DNA of 64,000 nucleotides from contig CALUXE010000005.1 of the NCBI GenBank assembly GCA_944324675.1, positions 1 to 64,000 of the forward strand, written 5' to 3'. This document shows positions 1 to 64,000 of the stretch, piece by piece; position 1 is the first letter of the stretch, and the number at the start of each line of letters is the position of its first letter. A program made the position numbers and the translations under genes. The notes beneath the pieces were generated by a model. The model made no database searches and was not told where the DNA came from. It worked only from the letters and a program-made list of their open reading frames with translations. This stretch comes from an uncultured Elusimicrobiales bacterium (lineage in GTDB: Bacteria; Elusimicrobiota; Elusimicrobia; Elusimicrobiales; Elusimicrobiaceae).

Positions 1-66
1 GCGGTTGACTTGTTTTTTTTTTGATAAAGTACTCCTGTAATCCTCCGAGGAGCAGGGGTATTTTTT

Positions 67-555
67 ATGTCAAAAAGAAAAGGATTTACTCTTATAGAAA
101 TGTTGGTAGTGGTATTAATAATCGGCATATTGGCGGCTATCGCGTTCCCGCAGTATGAGAAAGTGGTGGAAAAAAGCCATGCGGCTGAAGCTTTGATGAT
201 AGTTCGGACTATAGCCGACGCCGAAAAAGTATATTATTTGGCTACCGGCAAATATACCTCCAATCTCGCCGCTTTGGATTTTAGCGTGCCTGGGATTTCA
301 TTTAATTATAATGACGATTCCACACTTTCCGGAATTACTACTGACCACTTTACTTGCAGGGGATATATTGGCGGAGTGGCAGGCTTGTGGCGTAATGTGC
401 TTGCCTTATGCAAACGGCTCCCGATAAATGAAACTTACGCCATAGCCATTAGGACTGACGGTTCCACAATTTGCGGCTATTGGACAGAGAAAGGCAGGAA
501 ATATTGCTCTTTATTTGATGTGGATGAAGTCGGGCCAAGCGAGAGTTTTTACTAA
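67..555 (+). CDS. Type IV pilin-like protein (prepilin N-terminus)
   Basis: 162 residues. A short basic leader is followed by the prepilin peptidase motif KRKG^FTLIEM with Glu at +5 of the mature protein, and then by about 20 hydrophobic residues ending in AAIAFPQY. This is the class III leader and N-terminal helix of type IV pilins and type II secretion pseudopilins. The globular part keeps the usual GKYTSNLAAL segment and carries four cysteines in two close pairs, probably two disulfides. An SD-like AGGGG lies about 9 nt before the ATG. A TTGACT at 5-10 could be a -35 element, but I see no convincing -10. No assembly genes (PilB, PilC, PilD) lie nearby, so it may be a major pilin, a minor pilin or a pseudopilin. 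Confidence 0.88.
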   Translation: MSKRKGFTLIEMLVVVLIIGILAAIAFPQYEKVVEKSHAAEALMIVRTIADAEKVYYLATGKYTSNLAALDFSVPGISFNYNDDSTLSGITTDHFTCRGYIGGVAGLWRNVLALCKRLPINETYAIAIRTDGSTICGYWTEKGRKYCSLFDVDEVGPSESFY

Positions 556-794
556 TAATGGTATCCCTCCTGAAATTTTATAAGGGTATATTATCGCCTT
601 TTATCCGATATTAAGCCGAGTTTCTTACGCTTCTATTCAAAAGTCTTTCGGCGCGGGGCGTTTTTTAGAGGAAAATCTTCCCCATATTCTTTAATTAGGC
701 GGAGTGATAATAAGGCCGTCTTTTATAATGCCGCGCGTTTTTATAATTGGTATAATTCTATATATAAACGGATTTGGATATTTTTGTTTAGTAT

Positions 795-2147
795 ATGTTG
801 ATTGAGAAAATTCTGCGGCGTTATAGAATATTGCTCCCACAGCAAAAGCTGGTAATAATATTTCTGCTTTATATGTTGGTGGGGGTGGTGTTCCTCAGTT
901 TGCCTTTATGTCAAAAAACCCCGGTAAGTTTTATAGACAATTTGTTTACTTCCGCCTCCGCCGCCTCTACCACGGGGCTGGTTACCGTCCCTACGGGGGC
1001 TTCCTATACATTCTGGGGCCAGCTGATAATAATACTGCTAATGCAGTTTAGCGGTTTTGGGTATATGAGTTTCAGTTCTTTTCTGTTTTTGCAGGGGCAC
1101 TCTACTTTGCCTCGCGCCAGGCAGGAGGTAATGAAGGCGGAATTTTCAGTGCCGCAGGGCTTTGATTTAAGCATTTTTATAAAGTCAATTATATTTTTTA
1201 CGATTTTCGCGGAAGGTTTCGGCGCGCTTTTTTTGTTTTTGGCGTTTTATTTCGGCGGCGGCGGATTCTTTGAATCTTTGTGGAGCGGAATATTCCACGC
1301 CGTATCGGCTTTCTGTACGGCTGGTTTTACTTTGTATCCCGACAGTATGTCCGGCTTTTTGAAGGTTCCTTTCGTTACGGAGATAACTTCCATACTTTCC
1401 CTGTTGGGCGCTTTCGGATTTATTCCGATAACGGAAATAGTGGAAAATATGATGGGCCAAGCCAAAAAAATATCCTATACCTCCAGGTCTATATTCTTCT
1501 CGTTTTTGGCATTGATTCTTTTTGGCGGAATAATGTTGGTTTTATTTGAGCCGTCCTTGAAAAATTATGATTTTTCCACCAGAGTATACGGCGCTTTCGC
1601 CCAAGCGATAAACGCTATGACCACTACAGGCTATAACAATATAGATTTATCCGTATCTTCAATGACGGCCCTATCCGTCTTAATGCTTCTTATGTTTGTA
1701 GGCGGCGCACCTGCGGGTACGGCAGGCGGTATTAAGACGACTACGGCCGTTACTTTGTTTGCGGTATTGGTGAGCAGGCTTAAAGGCCGAAAAAATGTTC
1801 AGCTTGACGGGAAAGATATCTCGCTGGAGAAGGTTTTTATAGCATCTTCCACGCTTGTATTCTATATGATAGTGTTGTATTTGGTGGTGCTTTTGCTTAG
1901 CATAACGGAAGATGCCCCCATGTCAGAAATACTTTTTGACAGTTTGGCCGCCTTAAGTACGGCGGGACTCAGCGTGGGACTTACCGAACATTTAACGGCA
2001 TTGGGCAAATTGGTGCTGATATTTGCAATGTTCGTGGGAAGGATAGGGGTAATCACCTTCGGTTTGGCTTTCTTCCTGCAGAATGAAAGGCCCAAAGAAG
2101 AACTTAAAAAAGAAGAAGCCTCCCAAAAGGTTGATATAGCCTTGTAA
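795..2147 (+). CDS. ktrB: TrkH/KtrB-family potassium uptake channel subunit
   Basis: 450 residues, a polytopic inner-membrane protein. The four pore loops of the Trk/Ktr superfamily are visible as TTGL (about 59-62), TAGF (175-178), TTGY (277-280) and TAGL (389-392). Each contributes the selectivity-filter glycine, so the K+ path looks intact. The length fits KtrB better than the longer TrkH. The NAD-binding regulatory partner KtrA/TrkA is not in the window. A TATAAT at 751-756 may drive it. No clear SD precedes the ATG. Confidence 0.9.
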   Translation: MLIEKILRRYRILLPQQKLVIIFLLYMLVGVVFLSLPLCQKTPVSFIDNLFTSASAASTTGLVTVPTGASYTFWGQLIIILLMQFSGFGYMSFSSFLFLQGHSTLPRARQEVMKAEFSVPQGFDLSIFIKSIIFFTIFAEGFGALFLFLAFYFGGGGFFESLWSGIFHAVSAFCTAGFTLYPDSMSGFLKVPFVTEITSILSLLGAFGFIPITEIVENMMGQAKKISYTSRSIFFSFLALILFGGIMLVLFEPSLKNYDFSTRVYGAFAQAINAMTTTGYNNIDLSVSSMTALSVLMLLMFVGGAPAGTAGGIKTTTAVTLFAVLVSRLKGRKNVQLDGKDISLEKVFIASSTLVFYMIVLYLVVLLLSITEDAPMSEILFDSLAALSTAGLSVGLTEHLTALGKLVLIFAMFVGRIGVITFGLAFFLQNERPKEELKKEEASQKVDIAL

Positions 2148-2227
2148 TCATTTTAGGACCAAACTTAAAACGGACGATAATTTTGGGATATCCAGGCCGA
2201 TAAAGCCCCAAAAGTCTTTTTTAAAAT

Positions 2228-3217
2228 TTACAAAGAGGCTGTATTTTTCGGCCGGAAATTTTCTATAAGCTCCGCCAAATCCTCGTGGCCGTTTGTGCGG
2301 GCGTAGTCCGCGGCGGTCAAGCCGTCCTCAGATTTGATATTTTTGTCCGCTCCGTTTTCAAGCAGCATTTTGGAGCTGTAATCCCATCCGCCTTGCGCCG
2401 CGGCCATAAGCGGGGTGATGCCTTGCGGATTTTGATAGTTTACGTCGGCTTTGTTTTTTATCAGCGCGGTTATAAGGCGGAAATAACCTCTTTTTGTAGC
2501 TTCCAGCAATATAGTGGAAGCCGCGCTTTTATCTTGGAAATATAGGTTTTCGTCATTGGCCGCGATAAGGTTGGCTATTTCGGGAGTGCCGTTGTCCATA
2601 GCTATGTTCATGGCGGTAAAGGCTTCTATCAAAGAAATTTTATGATCGCCTAAACTTGAAAGAATTACGTTTATGGTGTTTATGTCGCCGTTTTGCGCGG
2701 CCGTCTGTATGGTTTTACCCAGGTGCAGACTTATTACGTACTCGGAAGCGCCCCTGTAATCGCGTATGGCGTTAAGCAATAATTTAAGAGCTTGGGCATT
2801 ATTGTTTTTCGCCGCTAAGGTAAAAGCGGTGTCGCCTCCTTCCAGAATGGATTTGAACCGCGGGCCGTATTGAAGGAGGAGTTTCAAAGTGGAAATATTA
2901 TTGCTCTGCACGGCCTGCATAACGGCGTCATATCCGTCGTAATTGCGTTTGTTTATGTCCGCGCCTTGGTCCATCAGTTTTACTATAAAGTCGTTGTAGC
3001 CTTTCTTGGCCGCGATTATTAAGGGGGTGTTTCCGTCCACGGAGGTTATCTCGGGATTATCTATTTTGTTTAACAGTTTTTCGGCTTTGGCGATATTGCC
3101 GCTGTCAAGCGCCTGGAGAAGCATATTTTCGTTATAATCTTCCGGTTTTAAGTTAAACAATGCCAGCAGTATGAGAATAAGGAAAAGAAAGATTATAAAA
3201 AATACGCTTTTTTTCAT
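2228..3217 (-). CDS. Membrane-anchored ankyrin-repeat protein
   Basis: 329 residues. It begins with two lysines and about 20 hydrophobic residues, which could be a signal anchor or signal peptide. Several ankyrin repeats follow, with recognisable GNTPLIIAAKKG, GYDAVMQAVQ, GDTAFTLAAK, GITPLMAAAQGG and GLTAADYARTNGHEDLAELI units. Ankyrin repeats bind proteins; no catalytic domain is visible. The protein probably projects into the periplasm or is secreted, and its partner is unknown. It is co-directional with, and 16 nt downstream of, the C_GCAxxG_C_C gene, so the two may share a transcript. Confidence 0.85.
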   Translation of the reverse strand: MKKSVFFIIFLFLILILLALFNLKPEDYNENMLLQALDSGNIAKAEKLLNKIDNPEITSVDGNTPLIIAAKKGYNDFIVKLMDQGADINKRNYDGYDAVMQAVQSNNISTLKLLLQYGPRFKSILEGGDTAFTLAAKNNNAQALKLLLNAIRDYRGASEYVISLHLGKTIQTAAQNGDINTINVILSSLGDHKISLIEAFTAMNIAMDNGTPEIANLIAANDENLYFQDKSAASTILLEATKRGYFRLITALIKNKADVNYQNPQGITPLMAAAQGGWDYSSKMLLENGADKNIKSEDGLTAADYARTNGHEDLAELIENFRPKNTASL

Positions 3218-3233
3218 AAATTAGCCTCTTTGG

Positions 3234-3689
3234 TCAATTTTCTTTAAATATCCGTTTTTGCAAAATTTCCGCGGCCAAGGCCACCATATCCGCGCAAGGC
3301 CGCTTTTTGTAATACTGCGCGGTGCGGGGTTGAGGGGCGGGAACGGAAGGCCTTTTATTTGGTATCCCAAGCAATTCCCTGCAAATCAAAGAGCCCGTTT
3401 CTTTTTTAAAATCTTCGGCCAGAAGCTGTATTAGGCGGTAAAGTTCCTCTTTGGCTTTAAGGTCTTTGTGGTCCAAGGGGCCGCATTTAAGGCCTGCGAC
3501 CATAAACATTCCGCTGGCGCAGCCGCAGACCTCTCTCATTCTTCCCATTCCGCCCCCGAAAGAGGAGGCTATAAGCTGGGCCGTTTCCTTGCTTATGTTC
3601 AGTTCCTCCCGAAAGGCGAGCAAAACGGCCTGCGCGCAGCCGTATCCGTCTAAAAACAGCTCTTTTGCATATTGGGATTTATCGGTCAT
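3234..3689 (-). CDS. C_GCAxxG_C_C family cysteine-rich protein
   Basis: 151 residues from the start chosen here (MTDKSQ). The family signature is clear: GYGCAQAVLLAF near the N-terminus, then GGGMGRMREVCGCASG, and a further Cys in the ICRELLG stretch. The function of the family is not established; conserved cysteines suggest a metal or redox role. A start five codons upstream (3704) is possible, but that codon lies beyond a perfect TATAAT at 3696-3701. The -10 box sits 6 nt before the chosen ATG, so the mRNA is probably leaderless. Confidence 0.82.
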   Translation of the reverse strand: MTDKSQYAKELFLDGYGCAQAVLLAFREELNISKETAQLIASSFGGGMGRMREVCGCASGMFMVAGLKCGPLDHKDLKAKEELYRLIQLLAEDFKKETGSLICRELLGIPNKRPSVPAPQPRTAQYYKKRPCADMVALAAEILQKRIFKEN

Positions 3690-3695
3690 AAAAAT

Positions 3696-3701
3696 ATTAT
3701 A
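3696..3701 (-). promoter_or_regulatory. -10 box 6 nt before ATG (leaderless start)
   Basis: TATAAT on the minus strand is followed by six nucleotides and then the ATG at 3689. No SD can fit between the predicted +1 and the start codon. On the plus strand the same segment holds TACAAT (3700-3705), 10 nt before the divergent HAD gene, so two opposing promoters overlap in under 30 bp. Confidence 0.6.
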
Positions 3702-3715
3702 CAATTTAAGCGGAT

Positions 3716-4366
3716 ATGAGAAAAACGATAGTTTTCGATATGGACGGCACTATTTTGGATACTTTGTCGGATTTGGCCGCCTCGCTAAATTACGCTTTAA
3801 GCGTTTGCGGTTATCCCGCAAAAACGCAAAGCGAGATAAAAAAGGCCCTGGGCAACGGGGTGGAGGCTTTGATAAGAGAAACCGCCCCTCAAGAAATAAG
3901 CGCGCAAGAAATGCAAAAATGTCTTGGAATATTTAAAGACTATTATTCCGAACATATGTATGTAAAGACGGCGCCTTATCCCGGCATAATAAAATTATGT
4001 TCCGATTTGAAGAAAGCGGGGTGTCGTCTGGCGGTGGTATCAAATAAATTTGACAGCGCGGTAAAGGAATTGTGCGATATATATTTTAAGGATATCTTTG
4101 ACGTGTCGATAGGGGAAAGCCCTTCAGTCCGCAAAAAGCCCGCGCCCGACAGCGTATTAAAAGCGCTGGCGGAGTTAGGTTCGCGTAAAGAGGACGCCGT
4201 ATACGTCGGAGATAGCGAAGTAGACTACAATACGGCGCTTAATTCCGGTTTGCCTTGTATATGCGTAACGTGGGGTTTTAGAGAGCGGGCGGAATTGGAA
4301 AAACTGGGCGCTGCAATCTTTGCCGATACGCCCGCCGACATATTGGATTTGATAAAGAAAATATAG
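3716..4366 (+). CDS. gph: HAD-superfamily phosphatase, phosphoglycolate phosphatase-like
   Basis: 216 residues, typical of Gph/PGP enzymes with an alpha-helical cap. All four HAD motifs are present: DMDGTILDT (motif I, nucleophile and acid aspartates), VVSNK (II), KPAPD (III) and VGDSEVDYNTA (IV). It probably hydrolyses a small phosphomonoester such as 2-phosphoglycolate in the cytoplasm. Substrate specificity cannot be read from the sequence. It is divergent from the preceding gene and 13 nt upstream of a DUF805 gene, likely one transcript. Confidence 0.85.
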   Translation: MRKTIVFDMDGTILDTLSDLAASLNYALSVCGYPAKTQSEIKKALGNGVEALIRETAPQEISAQEMQKCLGIFKDYYSEHMYVKTAPYPGIIKLCSDLKKAGCRLAVVSNKFDSAVKELCDIYFKDIFDVSIGESPSVRKKPAPDSVLKALAELGSRKEDAVYVGDSEVDYNTALNSGLPCICVTWGFRERAELEKLGAAIFADTPADILDLIKKI

Positions 4367-4379
4367 AGAGGAAACTTAA

Positions 4380-4754
4380 ATGAAGAAATATTTTTGGGAT
4401 ATCATAAGACATAAATATGCGGTATTTGGCGGGCGGGCTTCCAGAAAGGAGTTTTGGTTTTTCCATTTATGGTACGCTTTGATAGTATTTGTTTTGGCCA
4501 TGGTATTTTACGGCTTATATTTCGCGGCTATGGATGGGGACGGCTCTTTTGGATTGCTCTCTACGCTGGTAGGTATTTTTATAGGGCTTATCAATTTGGG
4601 GCTGTTAGTTCCAGTAATCGCGCTTACGGTAAGGCGTCTGCATGACGCGGGTTTGACGGGTTGGCTGATATTGGTAAGTTTCCTTTTTGCGCCGATGAAT
4701 ATAATATTTGGTATTCTTCCGCCTACACCCGGTAGAAATCAGTACGACATATAG
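4380..4754 (+). CDS. DUF805 membrane protein
   Basis: 124 residues with about four hydrophobic segments. DUF805 hallmarks are GRASRKEFW after a short cytoplasmic N-terminus and TVRRLHDAG before the last membrane segment. The family has no established function. It has an SD (GAGG) ahead of the ATG and is transcribed with the HAD gene. A hairpin terminator follows. A second DUF805 gene lies at 31225. Confidence 0.88.
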   Translation: MKKYFWDIIRHKYAVFGGRASRKEFWFFHLWYALIVFVLAMVFYGLYFAAMDGDGSFGLLSTLVGIFIGLINLGLLVPVIALTVRRLHDAGLTGWLILVSFLFAPMNIIFGILPPTPGRNQYDI

Positions 4755-4768
4755 GACTTTATCAAACG

Positions 4769-4806
4769 AAAACCGCCGTCCCGTATAAAAACGGAGCGGC
4801 GGTTTG
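4769..4806. terminator. Bidirectional intrinsic terminator
   Basis: AAACCGCCG and CGGCGGTTT form a 9-bp stem with an inner CCG/CGG pairing. It lies between the converging DUF805 and hydrolase genes and could end both transcripts. Confidence 0.8.
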
Positions 4807-4823
4807 TCTTTGCAAAGAGTTGG

Positions 4824-5654
4824 TTATTGAAGGGAATTGATATAATCGTTTACGGCGTCCACGCCCCATTCGAAATCATTGTGTCCGCCGTAGGGCGATA
4901 TAAAGTTTAGGCTTCCTTGGGGGGCTTTTTGGAACAACGCGTCCGACATCTGCCAAGGTATCAGCATATCCTGGCGGCTGTAAAGCATAAATACGGGGTG
5001 TTTTAGTTCGTTTATTTTGGAAATATTGTCAAACAGCTTATTTGCCAGGAGCGGGCGAAATACGGCCGACAAAACCTTTCTGTAAAAAGAATTGTGGTTA
5101 TATGGATCACCCATAAAGAAAGAGGCCGCCATATCGGGCGTATTGGTAAAGGGGCTTTGCATAATTACGGCTTTAAAGGGCAGATCGTTATAAGCGAGGG
5201 CCGCCTCTATAAGGGCGGCGTTGCCCAAAGAATGGGCAAAAAGGATAATATCGTTTGGCGGAATATTCATTTTTGTTATAAGGAAATCCAAAGCGGAGCG
5301 GGCGTCCTCAAAGAAATTTGCCTGATTTAACTTCCCTTCGCTTTTGCCGAAACCTTGATAATCGAACATAAAAACGCCGTAACCGTAATGCGCGTAGAGC
5401 CTGGCAAAAGTATTATAGTAACTTATATTGCCGCTGTTTCCGTGGAACAGGAGAATTGTCGGCCTGCCTTGCGGGGCGGGTTTATAGGCCGCGCATAGCT
5501 TTTGATTGGCGGCATTGTTAAAGCATATTTCTTCAAAGCCCGCGGGCAGCGGGGCGACTTCTTTTATCGGGTGATATATCGCTTTGTCGGAAAAGTGATT
5601 TATAAAAAGGGCTAGCGCCAAGAGGGCGGCTATTAAAAAGGATAATTTTTTCAT
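4824..5654 (-). CDS. Alpha/beta hydrolase, membrane-anchored
   Basis: 276 residues. An N-terminal hydrophobic stretch (FLIAALLALALFI) serves as anchor or signal. The fold is shown by LFHGNSGN (oxyanion region), DYQGFGKSEG and the nucleophile elbow AHSLG, where Ala replaces the first Gly of GxSxG. Candidate Asp (SRQDMLIPW) and His (GGHNDF) near the C-terminus complete the triad. It resembles the bacterial relatives of the BEM46/ABHD13 hydrolases; the substrate is unknown. The start is supported by a TATAAT 7 nt upstream. Confidence 0.82.
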   Translation of the reverse strand: MKKLSFLIAALLALALFINHFSDKAIYHPIKEVAPLPAGFEEICFNNAANQKLCAAYKPAPQGRPTILLFHGNSGNISYYNTFARLYAHYGYGVFMFDYQGFGKSEGKLNQANFFEDARSALDFLITKMNIPPNDIILFAHSLGNAALIEAALAYNDLPFKAVIMQSPFTNTPDMAASFFMGDPYNHNSFYRKVLSAVFRPLLANKLFDNISKINELKHPVFMLYSRQDMLIPWQMSDALFQKAPQGSLNFISPYGGHNDFEWGVDAVNDYINSLQ

Positions 5655-5661
5655 AGATAAT

Positions 5662-5667
5662 ATTATA
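5662..5667 (-). promoter_or_regulatory. -10 box 7 nt before ATG (leaderless start)
   Basis: TATAAT is followed by seven nucleotides (ATTATCT) and the hydrolase ATG. No SD is present. Confidence 0.6.
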
Positions 5668-5693
5668 GGTTATATAAAGAGAAATTAAAATTG

Positions 5694-5699
5694 TAAAAT
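5694..5699 (+). promoter_or_regulatory. -10 box 6 nt before ATG (leaderless start)
   Basis: TAAAAT is followed by AGACTT and the cinA ATG. Together with the minus-strand box at 5662-5667, the 51-bp spacer 5655-5705 holds two divergent promoters and no ribosome binding site. Confidence 0.58.
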
Positions 5700-5705
5700 A
5701 GACTT

Positions 5706-6953
5706 ATGAAAGCCTGCATAATAACTATCGGAGACGAAATATTGCTCGGCCAAATTTTGGATACCAATTCCCGTTATATGGCGGGGGCTTTGGCGTCGCT
5801 GGGGATAGCGACGGTGAAAATGCTGTCCGTCACGGACAATAAAGAAGAAATAAAAAAAGCCGTAAAAGAAGGTTTCGAAGCCGCCGATCTGATTTTGGTT
5901 AGCGGCGGACTCGGCCCGACGAAAGACGATATAACAAAAAACGCCCTGGCGGAATATTTCGGCGTGGGGTTAGTCTATGACGAACAGGTCTATAATTGGG
6001 TAAAACGGTATTTTAAGGGCAAAGAAGAAAAACTTAAAGGCTGCAATATGGGGCAAGCCTATATACCCGCAGGCTGCACCGCGATAGAAAACAAAAAGGG
6101 TACCGCCTGTGCCATGTGGTTTGAGAAAGAGGGAAAAGTATTGGTTTCAATGCCTGGAGTCCCTTTTGAATTGGAGGATTTGATTTCAAGGGATATCCTT
6201 GCGCGGATAAAAGGTAAATTTAACTGCGGGGAAATATCCTATAAAATGTTTGGGGTATACGATATCGCGGAATCGGATTTGGCCAACCGCTTGGCGGATT
6301 ATGAAGATAATTTGCCCGCAGGCCTTTCCTTGGCCTATTTGCCTTCGCCCGCTTATGTAAGATTAAGGCTTACGGGCAAAGGCGTAGAGCCTGATGACCT
6401 GGAAAAGTATTTCGACAAATTAAAACAAGAGCTTTCTGGCTTAAAATATTCCGTTATCTGCGGCAGCAATGCCTTGGACGATTTGTTGGAGAAAATAGCT
6501 CAGATAGGCACGCTTTCGGCGGCTGAAAGCTGTACGGGGGGGAATATTTCGGCGATGATAACTTCCCGCGCGGGAGCTTCAAAGTATTATCTGGGTTCCG
6601 TTACGGCCTACTCCAACGACGTTAAGGAGAAAGTATTAGGCGTCAAACGGGAGAGTTTAGAGCGTTACGGCGCCGTCAGCGAAGCCGTCGCGCTTGAAAT
6701 GGCGCAAGGCATTAGAGCTTTGACGGGTTCGGAGTGGGGGATAGCGACAACGGGGATAGCGGGTCCTACGGGCGGGAGCGCAGAAAAACCGGTCGGGACG
6801 GTCTGGATTGCGGTAAGCGGCCCAAAAGGGAGCAAAGCGGAACGCTTTGTATTTTCCGCTGTGAGAGAGCGCAATATCGGCAAAGCGTCGATAAAGGCTT
6901 TGGAAATGCTTGTTGATTTCGCTTTTACTGTGAAAGGCGGCGAAAAGATATAG
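5706..6953 (+). CDS. cinA: CinA-like protein, NMN deamidase/ADP-ribose pyrophosphatase type
   Basis: 415 residues, full length for the two-domain family. The N-terminal MoCF-like domain (about 1-170) has SGGLGPTKDD. The C-terminal CinA domain (about 255-415) has SAAESCTGG, YSNDVKEKVLGV and GIAGPTGG. The C-terminal domain usually has nicotinamide mononucleotide amidohydrolase (PncC) activity in pyridine nucleotide salvage; the N-terminal domain has been linked to ADP-ribose hydrolysis in some bacteria. The key serine/glycine motifs are intact. tRNA-Val follows. Confidence 0.92.
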   Translation: MKACIITIGDEILLGQILDTNSRYMAGALASLGIATVKMLSVTDNKEEIKKAVKEGFEAADLILVSGGLGPTKDDITKNALAEYFGVGLVYDEQVYNWVKRYFKGKEEKLKGCNMGQAYIPAGCTAIENKKGTACAMWFEKEGKVLVSMPGVPFELEDLISRDILARIKGKFNCGEISYKMFGVYDIAESDLANRLADYEDNLPAGLSLAYLPSPAYVRLRLTGKGVEPDDLEKYFDKLKQELSGLKYSVICGSNALDDLLEKIAQIGTLSAAESCTGGNISAMITSRAGASKYYLGSVTAYSNDVKEKVLGVKRESLERYGAVSEAVALEMAQGIRALTGSEWGIATTGIAGPTGGSAEKPVGTVWIAVSGPKGSKAERFVFSAVRERNIGKASIKALEMLVDFAFTVKGGEKI

Positions 6954-6961
6954 TTCTCTAA

Positions 6962-6990
6962 TGGACAAGAACTGATTTTTTTGATAGAAT
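6962..6990 (+). promoter_or_regulatory. Promoter of tRNA-Val
   Basis: TGGACA (6962-6967), a 17-bp spacer, and TAGAAT (6985-6990) lie about 30 bp before the tRNA. The -35 starts just after the cinA stop. Confidence 0.6.
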
Positions 6991-7019
6991 ATTTATGAAG
7001 TAAAAAATAACCCATTTAG

Positions 7020-7096
7020 GGGCTGATAGCTCAACTGGTTAGAGCGTCCGCCTTACACGCGGAAGGTTGTAGGTTCGAGTCCTATTCGGCCCACCA
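7020..7096 (+). tRNA. tRNA-Val (anticodon UAC)
   Basis: A full cloverleaf can be drawn: acceptor GGGCTGA with TCGGCCC, D-stem GCTC/GAGC, anticodon stem TCCGC/GCGGA around the loop CTTACAC (anticodon TAC), and a T-arm with GGTTCGAGT. The 3' CCA is encoded (7094-7096). Confidence 0.95.
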
Positions 7097-7102
7097 TTTT
7101 AG

Positions 7103-7130
7103 AAGGCGCTTTGTAAGAAGCGCCTTTTCT
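7103..7130 (+). terminator. Intrinsic terminator after tRNA-Val
   Basis: Stem AAGGCGCTT/AAGCGCCTT followed by TTCT, immediately downstream of the tRNA. Confidence 0.75.
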
Positions 7131-7361
7131 ATATACTTAATAAAAGATATTTTAAAGCGTTGGGCGGATAAAGAGTTTTAGGGAGCTGGGGAATATTTCC
7201 TCGGAAAATAAAATTCACGGTTTGGCGTCTCCCGCGGATAAATTAGAGAATATGTTAAGGGTAAAAAGAATGGAAAAAAACGCCTTGAAAATACCAGATA
7301 TGCCGCTTTCGGCGTGAATTGAGCCAACCCGATATTTTTATGTCATAATATATCTATCAAT

Positions 7362-8744
7362 ATGAGCAGAGGGGGTAAAGTGGATAGCATATTGCAAAAA
7401 CAGCGGGAGTTCTTTAAAAGCGGGGCAACCTTGCCGATATCATTCAGGGTTGAGCAGCTAAGGAAATTAAAATCTGCCATAAAAAACTATGAAAGCCGCA
7501 TTTGCGCCGCACTCTATAAAGATTTGGGCAAAAGCGAAACAGAATCGTATATGTGCGAAATATCCTTGTGTTTGGGGGAAATAGATTACTTCCTAAAGAA
7601 TTTGAAAAAACTTTCCAAAGATAAAACCGTTCCGACGCCGCTTTCCAATTTTCCCGCAAAGAGCATTATAAAAACCGTCCCGAGGGGAAATGTACTGATA
7701 CTAAGCCCGTGGAACTATCCTTTTTTGCTTTCCATAGAGCCTTTAATAGAAGCTCTCGCGGCGGGCAATACCGTCGTTTTAAAACCGAGCGCCTATTCCC
7801 CAAATACAAGCATTTTAATTAAAGATATGTTGGGCGAAATATTCTCGGAGGAATATGTCTGCGTAATTACCGGTGGACGGGAAGAAAACAAAAATCTGCT
7901 TTCTGAAAAATTCGACTATATATTTTTTACCGGCAGCAGTGCCGTAGGCAAAGAAGTTTTGCGCCGCGCGGCCGAAAATCTAACGCCCGTATCCTTGGAG
8001 CTTGGCGGCAAAAGCCCCTGTATTGTAGATGAAAGTGCCGATATAATGCTATCGGCCAGAAGGATAGTTTTCGGCAAATTCCTGAACTGCGGGCAAACAT
8101 GCGTCGCGCCTGATTATATATTGTGCCAAGAAAGAATCTTGCCCGCTTTAACCGCGGCCCTGAAAGAAGAAACGAAAAAGCAATTTGGCAAAGAGCCGCT
8201 CCTCAATCCCGATTACGGCAAAATAGTCAATGATAAACATTTTAAACGCCTGTTGGCTTTAATCGACGCCAATAAAGTAATACAGGGCGGGAAAAGCGAC
8301 GAAAAATCCTTAAAAATAGAGCCTACTTTGATGACGGACGTTTCCTGGAGCGACGCCGTTATGAAAGAAGAAATTTTCGGCCCTATTTTGCCTATTTTGT
8401 CTTATAAAAATTTAAATGAAGTTATACAAACCGTTGAAGATAAACCGCACCCCTTGGCGCTTTATATATTTTCCAAAAACAAAGGCAATATAAAAGCGGT
8501 AACGGAGCGCTGCCGCTACGGCGGCGGCTGCGTAAACGACGTTATTTTACATCTCGCGACGCCGTATCTGCCCTTTGGCGGAGTGGGGGAAAGCGGTATG
8601 GGGTGTTATCACGGGAAATTCGGGTTTGAGACGTTTTCCCGCAAAAAAAGCATTTTGGACAAGAGCACTAACATAGACATCGCTCTAAGGTATCAGCCAT
8701 ACAGCAAACTAAAAAAATATTTGCTGGAATTGTTATTAAAGTAA
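7362..8744 (+). CDS. Aldehyde dehydrogenase family protein (class 3-like)
   Basis: 460 residues, NAD(P)+-dependent oxidation of an aldehyde, cytoplasmic or membrane-associated. The general-base Glu213 sits in LELGGKSP and the catalytic Cys247 in NCGQTCVAPD. Their 34-residue spacing is that of class 3 ALDHs. The short length and hydrophobic C-terminus also fit the ALDH3 group, which handles fatty or aromatic aldehydes; the substrate here is unknown. The start is uncertain: an SD-like GGGGG lies inside the reading frame ahead of a GTG at 7380, which would shorten the protein by six residues. Confidence 0.9.
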   Translation: MSRGGKVDSILQKQREFFKSGATLPISFRVEQLRKLKSAIKNYESRICAALYKDLGKSETESYMCEISLCLGEIDYFLKNLKKLSKDKTVPTPLSNFPAKSIIKTVPRGNVLILSPWNYPFLLSIEPLIEALAAGNTVVLKPSAYSPNTSILIKDMLGEIFSEEYVCVITGGREENKNLLSEKFDYIFFTGSSAVGKEVLRRAAENLTPVSLELGGKSPCIVDESADIMLSARRIVFGKFLNCGQTCVAPDYILCQERILPALTAALKEETKKQFGKEPLLNPDYGKIVNDKHFKRLLALIDANKVIQGGKSDEKSLKIEPTLMTDVSWSDAVMKEEIFGPILPILSYKNLNEVIQTVEDKPHPLALYIFSKNKGNIKAVTERCRYGGGCVNDVILHLATPYLPFGGVGESGMGCYHGKFGFETFSRKKSILDKSTNIDIALRYQPYSKLKKYLLELLLK

Positions 8745-8865
8745 GATCGTCTATCTCATTGTTATTCGGGATTGTACACGATTTTTAAATGCTTATTTTG
8801 ATATAGAAATTTATTATTTCAGAAAATGTTTCCCTTAATTTTTTATAATATGCCAGAGAACAATT

Positions 8866-9453
8866 ATGCAAAGCAAAATAGACAGAGCCGCAGCTTTTGA
8901 ATTGTTAAAAAAATATAATAAGGAGCCATTTCACATATATCACGCGCTTACGCTTGAAGGCGTTATGCGTTACTTTGCCGTCAGCTTGGGATACTCCGAA
9001 GAAGCCGACTATTGGGCTATAACGGGGCTTTTGCATGATATAGATTTTGAGATGTACCCTAACGAACATTGTAAAAAAGCGCCCGAGCTTTTATCCGCCG
9101 CCGGCGTGGGGGAGGATATGATACATTCCGTTTGTTCCCACGCTTACGGCCTGTGCAGCGATATCGAGCCGAAACATCAAATGGAGAAAATTCTCTTTGC
9201 CGTTGACGAGCTTACAGGACTTATAGGCGCGGCCGCCAGAATGAGGCCTTCCAAAAGCGTTAAGGATATGGAAGTTTCCAGCCTGAAAAAGAAGTTTAAA
9301 GACAAAAGATTTGCCGCGGGCTGCTCCAGGGAAGTGATAGAGCAAGGTGCGCAGATGCTCGCCTGGGACTTGACTAAACTTATGGGAGAAACTATAAAAG
9401 CCATGCGCGAATGCGAAGACGGCGTAAATGCGGAAATGCAAAGCCTTGCTTAA
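8866..9453 (+). CDS. HD-domain phosphohydrolase
   Basis: 195 residues. The HD signature is split as H-ALTLEGV, then GLLHDIDFE (metal-binding HD) and a later HAYGLC histidine. It belongs to the small HDIG/HD hydrolases often annotated as hydrolase or phosphohydrolase; the substrate is unknown. A TATAAT lies at 8844-8849, 16 nt before the ATG, and there is no clear SD. Confidence 0.82.
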   Translation: MQSKIDRAAAFELLKKYNKEPFHIYHALTLEGVMRYFAVSLGYSEEADYWAITGLLHDIDFEMYPNEHCKKAPELLSAAGVGEDMIHSVCSHAYGLCSDIEPKHQMEKILFAVDELTGLIGAAARMRPSKSVKDMEVSSLKKKFKDKRFAAGCSREVIEQGAQMLAWDLTKLMGETIKAMRECEDGVNAEMQSLA

Positions 9454-9527
9454 TTTCCCCTTGAGAATATCCCGTAAAAAATATATATAATAATAAACGG
9501 AAGATTTATATCCAGGAGGATATCCTT

Positions 9528-10376
9528 ATGTTTAATCAACCCCAGTATTATGCTCAGCCGGAAAATGGCGCCCCCAATCAAGAGCGGGAGGCCTATCCGC
9601 GGGCTAGCATTTTTGAGAGGGCGGTGGCTTTCGCGATAGACATATTAGGGCTTTTTGTCGTCATATATATAGCCGGATATATATTTATCAGGAAAATGGG
9701 GCTTTTTTCTTCCGAAAACTATTGGATACTTCTTCTCATTTTCTATTTGCTTTTTATCCTTTACTGCGGAATATTCCAAAGCGGCGGACGGCAGACCTTG
9801 GGGAAATTCTTGGTCGGCCTGAAAGTAATTGACCGCAAAACGGGCGAGGGTCTATCCTTCAAAAAAGCTCTGCTTAGAGGCGTGGGTTATTTTATCAATC
9901 TCTTTACTATGTTTATAGGATTCGCTTTGGCTCTTTTAAATAAAAGACGCCTAGCTTTGGAGGATTATATAGCGGGCAGCGAAGTCATTTCCGTCAGGGA
10001 AAAGACGCCAAACGAATATATCGCCATTGCGGCTTTGGGCACCATGATAATAGGCGGGATTATATTTTATGTCTATTACATGTTCTTTATGGCGCCAAGC
10101 GCGTACCAAAAAGAACTGGTCGATAATGCGCGCAATCAGCTTAATCAACTTGCCTATCTGGAGGAAGTGCACAAACAGCACTTCGGGCGCTATACTTCCG
10201 ATTTGCTGCGCCTTGCCTTAATCAGCGGCGATCCCGTCCAGCTGCAAAGGGATATTCAGAAGAACTTAAGGCGCCGCGGGTTCAGCATCGGCATAAACCC
10301 CGACGGCTTTCAGATAAGCGCCATAGCCAAAGACAGGGAAGAAACCATCGTGACGGTCAACAATAAAAAAGAATGA
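9528..10376 (+). CDS. RDD-family membrane protein with pilin-like C-terminus
   Basis: 282 residues. The RDD domain (about 25-155) has the conserved AxxIDxxG start (FAIDILGLF), a GRQTLGKFLVGL segment and R-A-LEDYIAG. A last membrane helix (about 165-188) is followed by an amphipathic helix and HFGRYTSDLLRLA (about 216-228). That tail resembles the region after the transmembrane helix of type IV pilins, including the pilin at 67-555 (GKYTSNLAAL). RDD proteins are transporters or membrane proteins of mixed role; the function here is unknown. Strong SD (AGGAGG) 8 nt before the ATG; TATAAT at 9486-9491. Confidence 0.85.
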   Translation: MFNQPQYYAQPENGAPNQEREAYPRASIFERAVAFAIDILGLFVVIYIAGYIFIRKMGLFSSENYWILLLIFYLLFILYCGIFQSGGRQTLGKFLVGLKVIDRKTGEGLSFKKALLRGVGYFINLFTMFIGFALALLNKRRLALEDYIAGSEVISVREKTPNEYIAIAALGTMIIGGIIFYVYYMFFMAPSAYQKELVDNARNQLNQLAYLEEVHKQHFGRYTSDLLRLALISGDPVQLQRDIQKNLRRRGFSIGINPDGFQISAIAKDREETIVTVNNKKE

Positions 10377-10392
10377 ATTAATTTGGACTAAC

Positions 10393-10424
10393 AAAAAACC
10401 CCGCTCTAAAAAGCGGGGTTTTTT
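10393..10424. terminator. Bidirectional intrinsic terminator
   Basis: AAAAAACCCCGCT and AGCGGGGTTTTTT form a near-perfect stem with A and T tracts on both sides, between converging genes. Confidence 0.9.
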
Positions 10425-10436
10425 ATGGGGAAAATA

Positions 10437-10913
10437 TTAAAGATGTTTTGTTCTTTCCCATTCGTCGGCTTCTTCCGCCCAGTTGTTTTTTACTTCTTCG
10501 GGCATTTTGTAAAGAAGGGCCGTACCTTTTGCGCTTATATCGCCGTCGGGCAGGATTATTTCCGCCTCGACTACCGCTTTTGATGTCCCGCCCCTGATTA
10601 CCCGTCCGACAAGTTTCAGCGGCGTATTGGTGGGGGTAACTTTTTTATATACTACTTCAAGTTTTAAAGTTACCATAAGATTGTCAAAATCGCCGTTAGT
10701 CATTATGGCGCGGCCCGAAGTTTCGTCTAAAAGCGCGGCAACTATTCCACCATGCACCACACCGGGATAGGATCGGTAATTTTCAGATACGGTTACCTCC
10801 GCTTCCGCGGTGTTATTGTCATTATTGTTAAACCAAACTATTTTTAAGCCCAGGGGATTATCCTTCCCGCATAAAAAACAGCCGCAGGAAGTGGGCTGGC
10901 GTTTCTTGTTCAT
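10437..10913 (-). CDS. PaaI-family hotdog thioesterase
   Basis: 158 residues. The N-terminal CFLCGKDNPLGLKI and the central YPGVVHGGIVAALLDE are hallmarks of PaaI-type acyl-CoA thioesterases (hotdog fold, usually tetrameric). The enzyme should hydrolyse an acyl- or aryl-CoA thioester in the cytoplasm. The acid residue expected after HGG (LLDE) is present. The substrate is unknown. An SD-like GGAG lies upstream. Confidence 0.86.
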   Translation of the reverse strand: MNKKRQPTSCGCFLCGKDNPLGLKIVWFNNNDNNTAEAEVTVSENYRSYPGVVHGGIVAALLDETSGRAIMTNGDFDNLMVTLKLEVVYKKVTPTNTPLKLVGRVIRGGTSKAVVEAEIILPDGDISAKGTALLYKMPEEVKNNWAEEADEWERTKHL

Positions 10914-10950
10914 ATTTCGTTCTCCTTTATTTAAGTATATTATATTTTGC

Positions 10951-10956
10951 TATCAT
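10951..10956 (+). promoter_or_regulatory. -10 box 7 nt before ATG (leaderless start)
   Basis: TATCAT plus seven nucleotides (TTAATAA) precede the CYTH ATG; no SD is present. Confidence 0.5.
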
Positions 10957-10963
10957 TTAATAA

Positions 10964-11584
10964 ATGAGCGATAAAGAAACAGAATACAAATGGCAAATTT
11001 CAAGCAAAGCCGCCTTCGACGATATTATAAAGGCTTTGGCTTCTTTTGATTGTTCCTGCGCGCTCAGTGCGCCAAATTTGCTTGACACCTATTTTGATAC
11101 GCCCGATTCGGCTTTGAGCGCGGAAAAATCCGCCCTCAGATTAAGGCGGATAAATCTTGGCGGTCAAACTCGTTATGAACTTACTTTAAAAAGCGCTTCT
11201 TCAATAATAGACGGCTTGGCCCAAAGGCGGGAGATAACAATACCTCTAAATTGCGCCAATCGCAAAGAGGCTTTAAAAAGCTTTCGCGCCGAAGCGGCCG
11301 GCTTGAACCCTAAAGCGGTAAATTTAAAGCCGATGTTTTCAATAGAAAACCATCGGAAAGTTTTTCTTATCAAGCGGAAAGATTTTGAGGCGGAATTATC
11401 TTTCGACGACTGCCTGATTAAAGCCCGCCGCCGCAAAAAAATGCTGGAGGCTGAATTTGAGTTTAAAAAGGGGGAAATGTCTTCTTTTAAAAGCTTCGCC
11501 GCGCAGCTTGCCAAACTGGCTGGCCTTAAAGCGGCGGCTCAATCGAAAGTGGCGGCGGCCCGCGCTTTATTGTCCGAAAGATAA
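10964..11584 (+). CDS. CYTH-domain phosphatase/cyclase-like protein
   Basis: 206 residues. The defining ExExK motif is at residues 5-9 (ETEYK). Charged strands typical of the triphosphate tunnel follow, such as ALRLRRI, ELTLKS and AELSFDDC. CYTH enzymes hydrolyse inorganic triphosphate or thiamine triphosphate, or act as class IV adenylate cyclases. A stand-alone domain without CHAD does not settle which. Cytoplasmic. The start fits both the motif position and the -10 box seven bases upstream. Confidence 0.85.
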   Translation: MSDKETEYKWQISSKAAFDDIIKALASFDCSCALSAPNLLDTYFDTPDSALSAEKSALRLRRINLGGQTRYELTLKSASSIIDGLAQRREITIPLNCANRKEALKSFRAEAAGLNPKAVNLKPMFSIENHRKVFLIKRKDFEAELSFDDCLIKARRRKKMLEAEFEFKKGEMSSFKSFAAQLAKLAGLKAAAQSKVAAARALLSER

Positions 11585-11659
11585 AAACAAGCTCTGATTT
11601 TAGTTTGAAAATAGTATAATGATAACTGAGGAAAATATTAATTTATAAGGAGAAGTAAT

Positions 11660-11833
11660 ATGGCTTACAAAATCAATCCTGACGTTTGCGTAAACTGCGG
11701 CGCTTGCGAATCCGCTTGCCCCGTAGGCGCTATATCCGAGCAGAACGATAAGAGAGCTATCGACGCGGCCAAATGCATCGACTGCGGCTCCTGCGCCGGA
11801 ACTTGCCCGGTAAGCGCGATCGCCCAGAACTAA
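11660..11833 (+). CDS. 2[4Fe-4S] ferredoxin, 57 residues
   Basis: A short gene. Two CxxCxxCxxxCP clusters are complete: C10, C13, C16, C20-P and C39, C42, C45, C49-P, with the internal duplication of clostridial-type ferredoxins. It carries low-potential electrons in the cytoplasm, for example for pyruvate:ferredoxin oxidoreductase or hydrogenase, and points to anaerobic metabolism. SD AAGGAGAA lies before the ATG and a terminator follows directly, so it is probably monocistronic and well expressed. Confidence 0.95.
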   Translation: MAYKINPDVCVNCGACESACPVGAISEQNDKRAIDAAKCIDCGSCAGTCPVSAIAQN

Positions 11834-11853
11834 TATATACAGGCAAAAACTTT

Positions 11854-11882
11854 AAACCCCGCCTTTTAAAGCGGGGTTTTTT
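11854..11882 (+). terminator. Intrinsic terminator after ferredoxin
   Basis: AAACCCCGC and GCGGGGTTT form a 9-bp stem followed by more T residues. Confidence 0.88.
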
Positions 11883-11933
11883 ATCGAGCAAAAGCCGCAG
11901 GACAATTTGTCTTGAGAGATTGTCAAAACCAAA

Positions 11934-12083
11934 TTACTGCGCCAAAGCGTCGGTATCGGCGAGATTGTATTCCACGGCTGGGTCATCTTGCAGTTCTTCC
12001 CTGTTTTGAAGCGTGAAGAACCCGACCAAAGCCGCCGCGCAAATTAGCACAAATACCGTTATTATTATGTGATGTCTTTTCAT
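11934..12083 (-). CDS. Small single-span membrane protein, 49 residues
   Basis: Unrecognised. It has a basic start (MKRHH), one hydrophobic helix of about 17 residues, then an acidic soluble tail (QNREELQDD, ending DTDALAQ). A good SD (GGGGGT) lies 3 nt before the ATG. It begins 17 nt after the FGGY kinase stop and is probably the last gene of that operon. The predicted topology is N-in with the acidic tail in the periplasm. Confidence 0.65.
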   Translation of the reverse strand: MKRHHIIITVFVLICAAALVGFFTLQNREELQDDPAVEYNLADTDALAQ

Positions 12084-12100
12084 ATTACCCCCAAAATAAA

Positions 12101-13543
12101 TCAAATATCGGGCGTTTTTAAAGCCCAGTCAAAAAAGGCTCGCCAGCGGGCGTAAAGTTGCAAAGACTGATCCTTGGATAGCCTTGGGGTGAACTCCTTA
12201 TATTCCGCCCCGCGCCAGGTTGCGGTGTCTATTCCCTCATGTTCGGCTGCCAGCATAGCGGCGCCTATCATAGTCGTGTTAAGCATACGGCTTTGACGCA
12301 AAGGCATAGCCAATATATCGCTCTGCGTTTGAGGAAGAATATAGTTTAAACTTAGTCCTCCGCCCGATTCTATACCCTTAATCTCAAAGCCCGCTTTTGC
12401 TATATAAAATATTATATCCGCCATAAGAAAACACAGGCAGCGCAAAGCGCCGTATATTATGTCTTCTTCTTTTGTTTCTATCTTAAAACCCGCCATTACG
12501 GGCTTGGCGTTAAAATCCCAATAAGGCGCGCCCAGCCCGCCCAAAGCCGGCAATATCCAAAGCGGATTTTTTGATTTCTTTGCGTAGTCGTCAAGCAGGG
12601 CCAAATCAAAATTGATACCCATCGCTTTCAGCCACGTAAAGAAAGAACCTGCCGCGTTTATCTGCCCTTCCAGCAGAAACGAGGGCTTTTGCTTGGCTCC
12701 TACGGCGGAAACGGAAGTCAAAATACCTTTAAGTTCTTTTGGGGCCTTGCCTATATTCAGCAAGAAGAAAGCGCCCGTCCCGTAATTTATGCAGCCTTGC
12801 CCCTGCTTATCCAATCCGCAGGCCAGCGCGGCCGCCTGCTGATCGCCAGTAGACACCGTTATCTTTATCCCTTTATACTCCCCGAAATCCCCGCTTGAGG
12901 CCGAAATCTCCGGCAAAATATCGGCGGGTATATCGAAAGATTTTAATATGTCTTCGTCCCAAGTAAGCGTGTTGATATTAAAAAGCAAAGTCCTTTGGGC
13001 GCAGGCATAATCGCAAACGAATTTCTTGCCGCCCGTCAAATGCCATATTATGTAGCTTCCAACGGGCCCGGCCAATAAGCGGCCTTCTTTTAAGGCTTGC
13101 GCGGCGGCGGGATAATTTCGCAGGCACCAGGCTATCTTCGCAGCCGAGAAAAACGGCGTATTGTAAAGACCCGTCTTGGCGTGGAAAGTATCCTGGCTAA
13201 GGGGGTTGGAAAAGGATATGGCGCGCGCTCTGCCATCTGCCCAGCTTAAAGCGGGGCATAAAGCCGAACCCGTTTCTTTATCCCAAAGGACTATCGTGGA
13301 ACGCTGGCAGGACAAAGCTATGGACAAAATTTTGTCGCCGGCCCTTAAGGCGGACAAAATATCGTCCAAAACCTTTATTTGCGTGTTAAGCAAATCTTCG
13401 GCTTTATATTCAAAAATATTGCCTTCCGCTTTGAAAGGGAGCGGAATTTGTATTTCCTTCAAAATCTTGCCGCCGACGGTTACCGCCGCCGCTTTTGAAG
13501 ATGAACTGCCCTGATCCAAAGATATTATTATGCCGTTTTCCAT
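12101..13543 (-). CDS. FGGY-family carbohydrate kinase (glycerol kinase-like)
   Basis: 480 residues, full length for the family. The N-terminal phosphate loop is DQGSSSSKAAAV, followed by WADGRA (substrate region as in glycerol kinases), GDQQAAALA, and the C-terminal adenosine motif ESGGGLSLN. It phosphorylates a polyol or sugar with ATP in the cytoplasm. Glycerol is plausible, since an LtaS-like enzyme that may handle glycerophosphate is 12 nt upstream in the same operon; xylulose or others cannot be excluded. Confidence 0.83.
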   Translation of the reverse strand: MENGIIISLDQGSSSSKAAAVTVGGKILKEIQIPLPFKAEGNIFEYKAEDLLNTQIKVLDDILSALRAGDKILSIALSCQRSTIVLWDKETGSALCPALSWADGRARAISFSNPLSQDTFHAKTGLYNTPFFSAAKIAWCLRNYPAAAQALKEGRLLAGPVGSYIIWHLTGGKKFVCDYACAQRTLLFNINTLTWDEDILKSFDIPADILPEISASSGDFGEYKGIKITVSTGDQQAAALACGLDKQGQGCINYGTGAFFLLNIGKAPKELKGILTSVSAVGAKQKPSFLLEGQINAAGSFFTWLKAMGINFDLALLDDYAKKSKNPLWILPALGGLGAPYWDFNAKPVMAGFKIETKEEDIIYGALRCLCFLMADIIFYIAKAGFEIKGIESGGGLSLNYILPQTQSDILAMPLRQSRMLNTTMIGAAMLAAEHEGIDTATWRGAEYKEFTPRLSKDQSLQLYARWRAFFDWALKTPDI

Positions 13544-13555
13544 ACTCTTAGCCGT

Positions 13556-15517
13556 TTAATTTTCCGCCTCGCTCCCGTCGTTTTGTTCTTCTTTGGAGGG
13601 ATACCAGCGGTTTTCCTTTATCAAAGTAAAAAACGCTTTATCTAAAGAAAGCAAAGCCTGTTCCGCCGCGTCCTTGTCGAAGGAGGGGGAATATTTCTCT
13701 TGCTCCAAGGCTTTTTCCCGCGTGTGCCTAAGGGCGCCGTCGGGCTGTATTATTCCGATTGTATAGCCGTCTGCAAAAAGCGCTTTTCTGTTTTCGCCTT
13801 CTGAAAGAAGGCTCTTGCCCGCCGCCGAGTAAGGTTCCGGCAGGCGGAGAAGTTCAAATACCGTGGGCAATATGTCCAGCTGAGAGCCCAGCGTTTCGCT
13901 TCTTTGCGCTTTGACGTATCTGGGCGCGTAAATCAAAAACGGAATATTATACTTCTCCTTGATGGTGCCGTTCCTGTTAAAAGTGTGGTCCGCGACGAAT
14001 ATGAAAATAGTATCATAAAACCACGGTTCCTTTCGCAGCTCGTCCATAAAATAGCCTATGGAATAATCGGCGAACATCAGAGAATTGAGGTATTTGTTTT
14101 CTTCCGTAGTATTGGGATATTTGTCAAAACCTTCCAGATACCCCAAATAGGGCGTATGGGTTATGCCGGTAAAAGCGAAAAGGAAGAAAGGCTTTGTTTC
14201 GCCTTTTAGTTTCTCGCTTAGCAGGCTGAACATATCGTAATCGTAGCCGTAGCCCTCTGCTTTGGCGTAGTTAAACTGCTTGGGCATATCTTGCATGCCG
14301 TATACTTCCTCAAACCCGAGCATAGCCGCGCTCTTGTCCAGATTGAAAGAAGAACGCTGGGAAGTCTGAGCGAATATCGTTCTGTAACCTTTCTCTTTCA
14401 AGATTTGAGGCAGCTTGGTCATGGCGGTTTTTTCCAGCCCGTAGCCCAGTTTCGGCAGTTTGGGCAAGGCGGGGATCCCCGTAAGTATCGCCGTAATTCC
14501 GGGCAGGCTTCTAAGTTCGAAAGCATAGAAATTGCTGAAATAATCGCCGTATTTTACCAATTTGTCAAAATTGGGGGTTACTCCATATTCTGTACCTGCG
14601 ACGGAATCGATATAATTAGGCACCCAGGATTCCATCGCCACTATCACCAAATTAAGGGGCGTCTTATACGGCCTTATATCCTTTAGGCTGCGCATAAGTG
14701 GGTATTGATAAGGCATTGGCGCTTCTTCCCGTTCCGTCAGCACATTTTCCACCGTTTCTTCTATCGATAAAAGCAAATCTTTTTCGTTTTCGGCCATATA
14801 GTCGCCTTGGCTTATTACTCGGTAGGAGGTAAATATCCCGTTTAAAGCCAAATCGGCGGCCATACCGCTGTCGGCCGTTCTGTATGCGTCGGGTATGTTC
14901 AAAGGCGTGCGGCGCGCTTTGCCGTATATGCCAAATAATATCAAAGCGATAAAAACGATATAATAGGCAATCTCTTTCCCGCCGCGAAAGCTTGGCTCTT
15001 GATAAAACATCTTTATTATCAAATTCACCGACCACAACATAAACAAAAGAGCTAAAATTAAGGCTGTCAAAATCCAAAGGCCAGGCCCGAAAGCGTACCC
15101 GACGATAAAGGAAAAATCGTTGCCCAGGCTTAAAAGCTCCTCGCCCATATGCCGCTTGACGTATCCGAAGTATATCAAATCCGCGCAGAGCAATGCCCCG
15201 AACAACACAAATTCCGCAGACAAAAGAAAACTCCAAAACTTAATCCACTTAATTGACCTTACCGGCAAACTCAGCATAAACACCAAAGGCAATACGAATA
15301 TCGCTATCGCCGCGAAGTCGAATCTGAGCCCGCTTAGAAACGCAAGCGCCGTCTGCCCGAAAGAAAGCTTGTCGAAAAAAGAATAGTTAAAGCATAAAAG
15401 CAACAGCCTGGCAAAGCTGAACAACGCGAAAAACATCAAAATAAAAAATATCGCGCTCTTAAATCTTAATTGCAAAGCGGCGCTCCTGCGAGCCAATTTT
15501 ATCGGCCTGTATATCAT
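13556..15517 (-). CDS. LtaS-like sulfatase-fold phosphotransferase
   Basis: 653 residues. About five N-terminal membrane helices (1-200) are followed by an extracytoplasmic sulfatase-fold domain. Recognisable elements are VAMESWVPN (metal-ligand Glu), FELRSLPGITAIL (nucleophile region), THTPYLGY and VADHTFN (metal ligands). Relatives include lipoteichoic acid synthase and glycerophosphotransferases that decorate periplasmic glycans. In a Gram-negative cell it more likely transfers phosphoglycerol or phosphoethanolamine to an envelope glycan than makes LTA. It starts 1 nt after the upstream nuclease gene. Confidence 0.83.
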   Translation of the reverse strand: MIYRPIKLARRSAALQLRFKSAIFFILMFFALFSFARLLLLCFNYSFFDKLSFGQTALAFLSGLRFDFAAIAIFVLPLVFMLSLPVRSIKWIKFWSFLLSAEFVLFGALLCADLIYFGYVKRHMGEELLSLGNDFSFIVGYAFGPGLWILTALILALLFMLWSVNLIIKMFYQEPSFRGGKEIAYYIVFIALILFGIYGKARRTPLNIPDAYRTADSGMAADLALNGIFTSYRVISQGDYMAENEKDLLLSIEETVENVLTEREEAPMPYQYPLMRSLKDIRPYKTPLNLVIVAMESWVPNYIDSVAGTEYGVTPNFDKLVKYGDYFSNFYAFELRSLPGITAILTGIPALPKLPKLGYGLEKTAMTKLPQILKEKGYRTIFAQTSQRSSFNLDKSAAMLGFEEVYGMQDMPKQFNYAKAEGYGYDYDMFSLLSEKLKGETKPFFLFAFTGITHTPYLGYLEGFDKYPNTTEENKYLNSLMFADYSIGYFMDELRKEPWFYDTIFIFVADHTFNRNGTIKEKYNIPFLIYAPRYVKAQRSETLGSQLDILPTVFELLRLPEPYSAAGKSLLSEGENRKALFADGYTIGIIQPDGALRHTREKALEQEKYSPSFDKDAAEQALLSLDKAFFTLIKENRWYPSKEEQNDGSEAEN

Positions 15518-15518
15518 A

Positions 15519-16706
15519 TCATTCTTCCGTTTTTGAACAATTTAGTTTATATTCCGTCGAATACCGCGCCAATTTCAACAGCGCCTCGCGCTGTTCGGGC
15601 TTGATAAAATCGCTTTCAAGCAGCTCTTTTATCTTGCCCAAGGTCGGCACTAAAGTTTTACCCAACAAATTAAATTCCTTTAAAGTTTCCACAACCTTTT
15701 GCTTATCTTTAAAATCCAGTTTTTCCTCTGTCAGCAGGGAAACCTCAAATTCTTTGCCGAAGTGGCGGTTTATGTCCTCTTTTCGCATAGCGGCTATAAT
15801 ATCCCCTTCAAGGGTTTCCGCTTCCAGCAAAGCTTTTCCGTAGGCGTCAATCTTATCGGACAGAATATCCATCGGGCTTTTCGCGCTTTCTTGGTTCTCT
15901 TGCCCCCGCAGTTCTTGGAGTTCCGAGGGGGAAAGTTTCCATACCGGGCACATATCCTTATAATCGCAGAAACGGCATTTCGTTTCGCCGGGATCCGGCG
16001 CGAAATTGCCGGCTTTTATATCGGCCGCTACCGTTAATACCCGCGACCAAAATTCTTTTATTTCTTCTTCCGAGGCGGGCTCAAAAGTCTGCGAGTCCAA
16101 AGACGGCAAATGGTAAAAAAGCATATTGGATACTTCTATATTGTCGGTTTGGGGGTAACGGTTTTTGACGATATTTTCAAGATCTTTATTGCCCGTCATC
16201 AGTTTTTGATACATCATCAGCTGATCGGGCTCGCGGTTGATTTTTTTGCCCGTCTTATAATCCACTATAGACACTTTCCCTTCGCCCAGATAATCGATAC
16301 GGTCTACAATCCCTATGACCGACAGCCCGTCTATGTCTACCGTAGTTCTAAATTCCGTTGCCAGAGGGGAAAGTTCGTCCTGAAGATGTTTCTTGTAATA
16401 GGCCTCTATTATTTTGATGCCTTCCAAATAGCCTTCCTGCTCTTTAAGTTTAGAGGGATATCCCTTTTCCTCGTAGGTGGAAGACTCCCAATCCGCCTTG
16501 AAAAACGCCAATACCTTTTCCAAAGGGGGGAAGGGCGGCTTTAGGGAAGAATATAAATACTCCATAACCTTGTGCAAAGCGCTGCCGAACGCGAAGTAGT
16601 ATTTCGGCTTTTCGGGAATTTTTAAAATATATCTAAATTTGTATTTTTGGGGACACTCTTTATAGAGCGTCATCTTGGAATAAGAAAAACTTAATTTCGC
16701 GGCCAT
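15519..16706 (-). CDS. PD-(D/E)XK nuclease, RecB/AddB-like, with Fe-S cysteines
   Basis: 395 residues. It begins with SFSYSKMTLYKECPQKYKF, as Cas4/AddB-type nucleases do. Active-site motifs are VIGIVDRID and VDYKTGK (D..K). Cys18 plus CRFCDYKDMC (Cx2Cx5C) give the four ligands of the [4Fe-4S] staple found in AddB and Cas4. The C-terminal third is helical and unassigned. It is probably a stand-alone DNA exonuclease in repair. No cas genes or helicase are nearby. SD GGGGG precedes the ATG. It is the first gene of the operon that continues to the LtaS-like and FGGY genes. Confidence 0.87.
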   Translation of the reverse strand: MAAKLSFSYSKMTLYKECPQKYKFRYILKIPEKPKYYFAFGSALHKVMEYLYSSLKPPFPPLEKVLAFFKADWESSTYEEKGYPSKLKEQEGYLEGIKIIEAYYKKHLQDELSPLATEFRTTVDIDGLSVIGIVDRIDYLGEGKVSIVDYKTGKKINREPDQLMMYQKLMTGNKDLENIVKNRYPQTDNIEVSNMLFYHLPSLDSQTFEPASEEEIKEFWSRVLTVAADIKAGNFAPDPGETKCRFCDYKDMCPVWKLSPSELQELRGQENQESAKSPMDILSDKIDAYGKALLEAETLEGDIIAAMRKEDINRHFGKEFEVSLLTEEKLDFKDKQKVVETLKEFNLLGKTLVPTLGKIKELLESDFIKPEQREALLKLARYSTEYKLNCSKTEE

Positions 16707-16777
16707 AGAATCCCCCAGATAATCTCTTTATATTCTAACATTTTATATTTAAATATAAGCCGTTTTTGGGCAAAAAG

Positions 16778-16807
16778 AAAACCGCCGTTGAAAAGCGGCG
16801 GTTTTTT
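16778..16807. terminator. Intrinsic terminator (PiT operon)
   Basis: AAAACCGCCG and CGGCGGTTTT form the stem; T/A tracts lie on both sides. It ends the DUF47-PiT transcript on the minus strand. Confidence 0.85.
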
Positions 16808-16822
16808 ATGTTAAACGAAGCT

Positions 16823-17881
16823 TTAAAAGAATGTGCTTGCCCAGTAGGAAGCGGCCGAAATTAAGGCCGCGGCGGGTATGGTGACCACCCAAGCCCAAAC
16901 TATTTTCCTGGCTACGCCCCAGCGTACGGCGGAGAAACGCCTGAAAGAACCTATCCCCACTATGCCGCCGGTTATCGTATGAGTCGTGCTTACCGGTATA
17001 CCCAGCCAAGACGATATGAACAAGGATGCCGCAGCGCCCGATTCCGCGCAAAAGCCGTCTACCGGTTTAAGGCGCGTAACTTTTTGGCCCATAGTCTTTA
17101 CTATGCGCCAGCCGCCGCTAAGCGTGCCGAACGCTATGGCCAAATGGCATAGTATTACTATGGATATCGGTACGAAGAAAGTATCCCCCGAAGCGAAACG
17201 GGCCGCTTCGTGGTTTGTCATAAAGAAATCCCTTATTACCGATATGTCGCCCGTACCGGCCGATACTCCGCCAAATAACAGCATCGTTATTATACCCATG
17301 GTTTTTTGGGCGTCGTTTCCGCCGTGCCCCAAGCTATAAGCCGCCGCCGAAAGCAGCTGCCCCTTCCTAAAGATATGGTCCACTTTAAACGGGTTGCTGT
17401 GGGCGAATATCCTAAAGACTACGCTGGCTATTACTATGCTGAAGAACACGCCCATTATCGGCGCTATAACTATAAAAGCCACGGTCTTTAATATTCCCGC
17501 GCTTACCAAGCTGGAAGGGCCCGCTTTCACTAAAGCCGCCCCGATAAGCCCGCCTATCAAAGCGTGCGAGGAGCTTGAAGGCAATCCCCACCACCAGGTA
17601 AGCAAATTCCATACGCACGCGCCCATAAGCGCGCCGAATACCAGGTTGGTGTCTACTATTGATATATCCACGATGCCGCTGCCTATAGTCTTGGCTACGC
17701 CCGTATGGAAAACAAACAAAGCGGCAAAGTTAAAAAACGCCGCCCACCATACCGCTACCCGGGGGGATAGTACTCTGGTGGATACTACCGTCGCCACCGA
17801 GTTGGCCGCGTCGTGGAACCCGTTGAGATAGTCAAAAAACAAAGCAAGCGCTATAAGGAAAATTATCCAAATAATATCCAT
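16823..17881 (-). CDS. pit: PiT-family inorganic phosphate transporter
   Basis: 352 residues, at the shorter end of the family. Both PiT signatures are present: GFHDAANSVATVVSTRVL in the N-terminal repeat and GIPVSTTHTITGGIVGIG in the C-terminal repeat, with the central LGHGGNDAQKTMG. It should import phosphate (or metal phosphate) with H+ or Na+ across the inner membrane. SD AAGGAG lies before the ATG. It follows the DUF47 gene by 11 nt, the classic arrangement. Confidence 0.93.
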   Translation of the reverse strand: MDIIWIIFLIALALFFDYLNGFHDAANSVATVVSTRVLSPRVAVWWAAFFNFAALFVFHTGVAKTIGSGIVDISIVDTNLVFGALMGACVWNLLTWWWGLPSSSSHALIGGLIGAALVKAGPSSLVSAGILKTVAFIVIAPIMGVFFSIVIASVVFRIFAHSNPFKVDHIFRKGQLLSAAAYSLGHGGNDAQKTMGIITMLLFGGVSAGTGDISVIRDFFMTNHEAARFASGDTFFVPISIVILCHLAIAFGTLSGGWRIVKTMGQKVTRLKPVDGFCAESGAAASLFISSWLGIPVSTTHTITGGIVGIGSFRRFSAVRWGVARKIVWAWVVTIPAAALISAASYWASTFF

Positions 17882-17892
17882 AGCTACGCTCC

Positions 17893-18516
17893 TTAATTGT
17901 TCTTAACTATTATTGATTCCACTACAGCCGCTACATGCTCGCACATATCGGTAACCTTTTCGGCTTCTTCAAAGAGTTCCTTCTGCTTGATTACAAGTAT
18001 GGGGTTGGCTTTATCGTCATTAAGGATACGGGATATGGCCTCGTCGCGGATATCGTCTGCCATATTTTCCAGACGGTTAATCTCTACGCATTGTTTTAAA
18101 GTGTCTTTCATATTTTTGTTGCTTCTCAGGTAATTGACCACTTTGCATACCGCGCTTACGGAATTTTCTATTATATCGGCCAACTTCTTGCTTTCCTCAG
18201 AAGGCTGATTTATTCTATATAGGTAAAAACGGTTGGCTATCATATATATTCCGTCTATAACGTTATCCATATTTTGGGCAAGGGTAAAAATATCTTCCCT
18301 GTCAAAGGGGGTGATGAAACTTTCGTTTAACATATTCAGGATATCGTGGTTTATCTCGTCGCCGCGGTGTTCTATGGCGTGCATTTTGTCGATATTGTCT
18401 CTGTTTATCTCGGGAGCGCTGATTATCTTGTTAAACAGCTTCGCCCCTTCCAACAGATTTTCGGCCTGTTTGTCAAACAGGTCAAAGAATTTAGCTTCTT
18501 TTGGCATAAATAACAT
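17893..18516 (-). CDS. DUF47/PhoU-like regulator of PiT transport
   Basis: 207 residues, almost entirely helical, with the DUF47 start FMPKEAKFFDLFDKQA, an EHRGDEINHDI metal-binding-type motif, and a second half ending in EKVTDMCEHVAAVVES. DUF47 proteins are PhoU relatives that sit beside PiT transporters and are thought to control them. A start at MPKEAKF three codons in is possible; the SD (AGGAGA) fits the annotated ATG. The leader carries an attenuator-like structure. Confidence 0.9.
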   Translation of the reverse strand: MLFMPKEAKFFDLFDKQAENLLEGAKLFNKIISAPEINRDNIDKMHAIEHRGDEINHDILNMLNESFITPFDREDIFTLAQNMDNVIDGIYMIANRFYLYRINQPSEESKKLADIIENSVSAVCKVVNYLRSNKNMKDTLKQCVEINRLENMADDIRDEAISRILNDDKANPILVIKQKELFEEAEKVTDMCEHVAAVVESIIVKNN

Positions 18517-18554
18517 AGTTTTGTTTCTCCTTTTTTAATTTTTATTTGAAATCC

Positions 18555-18587
18555 TAAAAAAAAGAGCAGACTAAAAAGTCTGCTCTT
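18555..18587 (-). terminator. Terminator hairpin in the leader of the DUF47-PiT operon
   Basis: On the minus strand an 11-bp perfect stem (AAGAGCAGACT/AGTCTGCTCTT, 4-nt loop) is followed by eight T. It lies about 40 nt before the DUF47 ATG and about 95 nt after a predicted transcription start, so transcription must pass it to reach the genes. Confidence 0.8.
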
Positions 18588-18642
18588 AAATACGGCAAAA
18601 TTTGTATCCCTTAAATAAAGGGTGTAAACTGCTTAATATGTA

Positions 18643-18650
18643 TAGTCTAC
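18643..18650 (-). promoter_or_regulatory. Candidate antiterminator strand
   Basis: GTAGACTA on the transcript can pair over 8 bp (one G-U) with TAGTCTGC in the 3' arm of the terminator at 18555-18587, competing with the terminator stem. It is part of a near-palindrome and could also fold on itself. Confidence 0.4.
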
Positions 18651-18688
18651 GCTGATAACTTTCCATAATCAAAATTATTCTTATTTTT

Positions 18689-18697
18689 ATTATAGCA
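18689..18697 (-). promoter_or_regulatory. Extended -10 promoter of the DUF47-PiT leader
   Basis: TGCTATAAT on the minus strand matches the extended -10 consensus TGnTATAAT. It predicts a start near 18682 and a leader of about 165 nt. No good -35 is needed or seen. Confidence 0.6.
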
Positions 18698-18791
18698 TAA
18701 TTGGAATTACAATAAATAGGCCTTTGGTCCCAGGCGGCGCTAGGGCTTTTTTCCGTTGTGGGGCAAACTATATATTGCTAACATTATATAT

Positions 18792-21700
18792 ATGAGAGCG
18801 CATTTGATTAAATTGACTTCCGTGATTCTTTCCCTGTTTATGCTGGCGCAGAGCTCGCTTCCCGCATATGCGCAGGCCTATAAGGAGAATCCTTTTCCGT
18901 TTCATATCTCGAATAACGGTGTATCTTTTGATGAAGAAAAATTTTCCATAAACGCGAAATTCTTAACAATAGGCAATACCCTCTCTTTTGAAGACTACAA
19001 ATCCGTCATGAGTTGCGACAAAGATTTAAAATCTTTAGGAACTATTTCCACGGACGAATGGAAGGATTTATATTTTGAATATAAAAAAGCCGTTGTCGCC
19101 GAAGAAGATGCCGTCGCCGCCGCGTACAATTATATAAATACGACGCACAAATACGGCCCCAAAGACGCCGCACTCGTCGCAAACGATCCAAAATCCAGAA
19201 ACGAAAACGGGGATATATGCGACGAAGGCGAATGTTTTGCTCCATTAATATACAACAGAGCCCTGCTCAGAGCGCTTTTGAAGGACGGAGCGGGAGTCGA
19301 CGAAACCGATAAAGAATGGCGCTGGAACGACGAACTTATGTTGGCGCCGGCCAAAAATATTTATAATATCATATCCGAATACGGCATAAGTTTGGCGGAT
19401 ATAGCCTTCGCTCAGAAATATTTCAGGTTCCTTATAAATAAAACAAACAAGCATTGCGACAATGACGTCTATATGGCCGATATAATGCCAGGCTCAGCCG
19501 GAGGGGAGGGGCGGGCCGACGCTAGACAGGGGAAAGAAGAACGCCGCGCCTCCTGCGAGAAATTGGGGTATATAGCGCTTTCTTTGGGCCTGCTCGACGA
19601 ACTTTCCGCCTCCGATAAAAACGAAAACGCGGAGCTTCTCTATAAACAATTAAAAAACAATTACAGAAAAGATTACGGAGCCTTGGTATTGGGCAATTAC
19701 GTTACCGCTTTATTGCTTACGGGCAACGACAAGGCTTATCAATTGTTGGAAAAATTCCTTCTCAAAGACAGTTTGTCCGACGGCTTGAGGTTCGGAAATG
19801 TTTGGCAGGTGCTCGGGCGCGTTTTCGACGTAATTTTGATAAAAGCCTGGCTAGATAAAGCCATAGACATAAACGACAAAATAAGAGGCCGCGGCGGAAG
19901 ATATTTAAACGAAGTCGGTTTAAGATTTCAATATTTGGACGAAGAAACGGCAAAAGAATACGGTTATTCCGATTTTAACATAAGCATGGCCAAAGACGGG
20001 CAAAGCGGCTACAATATGCCCTACGGCAATCTTTTGGAGGATATAGGAGTCTTATTGAGCCAATGGCCCGATAACCGCGCCCGCGCCATAGCGAACAAAG
20101 CGGTAAACAATTACGCTTTGGCTTTGCAAAATTCAAACGAGGGATATTTCGCGGTGCATATACCATTGGTTACCGGGGCCATAAAAGGCGGCGGTGCCAA
20201 CGGCGGGAATACCCACTATGTGATGGGAAAGCTCTATAATCTGGATTGGTGGGATTTAAACGAAGGAACCCAACGCCGCGTAAATAACATAATGGCGAGG
20301 GTATCTGGAGACTATGGGGCAGGTTACAAACCGGAAAAAACCGAAAATACCATAAAGATATCCCGTTCTGAAAATACCCAAAAAATAGCGCGCCTGGCTA
20401 TATGGGGCGACATATTGATAAGCGCGATATTGATGACGTCGTTTATAGTAAGTCTGCCCTCTCTGGCTAAGGGGACAGCCTCTTTCATAAAAAGTTTAAA
20501 ATCTTCCAAAGCGGCGAAAATCGCCCGTATGTTAAAAGTCAGAGGGGCGGGCAAAAAAGCTTTGCTCGAGAGAGGGGCTGGCAATGTAAAGAAAAGCGGA
20601 ACGACGGCGGCAAAACAGTCCGTTCAAGATTTCAAAAGAAGCACAACTATCAGCGCGGCCGAAAAAAAAGCTAGAAATGCGGTTAAAACCATCAAGAAAA
20701 GGACTAAGGACATTTCTCTGCTGGCCGATAAATACAGAAAAGAGAGGGTTACTTCCGACTCTCCAAAGATTTTGGCCTCAAAAACGCCTTTAAATGAAGG
20801 AACGGCTAAAATGGTTTTAAGCGGGCAAACCGTTAAAGGTGCCCCCGCGATAGAAGGGGAAAGAGCCGTCCTTACCGCAACTATAGGGGAAGGCGGCGGC
20901 GCGGCGGCTCAAGGGGGGAGTGAACTCACCCGCGCGCAAAGATTACTCCTATCCAAGAGAGAAGCCGAAAGCGGACTTAAAATAGTGCAAGAAGCTTTGG
21001 AACTCTCTCAGCCGGCCGTATCCCAACCATTTAAACCGGGCTGGTTCTTTAACAAGCCCTATAAAGAGCTGCCAAAATGGAAACGTTTTATCGCCGATCA
21101 ATATTTCTCTTGGATATTGCGTTCTTGGGATATAAGCGAACAAATAGCCAAAGGAAGCATACGCAATCCCGTCAAGGCCTTTTCCGGTTTGACGCTTAGC
21201 GCGGCGCCCGGCGTTAATCTCTTTAGCCCTGCGGTAATAGCGGCGCCCGTTTCGCAGGGGCCGCAAACTGCGTTTAGGACGGCCTATCACTTCTCCGACG
21301 CCTTCGGCGGCGCTTTTAATATCACAAAGGCGGCCCCGACCCTGACGACTACGGTTGAGTTTTTCTCAAATACTTCCAAAACGGCGGCAAACGCCGCCAA
21401 CGGCATACAAAAAGGCGCGGCTGGAACAAAACAGATATTCTCCATTTTCGCGCTACCGAAAATAGAGGGGATTTTGAATGAATTCCACGGCGGGCCGAGC
21501 GCGAGATTAAAAGCGAATTACGCAAGCGCTTCCCTTTTTGCCCCGATTTCAACAGATTATTCGCCCGCCACTACGCCCAACCAAGAAAACACCGCGGCTT
21601 ACAATGAACAAAAAAACTCCTTACAAAATAATATCGGCTATGACGAATTTGAATATTTCGCCGTTCAACTCCTAAAGAAAAGAAAAATCCTCAAGGATAA

Positions 21701-23744
21701 CAAAAACCGCGCCCAGCAACTCCTGGCCGCGGCGAGATACATATCGCCGAAATTGACCTCCGAACTGTTGGATCTCTTGGAAGGATATGCATACGGCCCC
21801 AGAATCTTTGATATGTATATGGACGAAATCGTGGAAGCGATAGAATCCCTCCACCCCGGAGAAGTAATAACCCTTTCCGGATACAGAATACCTTTAATAA
21901 AAGGGGGACCTTTGGAAGAGTGGCGGATAAGAAAATCCCTACTGCTGGAAGAAAGTGCTTTGGAAGATGTGTTTGAATGGCTAAGCTCGACAAAGAATAT
22001 CATGGTACAGTCCGCCATTGATAGAGCTTTGTCTTTCCCCGAGGATAAACAGAGGAAAGTTTTAAAAAATTTAATAGATATAAAACTCCGCTTAAACAAG
22101 GCGGGCGCGCCGAAGCGTTCTTATCTAGTTGGATTGACCGGCGATGATTACGAATGGGAAAATTTCTCACACGACGACGTACTAAGACTGGCTTTGGGAA
22201 AAGAAATAAAGCAAGATCTATATAAAGAATTATCTAAGAAAAAGAAGGAATCGTATCCCTCATTGCTGGCCAAATACAGACAATGGCTTATATCGGTGTT
22301 GGGCGCCTCAAAAAAGACCCCGGCGGTATGGCATGAAAATTCCGAAGGTACCGTCTTTATATACAGCCACGACGGGCAGGTTAGAATAAGAGTGGGCTGG
22401 CATGAAATTACGTCTGTCAAGCAAAACAATTTTCATATCCATTTGGAATACCGCCACGCCGCGGACGGCAACTGGAAAGGCCCGATAAACTATAAGTACG
22501 CCTGGCTAAACCAAAATATCCTTCCCGTCAACGCATTTAAAGATATGGTGCAAATACCTATAGATTATATGACCTCAAAAGGGATTCTGATAAAAAAAGA
22601 GGAGCTGAAATCTCCTAATAAGCCCGAGAAGAAGGGGGAAAAACGTCCGAATCTTTATTTTCTTTCCAATTCAAAAGACGGTTCTGCCCCCATCGAAGAT
22701 TACGAAAGAAGCTCATCCCTCTTACCGAAGGACCCCACCCTTGCTGCAGCGCCCAATCCCTTTAATATAAATTTTAAAGGGAAAGATAAAAGCCTAATTC
22801 CTTTGATGACCTTGAGGGCTTTGTCCATAATACCCTATAATAAAACGATTGCTATGCTCCTCAAGCGCGCCATAAAAAGGGATTTGGCAAAAGTATTAGG
22901 CGGCCCCGATTATCTTGATTCCTGGCGCAAAAAAATGCGTTTATACGACGTATCACCTTACAGGGAAAGCCTCTTTTCCGTTTTGGTGAGCAACAGATAC
23001 AACGCCACCGCCTTTATGACGGAATATTTGGGAATGAAGTTTCTTCTTACCAACAGGCATGTCGTGGGCAAAGCTAAACAAGTTCAACTTTTTGACAGCG
23101 ATCTTAATATGTTTGAAGCGGATGTAATAGCCCAAACTACAGATAGAGAGGGAATGGACTTGGCTTTACTGCTTCCGAAAGATATTCATATTTTGGATAA
23201 ATATAACCCTTTGTCTTTATCTTTGAAGCCGATGCCGGAAACGGGCGGGGGATTATATACCATAGGCTATCCGGGCAGCGGTTATCGTTTCATAAAAAAA
23301 CCCCTGCTTATGTTTGAACGTGACGAAACATCAAGATACCCCCTAATAGACGTTCTCCCCTCCGTGCTTGAGGGCACTTCCGGTTCGCCTTTGATGCTCC
23401 CCTCAAGCGAAAAAGGAAAAGACGGCGTAGCGGGAATAGCGCATATGGGCGGAGAAATAAATTCCTTCTTTATACCGACACTGACTATCAAGAGCTTCCT
23501 AAAAAAGACGATAAGGCTTGGGCTTTCCAACCCGGACTTTGACAATAACATCTTCTATAACGCGGGGCTTTTTAAAGGATACGATTCCTTTAGGGAAAAG
23601 TTCCTGCTTGACGATTCTTTCTGGATGAATAGCATTTCACGAGAGAAAAAGTTTCCCTCCTACGGATTCGAGCACGGCCTCAAAATCGACGATATTTACA
23701 TACCGCTGATATTGAAAGAGACAAAACCCGACAATATTCCCTAA
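18792..23744 (+). CDS. Giant secreted protein (1650 aa) with C-terminal trypsin-like protease domain
   Basis: The start MRAHLIKL gives a signal peptide ending PAYAQA; a TTG 12 codons upstream is less likely. Residues about 30-530 are soluble and unrecognised. A single membrane-type helix lies near 533-556 (LISAILMTSFIVSL), then a Lys/Arg-rich linker, then another long unrecognised region. Near the C-terminus a chymotrypsin/HtrA-type fold is visible: His1423 in TNRHVVG, Asp1456 in DREGMDLALLLP and Ser1530 in GTSGSP, a complete triad. It is probably a periplasmic or surface protease with large accessory regions. The substrate is unknown. It ends 32 bp from the converging rmuC. Confidence 0.8.
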   Translation: MRAHLIKLTSVILSLFMLAQSSLPAYAQAYKENPFPFHISNNGVSFDEEKFSINAKFLTIGNTLSFEDYKSVMSCDKDLKSLGTISTDEWKDLYFEYKKAVVAEEDAVAAAYNYINTTHKYGPKDAALVANDPKSRNENGDICDEGECFAPLIYNRALLRALLKDGAGVDETDKEWRWNDELMLAPAKNIYNIISEYGISLADIAFAQKYFRFLINKTNKHCDNDVYMADIMPGSAGGEGRADARQGKEERRASCEKLGYIALSLGLLDELSASDKNENAELLYKQLKNNYRKDYGALVLGNYVTALLLTGNDKAYQLLEKFLLKDSLSDGLRFGNVWQVLGRVFDVILIKAWLDKAIDINDKIRGRGGRYLNEVGLRFQYLDEETAKEYGYSDFNISMAKDGQSGYNMPYGNLLEDIGVLLSQWPDNRARAIANKAVNNYALALQNSNEGYFAVHIPLVTGAIKGGGANGGNTHYVMGKLYNLDWWDLNEGTQRRVNNIMARVSGDYGAGYKPEKTENTIKISRSENTQKIARLAIWGDILISAILMTSFIVSLPSLAKGTASFIKSLKSSKAAKIARMLKVRGAGKKALLERGAGNVKKSGTTAAKQSVQDFKRSTTISAAEKKARNAVKTIKKRTKDISLLADKYRKERVTSDSPKILASKTPLNEGTAKMVLSGQTVKGAPAIEGERAVLTATIGEGGGAAAQGGSELTRAQRLLLSKREAESGLKIVQEALELSQPAVSQPFKPGWFFNKPYKELPKWKRFIADQYFSWILRSWDISEQIAKGSIRNPVKAFSGLTLSAAPGVNLFSPAVIAAPVSQGPQTAFRTAYHFSDAFGGAFNITKAAPTLTTTVEFFSNTSKTAANAANGIQKGAAGTKQIFSIFALPKIEGILNEFHGGPSARLKANYASASLFAPISTDYSPATTPNQENTAAYNEQKNSLQNNIGYDEFEYFAVQLLKKRKILKDNKNRAQQLLAAARYISPKLTSELLDLLEGYAYGPRIFDMYMDEIVEAIESLHPGEVITLSGYRIPLIKGGPLEEWRIRKSLLLEESALEDVFEWLSSTKNIMVQSAIDRALSFPEDKQRKVLKNLIDIKLRLNKAGAPKRSYLVGLTGDDYEWENFSHDDVLRLALGKEIKQDLYKELSKKKKESYPSLLAKYRQWLISVLGASKKTPAVWHENSEGTVFIYSHDGQVRIRVGWHEITSVKQNNFHIHLEYRHAADGNWKGPINYKYAWLNQNILPVNAFKDMVQIPIDYMTSKGILIKKEELKSPNKPEKKGEKRPNLYFLSNSKDGSAPIEDYERSSSLLPKDPTLAAAPNPFNINFKGKDKSLIPLMTLRALSIIPYNKTIAMLLKRAIKRDLAKVLGGPDYLDSWRKKMRLYDVSPYRESLFSVLVSNRYNATAFMTEYLGMKFLLTNRHVVGKAKQVQLFDSDLNMFEADVIAQTTDREGMDLALLLPKDIHILDKYNPLSLSLKPMPETGGGLYTIGYPGSGYRFIKKPLLMFERDETSRYPLIDVLPSVLEGTSGSPLMLPSSEKGKDGVAGIAHMGGEINSFFIPTLTIKSFLKKTIRLGLSNPDFDNNIFYNAGLFKGYDSFREKFLLDDSFWMNSISREKKFPSYGFEHGLKIDDIYIPLILKETKPDNIP

Positions 23745-23776
23745 GCCATGGCGATATGTCCGACGGGGAATAATTT

Positions 23777-25120
23777 CTAGTCCGTATCCTCAAATAAGCT
23801 GTCGGAGGTTTCCTCAGCGGTGTTTTCTTCGGCTTGCCCCAGAAGGGGAATTTCGGTTTCGGTCTCCGTATCCCGAGGGAGGTTCTTCTTGCCTTTAACT
23901 CCAAGTTCTTCAAGCTTTTTGGCGTAGAGCAAAATGCCTCTGCCCCCGTCAAGCGAAGTCATAGATTTATTAAAGGCCTGCCCCGCCTTGTTTATGCCGT
24001 TTTTAAGTTCCCGCATATTTTCCAAAAACGACGCGGCCTGGGTATGGATAGCAGAGCCTATCCTAATAATCTCGTCCATTTCCTTTTGGCTGGTGTTTAT
24101 CCGCCAAAGGCTTTCCACCGTTTTAAGAATGGGTATCAGGGAGGAAGCCGTCACCACCGCTATGCGCTTTCCGCCCGCGAAAATGCCCAAATCGCGTTTG
24201 GCGTCCAAAGCGGCCATATAGGCGTATTCCACCGGTACGAACATCATTACGAAATCGGGCGTGCGCCCTTTTATTTCTTTTAAATCCTGATATTTCTTCT
24301 TGGACAGTTCGTCAATATGCTTTTCCAAAGAAGAAATATGCTCCTGCAAATATTTTGCTTTTAGGGCGGGATCTTCCTCGGAAACGAATTTTGTGTAGGC
24401 CGTTAAGGACATTTTGGAGTCTATTACTATGTAGCGCTCGTCTGGCAAATTTACTACGCAATCGGGGCGGTAAGCTTTGCCTTCTTCGGAATGCATGGTG
24501 GCCTGCACCTCGTAATTTACGCCCTTTTTAAGGCCGCAGGCTTCCAAAACTTCTTCCAATATCATTTCCCCGAAGTTGCCCTGCGTTTTCCCGCTGAACT
24601 GAAGCGCCTTGGTAAGGTTGGAGGCTTCCTTTTGCAGGTTTTCGTTTAAGTTCTGCATTCTGGAAAGTTTATCCTGCAGTTTCTCCAAATTGGTGTTTAA
24701 AGGGGCGACGATTTCTTTGCTTTCGGTTTTGAGCTCCGATATTTTTGTTTTGAAAACTTCGTCGGCCAGCTGGCGGAAATTATCTTTGGCCGAAGCCTGC
24801 AGTTTGTCAAAAGCCGTCTGCTGGCGGGCGAAATTATCTTCCAAATTCTGCTTTACGGCTTTAAGTTCGGCCTCTTTGGCTTTTAGGGCGGAAAGCTCGT
24901 TTTTAAGGTTTTCGTTCAAGTTTTGGGCGTCTTTAAGCTCGCTTTCACGCTTTTGATTGAGGGCGGAAAGGTTTTTGTTTTCGTTCTCCAAAACGGCGGC
25001 TTTGGCGGATATATCGGCAAAATCTTTGTTTTTGGCGTCGTTCTCCTTTTTCAAGAGGAAAACCCACGCCGTAAGAGCGGCGGCAATAACCGCCAAAATA
25101 AGGATTATAATTGTTGACAT
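23777..25120 (-). CDS. rmuC: DNA recombination protein RmuC
   Basis: 447 residues. It has an N-terminal membrane helix (IIILILAVIAAALTAWVF), a long coiled coil (about 25-150), then the RmuC nuclease-like domain with GKTQGNFGEMILEEVLE, RPDCVVNLPD, VIDSKMSLTAY and VMMFVPVEYAYMAAL. RmuC limits DNA inversions and other rearrangements; its domain is related to PD-(D/E)XK nucleases. A TATTAT box 6 nt before the ATG predicts a leaderless mRNA. Confidence 0.93.
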   Translation of the reverse strand: MSTIIILILAVIAAALTAWVFLLKKENDAKNKDFADISAKAAVLENENKNLSALNQKRESELKDAQNLNENLKNELSALKAKEAELKAVKQNLEDNFARQQTAFDKLQASAKDNFRQLADEVFKTKISELKTESKEIVAPLNTNLEKLQDKLSRMQNLNENLQKEASNLTKALQFSGKTQGNFGEMILEEVLEACGLKKGVNYEVQATMHSEEGKAYRPDCVVNLPDERYIVIDSKMSLTAYTKFVSEEDPALKAKYLQEHISSLEKHIDELSKKKYQDLKEIKGRTPDFVMMFVPVEYAYMAALDAKRDLGIFAGGKRIAVVTASSLIPILKTVESLWRINTSQKEMDEIIRIGSAIHTQAASFLENMRELKNGINKAGQAFNKSMTSLDGGRGILLYAKKLEELGVKGKKNLPRDTETETEIPLLGQAEENTAEETSDSLFEDTD

Positions 25121-25126
25121 AGTTAC

Positions 25127-25132
25127 ATAATA
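25127..25132 (-). promoter_or_regulatory. -10 box 6 nt before ATG (leaderless start)
   Basis: TATTAT, then GTAACT, then the rmuC ATG; no SD is present. Confidence 0.55.
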
Positions 25133-25147
25133 TCAAAATAGAAAATA

Positions 25148-25180
25148 AAAATCCCCGCCGTATAAAAAGGCGGGGATTTT
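25148..25180. terminator. Intrinsic terminator after pfp
   Basis: AAAATCCCCGCC and GGCGGGGATTTT form a 12-bp stem downstream of the PPi-PFK stop on the minus strand. Confidence 0.88.
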
Positions 25181-25196
25181 GGCGTTTAAGGAATTT

Positions 25197-26897
25197 TTAT
25201 TTCTTTTTATGCTCGTATTTTAAGGTTTCGGTGGTCATATCGGTAACCTCTTCCGGACCGAAGAACTGCATAGGGCCGGGGAACAAATAGCTTTCGGTTT
25301 TCGCCCAAAGCTCTCTGTTCTTGGCAAGCTGTTTAAACGGTTCGCCTTTAAGGTCTACGAGCGCTTTTCTTATTACGGGTTTTTCCTTGCCTTTTCTTCT
25401 TTCAATATTCATCATCATTGTCAGAGGAATGCCGCCGCAAGCCCAATCTTTGGGGTTTTTGACCAAATTCCTTACGGAAGAAAGATATCCGCTGCATTTG
25501 TTCAAAGCCAATACCGCCGCGTTGTAGCCCAAAGCGTAGGTATAATTGGCGTCAAAGTTTGAAGGCACGCCGCAGCGCCCTTCATATCCGAAGAAGTGCG
25601 TAATGGCGGAAAATTTCCCGTTGTATTTGCCTTCTTTTTTAAGCTGGGCAAGCCTGGCGCGGAGCATTTCTATTAAAAGTTTTTCCGTTTCTATCAAGGA
25701 AACCTGGACATTGCCGTGCGGATCTCTGTCCAGCATAAGCTGGGAAGCGATGCCTTCGGGCAGGGATTTCATCAAGTCGGCCAGTTTCTTGGGCAGTTTG
25801 GATATTATAAACGCTTTCTTTTCGGAAACTTTGCTCAATTTGGACAAGGCTTCCTCATTGTCGGCCAAGAGGTCGTTTAAAGCGGCGATGAGTTCCTTCA
25901 TTTCGGGGATGAACTCAATTAAACCTTCCGGCACCAGCACCACGCCGAAGTTCTTGCCGTCTTTGGCTCTTGCCGCGACGATTTTGGCCAAATAGTCCAC
26001 GACTTGCGCCAAAGTCATTTTTTTGGCCAGGACTTCTTCGCCTATCAAAGTGACGTTGGGGTGGGTCTTTAAAGCCACTTCCAAAGTTATGTGAGAAGCG
26101 CTCCTGCCCATAAGGCGCACGAAGTGCCAGTATTTCCTGGCGGAGTTTACATCGCGGCAGATATTGCCGACCATTTCGGAGTAGATTTTGGTCGCCGTAT
26201 CAAAACCGAAAGAGGTTTCTATCTGTTTATTTTTCAAATCGCCGTCTATGGTCTTAGGGACGCCGATCACGCTGGCGTCTATGCCTTTTTTCTTAAAATA
26301 TTCGGCTATTACGCCGGCATTGGTATTGGAATCGTCGCCGCCTACCACAACAAAGGCGGAAATTTTATTTTTTACGATATTTTCTTTGGCTTTGCTTAAC
26401 TGCTCGTCGTTTTCTATTTTCGTTCTGCCGGACTGTATCAAATCAAATCCGCCGGTATTTCTGAATTTATCCATTAAGGCGGGGGTAATCTCTATGAATT
26501 TGCACTCGATTACGCCGCTGGGCCCGCCCAAGAAGCCGAAAAGTTTATTTCTGGAATTGGCCTTTTTAAATCCGTCCAAAAGGCCGGCTATCACATTATG
26601 GCCGCCCGGAGCCTGGCCGCCGGAAAGCACCACCGCCGCGTTAATTGGTTTCTTGGATACGGCGTAATTGGCGCCTTTTACAAAGGATATTTCCGGCATA
26701 CCGTAAGTATGGGGGAAAATCTTTTTCACTTTCGCCTGGTCGGCGACGCTTTTCGTCGGTTTGCCGGGTTTCGCTTTAAGCGAAGCGGGGCCGTTCTTCA
26801 AAATATCGGGAAGTACAGGTCTAAACTTGCCTCTGTGCCGCTGAAGCTGCGAGCACGCCTGAGGCGTAGATTTTTTGTTGCACTTTTTAGTGGCCAT
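25197..26897 (-). CDS. pfp: PPi-dependent 6-phosphofructokinase (long PFP type)
   Basis: 566 residues, the length of the long bacterial/plant-type PFP subfamily. The donor-site motif is GGDDS (186-190), where Asp replaces the Gly of ATP enzymes, and the catalytic loop is PKTIDGD (214-220), with Lys replacing Gly. Both are diagnostic for pyrophosphate as phosphoryl donor. It interconverts fructose 6-phosphate and fructose 1,6-bisphosphate reversibly, saving ATP in fermentative glycolysis. It has SD AGGAG and an upstream TATAAT, so an ordinary leader. Confidence 0.94.
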   Translation of the reverse strand: MATKKCNKKSTPQACSQLQRHRGKFRPVLPDILKNGPASLKAKPGKPTKSVADQAKVKKIFPHTYGMPEISFVKGANYAVSKKPINAAVVLSGGQAPGGHNVIAGLLDGFKKANSRNKLFGFLGGPSGVIECKFIEITPALMDKFRNTGGFDLIQSGRTKIENDEQLSKAKENIVKNKISAFVVVGGDDSNTNAGVIAEYFKKKGIDASVIGVPKTIDGDLKNKQIETSFGFDTATKIYSEMVGNICRDVNSARKYWHFVRLMGRSASHITLEVALKTHPNVTLIGEEVLAKKMTLAQVVDYLAKIVAARAKDGKNFGVVLVPEGLIEFIPEMKELIAALNDLLADNEEALSKLSKVSEKKAFIISKLPKKLADLMKSLPEGIASQLMLDRDPHGNVQVSLIETEKLLIEMLRARLAQLKKEGKYNGKFSAITHFFGYEGRCGVPSNFDANYTYALGYNAAVLALNKCSGYLSSVRNLVKNPKDWACGGIPLTMMMNIERRKGKEKPVIRKALVDLKGEPFKQLAKNRELWAKTESYLFPGPMQFFGPEEVTDMTTETLKYEHKKK

Positions 26898-26993
26898 GAT
26901 GCGGTTCTCCTATAAATAATTAAGTTAACAATATTATACTTTTTTGCGAGCCGAAACGCCTTTCTTTCCGCCCCGCGGTCCGCCGCTCCGCTT

Positions 26994-28289
26994 TCATTTA
27001 AACCGTTTTTTTATTTTTCCAAAATATAAAAACTGCGCCAAACCCCTTATGGAAAGATAGGACAAAAAAGCCAGCCATAAAGCATTGTTGCCGAATTTCG
27101 GCTCAAGCATTAAATAAAGCGCAAAAAACGCCGCTGCCGCGAACAACATTGAGTTGCGCATCTGCCGCGCCGCCGTTATTCCCACAAATACCCCGTCCCA
27201 CAAAAAAGCCGCGAAACCAGCGAACGGTATCAATACCGCCCAATATTTATAATTCATAGCCATGGCGATTACTTCGGTTTTGTCGGTGAGAATATTCAAA
27301 ATGAACCCCGTAAATCCAAGATAGAGCAAAGCAAATACTCCGCTAAGGCAAAAACCCCAAAGAAATATCCGCTTTACGATTTTTATAAGTTTTAAATAGT
27401 TCTTCGCGCCGTAATATTTGCCGCTTAAAGCCTCCGCCGCGAAAGCGAAGCCGTCCATAATATAGGAAAACAACAAAAAAAGCTGCATAAGCAAACTGTT
27501 CGCCGCCAAGAAAATATCGCCCCGCCGCGCCGATATGCCGGTAAAAAACACCGTTACCATAATCAGCCCGAAGCTCCTTATAAATATGTCCCTGTTCACC
27601 TTGAAAAACGCCTTGAAGCCTTGCGCCGACTTTAAACACCCCAAGCTTATATACCGCCTTAGTTTGCCGTAATATTTAAGCCAAATCGCGGCGGCCAAAG
27701 CGCAGGAAAATATCTGCGCCGCCAAAGACCCTAAAGCTATCCCCTTAATTTCCATGTCAAAGACAAACACGAATATCAGGCTTGCCGCTATATTGGCCAA
27801 ATTCGCGCTTATCGCTATAACCATCGGCGCTTTGGCGTTTTGCATTCCTATAAACCAGCCAGAAAACGCGAACATCGCCAAAGCGAACGGGGCGGACCAA
27901 ATATAAATGTAAAAATATCGGGAGGAAAGCTCTTTTATTTCGGGCGAGGCTTTAAGAAAGAAAAACGCCGCCTCAAATATTAGGCTTTGCAGGATTATCA
28001 ATACCGCTCCGGCCGAAACCGCCGTAAAAAGCGAGCGGCACAATACGGCGGCGGTTTCCCTCAAATCGCGCGCTCCGAGCGCTTGGGCGGTAAAACCGCT
28101 GGTGCCCATTCTCAAAAAAGAGAAATTCCAATACAAAAAATTGAATATCACCGCCGATGCCGCTATCGCCCCTATGTACAGAGAAGATGACAAATGCCCC
28201 GATATGGCGGTATCGGTCATTCCCAGAAGCGGTACTGTTATATTGGCTATTATATTGGGGAGAGCCAGACGAAGGATTTCTCTATTCAT
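26994..28289 (-). CDS. MATE-family efflux transporter (DinF-like)
   Basis: 431 residues, 12 predicted membrane helices. The start ILRLALPNIIANITVPLLGMTDTAISGHL is characteristic of MATE/DinF proteins, and the second half repeats the fold. It should export a cationic or organic compound using an H+ or Na+ gradient; the substrate is unknown. A TATAAT lies 6 nt before the ATG. Confidence 0.9.
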   Translation of the reverse strand: MNREILRLALPNIIANITVPLLGMTDTAISGHLSSSLYIGAIAASAVIFNFLYWNFSFLRMGTSGFTAQALGARDLRETAAVLCRSLFTAVSAGAVLIILQSLIFEAAFFFLKASPEIKELSSRYFYIYIWSAPFALAMFAFSGWFIGMQNAKAPMVIAISANLANIAASLIFVFVFDMEIKGIALGSLAAQIFSCALAAAIWLKYYGKLRRYISLGCLKSAQGFKAFFKVNRDIFIRSFGLIMVTVFFTGISARRGDIFLAANSLLMQLFLLFSYIMDGFAFAAEALSGKYYGAKNYLKLIKIVKRIFLWGFCLSGVFALLYLGFTGFILNILTDKTEVIAMAMNYKYWAVLIPFAGFAAFLWDGVFVGITAARQMRNSMLFAAAAFFALYLMLEPKFGNNALWLAFLSYLSIRGLAQFLYFGKIKKRFK

Positions 28290-28295
28290 ATATAA

Positions 28296-28301
28296 ATTAT
28301 A
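28296..28301 (-). promoter_or_regulatory. -10 box 6 nt before ATG (leaderless start)
   Basis: Perfect TATAAT, then TTATAT, then the MATE gene ATG. A GGGAGGA upstream of the -10 would lie outside the transcript. Confidence 0.62.
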
Positions 28302-28374
28302 TCAATCCTCCCGCCTCTTTATCCGCCGCCTATTGAAAACCCCGCCCGCGCCCTTATACTATTACGGGGGTAAT

Positions 28375-28806
28375 ATGACAAGAATAAATTTGGTAAATCC
28401 GCGCGAACTTTACGATCAGCACCTTATGGCCGAATACCGCGAAATTTTTATGATTCCCGCCGCGCTCAAACGCAGCTTAAAGAGCAAAAGAGGCTTCAAG
28501 CCCGAAGATATCCCGCCAGAATTTAGGCTCGGGCGGGGCCATGTGAAATTCTTCTACGATAAAGGCAAATATCTCGCCGAAAGATACGAAAAACTTAAAA
28601 AGGAACTCAAACGCCGAGGCTACAAACTTGATGTCAGGAGGATATTCCCCAAAAATATTTTTCTGCAACACAATCTCTTTGGGCTTTGGCGGCCATCGGG
28701 GAAAGACCTCGCCTTAATACGGGAAAGGCTCGCCCAAAAAATCGCCAAAAAACCGCTTTGGTACCGCAAGACCAGAGAGAGGACGAAAATTTACAAAAAG
28801 ATATAA
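28375..28806 (+). CDS. Pyrimidine dimer DNA glycosylase/AP lyase (T4 endonuclease V family)
   Basis: 143 residues. The N-terminus MTRINLVNPREL-DQHLMAEYRE closely matches T4 DenV. Thr2, whose alpha-amino group is the nucleophile after Met removal, and Glu23 are both in place. GRGHVKFFYDKGKYL and the C-terminal KIAKKPLWYRK are also family features. This fixes the start at 28375; longer in-frame starts upstream are wrong. It should excise UV-induced cyclobutane dimers. SD GGGGGT precedes the ATG. Confidence 0.93.
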   Translation: MTRINLVNPRELYDQHLMAEYREIFMIPAALKRSLKSKRGFKPEDIPPEFRLGRGHVKFFYDKGKYLAERYEKLKKELKRRGYKLDVRRIFPKNIFLQHNLFGLWRPSGKDLALIRERLAQKIAKKPLWYRKTRERTKIYKKI

Positions 28807-28840
28807 TTTAATATATATCTATGTCTTAAGAAGGTAATCT

Positions 28841-29722
28841 ATGCAAGAACAGTATACACCATACGAAAAAGACCTTATGCGCAAATATCAGCGCGACGAG
28901 ATAACCGCCTCCGTCATATATAAAAACATAGCCAAGAGAGAAAAAAACGAAAAGAATAAAGAAGTCCTTTTGAAAATATCCTCGGAGGAACACGAACACG
29001 CTCTCTTTTGGGAAAGATATTTGGGGGAAAAGGCCAAACCCGCCGGAGCTAAAATTTTGTTCTATGGGTTGATGTCAATATTATTCGGCTATACTTTCGT
29101 CATAAAGCTGATGGAGAAAAACGAGTACCAAGGCATAGAGGATATGCGCCTTCTGCAAGATAAAATAAGCAATATAAACGACATAATCGCCCAGGAAAAG
29201 GCCCACGAAGCCGCCCTGATAGACCTTTTGGACGAAGAACGCTTAAAATATGTCGGCGCGATGGTGCTGGGGCTTAACGACGCGCTCGTGGAACTTACCG
29301 GCACGATAGCGGGCTTGACGCTTGCTTTGGCCAATACCCGTTTAGTAGCCTTAGCTGGAATAATAACGGGCATATCGGCCACTTTGTCTATGGCCGCGTC
29401 AAACTATTTGGCGGAGCGCGCCAGCGGCAGCGAGGACGCCCTGAAAGCCAGCGTTTACACAGGCATAGCCTATCTTATAACGGTAGTGTTGCTGGTAGCC
29501 CCTTATCTGATTTTCCCGCAGGATATGTATTTGGCGGCGTTATTTACGATGCTGACGGTAATGGTGCTGATTATCTTTTTCTTCAATTATTATATATCGG
29601 TGGCAAAGAGTCTGCCTTTCCTTAAACGCTTCGGCGAGATGGCGGGGATAAGCTTGGGTGTGGCGGTAATATCGTTCGTCATAGGCCTTTTGGCGAGATA
29701 CTTTTTGAATATTGATATATAA
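28841..29722 (+). CDS. Ferritin-like domain fused to VIT1/CCC1 transporter
   Basis: 293 residues. The N-terminal helical region (about 1-130) carries ferritin/rubrerythrin-type metal residues (DEITASVIY, EEHEHALFWERY, AQEKAHEAAL). The C-terminal half is a VIT1/CCC1 membrane domain (GAMVLGLNDALVELTGTIAGL, TLSMAASNYLAERASG and three later helices). The layout matches the membrane-bound ferritin MbfA group, which binds and exports iron or manganese. SD AAGAAGG precedes the ATG. Confidence 0.9.
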   Translation: MQEQYTPYEKDLMRKYQRDEITASVIYKNIAKREKNEKNKEVLLKISSEEHEHALFWERYLGEKAKPAGAKILFYGLMSILFGYTFVIKLMEKNEYQGIEDMRLLQDKISNINDIIAQEKAHEAALIDLLDEERLKYVGAMVLGLNDALVELTGTIAGLTLALANTRLVALAGIITGISATLSMAASNYLAERASGSEDALKASVYTGIAYLITVVLLVAPYLIFPQDMYLAALFTMLTVMVLIIFFFNYYISVAKSLPFLKRFGEMAGISLGVAVISFVIGLLARYFLNIDI

Positions 29723-29742
29723 AATCCCTTTGGCCAGTGCTG

Positions 29743-29768
29743 AACCCCTCGGAAAAGAGGGGTTTTTT
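29743..29768 (+). terminator. Intrinsic terminator
   Basis: AACCCCTC/GAGGGGTT stem followed by T tract, after the VIT1 fusion gene. Confidence 0.88.
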
Positions 29769-29930
29769 ATCCCAAAGCGAAACCGAACATAATTCCCCCG
29801 TTCCCGATCAGCCGCGTCCGCCCGCGCCGATAAACCCGCCAATTGAAAAGAATAATCTTATTTATTATAATCTTGGCATAAGACGGCGCGCGGACGCGCC
29901 CGAAATCGTTAAAATAAAGAGGTATCTTTT

Positions 29931-30698
29931 ATGCTTTCCATATATAAGGGAATATTGTTGCTGTGCGGAAACATTTTTAAACATCTTTGCTATATTTATC
30001 AATATTTTTTCCCCAAAAAACGCTTTACGATTCCGCCCCACGCCCAGCCCTTGAAAAAAGCAAAATACGAACAAAAAATCCCGCGCATAATATGGCAGAC
30101 CAATTTTACCGACAAATTTACTTTGCCCGTCTATCTCAACTATTTGGTAAACAGACATATGTCGCCCACTTACGAGCACCGCTTCGTGTCTACCGAAGGC
30201 AGGGCCGAGTTCATAAAAGAAAACTATCCGCAGGATATTTATGAAGCCTATTCCAGAATACAAATAGGCGCCGCCCAGGCCGATTTTTGGCGTGTACTGG
30301 TATTGTACAAATACGGCGGGGTTTATCTGGATATTGACGCGACTACCGTTGTCTCTTTGGATAAACTTATAAAACCCGAAGATACGGAAAAATTCCTTAA
30401 ACTCAAAGACGGCAGAATATGCAATTCCTTTATAGCCGCCGCGCCCAATAATCCAATTATCGGGAAAATTATTGAGCAAATCAAGCGCAATATTGAGGAA
30501 AATACAATCGGCGGAGTCTTTGATATGACGGGCCCCGGCGTGTTTAACAAACTGTTGGACAGCGGCAAGGTAAATACTTTCCACTATAAGTCTTGTTTCC
30601 AGGGAGGATTCACCAACGAATATTTCCAATATATTGACAAGGCCGAAGGCAAGTGGACTAAACAGCAAAACACCACGCCGGTGGTAAGGAAAGACTAG
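29931..30698 (+). CDS. GT32-like glycosyltransferase
   Basis: 255 residues. It has KIPRIIWQTNF, the start of the GT32/DXD sugar-binding region, then RIQIGAAQADFWRVLVLYKYGGVYLDIDATTV with the nucleotide-sugar DxD motif. It probably adds a hexose to a surface glycan or lipid core in the cytoplasm. It stands alone, 2.8 kb from the polysaccharide locus. An SD-like GAGG lies before the ATG. Confidence 0.85.
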   Translation: MLSIYKGILLLCGNIFKHLCYIYQYFFPKKRFTIPPHAQPLKKAKYEQKIPRIIWQTNFTDKFTLPVYLNYLVNRHMSPTYEHRFVSTEGRAEFIKENYPQDIYEAYSRIQIGAAQADFWRVLVLYKYGGVYLDIDATTVVSLDKLIKPEDTEKFLKLKDGRICNSFIAAAPNNPIIGKIIEQIKRNIEENTIGGVFDMTGPGVFNKLLDSGKVNTFHYKSCFQGGFTNEYFQYIDKAEGKWTKQQNTTPVVRKD

Positions 30699-30725
30699 CC
30701 CCGCGAAACATTTTATAAGAAGCCG

Positions 30726-30755
30726 AAAGCCCCCGTCTAAAAACGGGGGCTTTTT
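30726..30755 (+). terminator. Intrinsic terminator
   Basis: AAAGCCCCCGT/ACGGGGGCTTT stem with following T tract. Confidence 0.9.
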
Positions 30756-30823
30756 AAATTCGCGTCGCCTTTATGCCATAGCCGCTTGTTAAATGGGTAA
30801 AAAAGTTTTCTATAAATAAAAAA

Positions 30824-30895
30824 TACCCCCAATAAGAATCGAACTTATATCCCCTGCTTAGAAGGCAGGTGCTCTATCCATTGAGCTATGGGGGC
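30824..30895 (-). tRNA. tRNA-Arg (anticodon UCU)
   Basis: Minus-strand cloverleaf: acceptor GCCCCCA/TGGGGGT (first pair G-U), D-stem GCTC/GAGC, anticodon stem CCTGC/GCAGG with loop CTTCTAA (anticodon TCT), T-arm GTTCGATTC. CCA is not encoded, unlike the Val tRNA. A TATAAT lies upstream on the minus strand. Confidence 0.92.
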
Positions 30896-31224
30896 GTTTA
30901 AAGTTTTTACGGCAATTTTTATATAAATATTATATAAAATTTTTCGCGAGCGGCGTAATATTATTGATATTTTAAATTCCCGCGCCCGCCACTCCGCGGA
31001 ACCTACCCGCCCGTTTTATTTGACGCTAAAACCCCTTCCGCCAAGAAGAAATATACTCCCCGCGTCCTTCGCGCTTTAATCCCTGTCTGACGAAATATAA
31101 AAACACGCTGATATATCCGAAACATTAAAAACTCTTGCTTTTACGCTCTTTATCCATTATCATAAAGAAGATAAGAGCTTTTATTAAAGCGCGAATCTAT
31201 CAAAGACATAAAGGGGAGAAAGAA
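30896..31224. other. Intergenic region, no gene recognised
   Basis: The tRNA-Arg promoter region occupies the left end (AT-rich, TATAAT on the minus strand). The rest shows no ORF of note, no repeat and no clear hairpin. The SD of the DUF805 gene (GGGGAG) is at the right end. Confidence 0.5.
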
Positions 31225-31554
31225 ATGGAAACATTCAAAAAATATTTCTTAGAGATAATAAGCAAGAAATATATAGCTTTCGGCGGTAAAGCGGACAGAG
31301 CGGAATTTTGGTATTTCGTTTTGTTTGCCTTTATCGTAAATTTTATTTTGGGGTTGTTGTTCGCGCCTTTGGCGGCCCTTTTTAACTTGGCCATACTACT
31401 GCCTTCTTTAAGCGTAGCCGCGCGAAGGTTAAGAGACGCGGGGCACAGCCCGCTATGGCTGTTTACCTTAATCTTCGGCATAGGCGTACTGATAGTGCTT
31501 ATTTTATGCGCCTTGCCAAGCAAACAGCCCGCACGACAGCATAAAAGCAAATAA
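31225..31554 (+). CDS. DUF805 membrane protein (second copy)
   Basis: 109 residues from METFKKYF, chosen because GGGGAG lies about 8 nt before this ATG; upstream in-frame starts lack an SD and add an atypical basic extension. It has the DUF805 start GGKADRAEFWYF, hydrophobic segments, and AARRLRDAGHSPLW. Paralogous in design to the gene at 4380. No known function. Confidence 0.88.
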   Translation: METFKKYFLEIISKKYIAFGGKADRAEFWYFVLFAFIVNFILGLLFAPLAALFNLAILLPSLSVAARRLRDAGHSPLWLFTLIFGIGVLIVLILCALPSKQPARQHKSK

Positions 31555-31564
31555 AAATAAATTT

Positions 31565-31594
31565 AAAAGGCGGCTTTTACAGGCCGCCTTTTTT
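31565..31594 (+). terminator. Intrinsic terminator
   Basis: AAAAGGCGGC/GCCGCCTTTT stem plus T tract, insulating the DUF805 gene from the next promoter. Confidence 0.9.
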
Positions 31595-31632
31595 CCGAGT
31601 AAGAAAATTTAAGACTATTAAAGAAACTCGGA

Positions 31633-31661
31633 TTGACAAAACACTCTTTTTTTGATATTTT
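31633..31661 (+). promoter_or_regulatory. Consensus sigma-70-type promoter of the phage-like cassette
   Basis: TTGACA (31633-31638), exactly 17 bp, TATTTT (31656-31661). It is the best -35/-10 pair seen in the window and predicts a start near 31668. Confidence 0.75.
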
Positions 31662-31675
31662 TTTGCTAGGGAGAG

Positions 31676-31705
31676 CCTCATATTCAACTATATATGAGGT
31701 TTTTT
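31676..31705 (+). promoter_or_regulatory. Leader hairpin with U6 that sequesters the SD
   Basis: CCTCATAT (31676-31683) pairs with ATATGAGG (31692-31699), followed by six T (31700-31705), then the ATG at 31707. The GAGG of the 3' arm is also the only SD. The structure can act as a terminator and as a translational block. Confidence 0.6.
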
Positions 31706-31706
31706 A

Positions 31707-32012
31707 ATGGTTATAACAGATCTCTCCCAAACACCGGAAGTAAACAAAAGCGTAAAATTGACGGAAATCGCCGCCTGCACCAACGGCAGAAGCGAGTGCA
31801 TTATGGTGCTTGCCACAGGCTCTTTCACCGGGGGCGACATAAAACTGCAAGTCAGCCAGGACGACATAAACTATTATCCGCTTACCGACGAAAACGGCGT
31901 GCAAATCCTGCTTAAGGCCGATATTCCGCTCTATCTCAAATTCGCCAATCTCTATTTAAAATGCGATTTGACGGGCATATCCAGCCAAAACCTTAAAGTA
32001 ACGGTGCAGTAA
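31707..32012 (+). CDS. Small phage-like protein, first gene of cassette
   Basis: 101 residues, no signal peptide or membrane segment. It has predicted beta-rich character with the pattern ATGSFTGGDIKLQVSQDDINYYPL and a tail LKCDLTGISSQNLKVTV. This resembles small beta-sandwich proteins encoded beside phage tail fibres; I do not recognise a named family. It is 1 nt upstream of the next gene, so translationally coupled. Confidence 0.65.
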   Translation: MVITDLSQTPEVNKSVKLTEIAACTNGRSECIMVLATGSFTGGDIKLQVSQDDINYYPLTDENGVQILLKADIPLYLKFANLYLKCDLTGISSQNLKVTVQ

Positions 32013-32013
32013 T

Positions 32014-33207
32014 ATGAAAACTTCCCTTTTGACTTCCCTTAAAGGGAATATGGGCTTTAAGGCGGGGGAAGGCTTTATCCCTACGGCGTACAACTGGGCC
32101 AAGCCTTCCTCTTGGCCAGAGTTGCGGAAGATAACGCCGCAAAAAGGCATATCGTTCCTCTTGTCAGACAAATATCCTTATGCGGCTTTTTCAGCTACTT
32201 GTGTCGGAGGCTATGAAGTCTTAATAGACGGTACGATATATGGTACATTCGGAAGCTCCGAAAAGTGTACTGTAACTTTGGATGACATAGAGCAGAACGG
32301 TTCTTTCGTTACCTATCCGGAACCGCTCAAAGTTCATATAGTTATTATCAAGCCGACTATTTCCCAAAACAACATATCGGCTTTTAGAATGCTTTCTTAT
32401 TCTGATAACATTAAAGAGGAAGAAGGGCTTTTATGGGTAGATTTTAATTTGGAAAGCGTGATATCTTTGGAGAATTGTTTCTATATATATCAGAAGCTTT
32501 ACTGCCCAGATTTGGAGGTCATAACATCAAGAAACAATATCTTAAAAGTGAGCAATATGGCAAATGCGTTTAACTCTGCAAGCAAATTATCCTACCTTCC
32601 AATTTTGAAAGGGGAAAATTTTTCTTCGGAAGGGTTTAATTATTGCTTTACCAATGACAATGCAAATATCTTCCTGAAGAGAATCCGACTTCAAGATATA
32701 TCCATAAACGGTTCTATGAGAGGTTTTGTTAAGGGTTGCACCAATCTTGAATTAATAGAAACCTCAAACTGTAATTTAAACCCCTCATATCTTGGAGAGG
32801 CCTATCGCTATTGCCGAAATTTAAAATTCTTACCTTCTATGCAATACTCTAATCTTATTTCGGCGCCCAATTTCTTGATAGAAAATTATAATCTATCGGA
32901 AACGGAAATAGATTTGTCTTCAGCTCATAGTTTGCAAAAGGTGGATATTTGCGGTTCCGGCGAAAATCAAACTGTAAAATTAAAACGGCTTAAGGTGTCA
33001 TCTTCCGCTCCTTTTGACGGGAACTCGCCTCAAATAGACATTTCTTTTACGGAATTGGACAAAAATGCCTTAAAAGAACTTTTTGAGAGTTTGCCTCTCG
33101 TTTCCGCGGGGCAAAAAATAGACATCGCAGGCACAGTCGGTTCTTCCGAATTGACCCAAGAGGACATAGCAATAGCCGTAAATAAAGGCTGGGAGGTGCT
33201 GCAATGA
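32014..33207 (+). CDS. Phage tail-fibre-like protein with irregular leucine-rich repeats
   Basis: 397 residues without signal peptide. The N-terminal region has NWAKPSSWPEL and a following GYEVLIDGTIYGTF, like the W-x-RP-x-DW-P and vDWGDG pattern of some phage tail proteins. Residues about 150-340 are irregular leucine-rich repeats of the BspA kind (LYCPDLEVITS, CTNLELIETSNC, CRNLKFLPSM). The end ELFESLPLVSAGQKIDIAGT...NKGWEV is typical of such receptor-binding proteins. It is probably an adhesin or receptor-binding tip; assignment is by pattern only. The region looks more AT-rich than its neighbours. Confidence 0.65.
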   Translation: MKTSLLTSLKGNMGFKAGEGFIPTAYNWAKPSSWPELRKITPQKGISFLLSDKYPYAAFSATCVGGYEVLIDGTIYGTFGSSEKCTVTLDDIEQNGSFVTYPEPLKVHIVIIKPTISQNNISAFRMLSYSDNIKEEEGLLWVDFNLESVISLENCFYIYQKLYCPDLEVITSRNNILKVSNMANAFNSASKLSYLPILKGENFSSEGFNYCFTNDNANIFLKRIRLQDISINGSMRGFVKGCTNLELIETSNCNLNPSYLGEAYRYCRNLKFLPSMQYSNLISAPNFLIENYNLSETEIDLSSAHSLQKVDICGSGENQTVKLKRLKVSSSAPFDGNSPQIDISFTELDKNALKELFESLPLVSAGQKIDIAGTVGSSELTQEDIAIAVNKGWEVLQ

Positions 33208-33386
33208 AGTATCAACTTTCGGAAAATCCGCAAGGCCCCTATTATAGCGAGAAAGAAGGCAAATATTATGATTTACTGACCTGTTCCAAAGCTACGGGCC
33301 CCAAAGGAATAAACATAGGATGGCAAGAATACAAATCCCTAAAAAGCGCCCTAAAAGCCTTAGGGTTGAAAGCAAGGGAAAATTAA
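33204..33386 (+). CDS. 60-residue partner of the tail-fibre-like protein
   Basis: The start overlaps the preceding stop in an ATGA. It has YYSEKEGKYYDLLTCSKATGPKG and INIGWQEYKSLKSALKALGL: a short, soluble, Tyr- and Lys-rich protein. I do not recognise it. Its position suggests a chaperone or accessory to the fibre. A terminator follows. Confidence 0.6.
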   Translation: MKYQLSENPQGPYYSEKEGKYYDLLTCSKATGPKGINIGWQEYKSLKSALKALGLKAREN

Positions 33387-33392
33387 AATGAA

Positions 33393-33420
33393 AAAATCCC
33401 TCCGATCCGGGGGGATTTTT
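33393..33420 (+). terminator. Intrinsic terminator closing the cassette
   Basis: AAAATCCCTCC and GGGGGGATTTT form a stem (with a G-U pair) followed by T residues. Confidence 0.8.
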
Positions 33421-33458
33421 ATTATAGCATTTCAAAAGCCGATTTCCCTTTTGAAACC

Positions 33459-33911
33459 TTATTGCGCCGCTATCTTATTAAAAACTACCTCAACGGCTTC
33501 TTTAAGTTCGGTCATAATCTTTTCAAAGGGGCGCCCGGAAAGCGCTATCGGATCGGGCATATCTTTTTCTTTACCGTAGGCATAATCCAACAGCAAGAAG
33601 ATTTTTTCCGTATATTGCGGGGCTCTGTCTAACAAAGAATCTAAAATATCTTGCGTCATAACAAGCACTAAGTCGGCGCGCTCCAAATCGGCGATTGAAA
33701 CAAGGGTGGAAATATGCCCTTCGGCGGCGGTGCCGTTACTTTTAAGGAAGTCCTTTATTTTATCCGGTATAACATAATCCTGGTTGGCGTAAAGGCCGCG
33801 GGAAAACACTTCAATATCCAGGCGGTTGGCCTTTCTTGCGGCCTCTTTTAGAAGCCGCTCCGCGGCGAAACTTCGGCAGATATTCGCGTGGCATATAAAA
33901 CATATTCTCAT
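33459..33911 (-). CDS. wzb: Low-molecular-weight protein tyrosine phosphatase (Wzb-like)
   Basis: 150 residues. The P-loop CX5RS is at residues 7-14 (CHANICRS) and the general-acid loop DP is in MPDPIALSG. In polysaccharide loci this enzyme dephosphorylates the Tyr tail of the Wzc-type kinase, and such a kinase is encoded at 36274. Divergent from the Wzy/WaaL-like gene; a TAGGAT box lies 6 nt before the ATG, another possible leaderless start. Confidence 0.88.
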   Translation of the reverse strand: MRICFICHANICRSFAAERLLKEAARKANRLDIEVFSRGLYANQDYVIPDKIKDFLKSNGTAAEGHISTLVSIADLERADLVLVMTQDILDSLLDRAPQYTEKIFLLLDYAYGKEKDMPDPIALSGRPFEKIMTELKEAVEVVFNKIAAQ

Positions 33912-33955
33912 AATATAATCCTAATATATCAAATTTTATACAATATTAGTTAATT

Positions 33956-35578
33956 ATGGATTTATTCTTTAAAGTCTTTTTCGCGATACAGTTTTTCTTT
34001 TTGGTATTCGCTTTCGCGGGCACCGTGCCGTGGGCTTTTTCCATTTTCCAGGGCTGCGCCTTTATCTTGTCGGCTATGCTTGTGTTTAGACGCGGATTGC
34101 TTGTAACCGCTCCATTTAAAGCGGCGTTTGCCGGATTCCTGTTCCTTGTTTTTTATACTCTTCTTCAAGCCTGTTGCCCCGTAACTGTATTAGATCCCGT
34201 TCCGAATTTTCCTTCAACTCTGATGCGCCTTTACACTCTGGACCATGCGGCGCTTTTCACCACTTGGTTCGCTCTTTTTATTATCGGGGCAAATATCGCG
34301 GGCGATTTCAAAGCCAATAAAACCATACTTTGGGCTATAATAATCCCCGCCATTTTCGTGACCCTCATCCATATAGCTGCGCCGGGTTTATATCTTAAAA
34401 TTTTAATAGATGAAAACGGCGGAATCGGCCCCTTCGTCAACCGCAATCACGGGGGCTGCTTTCTGGTTATGGGCGCCATATTATGCGCCACTTTAGCGGC
34501 TGTACATTTCGCTTCAAAAACCAGATACCTTTTGGAAAATAAAAAAAATGAATTCTACGCCAAACAAATATTATTCCTGTTTTTGTTTTTCTTTTTGGCC
34601 TTCGCCGCCGTATTTACCCGCTCTAGGGGGACCATGCTGGCTTTGTTTACCGGAACATTTGTTTATTTTCTATTTTTGCTTTCTTTCTTCTTAAAAAATC
34701 GTGCCGTCAAGACGATATCCTTTATTATTGTTTTAATTCTTTTTTTAGGCGGGCTGTTTTTCGCTTTTAAAGAAAAAGGCGACATTAACGCCTTTGCGCG
34801 GAGGGAATCCTCCCGTTCGGTTGACATAAGAAAAGATTTATATTCTTCCGCTTTAAAAGCTTTAAAAGAACGGCCTTTATTCGGAACCGGAATAGGCGCT
34901 ATGCCGATAATGATAACCAATTATACCCAACCACTTGGAGAATACATAGAACGCCTGCACAGCGATCCTTTGGAAATCCTTTTGGGTGTCGGAATAATCG
35001 GCGCTATTCCGCTCGTGGCATTTATAGGGCTGTTTTTCTTTTTCGCCTTAAAACGCTTAAAATACCTCTCTTTAAAGAAACAAATCTTTTGCGGCGGGAT
35101 TATATGCGCTTTGATATCTTTCTGCATAAACAGCGCGATAGATTTCCCGTTGTTTATACCGGCCTGCGCTTGCGTAGTATTCGTTTTAGCGGGTATGCTT
35201 TGCGGAGTATCTTTTTATAGAGAAAATCATTCCAGAATAAGCGTAAAATTATGGTTGAAGATTATAATACTGTCCATTTTCTGCCTAACTTTTTACTATA
35301 CTCTGCAAAAAGCGATAGCATGGCGGTATTATTACTTCGCCAACGGCTTTAAATACGAAGGGAAAATCGCCTACTATCAAAAAGCTTTGCGCTATTATCC
35401 CTCGCCTCGTTACGCTTTGCGCTTGGGAGTGGAATATCACAATAAAAGCTTGGACGAGAAATTGCCCCAAGAGGAAAAATCCGCCTTAAAAGCCCGGGCC
35501 CATAAATTGGCGGAAGATTGGCTTAAAAAATACCCTCGCGATAAAGAACTATCCCGCCTCTATGTGAATACCTTGTAA
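33956..35578 (+). CDS. O-antigen ligase/polymerase family (Wzy_C) membrane protein
   Basis: 540 residues with about 12 membrane helices. The Wzy_C region has FTRSRGTMLALFTG, a GTGIGAMPIMI loop, and LHSDPLEILLGVGIIG. The C-terminal 80 residues are soluble and helical, TPR-like (YYQKALRYYPS, YALRLGVEYHNKS). It polymerises repeat units or ligates glycan to lipid or protein at the periplasmic face. Since an EpsG-like polymerase exists at 45327, this one may be the ligase. Confidence 0.85.
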   Translation: MDLFFKVFFAIQFFFLVFAFAGTVPWAFSIFQGCAFILSAMLVFRRGLLVTAPFKAAFAGFLFLVFYTLLQACCPVTVLDPVPNFPSTLMRLYTLDHAALFTTWFALFIIGANIAGDFKANKTILWAIIIPAIFVTLIHIAAPGLYLKILIDENGGIGPFVNRNHGGCFLVMGAILCATLAAVHFASKTRYLLENKKNEFYAKQILFLFLFFFLAFAAVFTRSRGTMLALFTGTFVYFLFLLSFFLKNRAVKTISFIIVLILFLGGLFFAFKEKGDINAFARRESSRSVDIRKDLYSSALKALKERPLFGTGIGAMPIMITNYTQPLGEYIERLHSDPLEILLGVGIIGAIPLVAFIGLFFFFALKRLKYLSLKKQIFCGGIICALISFCINSAIDFPLFIPACACVVFVLAGMLCGVSFYRENHSRISVKLWLKIIILSIFCLTFYYTLQKAIAWRYYYFANGFKYEGKIAYYQKALRYYPSPRYALRLGVEYHNKSLDEKLPQEEKSALKARAHKLAEDWLKKYPRDKELSRLYVNTL

Positions 35579-35619
35579 ACCTTTTATGTTAGACATATAT
35601 TTGGTAAAATATAGCTATT

Positions 35620-36264
35620 ATGAAATATCACAGCATAATTATATTTTTGGCGTTTACAGCAATATTTAGCGGCTGCGGCAATCCCGCAAAAGTAAATAAC
35701 AGCCTGATAACTGAAATAAATAACGGAGACATCCCCCAAAATCTTAATGATTTGAAAGGTAATTCCGACTATATTTTGCAGCCCGGGGACCTTGTGGAAA
35801 TACAAGTCTTTATGGAAGATGACATGAAACGCACCCTTCGTATAGCCACAAACGGTGCGATAACCTATCCTTTAATAGGAAACATAAAAATTTCGGGGTA
35901 CTCCGTTTCCGAAGCGGAAAACATACTTTCTTCCGCTTTGCAAAAATACATAAAAAACCCGCAGGTATCCATGTTGATACAAGAATACGGCAATAAAACC
36001 GTATATGTACTGGGGCAGGTTTCCAAACCCGCGGCAATACAAATACCGCCGGAAAAACCCTTAACCGTGTTGGAAGCGATAACTTCCGTCGGGGGATTTA
36101 CCGATATAGCGGCCGTATCCAGAGTAAGAGTTCTGAGAATGGAAAACGGCAAACAAATATCCATAGATGTGGATGTAACTCAAATAACAAAACAAGGCAA
36201 TAAAGCTTTGGATATAGCCTTAAAGCCGGGCGATGTAGTATTTGTACCGCAAAGTATTTTCTAG
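35620..36264 (+). CDS. wza: Polysaccharide export lipoprotein (Wza-like)
   Basis: 214 residues. The signal peptide ends in a lipobox FSGC with Cys19 as the lipidated residue. The Poly_export domain starts at YILQPGDLVEIQVF, and one SLBB domain follows (VYVLGQVSKPAAIQIP). It is shorter than E. coli Wza and lacks the extra domain and helical barrel, so it may form a periplasmic ring working with another outer-membrane component. A TAAAAT lies 9 nt before the ATG. It is 9 nt upstream of wzc. Confidence 0.9.
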   Translation: MKYHSIIIFLAFTAIFSGCGNPAKVNNSLITEINNGDIPQNLNDLKGNSDYILQPGDLVEIQVFMEDDMKRTLRIATNGAITYPLIGNIKISGYSVSEAENILSSALQKYIKNPQVSMLIQEYGNKTVYVLGQVSKPAAIQIPPEKPLTVLEAITSVGGFTDIAAVSRVRVLRMENGKQISIDVDVTQITKQGNKALDIALKPGDVVFVPQSIF

Positions 36265-36273
36265 GGAAAAAAT

Positions 36274-37995
36274 ATGCGTGAAGAACTTAATAATAATGAA
36301 GAGATAGACTTTAATTACTATATAGAAGTGCTTCTTAAACATTTTTGGGTTATAGCCGCGTTTATGGCGTTGGGCCTGTTCTGCGCTGTAATGTTTAATA
36401 CTTTTACCAGGCCGGCATACCAGGCAACGGTGCTTATGATGATAAACCAAGAAAATGCGGGGAAGTTGGACACCAATCCCTACGCCTCGTTCAACGCCGA
36501 AGAAGACTATTACAGAACGCAATACAAACTACTTGAAAGCAGAAACCTGCTTGAAAAAGTATATCGCCAGATGGAACTGAATAAATATGAGGAGTTTTCC
36601 AACCCAGCGGGCGTAAAAAAACTTTTAAAAGCTATAGATATAACTCCTATAACGCGCTCGCGCTTGGTCAACTTGTCGGTAACTTCATATGACCCCGCCT
36701 TGTCGGCCGATATAGCCAATAACATAGCCGAAACTTTTGTCCGCGATAATATAAGCAACCGAATCTCAATGGGACAAGATGTAATAAGAGCTTTGGAAAG
36801 TACGGAAAAAAGCAGGGAAGATCAAGAACTTCTAAATTCAATGCCCCAAATAGTCAACAGCGATTTCATTAAGAATTTGAAGCTGCAGGAAACAAACTTA
36901 TTAAACAAACAGGCGGAGCTTTCCTCCAAATATACGGCTATGCATCCAGAAGTTATCTCCGTAAAAAGGCAGCTTTCTTCGGTACAAAACAAAATAGCTT
37001 TGGAAACCCAAAGATTGGTGCAAAGCATAAAGATAGAGCTTTCCGGGCAATTCTCCGGCAACAATATCCGCATAGTTGATAATGCAGTTACCCCCGATAG
37101 GCCGGTACGGCCGAGAAAAATCTTAAATCTTGCGATAGCCTTATTTGCGGGCACCTTGTTGGGGATAATATTCGCTTTTATATTGGACTTTTTTGACCAA
37201 ACGGTAAAGAGCTCGGAAGATTTGGAAAAGAAATTAAAACTGCCGTTCTTGGGTTTCGTCCCCAAAGAGAAGCTAAAAAAGAACGAAACGGAATACTCCT
37301 ATATGACGAAACAAGGCAATTTCCTCTTGGCGGAAAATATACGCAATATAAGGACAATGCTCGCTTTCGCCCAGTCGCAGACGCCGCATGCTCCTCTGCT
37401 TATAACCAGCTCTCTGCAGGGGGAGGGAAAGAGCAATCTCTCTACCAACTTAGCCGTAGCTTTGGCCCAGACGGGCAAGAAAGTACTGATAGTAGACGGC
37501 GATTTAAGGCGTTCGCGCCTGCATAAAACCTTTAGGCTTTCGCCCGAATTGGGTTTAAGCAATATTTGGACGGCGGAAGGCGAAAAGGCGGAATACGCCG
37601 CCAATGTCCAGCCCGTAAAAGACGTTCCCAACCTCTATGTAATGACGGCGGGCCAAAGGCCGCCAAACCCGGCGGAACTTTTAAATACGCCCAAATTGGC
37701 CGATTTTATAGACTGGGCAAAAAAGAATTACGACCAAGTCCTGATAGACTGCCCCGCCATCGTACCGGTATCCGATACTCTGCTTTGGGGCAAGTATATA
37801 CCCTATGCGGTGTTCGTGGTCAAATACGGCCAGACTAATACCAGAGTAGCCCAAATAGCCATTGATAAGCTAAATAAGGCGGATATAAAGATACTCGGCG
37901 CGGTAATAGGACACTATCAGCCCAGCGGTATGGCTATCGGCAAATACGGTTATTACAAAAAGAGTTACAGCTACTATAACGAAGACAAAAAATAA
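36274..37995 (+). CDS. wzc: Wzc-like chain-length determinant fused to BY-kinase
   Basis: 573 residues. An N-terminal Wzz domain has two membrane helices, the second near 288-308, with a periplasmic coiled coil between them. The cytoplasmic tyrosine autokinase has Walker A GEGKS (383-387), Walker A' LIVDGDLRRS and Walker B VLIDCPA. The C-terminus is a Tyr cluster (YGYYKKSYSYYNED), the autophosphorylation tail. It controls polymer length and export together with Wza and the Wzb-like phosphatase. Confidence 0.93.
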   Translation: MREELNNNEEIDFNYYIEVLLKHFWVIAAFMALGLFCAVMFNTFTRPAYQATVLMMINQENAGKLDTNPYASFNAEEDYYRTQYKLLESRNLLEKVYRQMELNKYEEFSNPAGVKKLLKAIDITPITRSRLVNLSVTSYDPALSADIANNIAETFVRDNISNRISMGQDVIRALESTEKSREDQELLNSMPQIVNSDFIKNLKLQETNLLNKQAELSSKYTAMHPEVISVKRQLSSVQNKIALETQRLVQSIKIELSGQFSGNNIRIVDNAVTPDRPVRPRKILNLAIALFAGTLLGIIFAFILDFFDQTVKSSEDLEKKLKLPFLGFVPKEKLKKNETEYSYMTKQGNFLLAENIRNIRTMLAFAQSQTPHAPLLITSSLQGEGKSNLSTNLAVALAQTGKKVLIVDGDLRRSRLHKTFRLSPELGLSNIWTAEGEKAEYAANVQPVKDVPNLYVMTAGQRPPNPAELLNTPKLADFIDWAKKNYDQVLIDCPAIVPVSDTLLWGKYIPYAVFVVKYGQTNTRVAQIAIDKLNKADIKILGAVIGHYQPSGMAIGKYGYYKKSYSYYNEDKK

Positions 37996-38016
37996 CCGTC
38001 AAACCTATTGCGAACC

Positions 38017-38046
38017 AAAAACCCCCGTACGAAAACGGGGGTTTTT
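38017..38046. terminator. Intrinsic terminator after wzc
   Basis: AAAAACCCCCGT/ACGGGGGTTTTT stem; A and T tracts on both sides, between converging operons. Confidence 0.9.
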
Positions 38047-38242
38047 GTATGTTGTGAAAACCCCCAGCCAGGCCGGGTTCGGTAAAGGTTTTACCGTTGC
38101 CCAAAATAGAAAAACTCCTTTTATTATTTATAGTTTAAACTAATGCCTGGTTAGCCGTAGAAATAATGACTCTTGGGGGAACAATAAAGAGAAAACGCCG
38201 GTTTATCGTTTTAACTTCGCGGCGTTTACTTTCAATCCCGAT

Positions 38243-39433
38243 TTATCTCGCCCCGCCCAAGAAGCGAATTATCTTTAAGATAAGGGGCTTTATTCCTCTT
38301 TTGTTTCTGATAAGCGAATAAAAAGACTCCTTTTTGTTTATCAAAGCGTCAAAAAAGCGCTCGCGGAAAGGACTGGGCTCGGTAGACTTCATAAAATAAG
38401 GATTGTATTGGGACATATTCTCAAAAGAAATATCCTTGTAAATCAAATTATCCTTTAAGTCCTCAAAAAGCGCCTCGGCCTTCGGGGAATTTAACATAAG
38501 TACGGATACGCCTTTGGCGTCGTACATTTCGGGTATAAATTCCTTTACGCCCCATAAGTCGGCCATGGTAAAATCAGAATATTTATCGCAGCCTTTGAAA
38601 GAGCAGGCGTGGCACGAGGGCCTTTCATAGAGGTTTGAAATGGTGAAAGGAAGAGTATAAATAATCTTAAACAGCCGCCCTTTTGACTTTAACAACAAGG
38701 GTTTAAAAGGCTTTAAGAGGCCCTTTATTTCGGGAAGGGAAGCCCCGTCTTTCTTTTTAATACAAAGATAGCTGGCGTCCCAGCCGAAGCGTTTATAACG
38801 GAAATCTATGGCCGAAATGTCTTGAAGGGGGAGCGTTTCCTCCAGAAATCGGCGCCATACCAACGGGGAAGGCACGCCGTGGCATATAATGTCCGCCGTA
38901 ATAAGCGAAGGATAGTCCCCGCCCAAATAATTTTTAAGTCCCGCTATTTGGCAAGGCGTACCGGTAAAAAGAACGGTTTTGCCCTCTTGTAAAAATTGTT
39001 TGGCAAGTCTAAAACATTCCTGCATATCGCTTTGCACATATTTGGAGCGGCGCAGTTTATCCAATTCTTGTTCGTCTTGCGCGCTTTGATGCACTACATT
39101 CCAATTCCCGTCAAAAGCCGCCCCGAACACGACCCCGCCGCGCTTAAGGGCATATTGCGCCAGCCAAGAGAACATTCCGCCAGAAGAGCCGGCTCTTCTC
39201 AGTGTTTCGTCTTTATGTTTAGCGGCCATAATTCTTGCCGTATGAAAGGGGGGAGTATTGTTAATTATGGGGCATACTTTTAGGCATAATCCGCATTTGA
39301 CGCAAAGATTTTCGTCAACGCTGGGATACAAAAAGCCTTCCGCGTCGGCCTTCATTGAAATGGCATTTTTCGGGCAGATATTGCGGCAGGCCCCGCAGCC
39401 GCTGCATTTGGTTTTGTCTTCAATCTTTATCAT
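38243..39433 (-). CDS. Fe-S protein, coenzyme F420 hydrogenase beta-subunit family (copy 2)
   Basis: 396 residues. Two [4Fe-4S] motifs are near the N-terminus (CSGCGACRNICP and CVKCGLCLKVCP), followed by FrhB-type domains (AGSSGGMFSWLAQYAL, LFTGTPCQIAGLKNYLG, ADIICHGVPSPLVW) and conserved cysteines in RPSCHACSFKG. Such proteins recur in polysaccharide loci beside pyruvyl transferases and flippases; their reaction is not established. It is the last gene of the reverse operon and overlaps its paralogue by 4 nt. Confidence 0.85.
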   Translation of the reverse strand: MIKIEDKTKCSGCGACRNICPKNAISMKADAEGFLYPSVDENLCVKCGLCLKVCPIINNTPPFHTARIMAAKHKDETLRRAGSSGGMFSWLAQYALKRGGVVFGAAFDGNWNVVHQSAQDEQELDKLRRSKYVQSDMQECFRLAKQFLQEGKTVLFTGTPCQIAGLKNYLGGDYPSLITADIICHGVPSPLVWRRFLEETLPLQDISAIDFRYKRFGWDASYLCIKKKDGASLPEIKGLLKPFKPLLLKSKGRLFKIIYTLPFTISNLYERPSCHACSFKGCDKYSDFTMADLWGVKEFIPEMYDAKGVSVLMLNSPKAEALFEDLKDNLIYKDISFENMSQYNPYFMKSTEPSPFRERFFDALINKKESFYSLIRNKRGIKPLILKIIRFLGGAR

Positions 39434-40590
39434 CTGAGAATATCCACAATTTTGTCAATTACCCTAAAAAGAAATCTGCGCGGGGCGTATTCTTTGGAAT
39501 ATATATATTTTTCCGCAGCCGCGTGAAAGCCGTTCTTGCGTAAATCTCTAAAGAATAACTTTCGCTCTATTTTGGCTTTGGGATGTTTATAAATGTGGCG
39601 GCTTCTGAGTTTTACCTCTTCTTCCGATACGCTGTGGCAGTTTATTTTATCCTTGCATTTATCAAACAAATCCGCCCCTTTATCGGAAGATACCGCCACA
39701 ATGGAAAGGCCGGCGTTTTCGTTATCTTTAAGCAACGGGCCTTTATATCCCCAAAAATCCGCCAGAGAAATATCGCCCACCCTAGGCAGCTTTGCCCAAT
39801 TGCAAACATAGCACGACGGCCTAAGATATAAATTATGCAAAAATCCCGCCTGATAAGGATTATTGGTTGAAGTGGTAGATTTTTTGGAGCCGTCCTCAAA
39901 AAAAATAGTTACTTTATTGGGATACCACCCGTTTTCTTTATCGCGCCAGCAAGCGCTTTTCGCTTTGGATTTCTGTTTTTGGTTTAGTTCCTCTATATAT
40001 TTGTCAAAAACCATTCTGGAGGGCACTCCGTGGCAAACGACATCGCAGGTATATAAATTTTCATACTCCTTGCCCAAAAAGGAATGAAGGCCCGCAACCT
40101 GGCAAGGCGTCCCTGAAAACAGCACTTTTAAACCGCTGTTCAAGTCCTCTTTTACCTTGCGGAAAACATTATTCGTATTGCTTTCCAAATATTTGGATTT
40201 CCTGAATTTTAAATATCCTTCCAAAGAATCCGCACGACTGTGAACCAATCGGAAATTATCCAACAATTCAACCCCGTATACCGCCCCTTTTTGAGATATT
40301 ATATATTCCGCCAAAAGCGAAAATATTCCGCCGGAGGAACTATTCCTCGCTTGAGCTTTATCCTTATTATATGCCCCCAAAAAGCTGTAAGCGTAGGTTT
40401 GATTTCTCTTGTAATCGTTTTCTTTGGGGCATACTTTATTGCAAAGGCCGCAGTCTACGCAAAGGGCTTTATCCGTATAAGGATAGAAAAAACCTTCCTC
40501 GTCGCATTTCAGAGAGATGGCATCTTTAGGGCAGGCGCTCACGCAGGCACCGCAGCCGCAGCAATCAGCTTTCTTTTTTAAATCTATCAT
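39430..40590 (-). CDS. Fe-S protein, coenzyme F420 hydrogenase beta-subunit family (copy 1)
   Basis: 386 residues from MIDLKKK, chosen because GGGGG lies 5 nt before this ATG; a TTG four codons upstream overlaps the SD. It has the same plan as its neighbour: CCGCGACVSACP and CVDCGLCNKVCP, NSSSGGIFSLLAEYI, LFSGTPCQVAGLHSFLG, CDVVCHGVPSRMVF and RPSCYVCNWAK. A tandem diverged duplicate. Its 5' end overlaps the flippase gene by 26 nt. Probably a redox enzyme acting on a sugar or lipid-linked intermediate; the substrate is unknown. Confidence 0.85.
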   Translation of the reverse strand: MIDLKKKADCCGCGACVSACPKDAISLKCDEEGFFYPYTDKALCVDCGLCNKVCPKENDYKRNQTYAYSFLGAYNKDKAQARNSSSGGIFSLLAEYIISQKGAVYGVELLDNFRLVHSRADSLEGYLKFRKSKYLESNTNNVFRKVKEDLNSGLKVLFSGTPCQVAGLHSFLGKEYENLYTCDVVCHGVPSRMVFDKYIEELNQKQKSKAKSACWRDKENGWYPNKVTIFFEDGSKKSTTSTNNPYQAGFLHNLYLRPSCYVCNWAKLPRVGDISLADFWGYKGPLLKDNENAGLSIVAVSSDKGADLFDKCKDKINCHSVSEEEVKLRSRHIYKHPKAKIERKLFFRDLRKNGFHAAAEKYIYSKEYAPRRFLFRVIDKIVDILR

Positions 40591-42097
40591 ATACGCCCCC
40601 AAAAATTAAATTAAGCGGTTTTTTTAGCAAGTCCTTCTCGTATCGGTTAAATACAAAAAACCATAAAAGCAAACCATATAGTGCCGAAAACATCGTACCC
40701 TGCAGCACAAAACCTGTTATTTTACCGTTGTCCCATACCGAACCGACAAATAAAAACACTAAAAACGCCATAAGCATATAAGGGAGAATTTTTAGCATTT
40801 CAATAAACAGTTCTACTACTTTTATCCCTAATCTGTGATAATAAAAGTTTATTATTATCGTCTGGCCTACCAGCAGAGATACACCTGTCGTTATCGCACA
40901 GCCCATACCGCCGTATCTCTTTGCCATAGGGATACAGACGATAATATTTATAACGCCCAATACCGCATATAAAACAGCCCTAAAAGCGTGTTTGTTCTTG
41001 GCTTGTATAATCGGCACGGCGGTAGTTTGCACAAGACATACAAATAAACCCGCCATTAATATCAAAGCGTAAGGGTATACTTGTTTAAACTCCGGCCCCA
41101 CCCAAAAATTTACAAAAGACCTGCCATAAAGCACAAATCCGAGAAATATATAGGCCATAAGATAATATTGCAGACGGCTAGTCTTTAAGAAAATGGCGTT
41201 AATTTCCGTCATATCGTCCGTCTTGGCGTTAATGGCGGAAAGCTGCGGCAGAAATATTCCGCCCATAGAAGAAGACATCGCCATATATCCCTGCGCTATC
41301 TGTATGGCCGTGGCGTATACCGCCACCGCACCGGCGCCCGCCACCGCGCCCAAGATTACCTGCCCCGTTTTCCAATACGCTATGCTGATTATGCCGGGAA
41401 TACAGACAAAAAAGGAAAATGTCAGTATTTCCTTTACCAATTTGCCGTTCCAATAATGAAGTTTAAACCTTACCTTCAACTTCCCTAATACATACCATAC
41501 GCTTAAAAGAGCAATAAATATATTAAACAGAGTCTGTACTATTACCACCGTCATTACAGAATTAAAAATCAATAAAAACGCCACTACGCTAAGCGGTCTA
41601 AATAAAGTGGTAAACAGCACCAAGCCCCTGGCAAAGATAAATTTTTGATGCGCGTTTATTATAGCCGTAAAAACATTTGAAGGTATCACCACCGCCAAGT
41701 TCAAAAGCAAGACATAAAACATATTCCTTACCGATATTATTTCCTCCGATGAAAGAGTATCGTAATAAAAAGGAATACAATAATGAAACAGCAATAAACC
41801 CGCAATTACTATCAAAACGGAAACGCCCGCATATAAAATACCGCTTAGCGCCAAAATCTTTTCCGCGGAAGTTTCGTCATTGACGGCTTTATAGCCCGAG
41901 TAGTATCTTGTAGTCGTGTTGGAAAGCCCCAAATCCATTATGTTGAGATACGCTATCAAAGAGCCTACCAGCTGATAAAGACCGTATTGATCCTTGCCCA
42001 AAAACGATATAAGCAGAGGGGTGAACAAAAAACCTACAACGGTATTTAAGGCTATACCGATGTAAGACAATACCGCGCCCGCTTTTCTTTGATTCAT
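40565..42097 (-). CDS. wzx: Wzx-type polysaccharide flippase
   Basis: 510 residues, about 14 membrane helices. The start RKAGAVLSYIGIALNTVVGFLFTPLLISFLG and the following GKDQYGLYQLVGSLIAYLNIMDLGLS are typical of MOP-superfamily O-antigen and capsule flippases. It moves undecaprenyl-linked repeat units to the periplasm for polymerisation. Confidence 0.92.
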   Translation of the reverse strand: MNQRKAGAVLSYIGIALNTVVGFLFTPLLISFLGKDQYGLYQLVGSLIAYLNIMDLGLSNTTTRYYSGYKAVNDETSAEKILALSGILYAGVSVLIVIAGLLLFHYCIPFYYDTLSSEEIISVRNMFYVLLLNLAVVIPSNVFTAIINAHQKFIFARGLVLFTTLFRPLSVVAFLLIFNSVMTVVIVQTLFNIFIALLSVWYVLGKLKVRFKLHYWNGKLVKEILTFSFFVCIPGIISIAYWKTGQVILGAVAGAGAVAVYATAIQIAQGYMAMSSSMGGIFLPQLSAINAKTDDMTEINAIFLKTSRLQYYLMAYIFLGFVLYGRSFVNFWVGPEFKQVYPYALILMAGLFVCLVQTTAVPIIQAKNKHAFRAVLYAVLGVINIIVCIPMAKRYGGMGCAITTGVSLLVGQTIIINFYYHRLGIKVVELFIEMLKILPYMLMAFLVFLFVGSVWDNGKITGFVLQGTMFSALYGLLLWFFVFNRYEKDLLKKPLNLIFGGVYDRFKKES

Positions 42098-42098
42098 T

Positions 42099-43295
42099 TT
42101 ATTTCCTCAAATCCGCTATAATCTTGCCTATTTTTTTGGCGTCTTGAATATATTTAGGCATAATTTGTTCCAGATGTTCCTTTATTTCCGCTCGTTTGGA
42201 GTAGAGCAAATTAAATTTCTGCGCCAAAATATCGGCGTTATCGTTTAACAAATCAAGATTAACGACATAATCCTCGCAAGAGCCGAAAAGATCCTTCGCT
42301 ATACCCAGCGATTTTATCGAGTAACCCAATACCAAGGTAGGCACGCAGGAACTGTATGCCGCTATTGTGGCGTGGGTTCTCGCGCCTACAAAAAACTCGC
42401 ATTTCGATATTATGTGTTTAAGCTGGGGGCCGTTTAAACTCTCGTCCGAAATTAAAAATACCCGTTTGGTGTCTTTAAATTTCTCAAAGAGCAGCTTCAA
42501 AACTTTTAAATCCGCCCCGCGCATTACGTGGGGGATAAGCAATATGTTTAAATCCTCATGGGATAGTATATTTTCTATCATTCTCTCATAGGCTTTTAAG
42601 ACGGCGCGTCCTTTTTTGCCGTCCGTTTTGCCCGTTACCAAAGAGCTTACATTCACGCCTACAAACTTTTTGCCTTCCAATTCCTTGGGTAAATCCGTTT
42701 GCGAGGGGGAAACTATAAAGGCGGGATCTGGTATCAAATAAAGGTTTTTTTCTATCCCCGCCTTAATCAGATTATCGTAAGAAAGGCTGTCGCGCGCGCT
42801 TAAAACAGCAATCTTAGAAGCCGTATCTTTCAGATATTTCGTTATATGACGTTCATCCACCGAAAAATCATATAAAATTACCTTGGGTTTTTGTCTTTGG
42901 GAAACCGCTATAAAACTTAAAATATCAAGAGTGTTGATAGTGGTGTCATAGTCATAATTATCCGCCGCAACAAGTACTATCGTGTCGTAAGCTTTAAATT
43001 CTTTTATCAACGGGTATTCTTTAATTTTATCCCATATTACCTTAAAAAAAGGCATAAATTTATTTATTGCCGCATTAAATTTTAAAATAAAATATTTTTT
43101 TGTCCAGCTAAATTGACGGGCAATATATTTGTCTGTAAATGGTATATTCAAGTCCTCTCCAGAATTTATATCAGCGGAGGAAACCGCAATATATTCCGCT
43201 CCGTTTTCCTTTAATATTTGCGTTATTCCTCTAAGAAGCATTTGAGAGCCCATATTATACTTCGCGGAACCTATAACTATCAGATATTTTTTCAT
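42099..43295 (-). CDS. Polysaccharide pyruvyl transferase family protein (copy 2)
   Basis: 398 residues from MKKYLIVIG. This start overlaps the upstream stop in ATGA, which supports it over a start 25 codons earlier. The N-terminal GSAKYNMGSQMLLRG and later SKCEFFVGARTHATIAAYSSCVPTLVLGYS are hallmarks of the CsaB/PS_pyruv_trans fold. The family transfers pyruvate from PEP to form ketal groups on surface glycans, though some members have other roles. Confidence 0.85.
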   Translation of the reverse strand: MKKYLIVIGSAKYNMGSQMLLRGITQILKENGAEYIAVSSADINSGEDLNIPFTDKYIARQFSWTKKYFILKFNAAINKFMPFFKVIWDKIKEYPLIKEFKAYDTIVLVAADNYDYDTTINTLDILSFIAVSQRQKPKVILYDFSVDERHITKYLKDTASKIAVLSARDSLSYDNLIKAGIEKNLYLIPDPAFIVSPSQTDLPKELEGKKFVGVNVSSLVTGKTDGKKGRAVLKAYERMIENILSHEDLNILLIPHVMRGADLKVLKLLFEKFKDTKRVFLISDESLNGPQLKHIISKCEFFVGARTHATIAAYSSCVPTLVLGYSIKSLGIAKDLFGSCEDYVVNLDLLNDNADILAQKFNLLYSKRAEIKEHLEQIMPKYIQDAKKIGKIIADLRK

Positions 43296-44347
43296 CGTAA
43301 ACTTATTCCCTCTAAATATTCTTTCGATTTGCTTCTTTCCTCTTCCAAAATCTTGTTCACTTGCATCCAAGAAATACTTTCGTCATAATTATCGCCGATA
43401 TTATCTATCAGGCGGCCTTTCAATCCCGTTAATTCAAGCAGGCTTTCCAAACGGGAATTGACATTCATTGCCGATGGAAGCAAGTCTACAAAGAAGTTCT
43501 TGTTAAAATTGATTGAAAACGCCAATCCGTGGAAAGAGTTCGTCACGACATATTTTGCCTTTAAGAAATAAGAAAGCCATTCCATGACATGCGGAGCTTT
43601 CGGCTTTAACCCGTATTTGGTCAAAGGGTGGGTGGATACGTATACTATATCCAAACCCGTCATACGGGAAAGCGATTTCGCGTAATTTATTATTTTCTCA
43701 TTGGCGTTCATCAAATAAAGTAAAATATAGTCTTCCTGCGGGATCGTTTGCGCCATAGAACCCCAAGCCTCTTTGGACATAAGCAAAGTAGGATCCAAAT
43801 GTAAAATGGCATCCTTTCCCGTTATCTCTTTTATTATCGCAAGCGCTGATTTCTCCCTTACGGAAATGGCATTAAAATCTTTCAGCAAAGAGGCGGCCTT
43901 CTCTTTTTCCTTCTCAGACAGGGTTTCCTTCCCGAAACTCGCCGCATACGAAAATTTTTTACTGTCTTCCTCAACAAAATCCAACATATAAGAGGTATCC
44001 CAACCGTTTCCGTTACATTCAAAATTCCAAACCTGATCACTGCCCGCAACAAACAAATCAAAGTCTTCGTTGAGTAACGGCAAATCTTCGCGCCTTATCG
44101 GTAAGGTAAGGCTTAGGAAATCTCTTCTAAAAATATCAAATTTTTTTCTTACGGATTTATTCCAAGACCAAAACAATATATTCTTTATGCTTTGCCTTAT
44201 ATTGAAAGGTTCTTTGTTATGAGGGTAATAATTTATTACCTTGCTTTCGCAGCCCAAATCTCCCAATGTCTTTTTAAGAGCGAAAGCTTGTAAAATCGCG
44301 CCGTAATTATCCGCCCAGTTATATGTAATAATCCCTATTCTTTTCAT
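43292..44347 (-). CDS. Polysaccharide pyruvyl transferase family protein (copy 1)
   Basis: 351 residues. GIITYNWADNYGAILQAFALKK is the family's N-terminal motif; DLFVAGSDQVWNFEC and KAKYVVTNSFHGLAFSINFNK follow. A different subgroup from the next gene. Probably modifies the repeat unit with a pyruvyl ketal. Coupled to both neighbours by 4-nt overlaps. Confidence 0.86.
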   Translation of the reverse strand: MKRIGIITYNWADNYGAILQAFALKKTLGDLGCESKVINYYPHNKEPFNIRQSIKNILFWSWNKSVRKKFDIFRRDFLSLTLPIRREDLPLLNEDFDLFVAGSDQVWNFECNGNGWDTSYMLDFVEEDSKKFSYAASFGKETLSEKEKEKAASLLKDFNAISVREKSALAIIKEITGKDAILHLDPTLLMSKEAWGSMAQTIPQEDYILLYLMNANEKIINYAKSLSRMTGLDIVYVSTHPLTKYGLKPKAPHVMEWLSYFLKAKYVVTNSFHGLAFSINFNKNFFVDLLPSAMNVNSRLESLLELTGLKGRLIDNIGDNYDESISWMQVNKILEEERSKSKEYLEGISLR

Positions 44348-45327
44348 ATCCCGTATTTCCCAAACAATTTAGAATATATCCAGAAAGGCAAATTCCAGCT
44401 GACGCATAAGGCGCAGGCAAAGAGTTTGTTGGAAAGTTTTCGCCCGCTTGTCAAATGCAAAAGAATGTTTTTACGAAGTTCCTTTATCATAGGTTCTATA
44501 ATGGCCTTATCGTTAAAACCACTTATAGACATCTGACGGCAAAATCCGGTTATATGATACGCTCTTTCTCTTTTTATCAGTTTAACCAATCGGAAATCTT
44601 TAACTTCTTGCGCTTCCGCCAAGATTTCGCCCGACGCTTTAAAATAGTCTAGCTTTTTAACAGAAAAGCCTTTCTTTGTTATACTTTGCAAATTCTTGCG
44701 ATTATAATAATACAAAGGCTCGTCGCAAGCCACTATTTTATCGGCGGCTAAAAAAGCCTTTGATACGGCCGATATATCCTCATACAGCTGGCCTTCCGGA
44801 AATTTTATCCCGTCAAAAATGCGTCTGATGAATATTTTGTTCCAAGCAAAGAATCCCAACTGGGAAAATCCGTTTTCCAAAGCCTCGCGCGATGAAAGTT
44901 CTTTAAATTTACTCCCGTCGGGAAACAAAGGCAAAGTTCTTAGGCCGTCTTCCTCGTCGAAGTAATAATTGCAGCAGGAAATGTCGGCTTTATTATCCAA
45001 AGCGTTTTTCAACAGGACCTCAAGCATCTTCGGCGCGCAATAGTCATCGGAGTCCAAAAAAAACAAATATTTGCCGCGCGCCTCTCTTATGCCCGCATTG
45101 CGCGCGGAAGATACTCCTCCGTGTTCTTTCTTTATAATTCTTGTTCTTTCATCTTTTAAAGCGTATTCTTCGCATATTTCACCGCTTCCGTCCGTAGGGC
45201 CGTCCAGTATCAGCAATAGTTCAAAATCCCGATAGCTCTGGGATAATACGCTATCTAAACATTGAGGTAAAAACCGTTCCACATTATATACGGGTATTAT
45301 TACCGTTATCATTTTATTTTTTGCCAT
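44344..45327 (-). CDS. GT2-family glycosyltransferase
   Basis: 327 residues. GT-A fold: VIIPVYNVERFLPQCLDSVLSQ, SSARNAGIREARG and the nucleotide-sugar motif FLDSDDY. C-terminal helices may contact the membrane. It adds one sugar to the lipid-linked repeat unit; donor and acceptor unknown. The start shares one base with the upstream stop (TAATG). Confidence 0.9.
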   Translation of the reverse strand: MAKNKMITVIIPVYNVERFLPQCLDSVLSQSYRDFELLLILDGPTDGSGEICEEYALKDERTRIIKKEHGGVSSARNAGIREARGKYLFFLDSDDYCAPKMLEVLLKNALDNKADISCCNYYFDEEDGLRTLPLFPDGSKFKELSSREALENGFSQLGFFAWNKIFIRRIFDGIKFPEGQLYEDISAVSKAFLAADKIVACDEPLYYYNRKNLQSITKKGFSVKKLDYFKASGEILAEAQEVKDFRLVKLIKRERAYHITGFCRQMSISGFNDKAIIEPMIKELRKNILLHLTSGRKLSNKLFACALCVSWNLPFWIYSKLFGKYGI

Positions 45328-46490
45328 TATCTTCTATATATATATTCCAATCTGTTGTAATAAACCGAAGTCCTCACACAATCCATATTTTGCCAAAACG
45401 GCTCATAGGGGACAAACAAATTCCAATCCGGCCTGTAATTTACCAACACTATCTGATATGACATTATAAGCAGACAGGTAATAAAAACAAGCAAACTTTT
45501 CGCACGGCTTTTGTTTAAAAGCATAAATATCTGAGGTATGGCTATTATATTAAATACGGTAAAATACTGCGCCAAACGTTCAAATATGCCCGAAAAAAAC
45601 GAAAGCGCATACGAAAATGCCGAGAATAATATCAATATCATTGAAACCGAATAAATACGTCCCTCTTTTGTATCAAGGAATTTGGTATCAGAATGATTTC
45701 TTATATTAAGAGCAAATATCCCCAAGAAAAAAACAGACATGCTTATCCCCATCTTTATCAAAGAACCAAATTTGAAGCTTCTGGCCGCTATATCGGAATC
45801 GGCATAATAGGAATACATAGGCATAATTATGTAAGCTAGCCTTATTATAACAGGAGCAAGCAAAAGTAATACCACAAATGTCATGCCGACAATGAAAATA
45901 TTTGTTTTATTAAGTCTTATCAAAGATATCGGATATAAAATTACCAATATTAAAGCCGATTTGTGAAATAAGGCCGCCGTTAATACCGCAAGTAAAAACG
46001 GTATAAATTTCCGCTTTATTATGAAGTCAAAACCGAAAAAAACTATAGAATAGGCTATCGATTGACGCATAATGTCGGCTTCAAACATTATCTTACCAAA
46101 CGTGAGCCATGCAAAAACCCCTAACCATGGTATTGTGGTGTATTTATAGATAAGACGCATTCCTGAGTAAACTATAAACGCGGAAGAAGCCAAAAATAGT
46201 ATTTGTGGATGGGTGCAAAGCAAAGAAAGAGATTTCATTATTAAAACAAACGGATATTCCATCCAAGGGACAGGATTGGGATACCAAGAAGAAGACTGCA
46301 TAGCTATTTTAAAAGCTTCAGCATATCCCAAATTGTCATAACCGCTGCTTACGGACCTAAATCCCAAAAACAAAAACAACTCTATACCGCACAAGCAAAT
46401 ATAAAGCTTCCTCGACCGCTCAGTATTATTCCTGGCGGTAATTATAAAATGCTGAAGAATGATAAGAATAATAAAACCGAAATATATCAT
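45327..46490 (-). CDS. EpsG-family polysaccharide polymerase (Wzy-like)
   Basis: 387 residues, 10-11 membrane helices. LFLGFRSVSSGYDNLGYAEAF near the start and DIMRQSIAYSIVFFGFDFI in the middle are EpsG-type features. It is the likely polymerase of this locus, joining repeat units in the periplasm. Confidence 0.85.
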   Translation of the reverse strand: MIYFGFIILIILQHFIITARNNTERSRKLYICLCGIELFLFLGFRSVSSGYDNLGYAEAFKIAMQSSSWYPNPVPWMEYPFVLIMKSLSLLCTHPQILFLASSAFIVYSGMRLIYKYTTIPWLGVFAWLTFGKIMFEADIMRQSIAYSIVFFGFDFIIKRKFIPFLLAVLTAALFHKSALILVILYPISLIRLNKTNIFIVGMTFVVLLLLAPVIIRLAYIIMPMYSYYADSDIAARSFKFGSLIKMGISMSVFFLGIFALNIRNHSDTKFLDTKEGRIYSVSMILILFSAFSYALSFFSGIFERLAQYFTVFNIIAIPQIFMLLNKSRAKSLLVFITCLLIMSYQIVLVNYRPDWNLFVPYEPFWQNMDCVRTSVYYNRLEYIYRR

Positions 46491-47581
46491 ACCCTTCCGC
46501 CCTCGTAAATATTCAGCAGAAAAGAAGCTGTGTCAAGAATATCGAATCCGGCATTTTTCATTTCTTTAATCCCGCTTTTCCGTTTAAAATTTATCTTACT
46601 TAAAACAGCTTCCCGCCAATGAGAAATATCTTCCCCAAGAGAGAGAATATCACAGTTGACTATTGCCGCTTCTCTAGGTATCTCTTGGGATATTACACAC
46701 GGCAAACCGGCCGCCTGAGCCTCAATTAAAGCTATTCCCAAAGCCTCATATGTTGAGGGAAAAATAAAAACGTCCGCCGCTTGCAGATACTGCGCCGTAT
46801 TAGGGGTTATACCGGTGAATATAACTTTATCACTCAAATTAAGCGCCTTGGCTTCAGTCTCAAGCCTCTCTCGTAATGAGCCATCTCCAATCAATATAAG
46901 TTTCGACTGGGGGTGATAAGATAGTAAATTATTAAATAGTTTTAAAATAAAAGAATGATTCTTCTCTTTTTCCATTCGCCCGCAATGAACCAAAACGAAG
47001 TCACCGTCACAGCGAATTTCTTTGCGGAAAACATCTCTCTTTTTCGCAGAAAAATCAAAGCGAAACAAATCTATACCGTTTTTGGCGATTTCAAATTTCT
47101 TCTCGCCATAAAGTGTCCTGCCCGATATTTCGGAGCAGGCTAATCTCTTTGTGGCAAAAAAACCTATAAGTTGCCTAAAAATCCAATTGTAAAAATACTT
47201 GAAGCCATGTCCATATTCACATATGACATGCGCATGGGACACTCTAACCTTTACCCCGCAAAGCCATGCCAAAAACAAAGCCCAGCCGTTAAAGCTCGTA
47301 TAGTGTACATGCACGACATCATAAGGGCCCTTCTTCTTTAAGGTATATAGAATGTTTAGAGTGTGTCTTAAAAACATCGTAGGAAAGGATTTATAGCGAT
47401 ATATTGTTGAGCCATTAGCCAAAGCTTGTCTTTCATAAAAGAAATCTCTCTTGTCACTCAAAGTAAGGAAATCAAATCCCACCTTGTTACGGTCTATATT
47501 GGCAAGGATATTCATTAGAAAGGTCTCTATTCCGCCACAATCAAGCGTTTCCAGCACATGCAGAACTTTTATTTTATTCAT
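46487..47581 (-). CDS. GT4-family glycosyltransferase
   Basis: 364 residues. GT-B fold; N-terminal VLHVLETLDCGGIETFLMN, VHVHYTSFNGW, and the C-terminal Glu-rich donor site PSTYEALGIALIEAQAAGLP (Ex7E). Similar in design to EpsF. Cytoplasmic addition of one sugar to the repeat unit. Confidence 0.9.
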   Translation of the reverse strand: MNKIKVLHVLETLDCGGIETFLMNILANIDRNKVGFDFLTLSDKRDFFYERQALANGSTIYRYKSFPTMFLRHTLNILYTLKKKGPYDVVHVHYTSFNGWALFLAWLCGVKVRVSHAHVICEYGHGFKYFYNWIFRQLIGFFATKRLACSEISGRTLYGEKKFEIAKNGIDLFRFDFSAKKRDVFRKEIRCDGDFVLVHCGRMEKEKNHSFILKLFNNLLSYHPQSKLILIGDGSLRERLETEAKALNLSDKVIFTGITPNTAQYLQAADVFIFPSTYEALGIALIEAQAAGLPCVISQEIPREAAIVNCDILSLGEDISHWREAVLSKINFKRKSGIKEMKNAGFDILDTASFLLNIYEGGRV

Positions 47582-48686
47582 TAGTCAGCTCCAAATATAA
47601 ATTCTGCATATCTCGCGTTATATCCTTTATATCAAATCCCGCGGTCTTCGCCATAGATACACCGTCCGTCCGCTTGTAGTTCCTTAAACGCAAAATCTCG
47701 GCCGCCCAATCTTTGGCTTTTTTCCTCAAAGAGAGAAAAGAAGATGCTTCCAAGATTTTTACTTCTTTGGTTATTGTATCAGCGAACACTGCCGGCACTC
47801 CGCTGCATTGGGCTTCCACGCCCGCTACCGGCAATCCCTCATAAAAAGAGGGCATAAGCAGACAGTCCAGCGCTTGGAAAACATTTTCTATGTCCGGACG
47901 CAGGTTTAACCATATCACAAAGGAATCCAATTGGCAAAGAGATATTTTTTTTCTTATTTTTTCTTTTAAAGAACCTTCTCCCAACAATATTAGTTTGGCT
48001 TTAGGTTCAGTCTTTAAGATCTCTGCGAAAATATCCACAATAAATTCATGATTCTTCTGCCATTCCAATCGCCCTACATTGCCTATGACGAAATTATCCT
48101 CTACCCCGAGTTCTTTCCTGATATTGGCACGAATATCTGGCTTGAAAGCAAATCTTTGCAAATTAACTGCATTAGCAACAACTCTGTATTTGTCTTTATA
48201 CCAGCAAGATCCCACAAGATTCGAGCATGCCAGCTTTAAATCTATCAAAGGCCATACGGTGTGAAGCATTAAACAATTGCGCCAACCGTTTATTTTTTTG
48301 TCGCTCCATTGTGTTACATGAGCATGCTGTATTATAGTTTTTACTCCAAAAAACTTAGCTATCGGATAATATATAAAATTTAGCTGTGTTACGTGGGAAT
48401 GTATTATGTCATATCTATTATGCTTGAAAAAGGAAAAGACCGCTTTTACAAAAGGAAGGCCTCTCATCAAACCTTGATATGGGATATAAAAAACACGTCC
48501 GCCGAGGGTTTCTATCTCTTCCTTGGCTGATTGTTCCGTATCTGGTGAAAAACAAGTCAAATAATCAAATTGGACTTTATCGCGGTCTATGTTCCTATGC
48601 CAGTTTAAAACCACATTTAAAACTCCACCGCCGCGATTTACGTCCATTACAATTTGTAAAATACGTATAGGTTTACTCATAATCAT
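47574..48686 (-). CDS. GT4-family glycosyltransferase
   Basis: 370 residues, a paralogue of the next gene. ILQIVMDVNRGGGVLNVVLN, HSHVTQLNFIYYP, GNVGRLEWQKNHEF, and the Ex7E site PSFYEGLPVAGVEAQCSGVP. The start overlaps the upstream GT2 stop in ATGA. Overlaps the following GT4 by 8 nt. Confidence 0.9.
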   Translation of the reverse strand: MIMSKPIRILQIVMDVNRGGGVLNVVLNWHRNIDRDKVQFDYLTCFSPDTEQSAKEEIETLGGRVFYIPYQGLMRGLPFVKAVFSFFKHNRYDIIHSHVTQLNFIYYPIAKFFGVKTIIQHAHVTQWSDKKINGWRNCLMLHTVWPLIDLKLACSNLVGSCWYKDKYRVVANAVNLQRFAFKPDIRANIRKELGVEDNFVIGNVGRLEWQKNHEFIVDIFAEILKTEPKAKLILLGEGSLKEKIRKKISLCQLDSFVIWLNLRPDIENVFQALDCLLMPSFYEGLPVAGVEAQCSGVPAVFADTITKEVKILEASSFLSLRKKAKDWAAEILRLRNYKRTDGVSMAKTAGFDIKDITRDMQNLYLELTNE

Positions 48687-49498
48687 CTTAAAAAACTTTT
48701 ATAGAATAAAGTTCTTATTCCGTTAGGCATAAGCGTCTGCACCAAAAAGCGTACGGAAAGTATATAGATATAATCTTTAAAGCCTATCATACCGTGGTCT
48801 TTCATATAGGAATACAGCTTTTTGTTGCTCAAAAAATAAGTAAAACCGCCGCGCCGCCCGTAAAAAGCGCCGTCCACCCTGGCGCGTACAAGGATTTGCG
48901 GCAAATTGGCGAATTTAAAACCCTTTTCCGCCATTCTCGTCCAAAGATAATAATCTTCCATATAGTGCAGATGCAAATAGCCGCCGGCCGAAGAAACATC
49001 TTCCTTTTTAAACATAACCGTCATATGGTTGAATGGACATCTCTTTTTTAGGAAATTCTTAAGTTCTGCGTCGCCAAGCGGCAAACGCCTGAAGCAAATC
49101 TTCTTTTTGGTAAGGGAATCTATCTCTTCAACCGCGCCGCCAAGGACGGAAAGTTCTTTGTCTTGCTCAAAAGCCGAAATTTGCAACTCAAAGCGGTTGG
49201 GGGCGGCGATATCGTCGCTGTCCATACGCGCCACCAAAGAATGACTGCACGCCTTAAGGCCCTCGTTAAGAGCGGTGCCAAGCCCCTTGTTCTCGGGCAG
49301 GCGGACAAGTTTAAGTTTCTCTTTAAAGGAAGAAATGACGCTTTCAAGTTCCGGCGTCAAAGGGCCGTCGGCCACCAAAACCGCCTCCGAAGGGGGCAAG
49401 TTCTGATTAAAAACGCTTTCAAGTGATTCTTTAAGCCAGGAAGCTTTCTCTTTGGCGTAAACCGACATCAAAACGGAAAATTTGGTATCGCTCATCAT
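48683..49498 (-). CDS. GT2-family glycosyltransferase, first gene of reverse operon
   Basis: 271 residues. VLMSVYAKEKASWLKESLESVF, NKGLGTALNEGL and the DxD-type ARMDSDDIA define a GT-A transferase; HYMEDYYLWTRM continues the family pattern. Two consecutive ATGs (49498, 49495); the first is 7 nt after a perfect TATAAT, so the eleven-kilobase operon seems to begin with a leaderless mRNA. Confidence 0.9.
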   Translation of the reverse strand: MMSDTKFSVLMSVYAKEKASWLKESLESVFNQNLPPSEAVLVADGPLTPELESVISSFKEKLKLVRLPENKGLGTALNEGLKACSHSLVARMDSDDIAAPNRFELQISAFEQDKELSVLGGAVEEIDSLTKKKICFRRLPLGDAELKNFLKKRCPFNHMTVMFKKEDVSSAGGYLHLHYMEDYYLWTRMAEKGFKFANLPQILVRARVDGAFYGRRGGFTYFLSNKKLYSYMKDHGMIGFKDYIYILSVRFLVQTLMPNGIRTLFYKSFLR

Positions 49499-49505
49499 TT
49501 GATAT

Positions 49506-49511
49506 ATTATA
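49506..49511 (-). promoter_or_regulatory. -10 box 7 nt before ATG (reverse polysaccharide operon)
   Basis: TATAAT, then ATATCAA, then ATGATG on the minus strand; no SD is present. Confidence 0.62.
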
Positions 49512-49537
49512 CCATTTAGCGGCTAATCTAAAAATGG

Positions 49538-49543
49538 TATAAT
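49538..49543 (+). promoter_or_regulatory. -10 box 8 nt before ATG (forward polysaccharide operon)
   Basis: TATAAT, then eight nucleotides (TTCCCAAT), then the epimerase ATG. The 53-bp spacer 49499-49551 therefore drives both operons. Confidence 0.6.
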
Positions 49544-49551
49544 TTCCCAAT

Positions 49552-50472
49552 ATGAAAGGGAAAGTATCTTTTATTACGGGCGGGGCGGGTTTTATAGGCT
49601 CTCGTCTGGCAGAAAAACTGACCGAAAAGGGCCATAAAGTTATAGTTTACGATAATTTTTCTTCCGGCGACATTAAAAACCTGTCCGCAATCAAAAACAA
49701 AATAAAGATAGTAAAAGGCGACATAACCGATTTTAAAAAATTGAAACAAGCTATGAAAGGCGCCGATTATGTATATCACCATGCGGCTTTGGTTTCGGTC
49801 GCGCAGTCCATGCAAGAACCTGCCCAAACACATAAAATCAATATAGAAGGCGCCAATAATGTATTGGAGGCCGCCCGCTTAAACGGCGTAAAAAGAGTTT
49901 TATTGGCATCTTCCAGCGCGGTATACGGAAACGGGAAAGACATCCCCTACAAAGAAACCTCTGGGACCGATTGCCGCTCGCCTTACGCCGCCAGCAAATT
50001 GATAGGGGAAGAACTGCTTAAATGCTATTTTAAGGCCTACGGCCTTGAAAGCGTATGCGTACGCTATTTTAATGTGTTCGGGCCGAAGCAGAACCCCAAT
50101 TCGCCCTATGCCGCGGTTATAGCCAAATTTATGGATTTGGCGAAAAACGGTGATGCTTTCTTTATAGATTGGGACGGCAGGCAAAGCAGGGATTTCGTCT
50201 TTATAGATGATGTGGCCGACGCCACAATTTTGGCAATGAAAAAGGGCAAAGCGGGGGAAGTTTACAATGTGGCCTCCGGCAGGACTTATACTCTTCTCAA
50301 TCTTGCAAAGGAAATAGAAAACATTTCCGGCAAAAAAATGAAGCGCGTTTTCAAACCCAAAAGAGCCGGCGACGTAAAAAAATCCGCCGCCGATATAACA
50401 AAAATAAAGAAATTGGGCTACAAGGCGAAAGTTCCATTAAGAGAAGGACTAAAGAAAATATTTAAGGCTTAA
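49552..50472 (+). CDS. galE: NAD-dependent sugar epimerase (GalE/WbpP-like)
   Basis: 306 residues, extended SDR. NAD-binding ITGGAGFIGS, catalytic YxxxK in SPYAASKLIGEE, RYFNVFGPKQNP, and the substrate-binding SRDFVFIDDVADA. It probably interconverts UDP-Glc/Gal or their N-acetyl forms to supply the locus; exact specificity is open. Three bases before the sugar-phosphate transferase gene. Confidence 0.88.
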   Translation: MKGKVSFITGGAGFIGSRLAEKLTEKGHKVIVYDNFSSGDIKNLSAIKNKIKIVKGDITDFKKLKQAMKGADYVYHHAALVSVAQSMQEPAQTHKINIEGANNVLEAARLNGVKRVLLASSSAVYGNGKDIPYKETSGTDCRSPYAASKLIGEELLKCYFKAYGLESVCVRYFNVFGPKQNPNSPYAAVIAKFMDLAKNGDAFFIDWDGRQSRDFVFIDDVADATILAMKKGKAGEVYNVASGRTYTLLNLAKEIENISGKKMKRVFKPKRAGDVKKSAADITKIKKLGYKAKVPLREGLKKIFKA

Positions 50473-50475
50473 ATT

Positions 50476-51798
50476 ATGAGATTACTGTTTTTTATCGCGG
50501 ATTTAATTTCATTCACGCTGATAACGGCGATAGTGGTAACTTTAAGATATGGGGGATTTTCGCAAGAAGCGTTTCTCCCCACGATAAAGGTGCTATTGCC
50601 CGCGTTTGCGGTAACCTCATTGATTTTATGGGTATTCTCATTCTATGATATACAAATCATAAAAAAAGGGCGCTTGGATTACCGCAACATCATAATAGCT
50701 TTCGCGCTGTCTTTATGCACCTCGGCATTCGGCATTTATTTTACGACTTCGTTTTTTAATGTAGCCACCCCCAAATTCATATTATTATTGGTGTTTGTGC
50801 TGTATTTTTCCTATATGTATATATCCAGGAAAATATATGCTTCCTTCAATTTCGTTAAACAGCGCCTACTTCTGTTGGGCAAAAGCAATACTTTAAAGGA
50901 GATAGAAAAAGATTTGGCCTCTTACGATAATTTGGAAGTCCTGGGCCGCTTTGAAAACCCCGATGACATCAAAGGAATCCCGCCGGAAAATATAGACCTT
51001 ATTGTAATGGCCAGTAAAATGCTGAGCGAAAACAAAAACACTTGGCCTGTAATATCAACGATGTTCTTAAATAAAGGCGTTCTATTGACTACCGACTATA
51101 ATTTTTATGAACATCTTTTTATGCGATCAAGCAAAGGAAGCCTCAAAGACGCGATGTGGCTTATAAGAGGCGTAGCCGCAAGGCAGGAAGAAAAATATTA
51201 TCCTTTCATAAAAAGAGCCTTGGACGTTCTTTTCTGCCTGGTGCTTATGCCGGTAATGCTTCCGCTTGGCATTTTAACTTATTTGGCTATCAAATTTATT
51301 GATGGGATACCGCCGTTCTTCTTTCAGGAGCGAATCGGCAAGAACGAGAAGAAGATTTATATCTACAAATTCCGCACGATGAAGCCCGGCAGCGAGGACA
51401 TTACCAAAGTCGGCGCTGTTTTAAGACGGTTTAGACTGGACGAAATACCCCAGCTTATCAATATATTCAAAGGCGATATTTCTATCGTCGGGCCCAGGCC
51501 AGTTTGGACCGACGAATATTATTTCCTAAACAAATATCTGCCCTGCCATAATATAAGAAGCGTAATAAAACCCGGCCTTACGGGTTGGGCCCAACTAAAC
51601 TTCAAGGCGCCGCCCACCTATTGCGTAAGGGAAGATCTCAAAAACAAAGAATCGATACCCGATTCCGTATTTGACGCCGCTTACAAACGCCTTTCCTACG
51701 ATATATGGTACATAAAAAACCGCTCCTTATTTTTGGACTTGGAAATAATGTTAAAAACCGCCAAAAGGGCTTTCATTAAGGATAAAAACATTGTTTAA
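50476..51798 (+). CDS. Polyprenyl-phosphate sugar-1-phosphate transferase (initiating enzyme)
   Basis: 440 residues. About four N-terminal membrane helices, a Rossmann-like CoA_binding region, then the catalytic Bac_transf domain (about 245-440): KRALDVLFCLVLMP, FFFQERIGKNEKKIYIYKFRTM, RRFRLDEIPQLINIFKGD and SIVGPRPVW. It starts the repeat unit by placing a sugar phosphate on undecaprenyl phosphate. Confidence 0.92.
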   Translation: MRLLFFIADLISFTLITAIVVTLRYGGFSQEAFLPTIKVLLPAFAVTSLILWVFSFYDIQIIKKGRLDYRNIIIAFALSLCTSAFGIYFTTSFFNVATPKFILLLVFVLYFSYMYISRKIYASFNFVKQRLLLLGKSNTLKEIEKDLASYDNLEVLGRFENPDDIKGIPPENIDLIVMASKMLSENKNTWPVISTMFLNKGVLLTTDYNFYEHLFMRSSKGSLKDAMWLIRGVAARQEEKYYPFIKRALDVLFCLVLMPVMLPLGILTYLAIKFIDGIPPFFFQERIGKNEKKIYIYKFRTMKPGSEDITKVGAVLRRFRLDEIPQLINIFKGDISIVGPRPVWTDEYYFLNKYLPCHNIRSVIKPGLTGWAQLNFKAPPTYCVREDLKNKESIPDSVFDAAYKRLSYDIWYIKNRSLFLDLEIMLKTAKRAFIKDKNIV

Positions 51799-52807
51799 AA
51801 TTATTTTAACCTTTTCTTTTATCGCGTCGGCAGTGTTGGCGCAAGCCGCGGATTTCCCGCTGTGCCTTTACGAGGTAAACGAAGCGAAATATATAAAGGG
51901 CGTAAAAAAAGCCGGGTTTAACTGTATACAGACTTATACTTTAGATCCCAAAAAACTGAGTATATTGGCAAAAGAAGCCGCAAAAAGGGATATAAAGATG
52001 TTGGTATACCCAAACAAGATAATCGGCTCGGAATACGAAAAAGAGGCCTCCAAGTGGCCGCTGTTAGCCTTATATCTGTACGACGAACCCGATGTAAGCA
52101 AAAAGGATAACGCCTATTTGAAGGAATTGGATAATAAAGCGAAAGCCGCCTTCCCGGATAAAAAAACCGCTTTTGTGGTGGGCAAAGGCAGCCACGCAAA
52201 ACCCTATTATGATACGGCGGATGTTTTAATGGTGGATTGGTACCCCGTTCCGCATTTGCCTTTGACATCTTTTGGAGACCAGATAAAAGAGGTAAAAAAT
52301 ATTTTAAAAGAAGGCGGCTTGCCCGCCAAGCCCGTATGGGGGGTGGTGCAGTCTTTTGACTGGCGGGAATTTAAACAATACCGCCCCGACGACCAAAGGA
52401 TAGGCCGTTTCCCTACGGTTGAAGAAATGCGATTTATGGCCTATGACGGCCTTTTGGAAGGGGCGGAAGGCTTATTATTTTTTACTTTTAACTCAAAATC
52501 GGTGCCTTTGTCCAAAGCTAAGCCGGAACATTGGGAAAGATTAAAAAAAGTAGCGAAAGAACTAAGCAAGACTATGCCGCTGTTTGAAAGCGGAATAAAA
52601 GCGCCGTCCCCGCTTGCGGGAAAGAACAATTTTAAAGCGCAAAGGCGCATATACAAGGGATATTGCTACGACATAATTTTGAATATTTCCGAACAAGAAA
52701 GGGAACTCCCAGCGGAATTTTCCGATAAAGAATATAAAATTTTATACGGAACAGCCGGCAAGGAATTGCCCCCGCATGAAGCTGTTATTTTAAAAAAAAG
52801 ATCCTAA
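51791..52807 (+). CDS. Secreted TIM-barrel glycosidase-like protein
   Basis: 338 residues, TTG start overlapping the previous gene by 8 nt. Signal peptide ends VLAQA. Features recalling (beta/alpha)8 glycosidase-like proteins: AGFNCIQTYTL, LLALYLYDEPDV, DVLMVDWYPVP and AEGLLFFTF spaced as barrel strands. It may trim the exported polysaccharide, as hydrolases in other EPS loci do. The family is not identified with certainty and catalytic residues are unassigned; the Asp/Glu pair in YDEPD is a candidate. Confidence 0.7.
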   Translation: MFKIILTFSFIASAVLAQAADFPLCLYEVNEAKYIKGVKKAGFNCIQTYTLDPKKLSILAKEAAKRDIKMLVYPNKIIGSEYEKEASKWPLLALYLYDEPDVSKKDNAYLKELDNKAKAAFPDKKTAFVVGKGSHAKPYYDTADVLMVDWYPVPHLPLTSFGDQIKEVKNILKEGGLPAKPVWGVVQSFDWREFKQYRPDDQRIGRFPTVEEMRFMAYDGLLEGAEGLLFFTFNSKSVPLSKAKPEHWERLKKVAKELSKTMPLFESGIKAPSPLAGKNNFKAQRRIYKGYCYDIILNISEQERELPAEFSDKEYKILYGTAGKELPPHEAVILKKRS

Positions 52808-53359
52808 AAAATAAATTTAACTCGCGAAATATTCACTCTGACTCCTAAAGGCCTATTGTAATTTATCCTTCGTTATATAAATAATACCTTCTCAGCAGAG
52901 ATAGGATTAAACTTCTCGCCATTTTGCGAAGCTTACTGCTAAAGCTGTTTAACCCCAAAATTATAAAGGCAACTGCGTAAAGAATAAGGTTGTAAAAAAA
53001 GCCGTGATAATACATAAAATGTCAACGCTTCAAGAATATTCTTCTCTACCAAAATGATATCCTCCTTACAAATTATAGAAGATGCTTTCAAAAAGCGCCG
53101 GGCGCTCTTATGGATTTAACGAAAAGCAATCCTGTTCTTATGCGAGGCAGAGTAAAAGAAGTGGCGTATATCAACGGGGAACGCCGCGATTACAATCTCG
53201 CAAAAACGGAGGATTACAGCATTATTCGGCAAAAAGCGTATCCTTTCGCGGGAAATAGGCCTAAAGACCTATGGCAAAGTGGGAAGAAAGACTCTTTTAT
53301 TTTTACTTCGATAATTTTATATTATATATTAAAGAAAGACACGCGGAGATTGAATCGAA
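52808..53359. other. Low-content intergenic region after the polysaccharide locus
   Basis: 552 bp with no confident gene. The minus strand has a 50-residue hydrophobic/basic ORF (52863-53015) and the plus strand an open frame from 53110. Both are weak and may be remnants. An AT-rich segment (about 53320-53335) probably holds the promoter of the next gene. Confidence 0.45.
52863..53015 (-). CDS. Possible 50-residue membrane peptide, doubtful
   Basis: The frame encodes a hydrophobic segment (NLILYAVAFIILGLN) followed by a very basic tail. An excellent SD (AAGGAGGAT) lies further upstream (about 53065-53072) in front of a TTG in another frame, so the original gene may have suffered a frameshift. 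No family is recognised. Confidence 0.2.
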   Translation of the reverse strand: MYYHGFFYNLILYAVAFIILGLNSFSSKLRKMARSLILSLLRRYYLYNEG

Positions 53360-54766
53360 ATGAAAAGGATAATATCGTTGGTCCTGGCCTTAGTATTTAT
53401 CAGCTCTAACTTTTCTGCGGCGTTTGCGCAAAACGCCGACGTAACCTTGCCAAACAAAATAACACTATACGAAACATGGCCCAGCTTCTTTGCTGAAGAC
53501 ATAAACAAATATGTGGGATTATCGGAAGAATACATATTGGCAAAGCCTTCGGCTTCCCAGTCGGAATTAGAGGTGATAACTAAATCCCTGAGAGAAAGCG
53601 AAACCATTATAAATGAAGTCCTGAAGAAGAATATCCACAATGACGATTTTATTTATGATCTCTATAAATCCCTGGCTATTGCCGACGGCAGATATGACAG
53701 CAGAAGCAAATTTTCCTTAATGTATACGAAAGATGCCGTAAACTCGATTTCCCTGGGAAAGACGCCGCGCCCGGCATCCGCCGTATTAAGGGAAACTCCC
53801 GATTTCTTTAATAAAGTCGCACTTGATATCCTTGAAAACAGTTCCGTAAATTTTGAGTTTTTGGCAAACAAAATACAAAACACCCTCAACTTTCCGCGCG
53901 GCAAAGCCGTATCTTTGGCTTTATCAACGGAGATGCAATACGCAAAAAAACTAGCGGGCCGGGAAATAAGCAACTTGCGGGAAGTTATTAACAGAAATAA
54001 ATACCTGATAAGACATGCGGAGGATAGAAGCTATAAACAGGTAAGTATTTGGCGTAAAGAAATAGCTTCCGCTCAAAAAGAGATATTGGAGTTAAAAAAT
54101 ATCTATAAAGATCCTATTAAAAGCATAGCCTACTCCATGGGCCAAGAGGAAGCGGAAAATATAATCGCCCTAGTGAAAGAAGCCAACCAGGCGGAAATAA
54201 ACATAATACCGGGTTTGGCGCGAAACGCATCAAAAGCGGAATTGGCAAATAAAGCCAAAACGGGTTTGAACTCTTTAAAAAGACTATTGCCTATTGCCAT
54301 CGGGGCGGCTTTATTCTTAACCCTTTATACAACACAGGCCAATGCCGCCAATAAAAACAACATGGAACTTGAAATAATAAATACGCTGTCAAACAGAACG
54401 GAGTTGAAAAGAGAAATTTTGACCGCGGTGAAAAGCAACCCCGATAATATCGGCATAATATACGGCACCGGCGGAAAAGAAGTTAAAAATATGGTATCCG
54501 AACTTTTTGAGAGCGAAAGCATAAACGCTCTTTCGGCAGAAGAGCTTCTTCCCTATATAGAAGATTGGAACGAGAGAACACACACCTTAGCTACGGACGA
54601 GGAAGCGCTGAACGCATATTTGGCTTATATAAAAAATATAGCCGATGAACTTGCGAAACAAGAATTTAACGAAAGAATACAAAAGGACTTACTTATGCCG
54701 CAAGACAACACTGCCATACATCAGAATAATGTTACTTTTGAATGGATGATGCTTCAATCCAAATAA
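53360..54766 (+). CDS. Secreted protein of unknown family (468 aa)
   Basis: Signal peptide to about residue 23 (SNFSAAFAQ). Mostly alpha-helical and charged, with a second hydrophobic helix near 310-328 (LLPIAIGAALFLTLYTT) followed by QANA. The C-terminal part is again helical. I recognise no domain. The plan (signal peptide, helical region, one internal membrane helix, second soluble region) resembles the 1650-residue protein at 18792 and the next gene. Followed after 11 nt by that gene, so a two-gene operon. Confidence 0.7.
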   Translation: MKRIISLVLALVFISSNFSAAFAQNADVTLPNKITLYETWPSFFAEDINKYVGLSEEYILAKPSASQSELEVITKSLRESETIINEVLKKNIHNDDFIYDLYKSLAIADGRYDSRSKFSLMYTKDAVNSISLGKTPRPASAVLRETPDFFNKVALDILENSSVNFEFLANKIQNTLNFPRGKAVSLALSTEMQYAKKLAGREISNLREVINRNKYLIRHAEDRSYKQVSIWRKEIASAQKEILELKNIYKDPIKSIAYSMGQEEAENIIALVKEANQAEINIIPGLARNASKAELANKAKTGLNSLKRLLPIAIGAALFLTLYTTQANAANKNNMELEIINTLSNRTELKREILTAVKSNPDNIGIIYGTGGKEVKNMVSELFESESINALSAEELLPYIEDWNERTHTLATDEEALNAYLAYIKNIADELAKQEFNERIQKDLLMPQDNTAIHQNNVTFEWMMLQSK

Positions 54767-54777
54767 CGGAGGAATTT

Positions 54778-56025
54778 ATGATGTATAAAAAAATAATATC
54801 AATAACGATTTCTCTGGCCCTATTAGGTTCAATGCCGTTAAACGCTCAGCTTAGCTCCGCTAAAAAAGAGTCCGACGCCTATAAACCATCGGGAGGCTAT
54901 CGTTTTGCCCCATTTAATTTAGAGTGGAATGTTCCTTCTTTTACGAAATCGGGAAATATTTCCGAAAATTCATCCCCAAAGGCAAAAAACGCTATGGATT
55001 TTTTAAACGGGAAGTTAAATTATTTTGAAGCTTGGTCCTTATATAAAACATCCAATCCGAACGCCACCCTGGCGGACTTCCACAATGAGTATTACATTAA
55101 ACCGGCTTGGGGTAAATATCAAGAAGCCAAAAAAAACTATCTTAAAAGCGAATACGCCGATTATACCCCTTACGAAATAATGACCAGGATGCAAATAGAA
55201 ACTAGAGCCATATCGGAGCTGTTAAAAAACAATCCGCGTTACAAGAAGGAGCTAAAAAAAGAGAACGCTAGACAATACGGCTCCGCCTGTCTGCAAGGAA
55301 TAGTATTGGCCTTATTTTCGGTGCTGGCGGTATACACGGCAGGCACGGCGCTCGGCCCCGAAAGCGCGATGGTGGCCTCTTGGTTCGGTTCTTCCGCTGC
55401 CATAGCTTCCATGACAGCGGCTTCCGCAAGCATATTTAAAGGTTTAGGAGCCGTAGTTATGCTTGAGATAATGATATCGTTAGGCTTGAATATAGTTGAC
55501 AATCTCTATGAAGATCTTACTCAACGCCTGCTAAGATACAATTATGTGACAAACAACAAATACGCCCAAGATTTAGCCGAAAGCGCGTCAAAAGGAAGTG
55601 TAGCCGGAATTTTAAATAACACCTGCGAAACTCCCCAGATGCCGAATATTACCCCCAATACCCCCTGGCTTGATACTATCGCCCAAGAGAACGCCATCAT
55701 TTTGCTGCACGGTCTTATAGTCATAAGAAACGAATTGCAATATTCCGTTGATCCCATCAAATATGATATGGCAATGTTAGACATAATCAATCTTTTCAGC
55801 GGTGTTCAACAAGTGGAATTTGACGAGAATGTCTTTACCAGGCCGATTATTGATGAAAACGGTAAACACTATCAAAACAACAGCAATATCGTTGACATCG
55901 GAACGGGCACCCTTATAAGAAGAACGCCCGAACTTTTGGAAGCCTTGAAAGCCATACAAAATATGGACCTCCAAACCGACAGCATCCAGCTTAAGCACCC
56001 CAGAGCGATAAGCGGAATAATTTAG
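54778..56025 (+). CDS. Secreted protein of unknown family (415 aa)
   Basis: Start at MMYKK, 5 nt after GGAGG; an earlier in-frame start lies inside the previous gene and would bury the signal peptide. Signal peptide ends PLNAQ. A helical region follows, then two or three hydrophobic helices (about 174-255, with Gly/Ala-rich ASWFGSSAAIASMTAAS), then a soluble tail. No recognised domain. The hydrophobic core could insert in a membrane. Terminator downstream. Confidence 0.7.
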   Translation: MMYKKIISITISLALLGSMPLNAQLSSAKKESDAYKPSGGYRFAPFNLEWNVPSFTKSGNISENSSPKAKNAMDFLNGKLNYFEAWSLYKTSNPNATLADFHNEYYIKPAWGKYQEAKKNYLKSEYADYTPYEIMTRMQIETRAISELLKNNPRYKKELKKENARQYGSACLQGIVLALFSVLAVYTAGTALGPESAMVASWFGSSAAIASMTAASASIFKGLGAVVMLEIMISLGLNIVDNLYEDLTQRLLRYNYVTNNKYAQDLAESASKGSVAGILNNTCETPQMPNITPNTPWLDTIAQENAIILLHGLIVIRNELQYSVDPIKYDMAMLDIINLFSGVQQVEFDENVFTRPIIDENGKHYQNNSNIVDIGTGTLIRRTPELLEALKAIQNMDLQTDSIQLKHPRAISGII

Positions 56026-56052
56026 CCCAATAAATAAGGCTGTATATTTACA

Positions 56053-56083
56053 AAATACCCCCGATTGTTCGGGGGTATTTTTT
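56053..56083 (+). terminator. Intrinsic terminator
   Basis: AAATACCCCCGA/TCGGGGGTATTT stem followed by TTTA; closes the 53360-56025 operon. Confidence 0.9.
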
Positions 56084-56159
56084 ATTTTGCTTAAAAATTT
56101 GGAAGTCCTTAAATATTTTGTTGTATTCTATTGAAAATATTACTTGGAAGTATAGAAAA

Positions 56160-56696
56160 TCATTTCCTCATATCTTTTTCGAAACGGAAATAAACGTCAG
56201 TACCGATTTCCGGTTCATTTGATTGATTTCTTCTACTAAGATTTTTATCTTTATGTTTTTCGTTAAAAAACTCCACTATTCGAAAGCCGCACTTATTAAT
56301 GTAAAAATGTATGTTTCTTTGCTCAAAATACGGGGTTATGGTTTCCCAAAGGATAGTATCCGGATATTTGGCTTCTATAGCCCGCCAAGCGGCAAAGCCA
56401 AGGCCGCGGCTGTGATTTTTGGGGGAAATAAAAAACAATTCCAAACAATTGCGATTTGTCTTTTTATTTATTCGGAGCAGCGCTCCGCCGATTTCTATTC
56501 CGTCTAAAAAAATATAATATGTTTCCGCGCCTTCGGAATTAAATGAAAGCTCTATATCCTTCATAGAGGGGACAGGCTCCTTTATTCCGAACTTCTCCTC
56601 AACGGCGGGGGAAAAGGCTTCTTGCAGTTTTTTCGCGAAAAGGGGCAAATCCTCGGCTTTAACTTTTTCAAATGATATATTCGTATTTTCGGACAT
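56160..56696 (-). CDS. GNAT-family N-acetyltransferase
   Basis: 178 residues. The acetyl-CoA-binding motif A is visible as LFFISPKNHSRGLGFAAW, followed by NIHFYINKCGFRIVEF, the usual GNAT motif B. It acetylates an amine with acetyl-CoA in the cytoplasm; substrate unknown. SD AAGGAAAG precedes the ATG. Monocistronic. Confidence 0.85.
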   Translation of the reverse strand: MSENTNISFEKVKAEDLPLFAKKLQEAFSPAVEEKFGIKEPVPSMKDIELSFNSEGAETYYIFLDGIEIGGALLRINKKTNRNCLELFFISPKNHSRGLGFAAWRAIEAKYPDTILWETITPYFEQRNIHFYINKCGFRIVEFFNEKHKDKNLSRRNQSNEPEIGTDVYFRFEKDMRK

Positions 56697-56855
56697 TTCT
56701 CGCTTTCCTTAAAAAATTCTTATAGATAATTTCAACTTTTTACAGTATAAAGGCTATTAGGATTTTACTTTATTTAGGAAAGACTTCAAATGATATTTTA
56801 TATTATAAAAAAGAAACAATTCAAATACGGGAAAAATCTTTTAATCATAAGATAA

Positions 56856-56884
56856 AAAAGCCCTCCTTGCGGAGGGCTTTTCTT
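56856..56884. terminator. Intrinsic terminator of the outer-membrane protein operon
   Basis: AAAAGCCCTCC/GGAGGGCTTTT stem. On the minus strand it is followed by T residues and ends the 58583-56897 transcript. Confidence 0.88.
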
Positions 56885-56896
56885 CTAACTGAAAGA

Positions 56897-58024
56897 TTAG
56901 AATAAGGCTTTTACGAAAACGCCGCCTTTATTGCTGGCATAATCGTTGCCGTTGGTGTTGGAATCTCTGTTCCTGAACTGATACCATACACCGGCGGAAA
57001 GCCACTCTTGGAACTGATATCCCAATTCCGGGCGAACGGTGAAGAGGTCGTCGCTTCTCTTTACTCCGTCGTTATTGGCGCGGTCATAAGCCATATTTTC
57101 ATAGGCTAAGGTCAAACCGGCGGTAAGTTTGTCGGAGAGTTTGTGAGAACCGTACAAAGCCACCAAAGTATCGGTGAAGTATCTGTTATTTTCATAGACG
57201 GATTCTTCAAACCTTCTCTCGCCGGATAAGCGGATGGTGTTCCTTTCGGTCGGGTTCCAATCCAAAGCTACATAGTAACCCACGAGGTCTTCATAGCTGC
57301 TGTAACCGGGCATATCGTGGCTGTAGTCGCGCATTACATAGTTTACTTTAGCCGTACCTAAAACTTTCGGGGCGATTTTACCCTCAATACCCAAAGCGAT
57401 GGTGTTCCCGTCGGAATCGTTATTGGTATTGTCTTTATAGGCAATATTCGTATAAACGTATTCCACGAAAGCGCTGGTCTTGGCGGAAATATTGTAGAAA
57501 GCCTGTACACCGGCGTTTACGCGGTTGCGGGTCAAATCATATTTCCAAGGATTATCTATATAGTAATCATAGGAATCGTTAGCCACAACGCCGAAGCCGA
57601 ACTTTTTATCGGTTGAAGTTCTGGCGGAGAGATAAACATTGTTGTTTAACCTTTTAGCTCTCTCGGTAAGCTCGGAGTTTGCCTGGTCAGAGGTATAAAG
57701 GAAAGTATCCCCGATTTTAAGGATGTCATTCTTTACATTGACGTCGGCATAAGCGTTCCAGAAACCATTTTTACCATTATCTTCGGTATAAGCGTTATAA
57801 CCGCCTACGGCAGTAGCGCTTAAATCCAAGCCGCTGCCGGCGATAGGATTGTTATAAGCCACACCGGCTTGGGTAGAGCTTATAAAAGAATCCTTTTCAT
57901 TACCGTCCGTGAGGTAAATATTGTCGTCATAGCTGAGGTCTTCGGATACGAGGAATTTTACGTCGCCCGCAAAAGCCGAATTAACGACCAACAAAGATAC
58001 TGCCAATAATAATAACTTTTTCAT
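56897..58024 (-). CDS. Outer-membrane beta-barrel protein
   Basis: 375 residues. Signal peptide ends NSAFAGD. The rest alternates polar and aromatic residues in strands, with many Tyr/Asn turns (GYNAYTEDNGKN, YYIDNPWKY) and a terminal Phe (GGVFVKALF), the signal for BAM-dependent insertion. It fits the generic outer-membrane beta-barrel families; no channel specificity can be inferred. It follows the next gene by 25 nt and probably depends on it. Confidence 0.82.
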   Translation of the reverse strand: MKKLLLLAVSLLVVNSAFAGDVKFLVSEDLSYDDNIYLTDGNEKDSFISSTQAGVAYNNPIAGSGLDLSATAVGGYNAYTEDNGKNGFWNAYADVNVKNDILKIGDTFLYTSDQANSELTERAKRLNNNVYLSARTSTDKKFGFGVVANDSYDYYIDNPWKYDLTRNRVNAGVQAFYNISAKTSAFVEYVYTNIAYKDNTNNDSDGNTIALGIEGKIAPKVLGTAKVNYVMRDYSHDMPGYSSYEDLVGYYVALDWNPTERNTIRLSGERRFEESVYENNRYFTDTLVALYGSHKLSDKLTAGLTLAYENMAYDRANNDGVKRSDDLFTVRPELGYQFQEWLSAGVWYQFRNRDSNTNGNDYASNKGGVFVKALF

Positions 58025-58049
58025 AATATTTCTGCAAAGTCTCCTATAA

Positions 58050-58583
58050 TTAGCGCGGGGCGGAAGGGCTTAAGGTCTCTTCCACATTCTGCGCGGCCTG
58101 CTGACTAGCGGCGCTTTCCGTGCTGGGCAATACGAAAGCGGGAACGTTTACCGCAGGCTCCGCTTTAGCGGCGGCTACAGCTTGGGCTGTGCTTTGCCCG
58201 GGCCTTAAAGAATAGGTTTGGCCATTGGCGTTGGTTACCGTCACGTTATTGCCTTCTCTTACGGTTATAACCTTTGTAGAGGGATTGATTGAAAGAGCTG
58301 TCCTACCGTTGCTGTTTACAGTTTCCCCGTCAATTTTTACCCCATTAAGATCAGAACCTGAAACTATGATATTGCCCTGAACATCTCTAGTCACCGTAGC
58401 TTTTACGCCTTTGGGTATGGTTATAATTATGTCATTATACTCTACCCAAGTTTCTTTTTGGCCGTCGGTGGTTATAGACGTTTCGGGCTCGGTCGCTTTC
58501 TCGGCCGCGGCATTTGTCTTCTGAGCGGAGGCAAATGTTACGAGCATCAAGAAAGCAAACATTAATGCAGTTATTTTTCTCAT
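58050..58583 (-). CDS. Secreted protein, FecR-like beta region and Ala/Pro tail
   Basis: 177 residues. Signal peptide ends TFASAQ. The central part is beta-rich (TWVEYNDIIITIPKGVKATV, GNIIVSGSDLNGVKI, KVITVREGNNVTVTN), loosely like FecR periplasmic domains, and the tail is low-complexity Ala/Ser/Pro. Not assigned to a family. First gene of the operon with the beta-barrel protein, which suggests a shared envelope role. SD CAGGAG lies about 11 nt before the ATG. Confidence 0.7.
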   Translation of the reverse strand: MRKITALMFAFLMLVTFASAQKTNAAAEKATEPETSITTDGQKETWVEYNDIIITIPKGVKATVTRDVQGNIIVSGSDLNGVKIDGETVNSNGRTALSINPSTKVITVREGNNVTVTNANGQTYSLRPGQSTAQAVAAAKAEPAVNVPAFVLPSTESAASQQAAQNVEETLSPSAPR

Positions 58584-58849
58584 TTACTTTATACTCCTGT
58601 TTGTTTTGTAATACAGATTGTCCTAACTATATAGATTTTACTATATTTGCAAGATATTTTCACAAGTAATATTTTTTGCTTTATTTTCTTTTAAGAAATT
58701 ATACCATTTTCTATTATATTTAATATCCTACAAGATTTTAGCTCCAATTTAAATCAAATAGGATATAACCTTATCCGCACTCCGCTGATAAACGGCGAAA
58801 CTCCCCTTTAAATTCCAAAGAGAGGCGTCAACTTCCGCCGTCAAATTGG

Positions 58850-58855
58850 TATTAT
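58850..58855 (+). promoter_or_regulatory. -10 box 6 nt before ATG (leaderless start)
   Basis: TATTAT, then ATTAAT, then the ybaK ATG; no SD is present. Confidence 0.55.
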
Positions 58856-58861
58856 ATTAAT

Positions 58862-59329
58862 ATGTATGCAGAGAATATAGACAGGGTAAAAAAGCAATTA
58901 AGGGCGCATAATTTAGAGAATAGATATATAGAATTGCCCGCCTCCACCGCTACGGTGGCTTTAGCCGCCCAAGCCATAGGCTGCGAAGAGGGCCTAATAG
59001 CAAAAACCCTTTCCTTCAACACCAAAAACGGCCCGATAGTTATAGTGGCAATGGGTACGGCGCGCATTGACAATAAAAAATTTAAGGAATATTTTAAGGA
59101 GAAAGCCTCTTTTCTGAAGGGGGAGGAAGTACAAAACCTTATCGGCCACCCGATAGGAGGGGTATGTCCGTTTGGTCTAAAAGAAGGGGTAAAAATATAC
59201 TTGGACGAATCTTTAAAGAAATACGACTATACATATCCCGCGGCGGGCGCGGCCAATAACGCGGTAAAACTTACGATAGAAGAACTGCAGGATATCACGC
59301 ACGGCGTTTGGATAGACGTCTGCAAATAG
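58862..59329 (+). CDS. ybaK: YbaK/EbsC-family aminoacyl-tRNA deacylase
   Basis: 155 residues. ELPASTATVALAAQAIGC, IAKTLSFNT, the GHPIGGVCPFGLK loop and the C-terminal GAANNAVKLTIEEL are the family's conserved blocks. Members hydrolyse mischarged tRNAs, typically Cys-tRNA(Pro). Cytoplasmic, monocistronic, converging on the antiporter gene. Confidence 0.9.
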   Translation: MYAENIDRVKKQLRAHNLENRYIELPASTATVALAAQAIGCEEGLIAKTLSFNTKNGPIVIVAMGTARIDNKKFKEYFKEKASFLKGEEVQNLIGHPIGGVCPFGLKEGVKIYLDESLKKYDYTYPAAGAANNAVKLTIEELQDITHGVWIDVCK

Positions 59330-59341
59330 ATTTTTGCTAAC

Positions 59342-59381
59342 AAAAAATCCCCGCGCGATGACTGACGCACGGGGTTTTTTT
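59342..59381. terminator. Intrinsic terminator
   Basis: AAAATCCCCG and CGGGGTTTT arms around an imperfect GCG/CGC inner stem, with A and T tracts, between converging ybaK and aaxC. Confidence 0.75.
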
Positions 59382-59396
59382 GATGCGGGAAGAGGC

Positions 59397-60869
59397 TTAT
59401 AGGGAAATAAGCCCTCTGGCAAAAGCGTATATAGCCCCCAAAGCCACCAATACCATAAGTATGAGTACAACCTTCTCTCCTTCTGCGAAGATTGGCAAAC
59501 CGTCTTTACTTTGTTTCCTCGCCCAAATAAACACGGGCACGCCCAACACCAGGAAGATAAAGGCCATAAACAGATATTTAAGACCCGCGGCGTAAACCAG
59601 CCACAGGCCATAGGCCGTACCCAAGATGCCGGTAATCAAGGCGAAGAATCTGCCTTTGGAAGCAACCTTTTGATATTCTCCGTCTTCGGTAAGTTTCCAA
59701 AGATACAAAGTGCTGAATATATAGGCGGGCAATACCATAACGCCTGTTATGCTCAGCATGGTATTCCAAGCGTTATTGGAGAAATATACCATAAGTATCG
59801 CAAGCTGCATAATGGCGCTGGTAACCCAAAGCGAAACGCTGGGCGCGCCGTTTTTATTTTCTATGGCGAACTGTTTTGGGAATGTCCCGTTCTGCGCCGC
59901 GGCGAAAGGCATTTCGGCGGCTATCATAGTCCAAGCGAGCCAGCTTGAAAGGACGGCTATCAAAAGGCCGATATTCATAATCCAAGCGCCGCTCTTGCCG
60001 ATAACCTGTTCCAATATCCCCGCCGTTGAGGGATTAGGTACGGCCGCTATCTGCTCCTGCGTAAGGAAGCCGAAAGGAAGCAAAGAAAGAAGGATATAAA
60101 TCACCAAACAGCCCACAAAGCCCAAAAAGGTGGCCTTGCTTACAGCGCTTTGGCTGCGCGCGCGGCTGGAAAGAACTACCGCGCCCTCAATACCGATAAA
60201 AGCCCAAAGCGTCACGAGCATCGTGCTCTTTAGCTGAGCGCCCAATCCGCCCAGAGATTTCCCGCTTTCCGCCATTTTGCCCCAGAAGTTAAAATCGAAT
60301 TTATCCATATGAAAAGCAAATAGAAGCACTATAATAAAGAAAGCCAGCGGCACGAGTTTGCCTATAGTGCCCACCACATTCAGTATAGCCGCTTGGCGCA
60401 CTCCGCGCAGTACGACGAAGTTAAACACCCAAATAAGCAAAGAGCCGCAGATAATGGAAAGCAGATTGTTTCCGCCCGCGAAATGAGGGGGGAAGAAATA
60501 ATTTAAAGCGTCCATCGTTATTACTGCATAACCTACATTGCCGAATATTTGCGACAGCCAATAAGCCCAGCTTATCGAAAACCCGGCAAAAGGGCCGAAG
60601 CCGTCCCTGGCGTACATATATATACCCGCCGTCAGATCGGGCTTGACTCTGGACAATACGCTGAAAGTATTGGCTACGAAATACATGCCTATGCCCGTAA
60701 TAACCCAAGCCAGCAGCACCGCGCCCGCCGCGGCGCCCGCCGCCATATTCTGCGGCAGGGAGAATATCCCACCGCCTATCATAGAGCTGATGACCACGCT
60801 GGCCAAACCTATGACGCCCAGTTTTGCGGCGGCGCCTGCGGCTTGGCCGTTGTTATTTTTATCCGACAT
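59397..60869 (-). CDS. aaxC: Arginine/agmatine antiporter (AaxC/ArcD-like, APC family)
   Basis: 490 residues, 12-13 membrane helices. The APC substrate-backbone motif is SSMIGGGIFSLPQNM and helix 6 has LWAFIGIEGAVVLSS. Placed directly after a pyruvoyl arginine decarboxylase, it most likely exchanges external arginine for internal agmatine, consuming protons from the cytoplasm. SD GGGGGT lies before the ATG. Arginine/ornithine or other basic exchange is the alternative. Confidence 0.88.
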   Translation of the reverse strand: MSDKNNNGQAAGAAAKLGVIGLASVVISSMIGGGIFSLPQNMAAGAAAGAVLLAWVITGIGMYFVANTFSVLSRVKPDLTAGIYMYARDGFGPFAGFSISWAYWLSQIFGNVGYAVITMDALNYFFPPHFAGGNNLLSIICGSLLIWVFNFVVLRGVRQAAILNVVGTIGKLVPLAFFIIVLLFAFHMDKFDFNFWGKMAESGKSLGGLGAQLKSTMLVTLWAFIGIEGAVVLSSRARSQSAVSKATFLGFVGCLVIYILLSLLPFGFLTQEQIAAVPNPSTAGILEQVIGKSGAWIMNIGLLIAVLSSWLAWTMIAAEMPFAAAQNGTFPKQFAIENKNGAPSVSLWVTSAIMQLAILMVYFSNNAWNTMLSITGVMVLPAYIFSTLYLWKLTEDGEYQKVASKGRFFALITGILGTAYGLWLVYAAGLKYLFMAFIFLVLGVPVFIWARKQSKDGLPIFAEGEKVVLILMVLVALGAIYAFARGLISL

Positions 60870-60899
60870 TTTATTACCCCCGAAGAAATTTTAAAATCA

Positions 60900-60930
60900 G
60901 CCGCGCGGAAGAAAAATTCTCCCGCGCGGC
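60900..60930 (-). repeat. GC-rich intercistronic hairpin between aaxB and aaxC
   Basis: GCCGCGCGG (60900-60908) pairs with CCGCGCGGC (60922-60930), and the loop itself is partly complementary. No U-tract follows on either strand, so it is not a standard terminator. It could stabilise the upstream mRNA segment or reduce read-through. Confidence 0.55.
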
Positions 60931-60940
60931 ATTATAAGGT

Positions 60941-61534
60941 TTACTTTTTTATTTTAACGGCAGGGGCGTTCTTAAAGTTAAGGAAGCCCAAGCAGGTCAA
61001 ACAGTAAGCGAAAGGCTGAGTTATATTGATGTAATTGTGATAGATTTGGAATTCGCTGTGTTTTTCCACTCCGCGCAGTTCAAGTTCGTGGTTTAACGAC
61101 TTGTTAAGCCACATTCTTGCGTGGCCTTGCGCTATTTCGTCGTCTATTGGCGTATCAAAATACTCTACATATTCCGCCGCCCAGCCGCCGATGAGTTTGC
61201 CGTTCTTCCTGCCCCAGCATATCCCCACGCCCGTGGCGATGGCTTTATGCTCGGTAATATTCGCGCCGTTGCCGGCTATGATAACTTCCAATACCGCTCC
61301 GTGTTTGAAACTGTCGGCCACCATATCCACAGGCACGATGTTTTCATACAATTCCGGCGGAAGCACGGAAGTGTAGGGAACGATGTTGAAATCCTGTATT
61401 TTGGCTTGCGTCAAAGCCGAGTCGTAGCAGAAAGTCTCAAACGGCTGAGGCGGTATCCCGTCCGCCGCCTGACCCGCTCCGCCCGTGTGAAAGGCCAAAG
61501 TAGGATATCTTGTTCCGTATTCCTGATTTTCCAT
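60941..61534 (-). CDS. aaxB: Pyruvoyl-dependent arginine decarboxylase
   Basis: 197 residues. [27 protein letters not shown] and [14 protein letters not shown] closely resemble what I recall of chlamydial AaxB. Self-cleavage is expected between Thr55 and Ser56, turning Ser56 into the pyruvoyl cofactor. ATGVGICWG and AEYVEYF follow as in the family. It converts arginine to agmatine and CO2, consuming a proton. SD AAGGAG lies before the ATG. The active site appears intact. Confidence 0.94.
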
Positions 61535-61598
61535 ATTGTGTTTCTCCTTTTACCCCAATTTTTACTGCACAAATCCAAAGGCGCAATTTTGAACCGCC

Positions 61599-62867
61599 TT
61601 AGAACATAAAGGTTGTTCTCAGCGAAGCTACGCTAACCCACTTTTGTTCGGAATTTAAACCCGCGCGCGGATAAAGCTGTATATCGGGCGTAAGAGTAAA
61701 GTATCTCGTTATTCCCCAAACCCATTGGGCTTCAAGGACCGTCTCCGCCGAGCGGACATAAGGCAGGGCCAAAGATTCTTCACTCAGTCGGTTATAAGCC
61801 GCGCCCAGCGTAATTACGTCCAACGGATTTCTTTCCAAAGGATTTAGGAACGAAAAACCCAAAACATAGGATTGTTTTATCGAGGTTATATTATCGGTTG
61901 AGCCGTTCGCGCGCCCAAATATATTCCACTTTTTCCCAAGGTCACGCTCCGCGTTTAAGGACCAGCCCCAGCTGTAGCCTTCCTGCAGCGTTACCGACGG
62001 CTGATAATACGCCATCGCCGAATATTGGGCGGAATTATCCGCATAACTTAAAGAAGCGAACGCCGTATATTCGCCGGAAAAGGCGTCCTTAAACCTTATT
62101 TGGCTGCCGCTGATATTTGTGGCGTCCTGATAGCCTGCGCTTAAAGTGATTTTCTCGTTCAGAGCGGCTTGCAGATAGGCACCCAAACTCGCAGTAGGAT
62201 AGCTGGCGCTCGCGTTTTGCGCAAGGGCATAATTTATGAGAGCAGTCTGAGGGTTGGAATCATAAGTCGTCCCGTCAAAATTATAAAGAGGATATTGTCC
62301 TACCGTCAAACTAAGCCAGCTTAATTTACCGGGCATTGTATGGGTGTATGTCGCTTGGGAAAAAGTATCTCCGTCCGACAAGCCGTCGTTTATACCGGCA
62401 ACGACATTAACTCTATTGTTTAATGTCGCCGCTTCTCTGCCCCAATAGCGCGTAAGACTGTAGTTAAAATCTATTTGGCCGGAACCCCAACGCTCGCTCT
62501 TAAACAAATTCCACGTGGCATAGGGATAATAAATAGCTTGTATCGCAGTGTTCTTGCCACTTGGCGCGGCCCGCTGAGCCGTAAAAGATATATCAACGCC
62601 AAATTGCAGCCCCAACTTATTTTCTGCCCTATTCTTCAGCTCGGAATAAGAGGAAAGAAAATCCCCATACTCGCTTAGAGCTTTATTTTGGGATAAACGC
62701 CTCTCATGCCTGGAGGAAACTTTCTGTGAAGGTAAAAAGTCCGCCTCATATACAACCTCCTCAAAAATCACTCCGTCCGCTTCAGGTAAACTCTGCCCAT
62801 GCAAAGCAGAGCCACAAAAAAATACTCCCGCGCATAACAACGCAATACTCTTTATTTGCTTTTTCAT
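61599..62867 (-). CDS. aaxA: AaxA-like outer-membrane arginine porin (OprB family)
   Basis: 422 residues from the ATG at 62867, 8 nt after GGGGG; a GTG two codons upstream is less likely. Signal peptide ends SALHGQS. A beta-barrel with LTRYWGREAATLNNRVNV, LTVGQYPLYNFDGTTYD, NYALAQNASASYP, SLGAYLQAAL and GYQDATNISGSQI, and a C-terminal Phe. These blocks match the carbohydrate-selective porin OprB family and, as I recall it, chlamydial AaxA. Gene order with aaxB and aaxC supports arginine uptake. Confidence 0.87.
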   Translation of the reverse strand: MKKQIKSIALLCAGVFFCGSALHGQSLPEADGVIFEEVVYEADFLPSQKVSSRHERRLSQNKALSEYGDFLSSYSELKNRAENKLGLQFGVDISFTAQRAAPSGKNTAIQAIYYPYATWNLFKSERWGSGQIDFNYSLTRYWGREAATLNNRVNVVAGINDGLSDGDTFSQATYTHTMPGKLSWLSLTVGQYPLYNFDGTTYDSNPQTALINYALAQNASASYPTASLGAYLQAALNEKITLSAGYQDATNISGSQIRFKDAFSGEYTAFASLSYADNSAQYSAMAYYQPSVTLQEGYSWGWSLNAERDLGKKWNIFGRANGSTDNITSIKQSYVLGFSFLNPLERNPLDVITLGAAYNRLSEESLALPYVRSAETVLEAQWVWGITRYFTLTPDIQLYPRAGLNSEQKWVSVASLRTTFMF

Positions 62868-63078
62868 TACCACTGCCCCCTGATATTCCCATAACTATTT
62901 TATATTATATTCTGTATTATAGCATTAAAATTGGAAAACAATACAACCGATTTTTATATTTTCCGCAAAAAAGGGGATTGGCAATAGAAAAACAAAAAAT
63001 AATATAGCCTTTTTTATTTATGTATTATGGCGGTATATAATTGTGTATAATATAAAAAACACTTTGGAGGCATATTTT

Positions 63079-63855
63079 ATGAAAGCTGTAATATTGGCGG
63101 GCGGAATGGGTACGCGCATATCCGAAGAATCTCACCTTCGCCCCAAACCGATGATAGAGATAGGCGGCAAACCGATACTGTGGCATATAATGAAGATATA
63201 CTCCCATTACGGCATAAACGATTTTATTATATTGGCGGGCTATAAGGGATATATTATAAAGGAGTACTTCGCCGATTATTTTCTGCACAATTCCGATTTG
63301 CAAATAGACTTGTCTACAAACACCATACAAACCTTAAACCATAAATCCGAGCCGTGGAAAGTTACGATACTTGATACGGGATTAAACACCATGACCGGCG
63401 GACGCATAAAACAGGCGGAAAAATATATCGGGGATGAAACTTTCCTCCTAACCTACGGCGACGGAGTAAGCGACGTAAATATCAAAGATTTAATATCCTT
63501 CCACAAAAAGACGGGCAAACTGGCCACCGTTACTACCGTACAGCCCGAAGGCCGTTTTGGCGCGATGGATATAGATATGGACGGCATAATCAAGTCCTTT
63601 AAGGAAAAGCCAAAAGGCGACGGCGGCTGGATAAATGCGGGTTTTTTCGTCCTGGAGCCGGAAGTTCTTAAATACATAAAGGAAGGCGACGACGCCTGCG
63701 TATGGGAAAAGGAGCCTATGGAAAAGTTGGCCGCCGACGGCCAAATAGCCGCCTATAAGCACGAAGGGTTTTGGAAGCCGATGGACGCTCTGCGCGACAA
63801 AAACCAGCTTGAGCAATTATGGGCGGAGGGCAAAGCCCCTTGGAAGAAATGGTAA
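63079..63855 (+). CDS. rfbF: Glucose-1-phosphate cytidylyltransferase
   Basis: 258 residues. Start at MKAVILAGG with GGAGG 8 nt upstream. Nucleotidyltransferase signature LAGGMGTRISEESHLRPKPM, then EIGGKPILWHIMK, YGDGVSDV, and the diagnostic end FWKPMDALRDKNQLEQLW. It makes CDP-glucose from CTP and Glc-1-P, the first step toward CDP-linked 3,6-dideoxyhexoses. Confidence 0.95.
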   Translation: MKAVILAGGMGTRISEESHLRPKPMIEIGGKPILWHIMKIYSHYGINDFIILAGYKGYIIKEYFADYFLHNSDLQIDLSTNTIQTLNHKSEPWKVTILDTGLNTMTGGRIKQAEKYIGDETFLLTYGDGVSDVNIKDLISFHKKTGKLATVTTVQPEGRFGAMDIDMDGIIKSFKEKPKGDGGWINAGFFVLEPEVLKYIKEGDDACVWEKEPMEKLAADGQIAAYKHEGFWKPMDALRDKNQLEQLWAEGKAPWKKW

Positions 63856-63870
63856 CTTCTGGCGGATATT

Positions 63871-64000
63871 ATGAGCTTGGAACAATTTTATAAAGGCAAA
63901 AGAATATTCCTAACGGGGCATACGGGCTTTAAAGGCTCTTGGCTGAGCGCCGTCCTTACGGATATGGGGGCGGAAGTCAAAGGCTACGCTTTGGCGCCCA
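63871..64000 (+). CDS. rfbG: CDP-glucose 4,6-dehydratase, partial at window end
   Basis: Only the first 43 codons are present. SLEQFYKGKRIFLTGHTGFKGSWL is the NAD-binding start of RfbG-type dehydratases (GxxGFKGSWL). It begins 15 nt after rfbF and continues beyond the window, so a CDP-hexose gene set is expected to the right. Confidence 0.88.
   Translation, partial: MSLEQFYKGKRIFLTGHTGFKGSWLSAVLTDMGAEVKGYALAP

Follow-up and report, generated by a model that had tools for sequence, protein, structure and literature searches.

A three-gene cassette (genes A, B and C) in a polysaccharide locus of an uncultured Elusimicrobiales bacterium is probably, with a likelihood that we put at roughly three in four, the receptor-binding (spike or fibre) locus of a domesticated particle resembling a gene transfer agent (GTA), whose genes are held in four separate loci. 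Besides the cassette, the source genome (G000) carries three further small loci of phage genes set among host genes. By gene content these loci comprise tailed-phage structural genes able to build a virion-like particle, and they are endogenised at several places without recognisable integration or replication genes, which is how GTAs are characterised (PMC9662315). The MAG sequence suggests a previously unreported gene transfer agent in Elusimicrobiota.

The cassette and its polysaccharide setting

The window, by which we mean the whole stretch of 64,000 nucleotides that was analysed, belongs to a genome of 1.4 Mb in 17 contigs that is 99.7% complete, about 99% of which was covered when read stretch by stretch. 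The cassette, its signals and the neighbouring locus lie in the window as follows.

31565-31592, no strand assigned: terminator-like hairpin between a DUF805 gene and the cassette (called on the minus strand, with a T-run on the plus strand)
31633-31661, plus strand: promoter TTGACA-17-TATTTT (extended -10), which G001, G008 and G017 have at the same position
31668-31706, plus strand: 5' leader, nearly the whole 5'UTR, with a 14-bp hairpin (31670-31683 / 31692-31705)
31707-32012, plus strand: gene A, 101 aa, beta-sandwich, probable spike or fibre base or adaptor
32014-33207, plus strand: gene B, 397 aa, with a BspA-type leucine-rich repeat (LRR) tip
33204-33386, plus strand: gene C, 60 aa, small partner behind the fibre gene, as in phages
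33397-33414, plus strand: terminator-like hairpin of the intrinsic type, downstream of the cassette
33459-43370, no strand assigned: polysaccharide locus holding the cassette, with LMW-PTPase, Wzy, OPX, Wzz/BY-kinase, two FrhB-type proteins, a Wzx-like flippase and a pyruvyl transferase

Inspection of the open reading frames shows A, B and C packed tightly between one promoter and one terminator. The original prediction had described three coupled genes with such signals, an absence of signal peptides, and no integrase, capsid, terminase or holin beside them; the genes and signals are all present, no signal peptide is apparent, and none of the four phage functions adjoins the cassette. It had not included the polysaccharide setting, the hairpin that hides a ribosome-binding site (RBS) or the particle genes elsewhere in the genome. 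The window contains 8 promoters (6.8 in shuffles) and 6 terminators (4.3 in shuffles), both at chance level, and we judge the promoter and leader of the cassette to be real from their conservation in other species, not from counts or scores. Upstream of the cassette (window 31135-31554) G000 has the DUF805 gene, and G001, G008 and G017 have an asnA-like gene and a gene of 331 aa.

Relatives of B occur in 20 of 100 related genomes, all belonging to the genus of the source genome (g1) or to a sister genus (g6); among the same 100, A is confined to g1 and C is found in 11 genomes. A and B are intact and single-copy in 10 of the 11 good genomes of the genus. Each of the 12 g1 genomes examined has one copy of the A-B cassette, frequently joined by C, within a polysaccharide locus, at varying sites (Wzy/OPX/BY-kinase, UDP-galactopyranose mutase, flippases, glycosyltransferases). 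In g6 the relative of B is the distal part of a T7-like prophage tail fibre.

Phage ancestry of the three genes

No significant hit to A, B or C came from Pfam, PHROGs or NCBIfam, nor did Foldseek yield one with A or B; in a phages collection A had no match and B had weak matches only. The LRR part of B has profile matches to PDB 4gt6 (1e-12) and 4fs7 (6e-12), and its AlphaFold model (pLDDT 87.6) aligns best to a Bacteroides cell-surface LRR protein, 4fd0 (VIA; Z 12.3, rmsd 4.9, 252 aligned), which bears out the BspA-type repeats proposed from the sequence. B shares an LRR tip with the BspA-type surface proteins; it differs from them in being a derivative of a phage fibre and in having no apparent signal peptide. 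Its order is a stretch of about 25 N-terminal residues predicted to be disordered, which in the model might possibly be an anchor, then a beta domain, the LRR tip and a conserved C-terminal domain.

In the sister genus, T7-like prophages encode homologues of B as the fibre and of C in the gene that follows. The distal part of these fibres (L059-L065, L069) resembles B over about 370 aa at 30-38% identity, and a C-like gene follows the fibre in L062 and L069. The fibre of L069 begins with a T7-gp17-like virion-attachment domain (phrog_1640 and others, residues 1-116), a type of N-terminal domain that we did not find in B, and whereas the prophage fibres carry a long linker, B lacks one and has its disordered residues instead. 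In two siphophages from IMG/VR (L102 and L104) B stands behind the tail-tip gene, with C behind B in L104, and the tail tips of both are homologous to that of the particle described below (4.7e-42 and 6.3e-30). Judged by homology, B and C derive from a phage fibre module. The sister genus is rich in T7-like prophages (L059-L065, L068, L069), which have LRR fibres of the B type, with pilin-like genes and an endolysin in the vicinity; LamG-like domains are apparently inserted at differing places in the B-type fibres of L049, L056, L065 and L069.

Homologues of A are found in the podophages L066, L067 and L101, each flanked by a giant virion protein on one side and a receptor-binding protein on the other. 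Those of L066 and L067, podophages of the same genus that carry a diversity-generating retroelement (DGR), are 45% identical to A; L101 was found with a profile of A, a viral scan with the A sequence alone returning none. The AlphaFold model of A has a pLDDT of 73, and structure comparison (VIA) gave weak matches to a common beta-sandwich only (Z up to 7.4). By these homologies A is a podophage virion gene, sited just upstream of receptor-binding proteins. The phage-fibre ancestry originally proposed is thus supported for the cassette as a whole, its homologues being fibre-module genes of prophages and IMG/VR phages (B and C) and phage virion genes (A). The sources differ (podophages for A, other phages for B-C), so the cassette has to be taken as mixed in origin. 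One of the DGR podophages, L066 (G014:C7:40700-60600), is a prophage with a virion protein of 2847 aa, the A homologue and a reverse transcriptase (phrog_1423); its 483-aa tail protein looks like the DGR target. We also considered B itself as a DGR target and rejected this, because the DGR reverse transcriptase of L066 is unmatched in G000.

The tip of B is hypervariable, and the ends of B are conserved, as is A. Comparison of G000 with G001 gives identities of 82-94% for the flanking capsule genes, 93% for A, 80% for C and 44% for B; within B the first 30 residues are about 97% identical and the middle 7-40%. A is under purifying selection (dN/dS 0.06-0.13), and its dS relative to G008 (0.58, one species pair) resembles the value for host genes nearby (about 0.65). 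In G004 an unrelated protein of 216 aa stands behind A where B would be, which indicates that the tip is exchangeable. Two species with similar Wzy and OPX (82% and 93%) have differing B tips (44%), and B accordingly does not just follow the capsule genes; given this lack of simple co-variation, its target may be another surface glycan, or may belong to recipients rather than to the producer.

A hypervariable tip, a place always within polysaccharide loci and the absence of adjacent capsid or terminase genes would also suit a free lectin, adhesin or decoy, a phage fibre that the host has adopted to serve at its surface or against phages, independently of any particle. Against this, B has no apparent signal peptide and we saw no export gene beside the cassette, the particle's tail cluster lacks a fibre gene, and the cassette has a type of leader in common with the capsid, portal and terminase loci that an adhesin would not need. 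We therefore consider a free adhesin unlikely, and continue with the cassette as the probable receptor-binding locus of a particle.

Putative particle loci elsewhere and their leaders

The original prediction had suggested a search of the rest of the genome for tail genes, and these are present. The three further loci in G000 are listed here.

G000:C10, about 18,907-20,470: TerS-TerL
G000:C1:67,617-69,442: portal and prohead protease
G000:C14:8,138-16,599: capsid, connectors, tail tube, short tape measure and tail tip, in an 8.5-kb cluster

A stand-alone PBSX-type TerL is present in 15 of 18 genomes of the genus (Terminase_6N search). That of G000 matches TIGR01547 at 6.6e-42, above the cut-off, retains Walker A, Walker B-like and acidic nuclease-type residues, and is preceded by a conserved gene of 126-129 aa that is TerS-like by position only; the pair sits among host genes. 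The portal of G000 matches PF04860 at 5.9e-73, the family being present in 14 of the 18 genomes and in all 11 good ones, and an HK97-type protease-like gene lies directly behind it. Portal and terminase are still neighbours in G006, G007 and G010. The third locus, flanked by host metabolic genes, has the order capsid (phrog_10, 1.7e-60), adaptor, neck, tail tube, chaperone, tape measure, tail tip and two small genes, with no fibre gene behind the tail tip. Its capsid was located with a profile built from relatives of phage L235, a search in which T7-like capsids were found as a positive control. This cluster was read in G000 and partly in G008, and genus-wide conservation refers to terminase and portal only. 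Siphophage modules in L102 and L104 (IMG/VR) and L070 (a prophage in G007) all contain homologues of the tail tip, and L104 and L070 also have homologues of the particle's tube and tape measure; these stand in a phage context, and the tape measure is longer in related phages (644-670 aa) than in G000 (272 aa). We recognised no integrase, replication or lysis genes in the four loci, and identified no endolysin or regulator there.

Terminase, portal, prohead protease and capsid are of no use to tailocins. A tailocin-like killing particle with A-B-C as its host-range fibre would account for the hypervariable tip and the dispersed tail genes, both of which fit a weapon in kin competition; however, a TerS-like gene, motor and nuclease-type residues in TerL, a portal, a prohead protease and a capsid all indicate DNA packaging, and a tailocin is in our view quite improbable. 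The conservation of motor, portal, protease and capsid suggests instead that the particle has probably retained the packaging of DNA.

The original prediction had further proposed that the cassette supplies an alternative fibre to a tail-like particle or prophage elsewhere. The particle part of this proposal has gained a gene set with a similar leader; the prophage part and the word alternative are not supported. As a spare fibre for unrelated prophages, of the podophage type seen in G014 and G013, the cassette would widen their host range or spoil their progeny, a use that the 45% identity of A to its homologues in podophages of the same genus could be taken to favour. However, the podophage tail protein, the giant podophage virion protein and the DGR reverse transcriptase have no match in G000, the giant protein was likewise not found in most good cassette-bearing genomes, and nearly every good genome has the cassette, with or without such prophages. 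We regard this use as extremely improbable; given a tail cluster with no fibre gene, A-B-C would more probably serve as the main fibre of the particle than as a spare.

Purifying selection on the particle genes is strong, with dN/dS of 0.03-0.15 for portal, TerL, protease, A and tube, and no stops lie inside their matches. The TerLs of the genus form one clade among phage TerLs (support 100/100), and distances between genomes agree for portal and TerL (rho 0.69) and, less strongly, for A and portal (rho 0.51, a value reached in 7 of 2000 permutations). That the genes are split over loci, with no integrase, replication or lysis genes recognised, is what four scattered remnants of old prophages would look like; yet this low dN/dS, the lack of internal stops, the presence in nearly all good genomes, the catalytic-type motifs of TerL and the same kind of leader on four loci make defective prophage debris very improbable, and we return to a maintained particle.

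The 3' arm of the cassette leader holds the Shine-Dalgarno sequence of A (GAGG), followed by U6 and the ATG. The hairpin has a predicted folding energy of -16.2 kcal/mol (z -5.6) with a probability of 0.00 that the RBS is unpaired. A hairpin is kept in 11 of 12 cassettes and is absent in front of the phage copies of A; in G004 (L050:9860-10824, G004:C7) it is broken. All four loci have a common leader type, an AGAGCC/TAGCCG hairpin usually with a U-run; the cassette's promoter and hairpin recur ahead of TerS, and the capsid-locus leader reads GGGGAAGAGCCGTCA...TGATGGCTATTTTT. The detail of the hairpin varies among loci, and on the portal and capsid loci it lies 5' of a separate RBS. Outside the cassettes our leader model (R2) matches chiefly portal leaders and ordinary terminators, its best such matches lying just upstream of portal genes, and among 1203 ORFs only 31 have a loose form of the motif and hairpin in front of them. 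For the cassette motif, when applied to the three remaining loci, we estimate the probability of agreement by chance at about 2e-5, the motif having been partly picked after the loci had been seen.

We stress that the leader sequence alone is too ordinary to prove function, and that its conservation and recurrence carry the weight. An Rfam search with the leader gave no match. RNAalifold on a plain MAFFT alignment of the leaders gave zero pairs because the stems are offset by indels, and the structure was drawn by hand for one leader group; a strict TTTGCTA..AGAG regular expression missed the capsid locus because the -10 there differs.

A proposed mechanism and known gene transfer agents

On our best reading, A-B-C fills the gap left by the fibre gene missing from the tail cluster. 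Every locus would have a promoter of its own, and its mRNA would start with a hairpin; in the cassette this hairpin would sequester the RBS of A, and we propose that the genes consequently stay silent pending a common signal that opens it, after which capsid, packaging motor and fibre would be produced together. A would form a base on the head or tail of the particle. The disordered N-terminus of B would attach to this base, the LRR tip would recognise a glycan on the cell surface, and C may assist the folding or assembly of B. Host DNA would be packaged into the particle, which through B would bind cells of the matching surface type and could transfer that DNA to them. More tentatively, we hypothesize that this is an independently domesticated GTA of Elusimicrobiota, that its four loci are switched together by the RBS-hiding or attenuator-like hairpin, and that the receptor-binding pair has moved into the capsule locus, so that the specificity of the particle would be inherited with the cell-surface type.

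The closest likeness is to the GTA of Rhodobacter capsulatus (RcGTA), whose particle genes are described as dispersed over five loci (PMC9662315), and whose spike genes, in the account given in part of PMC10218006, adjoin and are co-regulated with capsule genes and encode a spike fibre anchored by its N-terminus on a base pentamer. The RcGTA head spikes, like our cassette, come from two small phage-derived genes outside the main cluster and beside capsule genes, and a putative base and fibre pair of this type adjoining capsule genes is found in every isolated cassette. The two systems belong to different phyla, and B is a BspA-type LRR fibre homologous to phage tail fibres; the likeness is drawn from gene layout and description. 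The capsule-linked pair and the RcGTA spikes are perhaps convergent. A hairpin leader is not described for RcGTA in the parts of PMC10218006 and PMC9662315 available to us. The GTAs of Brachyspira and Bartonella (Brachygtaviriformidae and Bartogtaviriformidae), which we liken by description only and which have different hosts, are also domesticated caudoviricete gene sets, vertically kept and often at several loci (PMC9662315).

As far as PMC9662315 was available to us, the formally recognised GTAs comprise three lineages, in Alphaproteobacteria and Spirochaetia (Brachyspira), and the titles and abstracts returned by a full-text search for Elusimicrobia and gene transfer agents mention no such element. 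If our reading is true, a fourth lineage would exist in a deep phylum of small-genome gut bacteria, and phage domestication for the exchange of DNA would be a recurring event. If capsule-linked spikes arose twice, this would hint at a rule that receptor-binding genes travel with the gene cluster of their receptor. The common leader would mark the whole regulon at sequence level and offer an RNA switch open to testing, and such a mark would make dispersed GTAs findable in uncultured lineages.

Other elements of G000 are recorded here as separate observations. A stand-alone tyrosine integrase and a small excisionase-like gene lie at L097:17825-18826 (G000:C6, about 90 kb) with no structural genes alongside. 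ParB/methylase-like and cytosine-methylase-like genes near a contig end (L306:3666-8194, G000:C3) are possibly a mobile element or a restriction-modification system. Finally, G000 has very many small type-IV-pilin-like genes (GFTLIEMLVVVLIIGILAAIA), for example at window:67-555 and in L343-L349, both scattered and in prophages.
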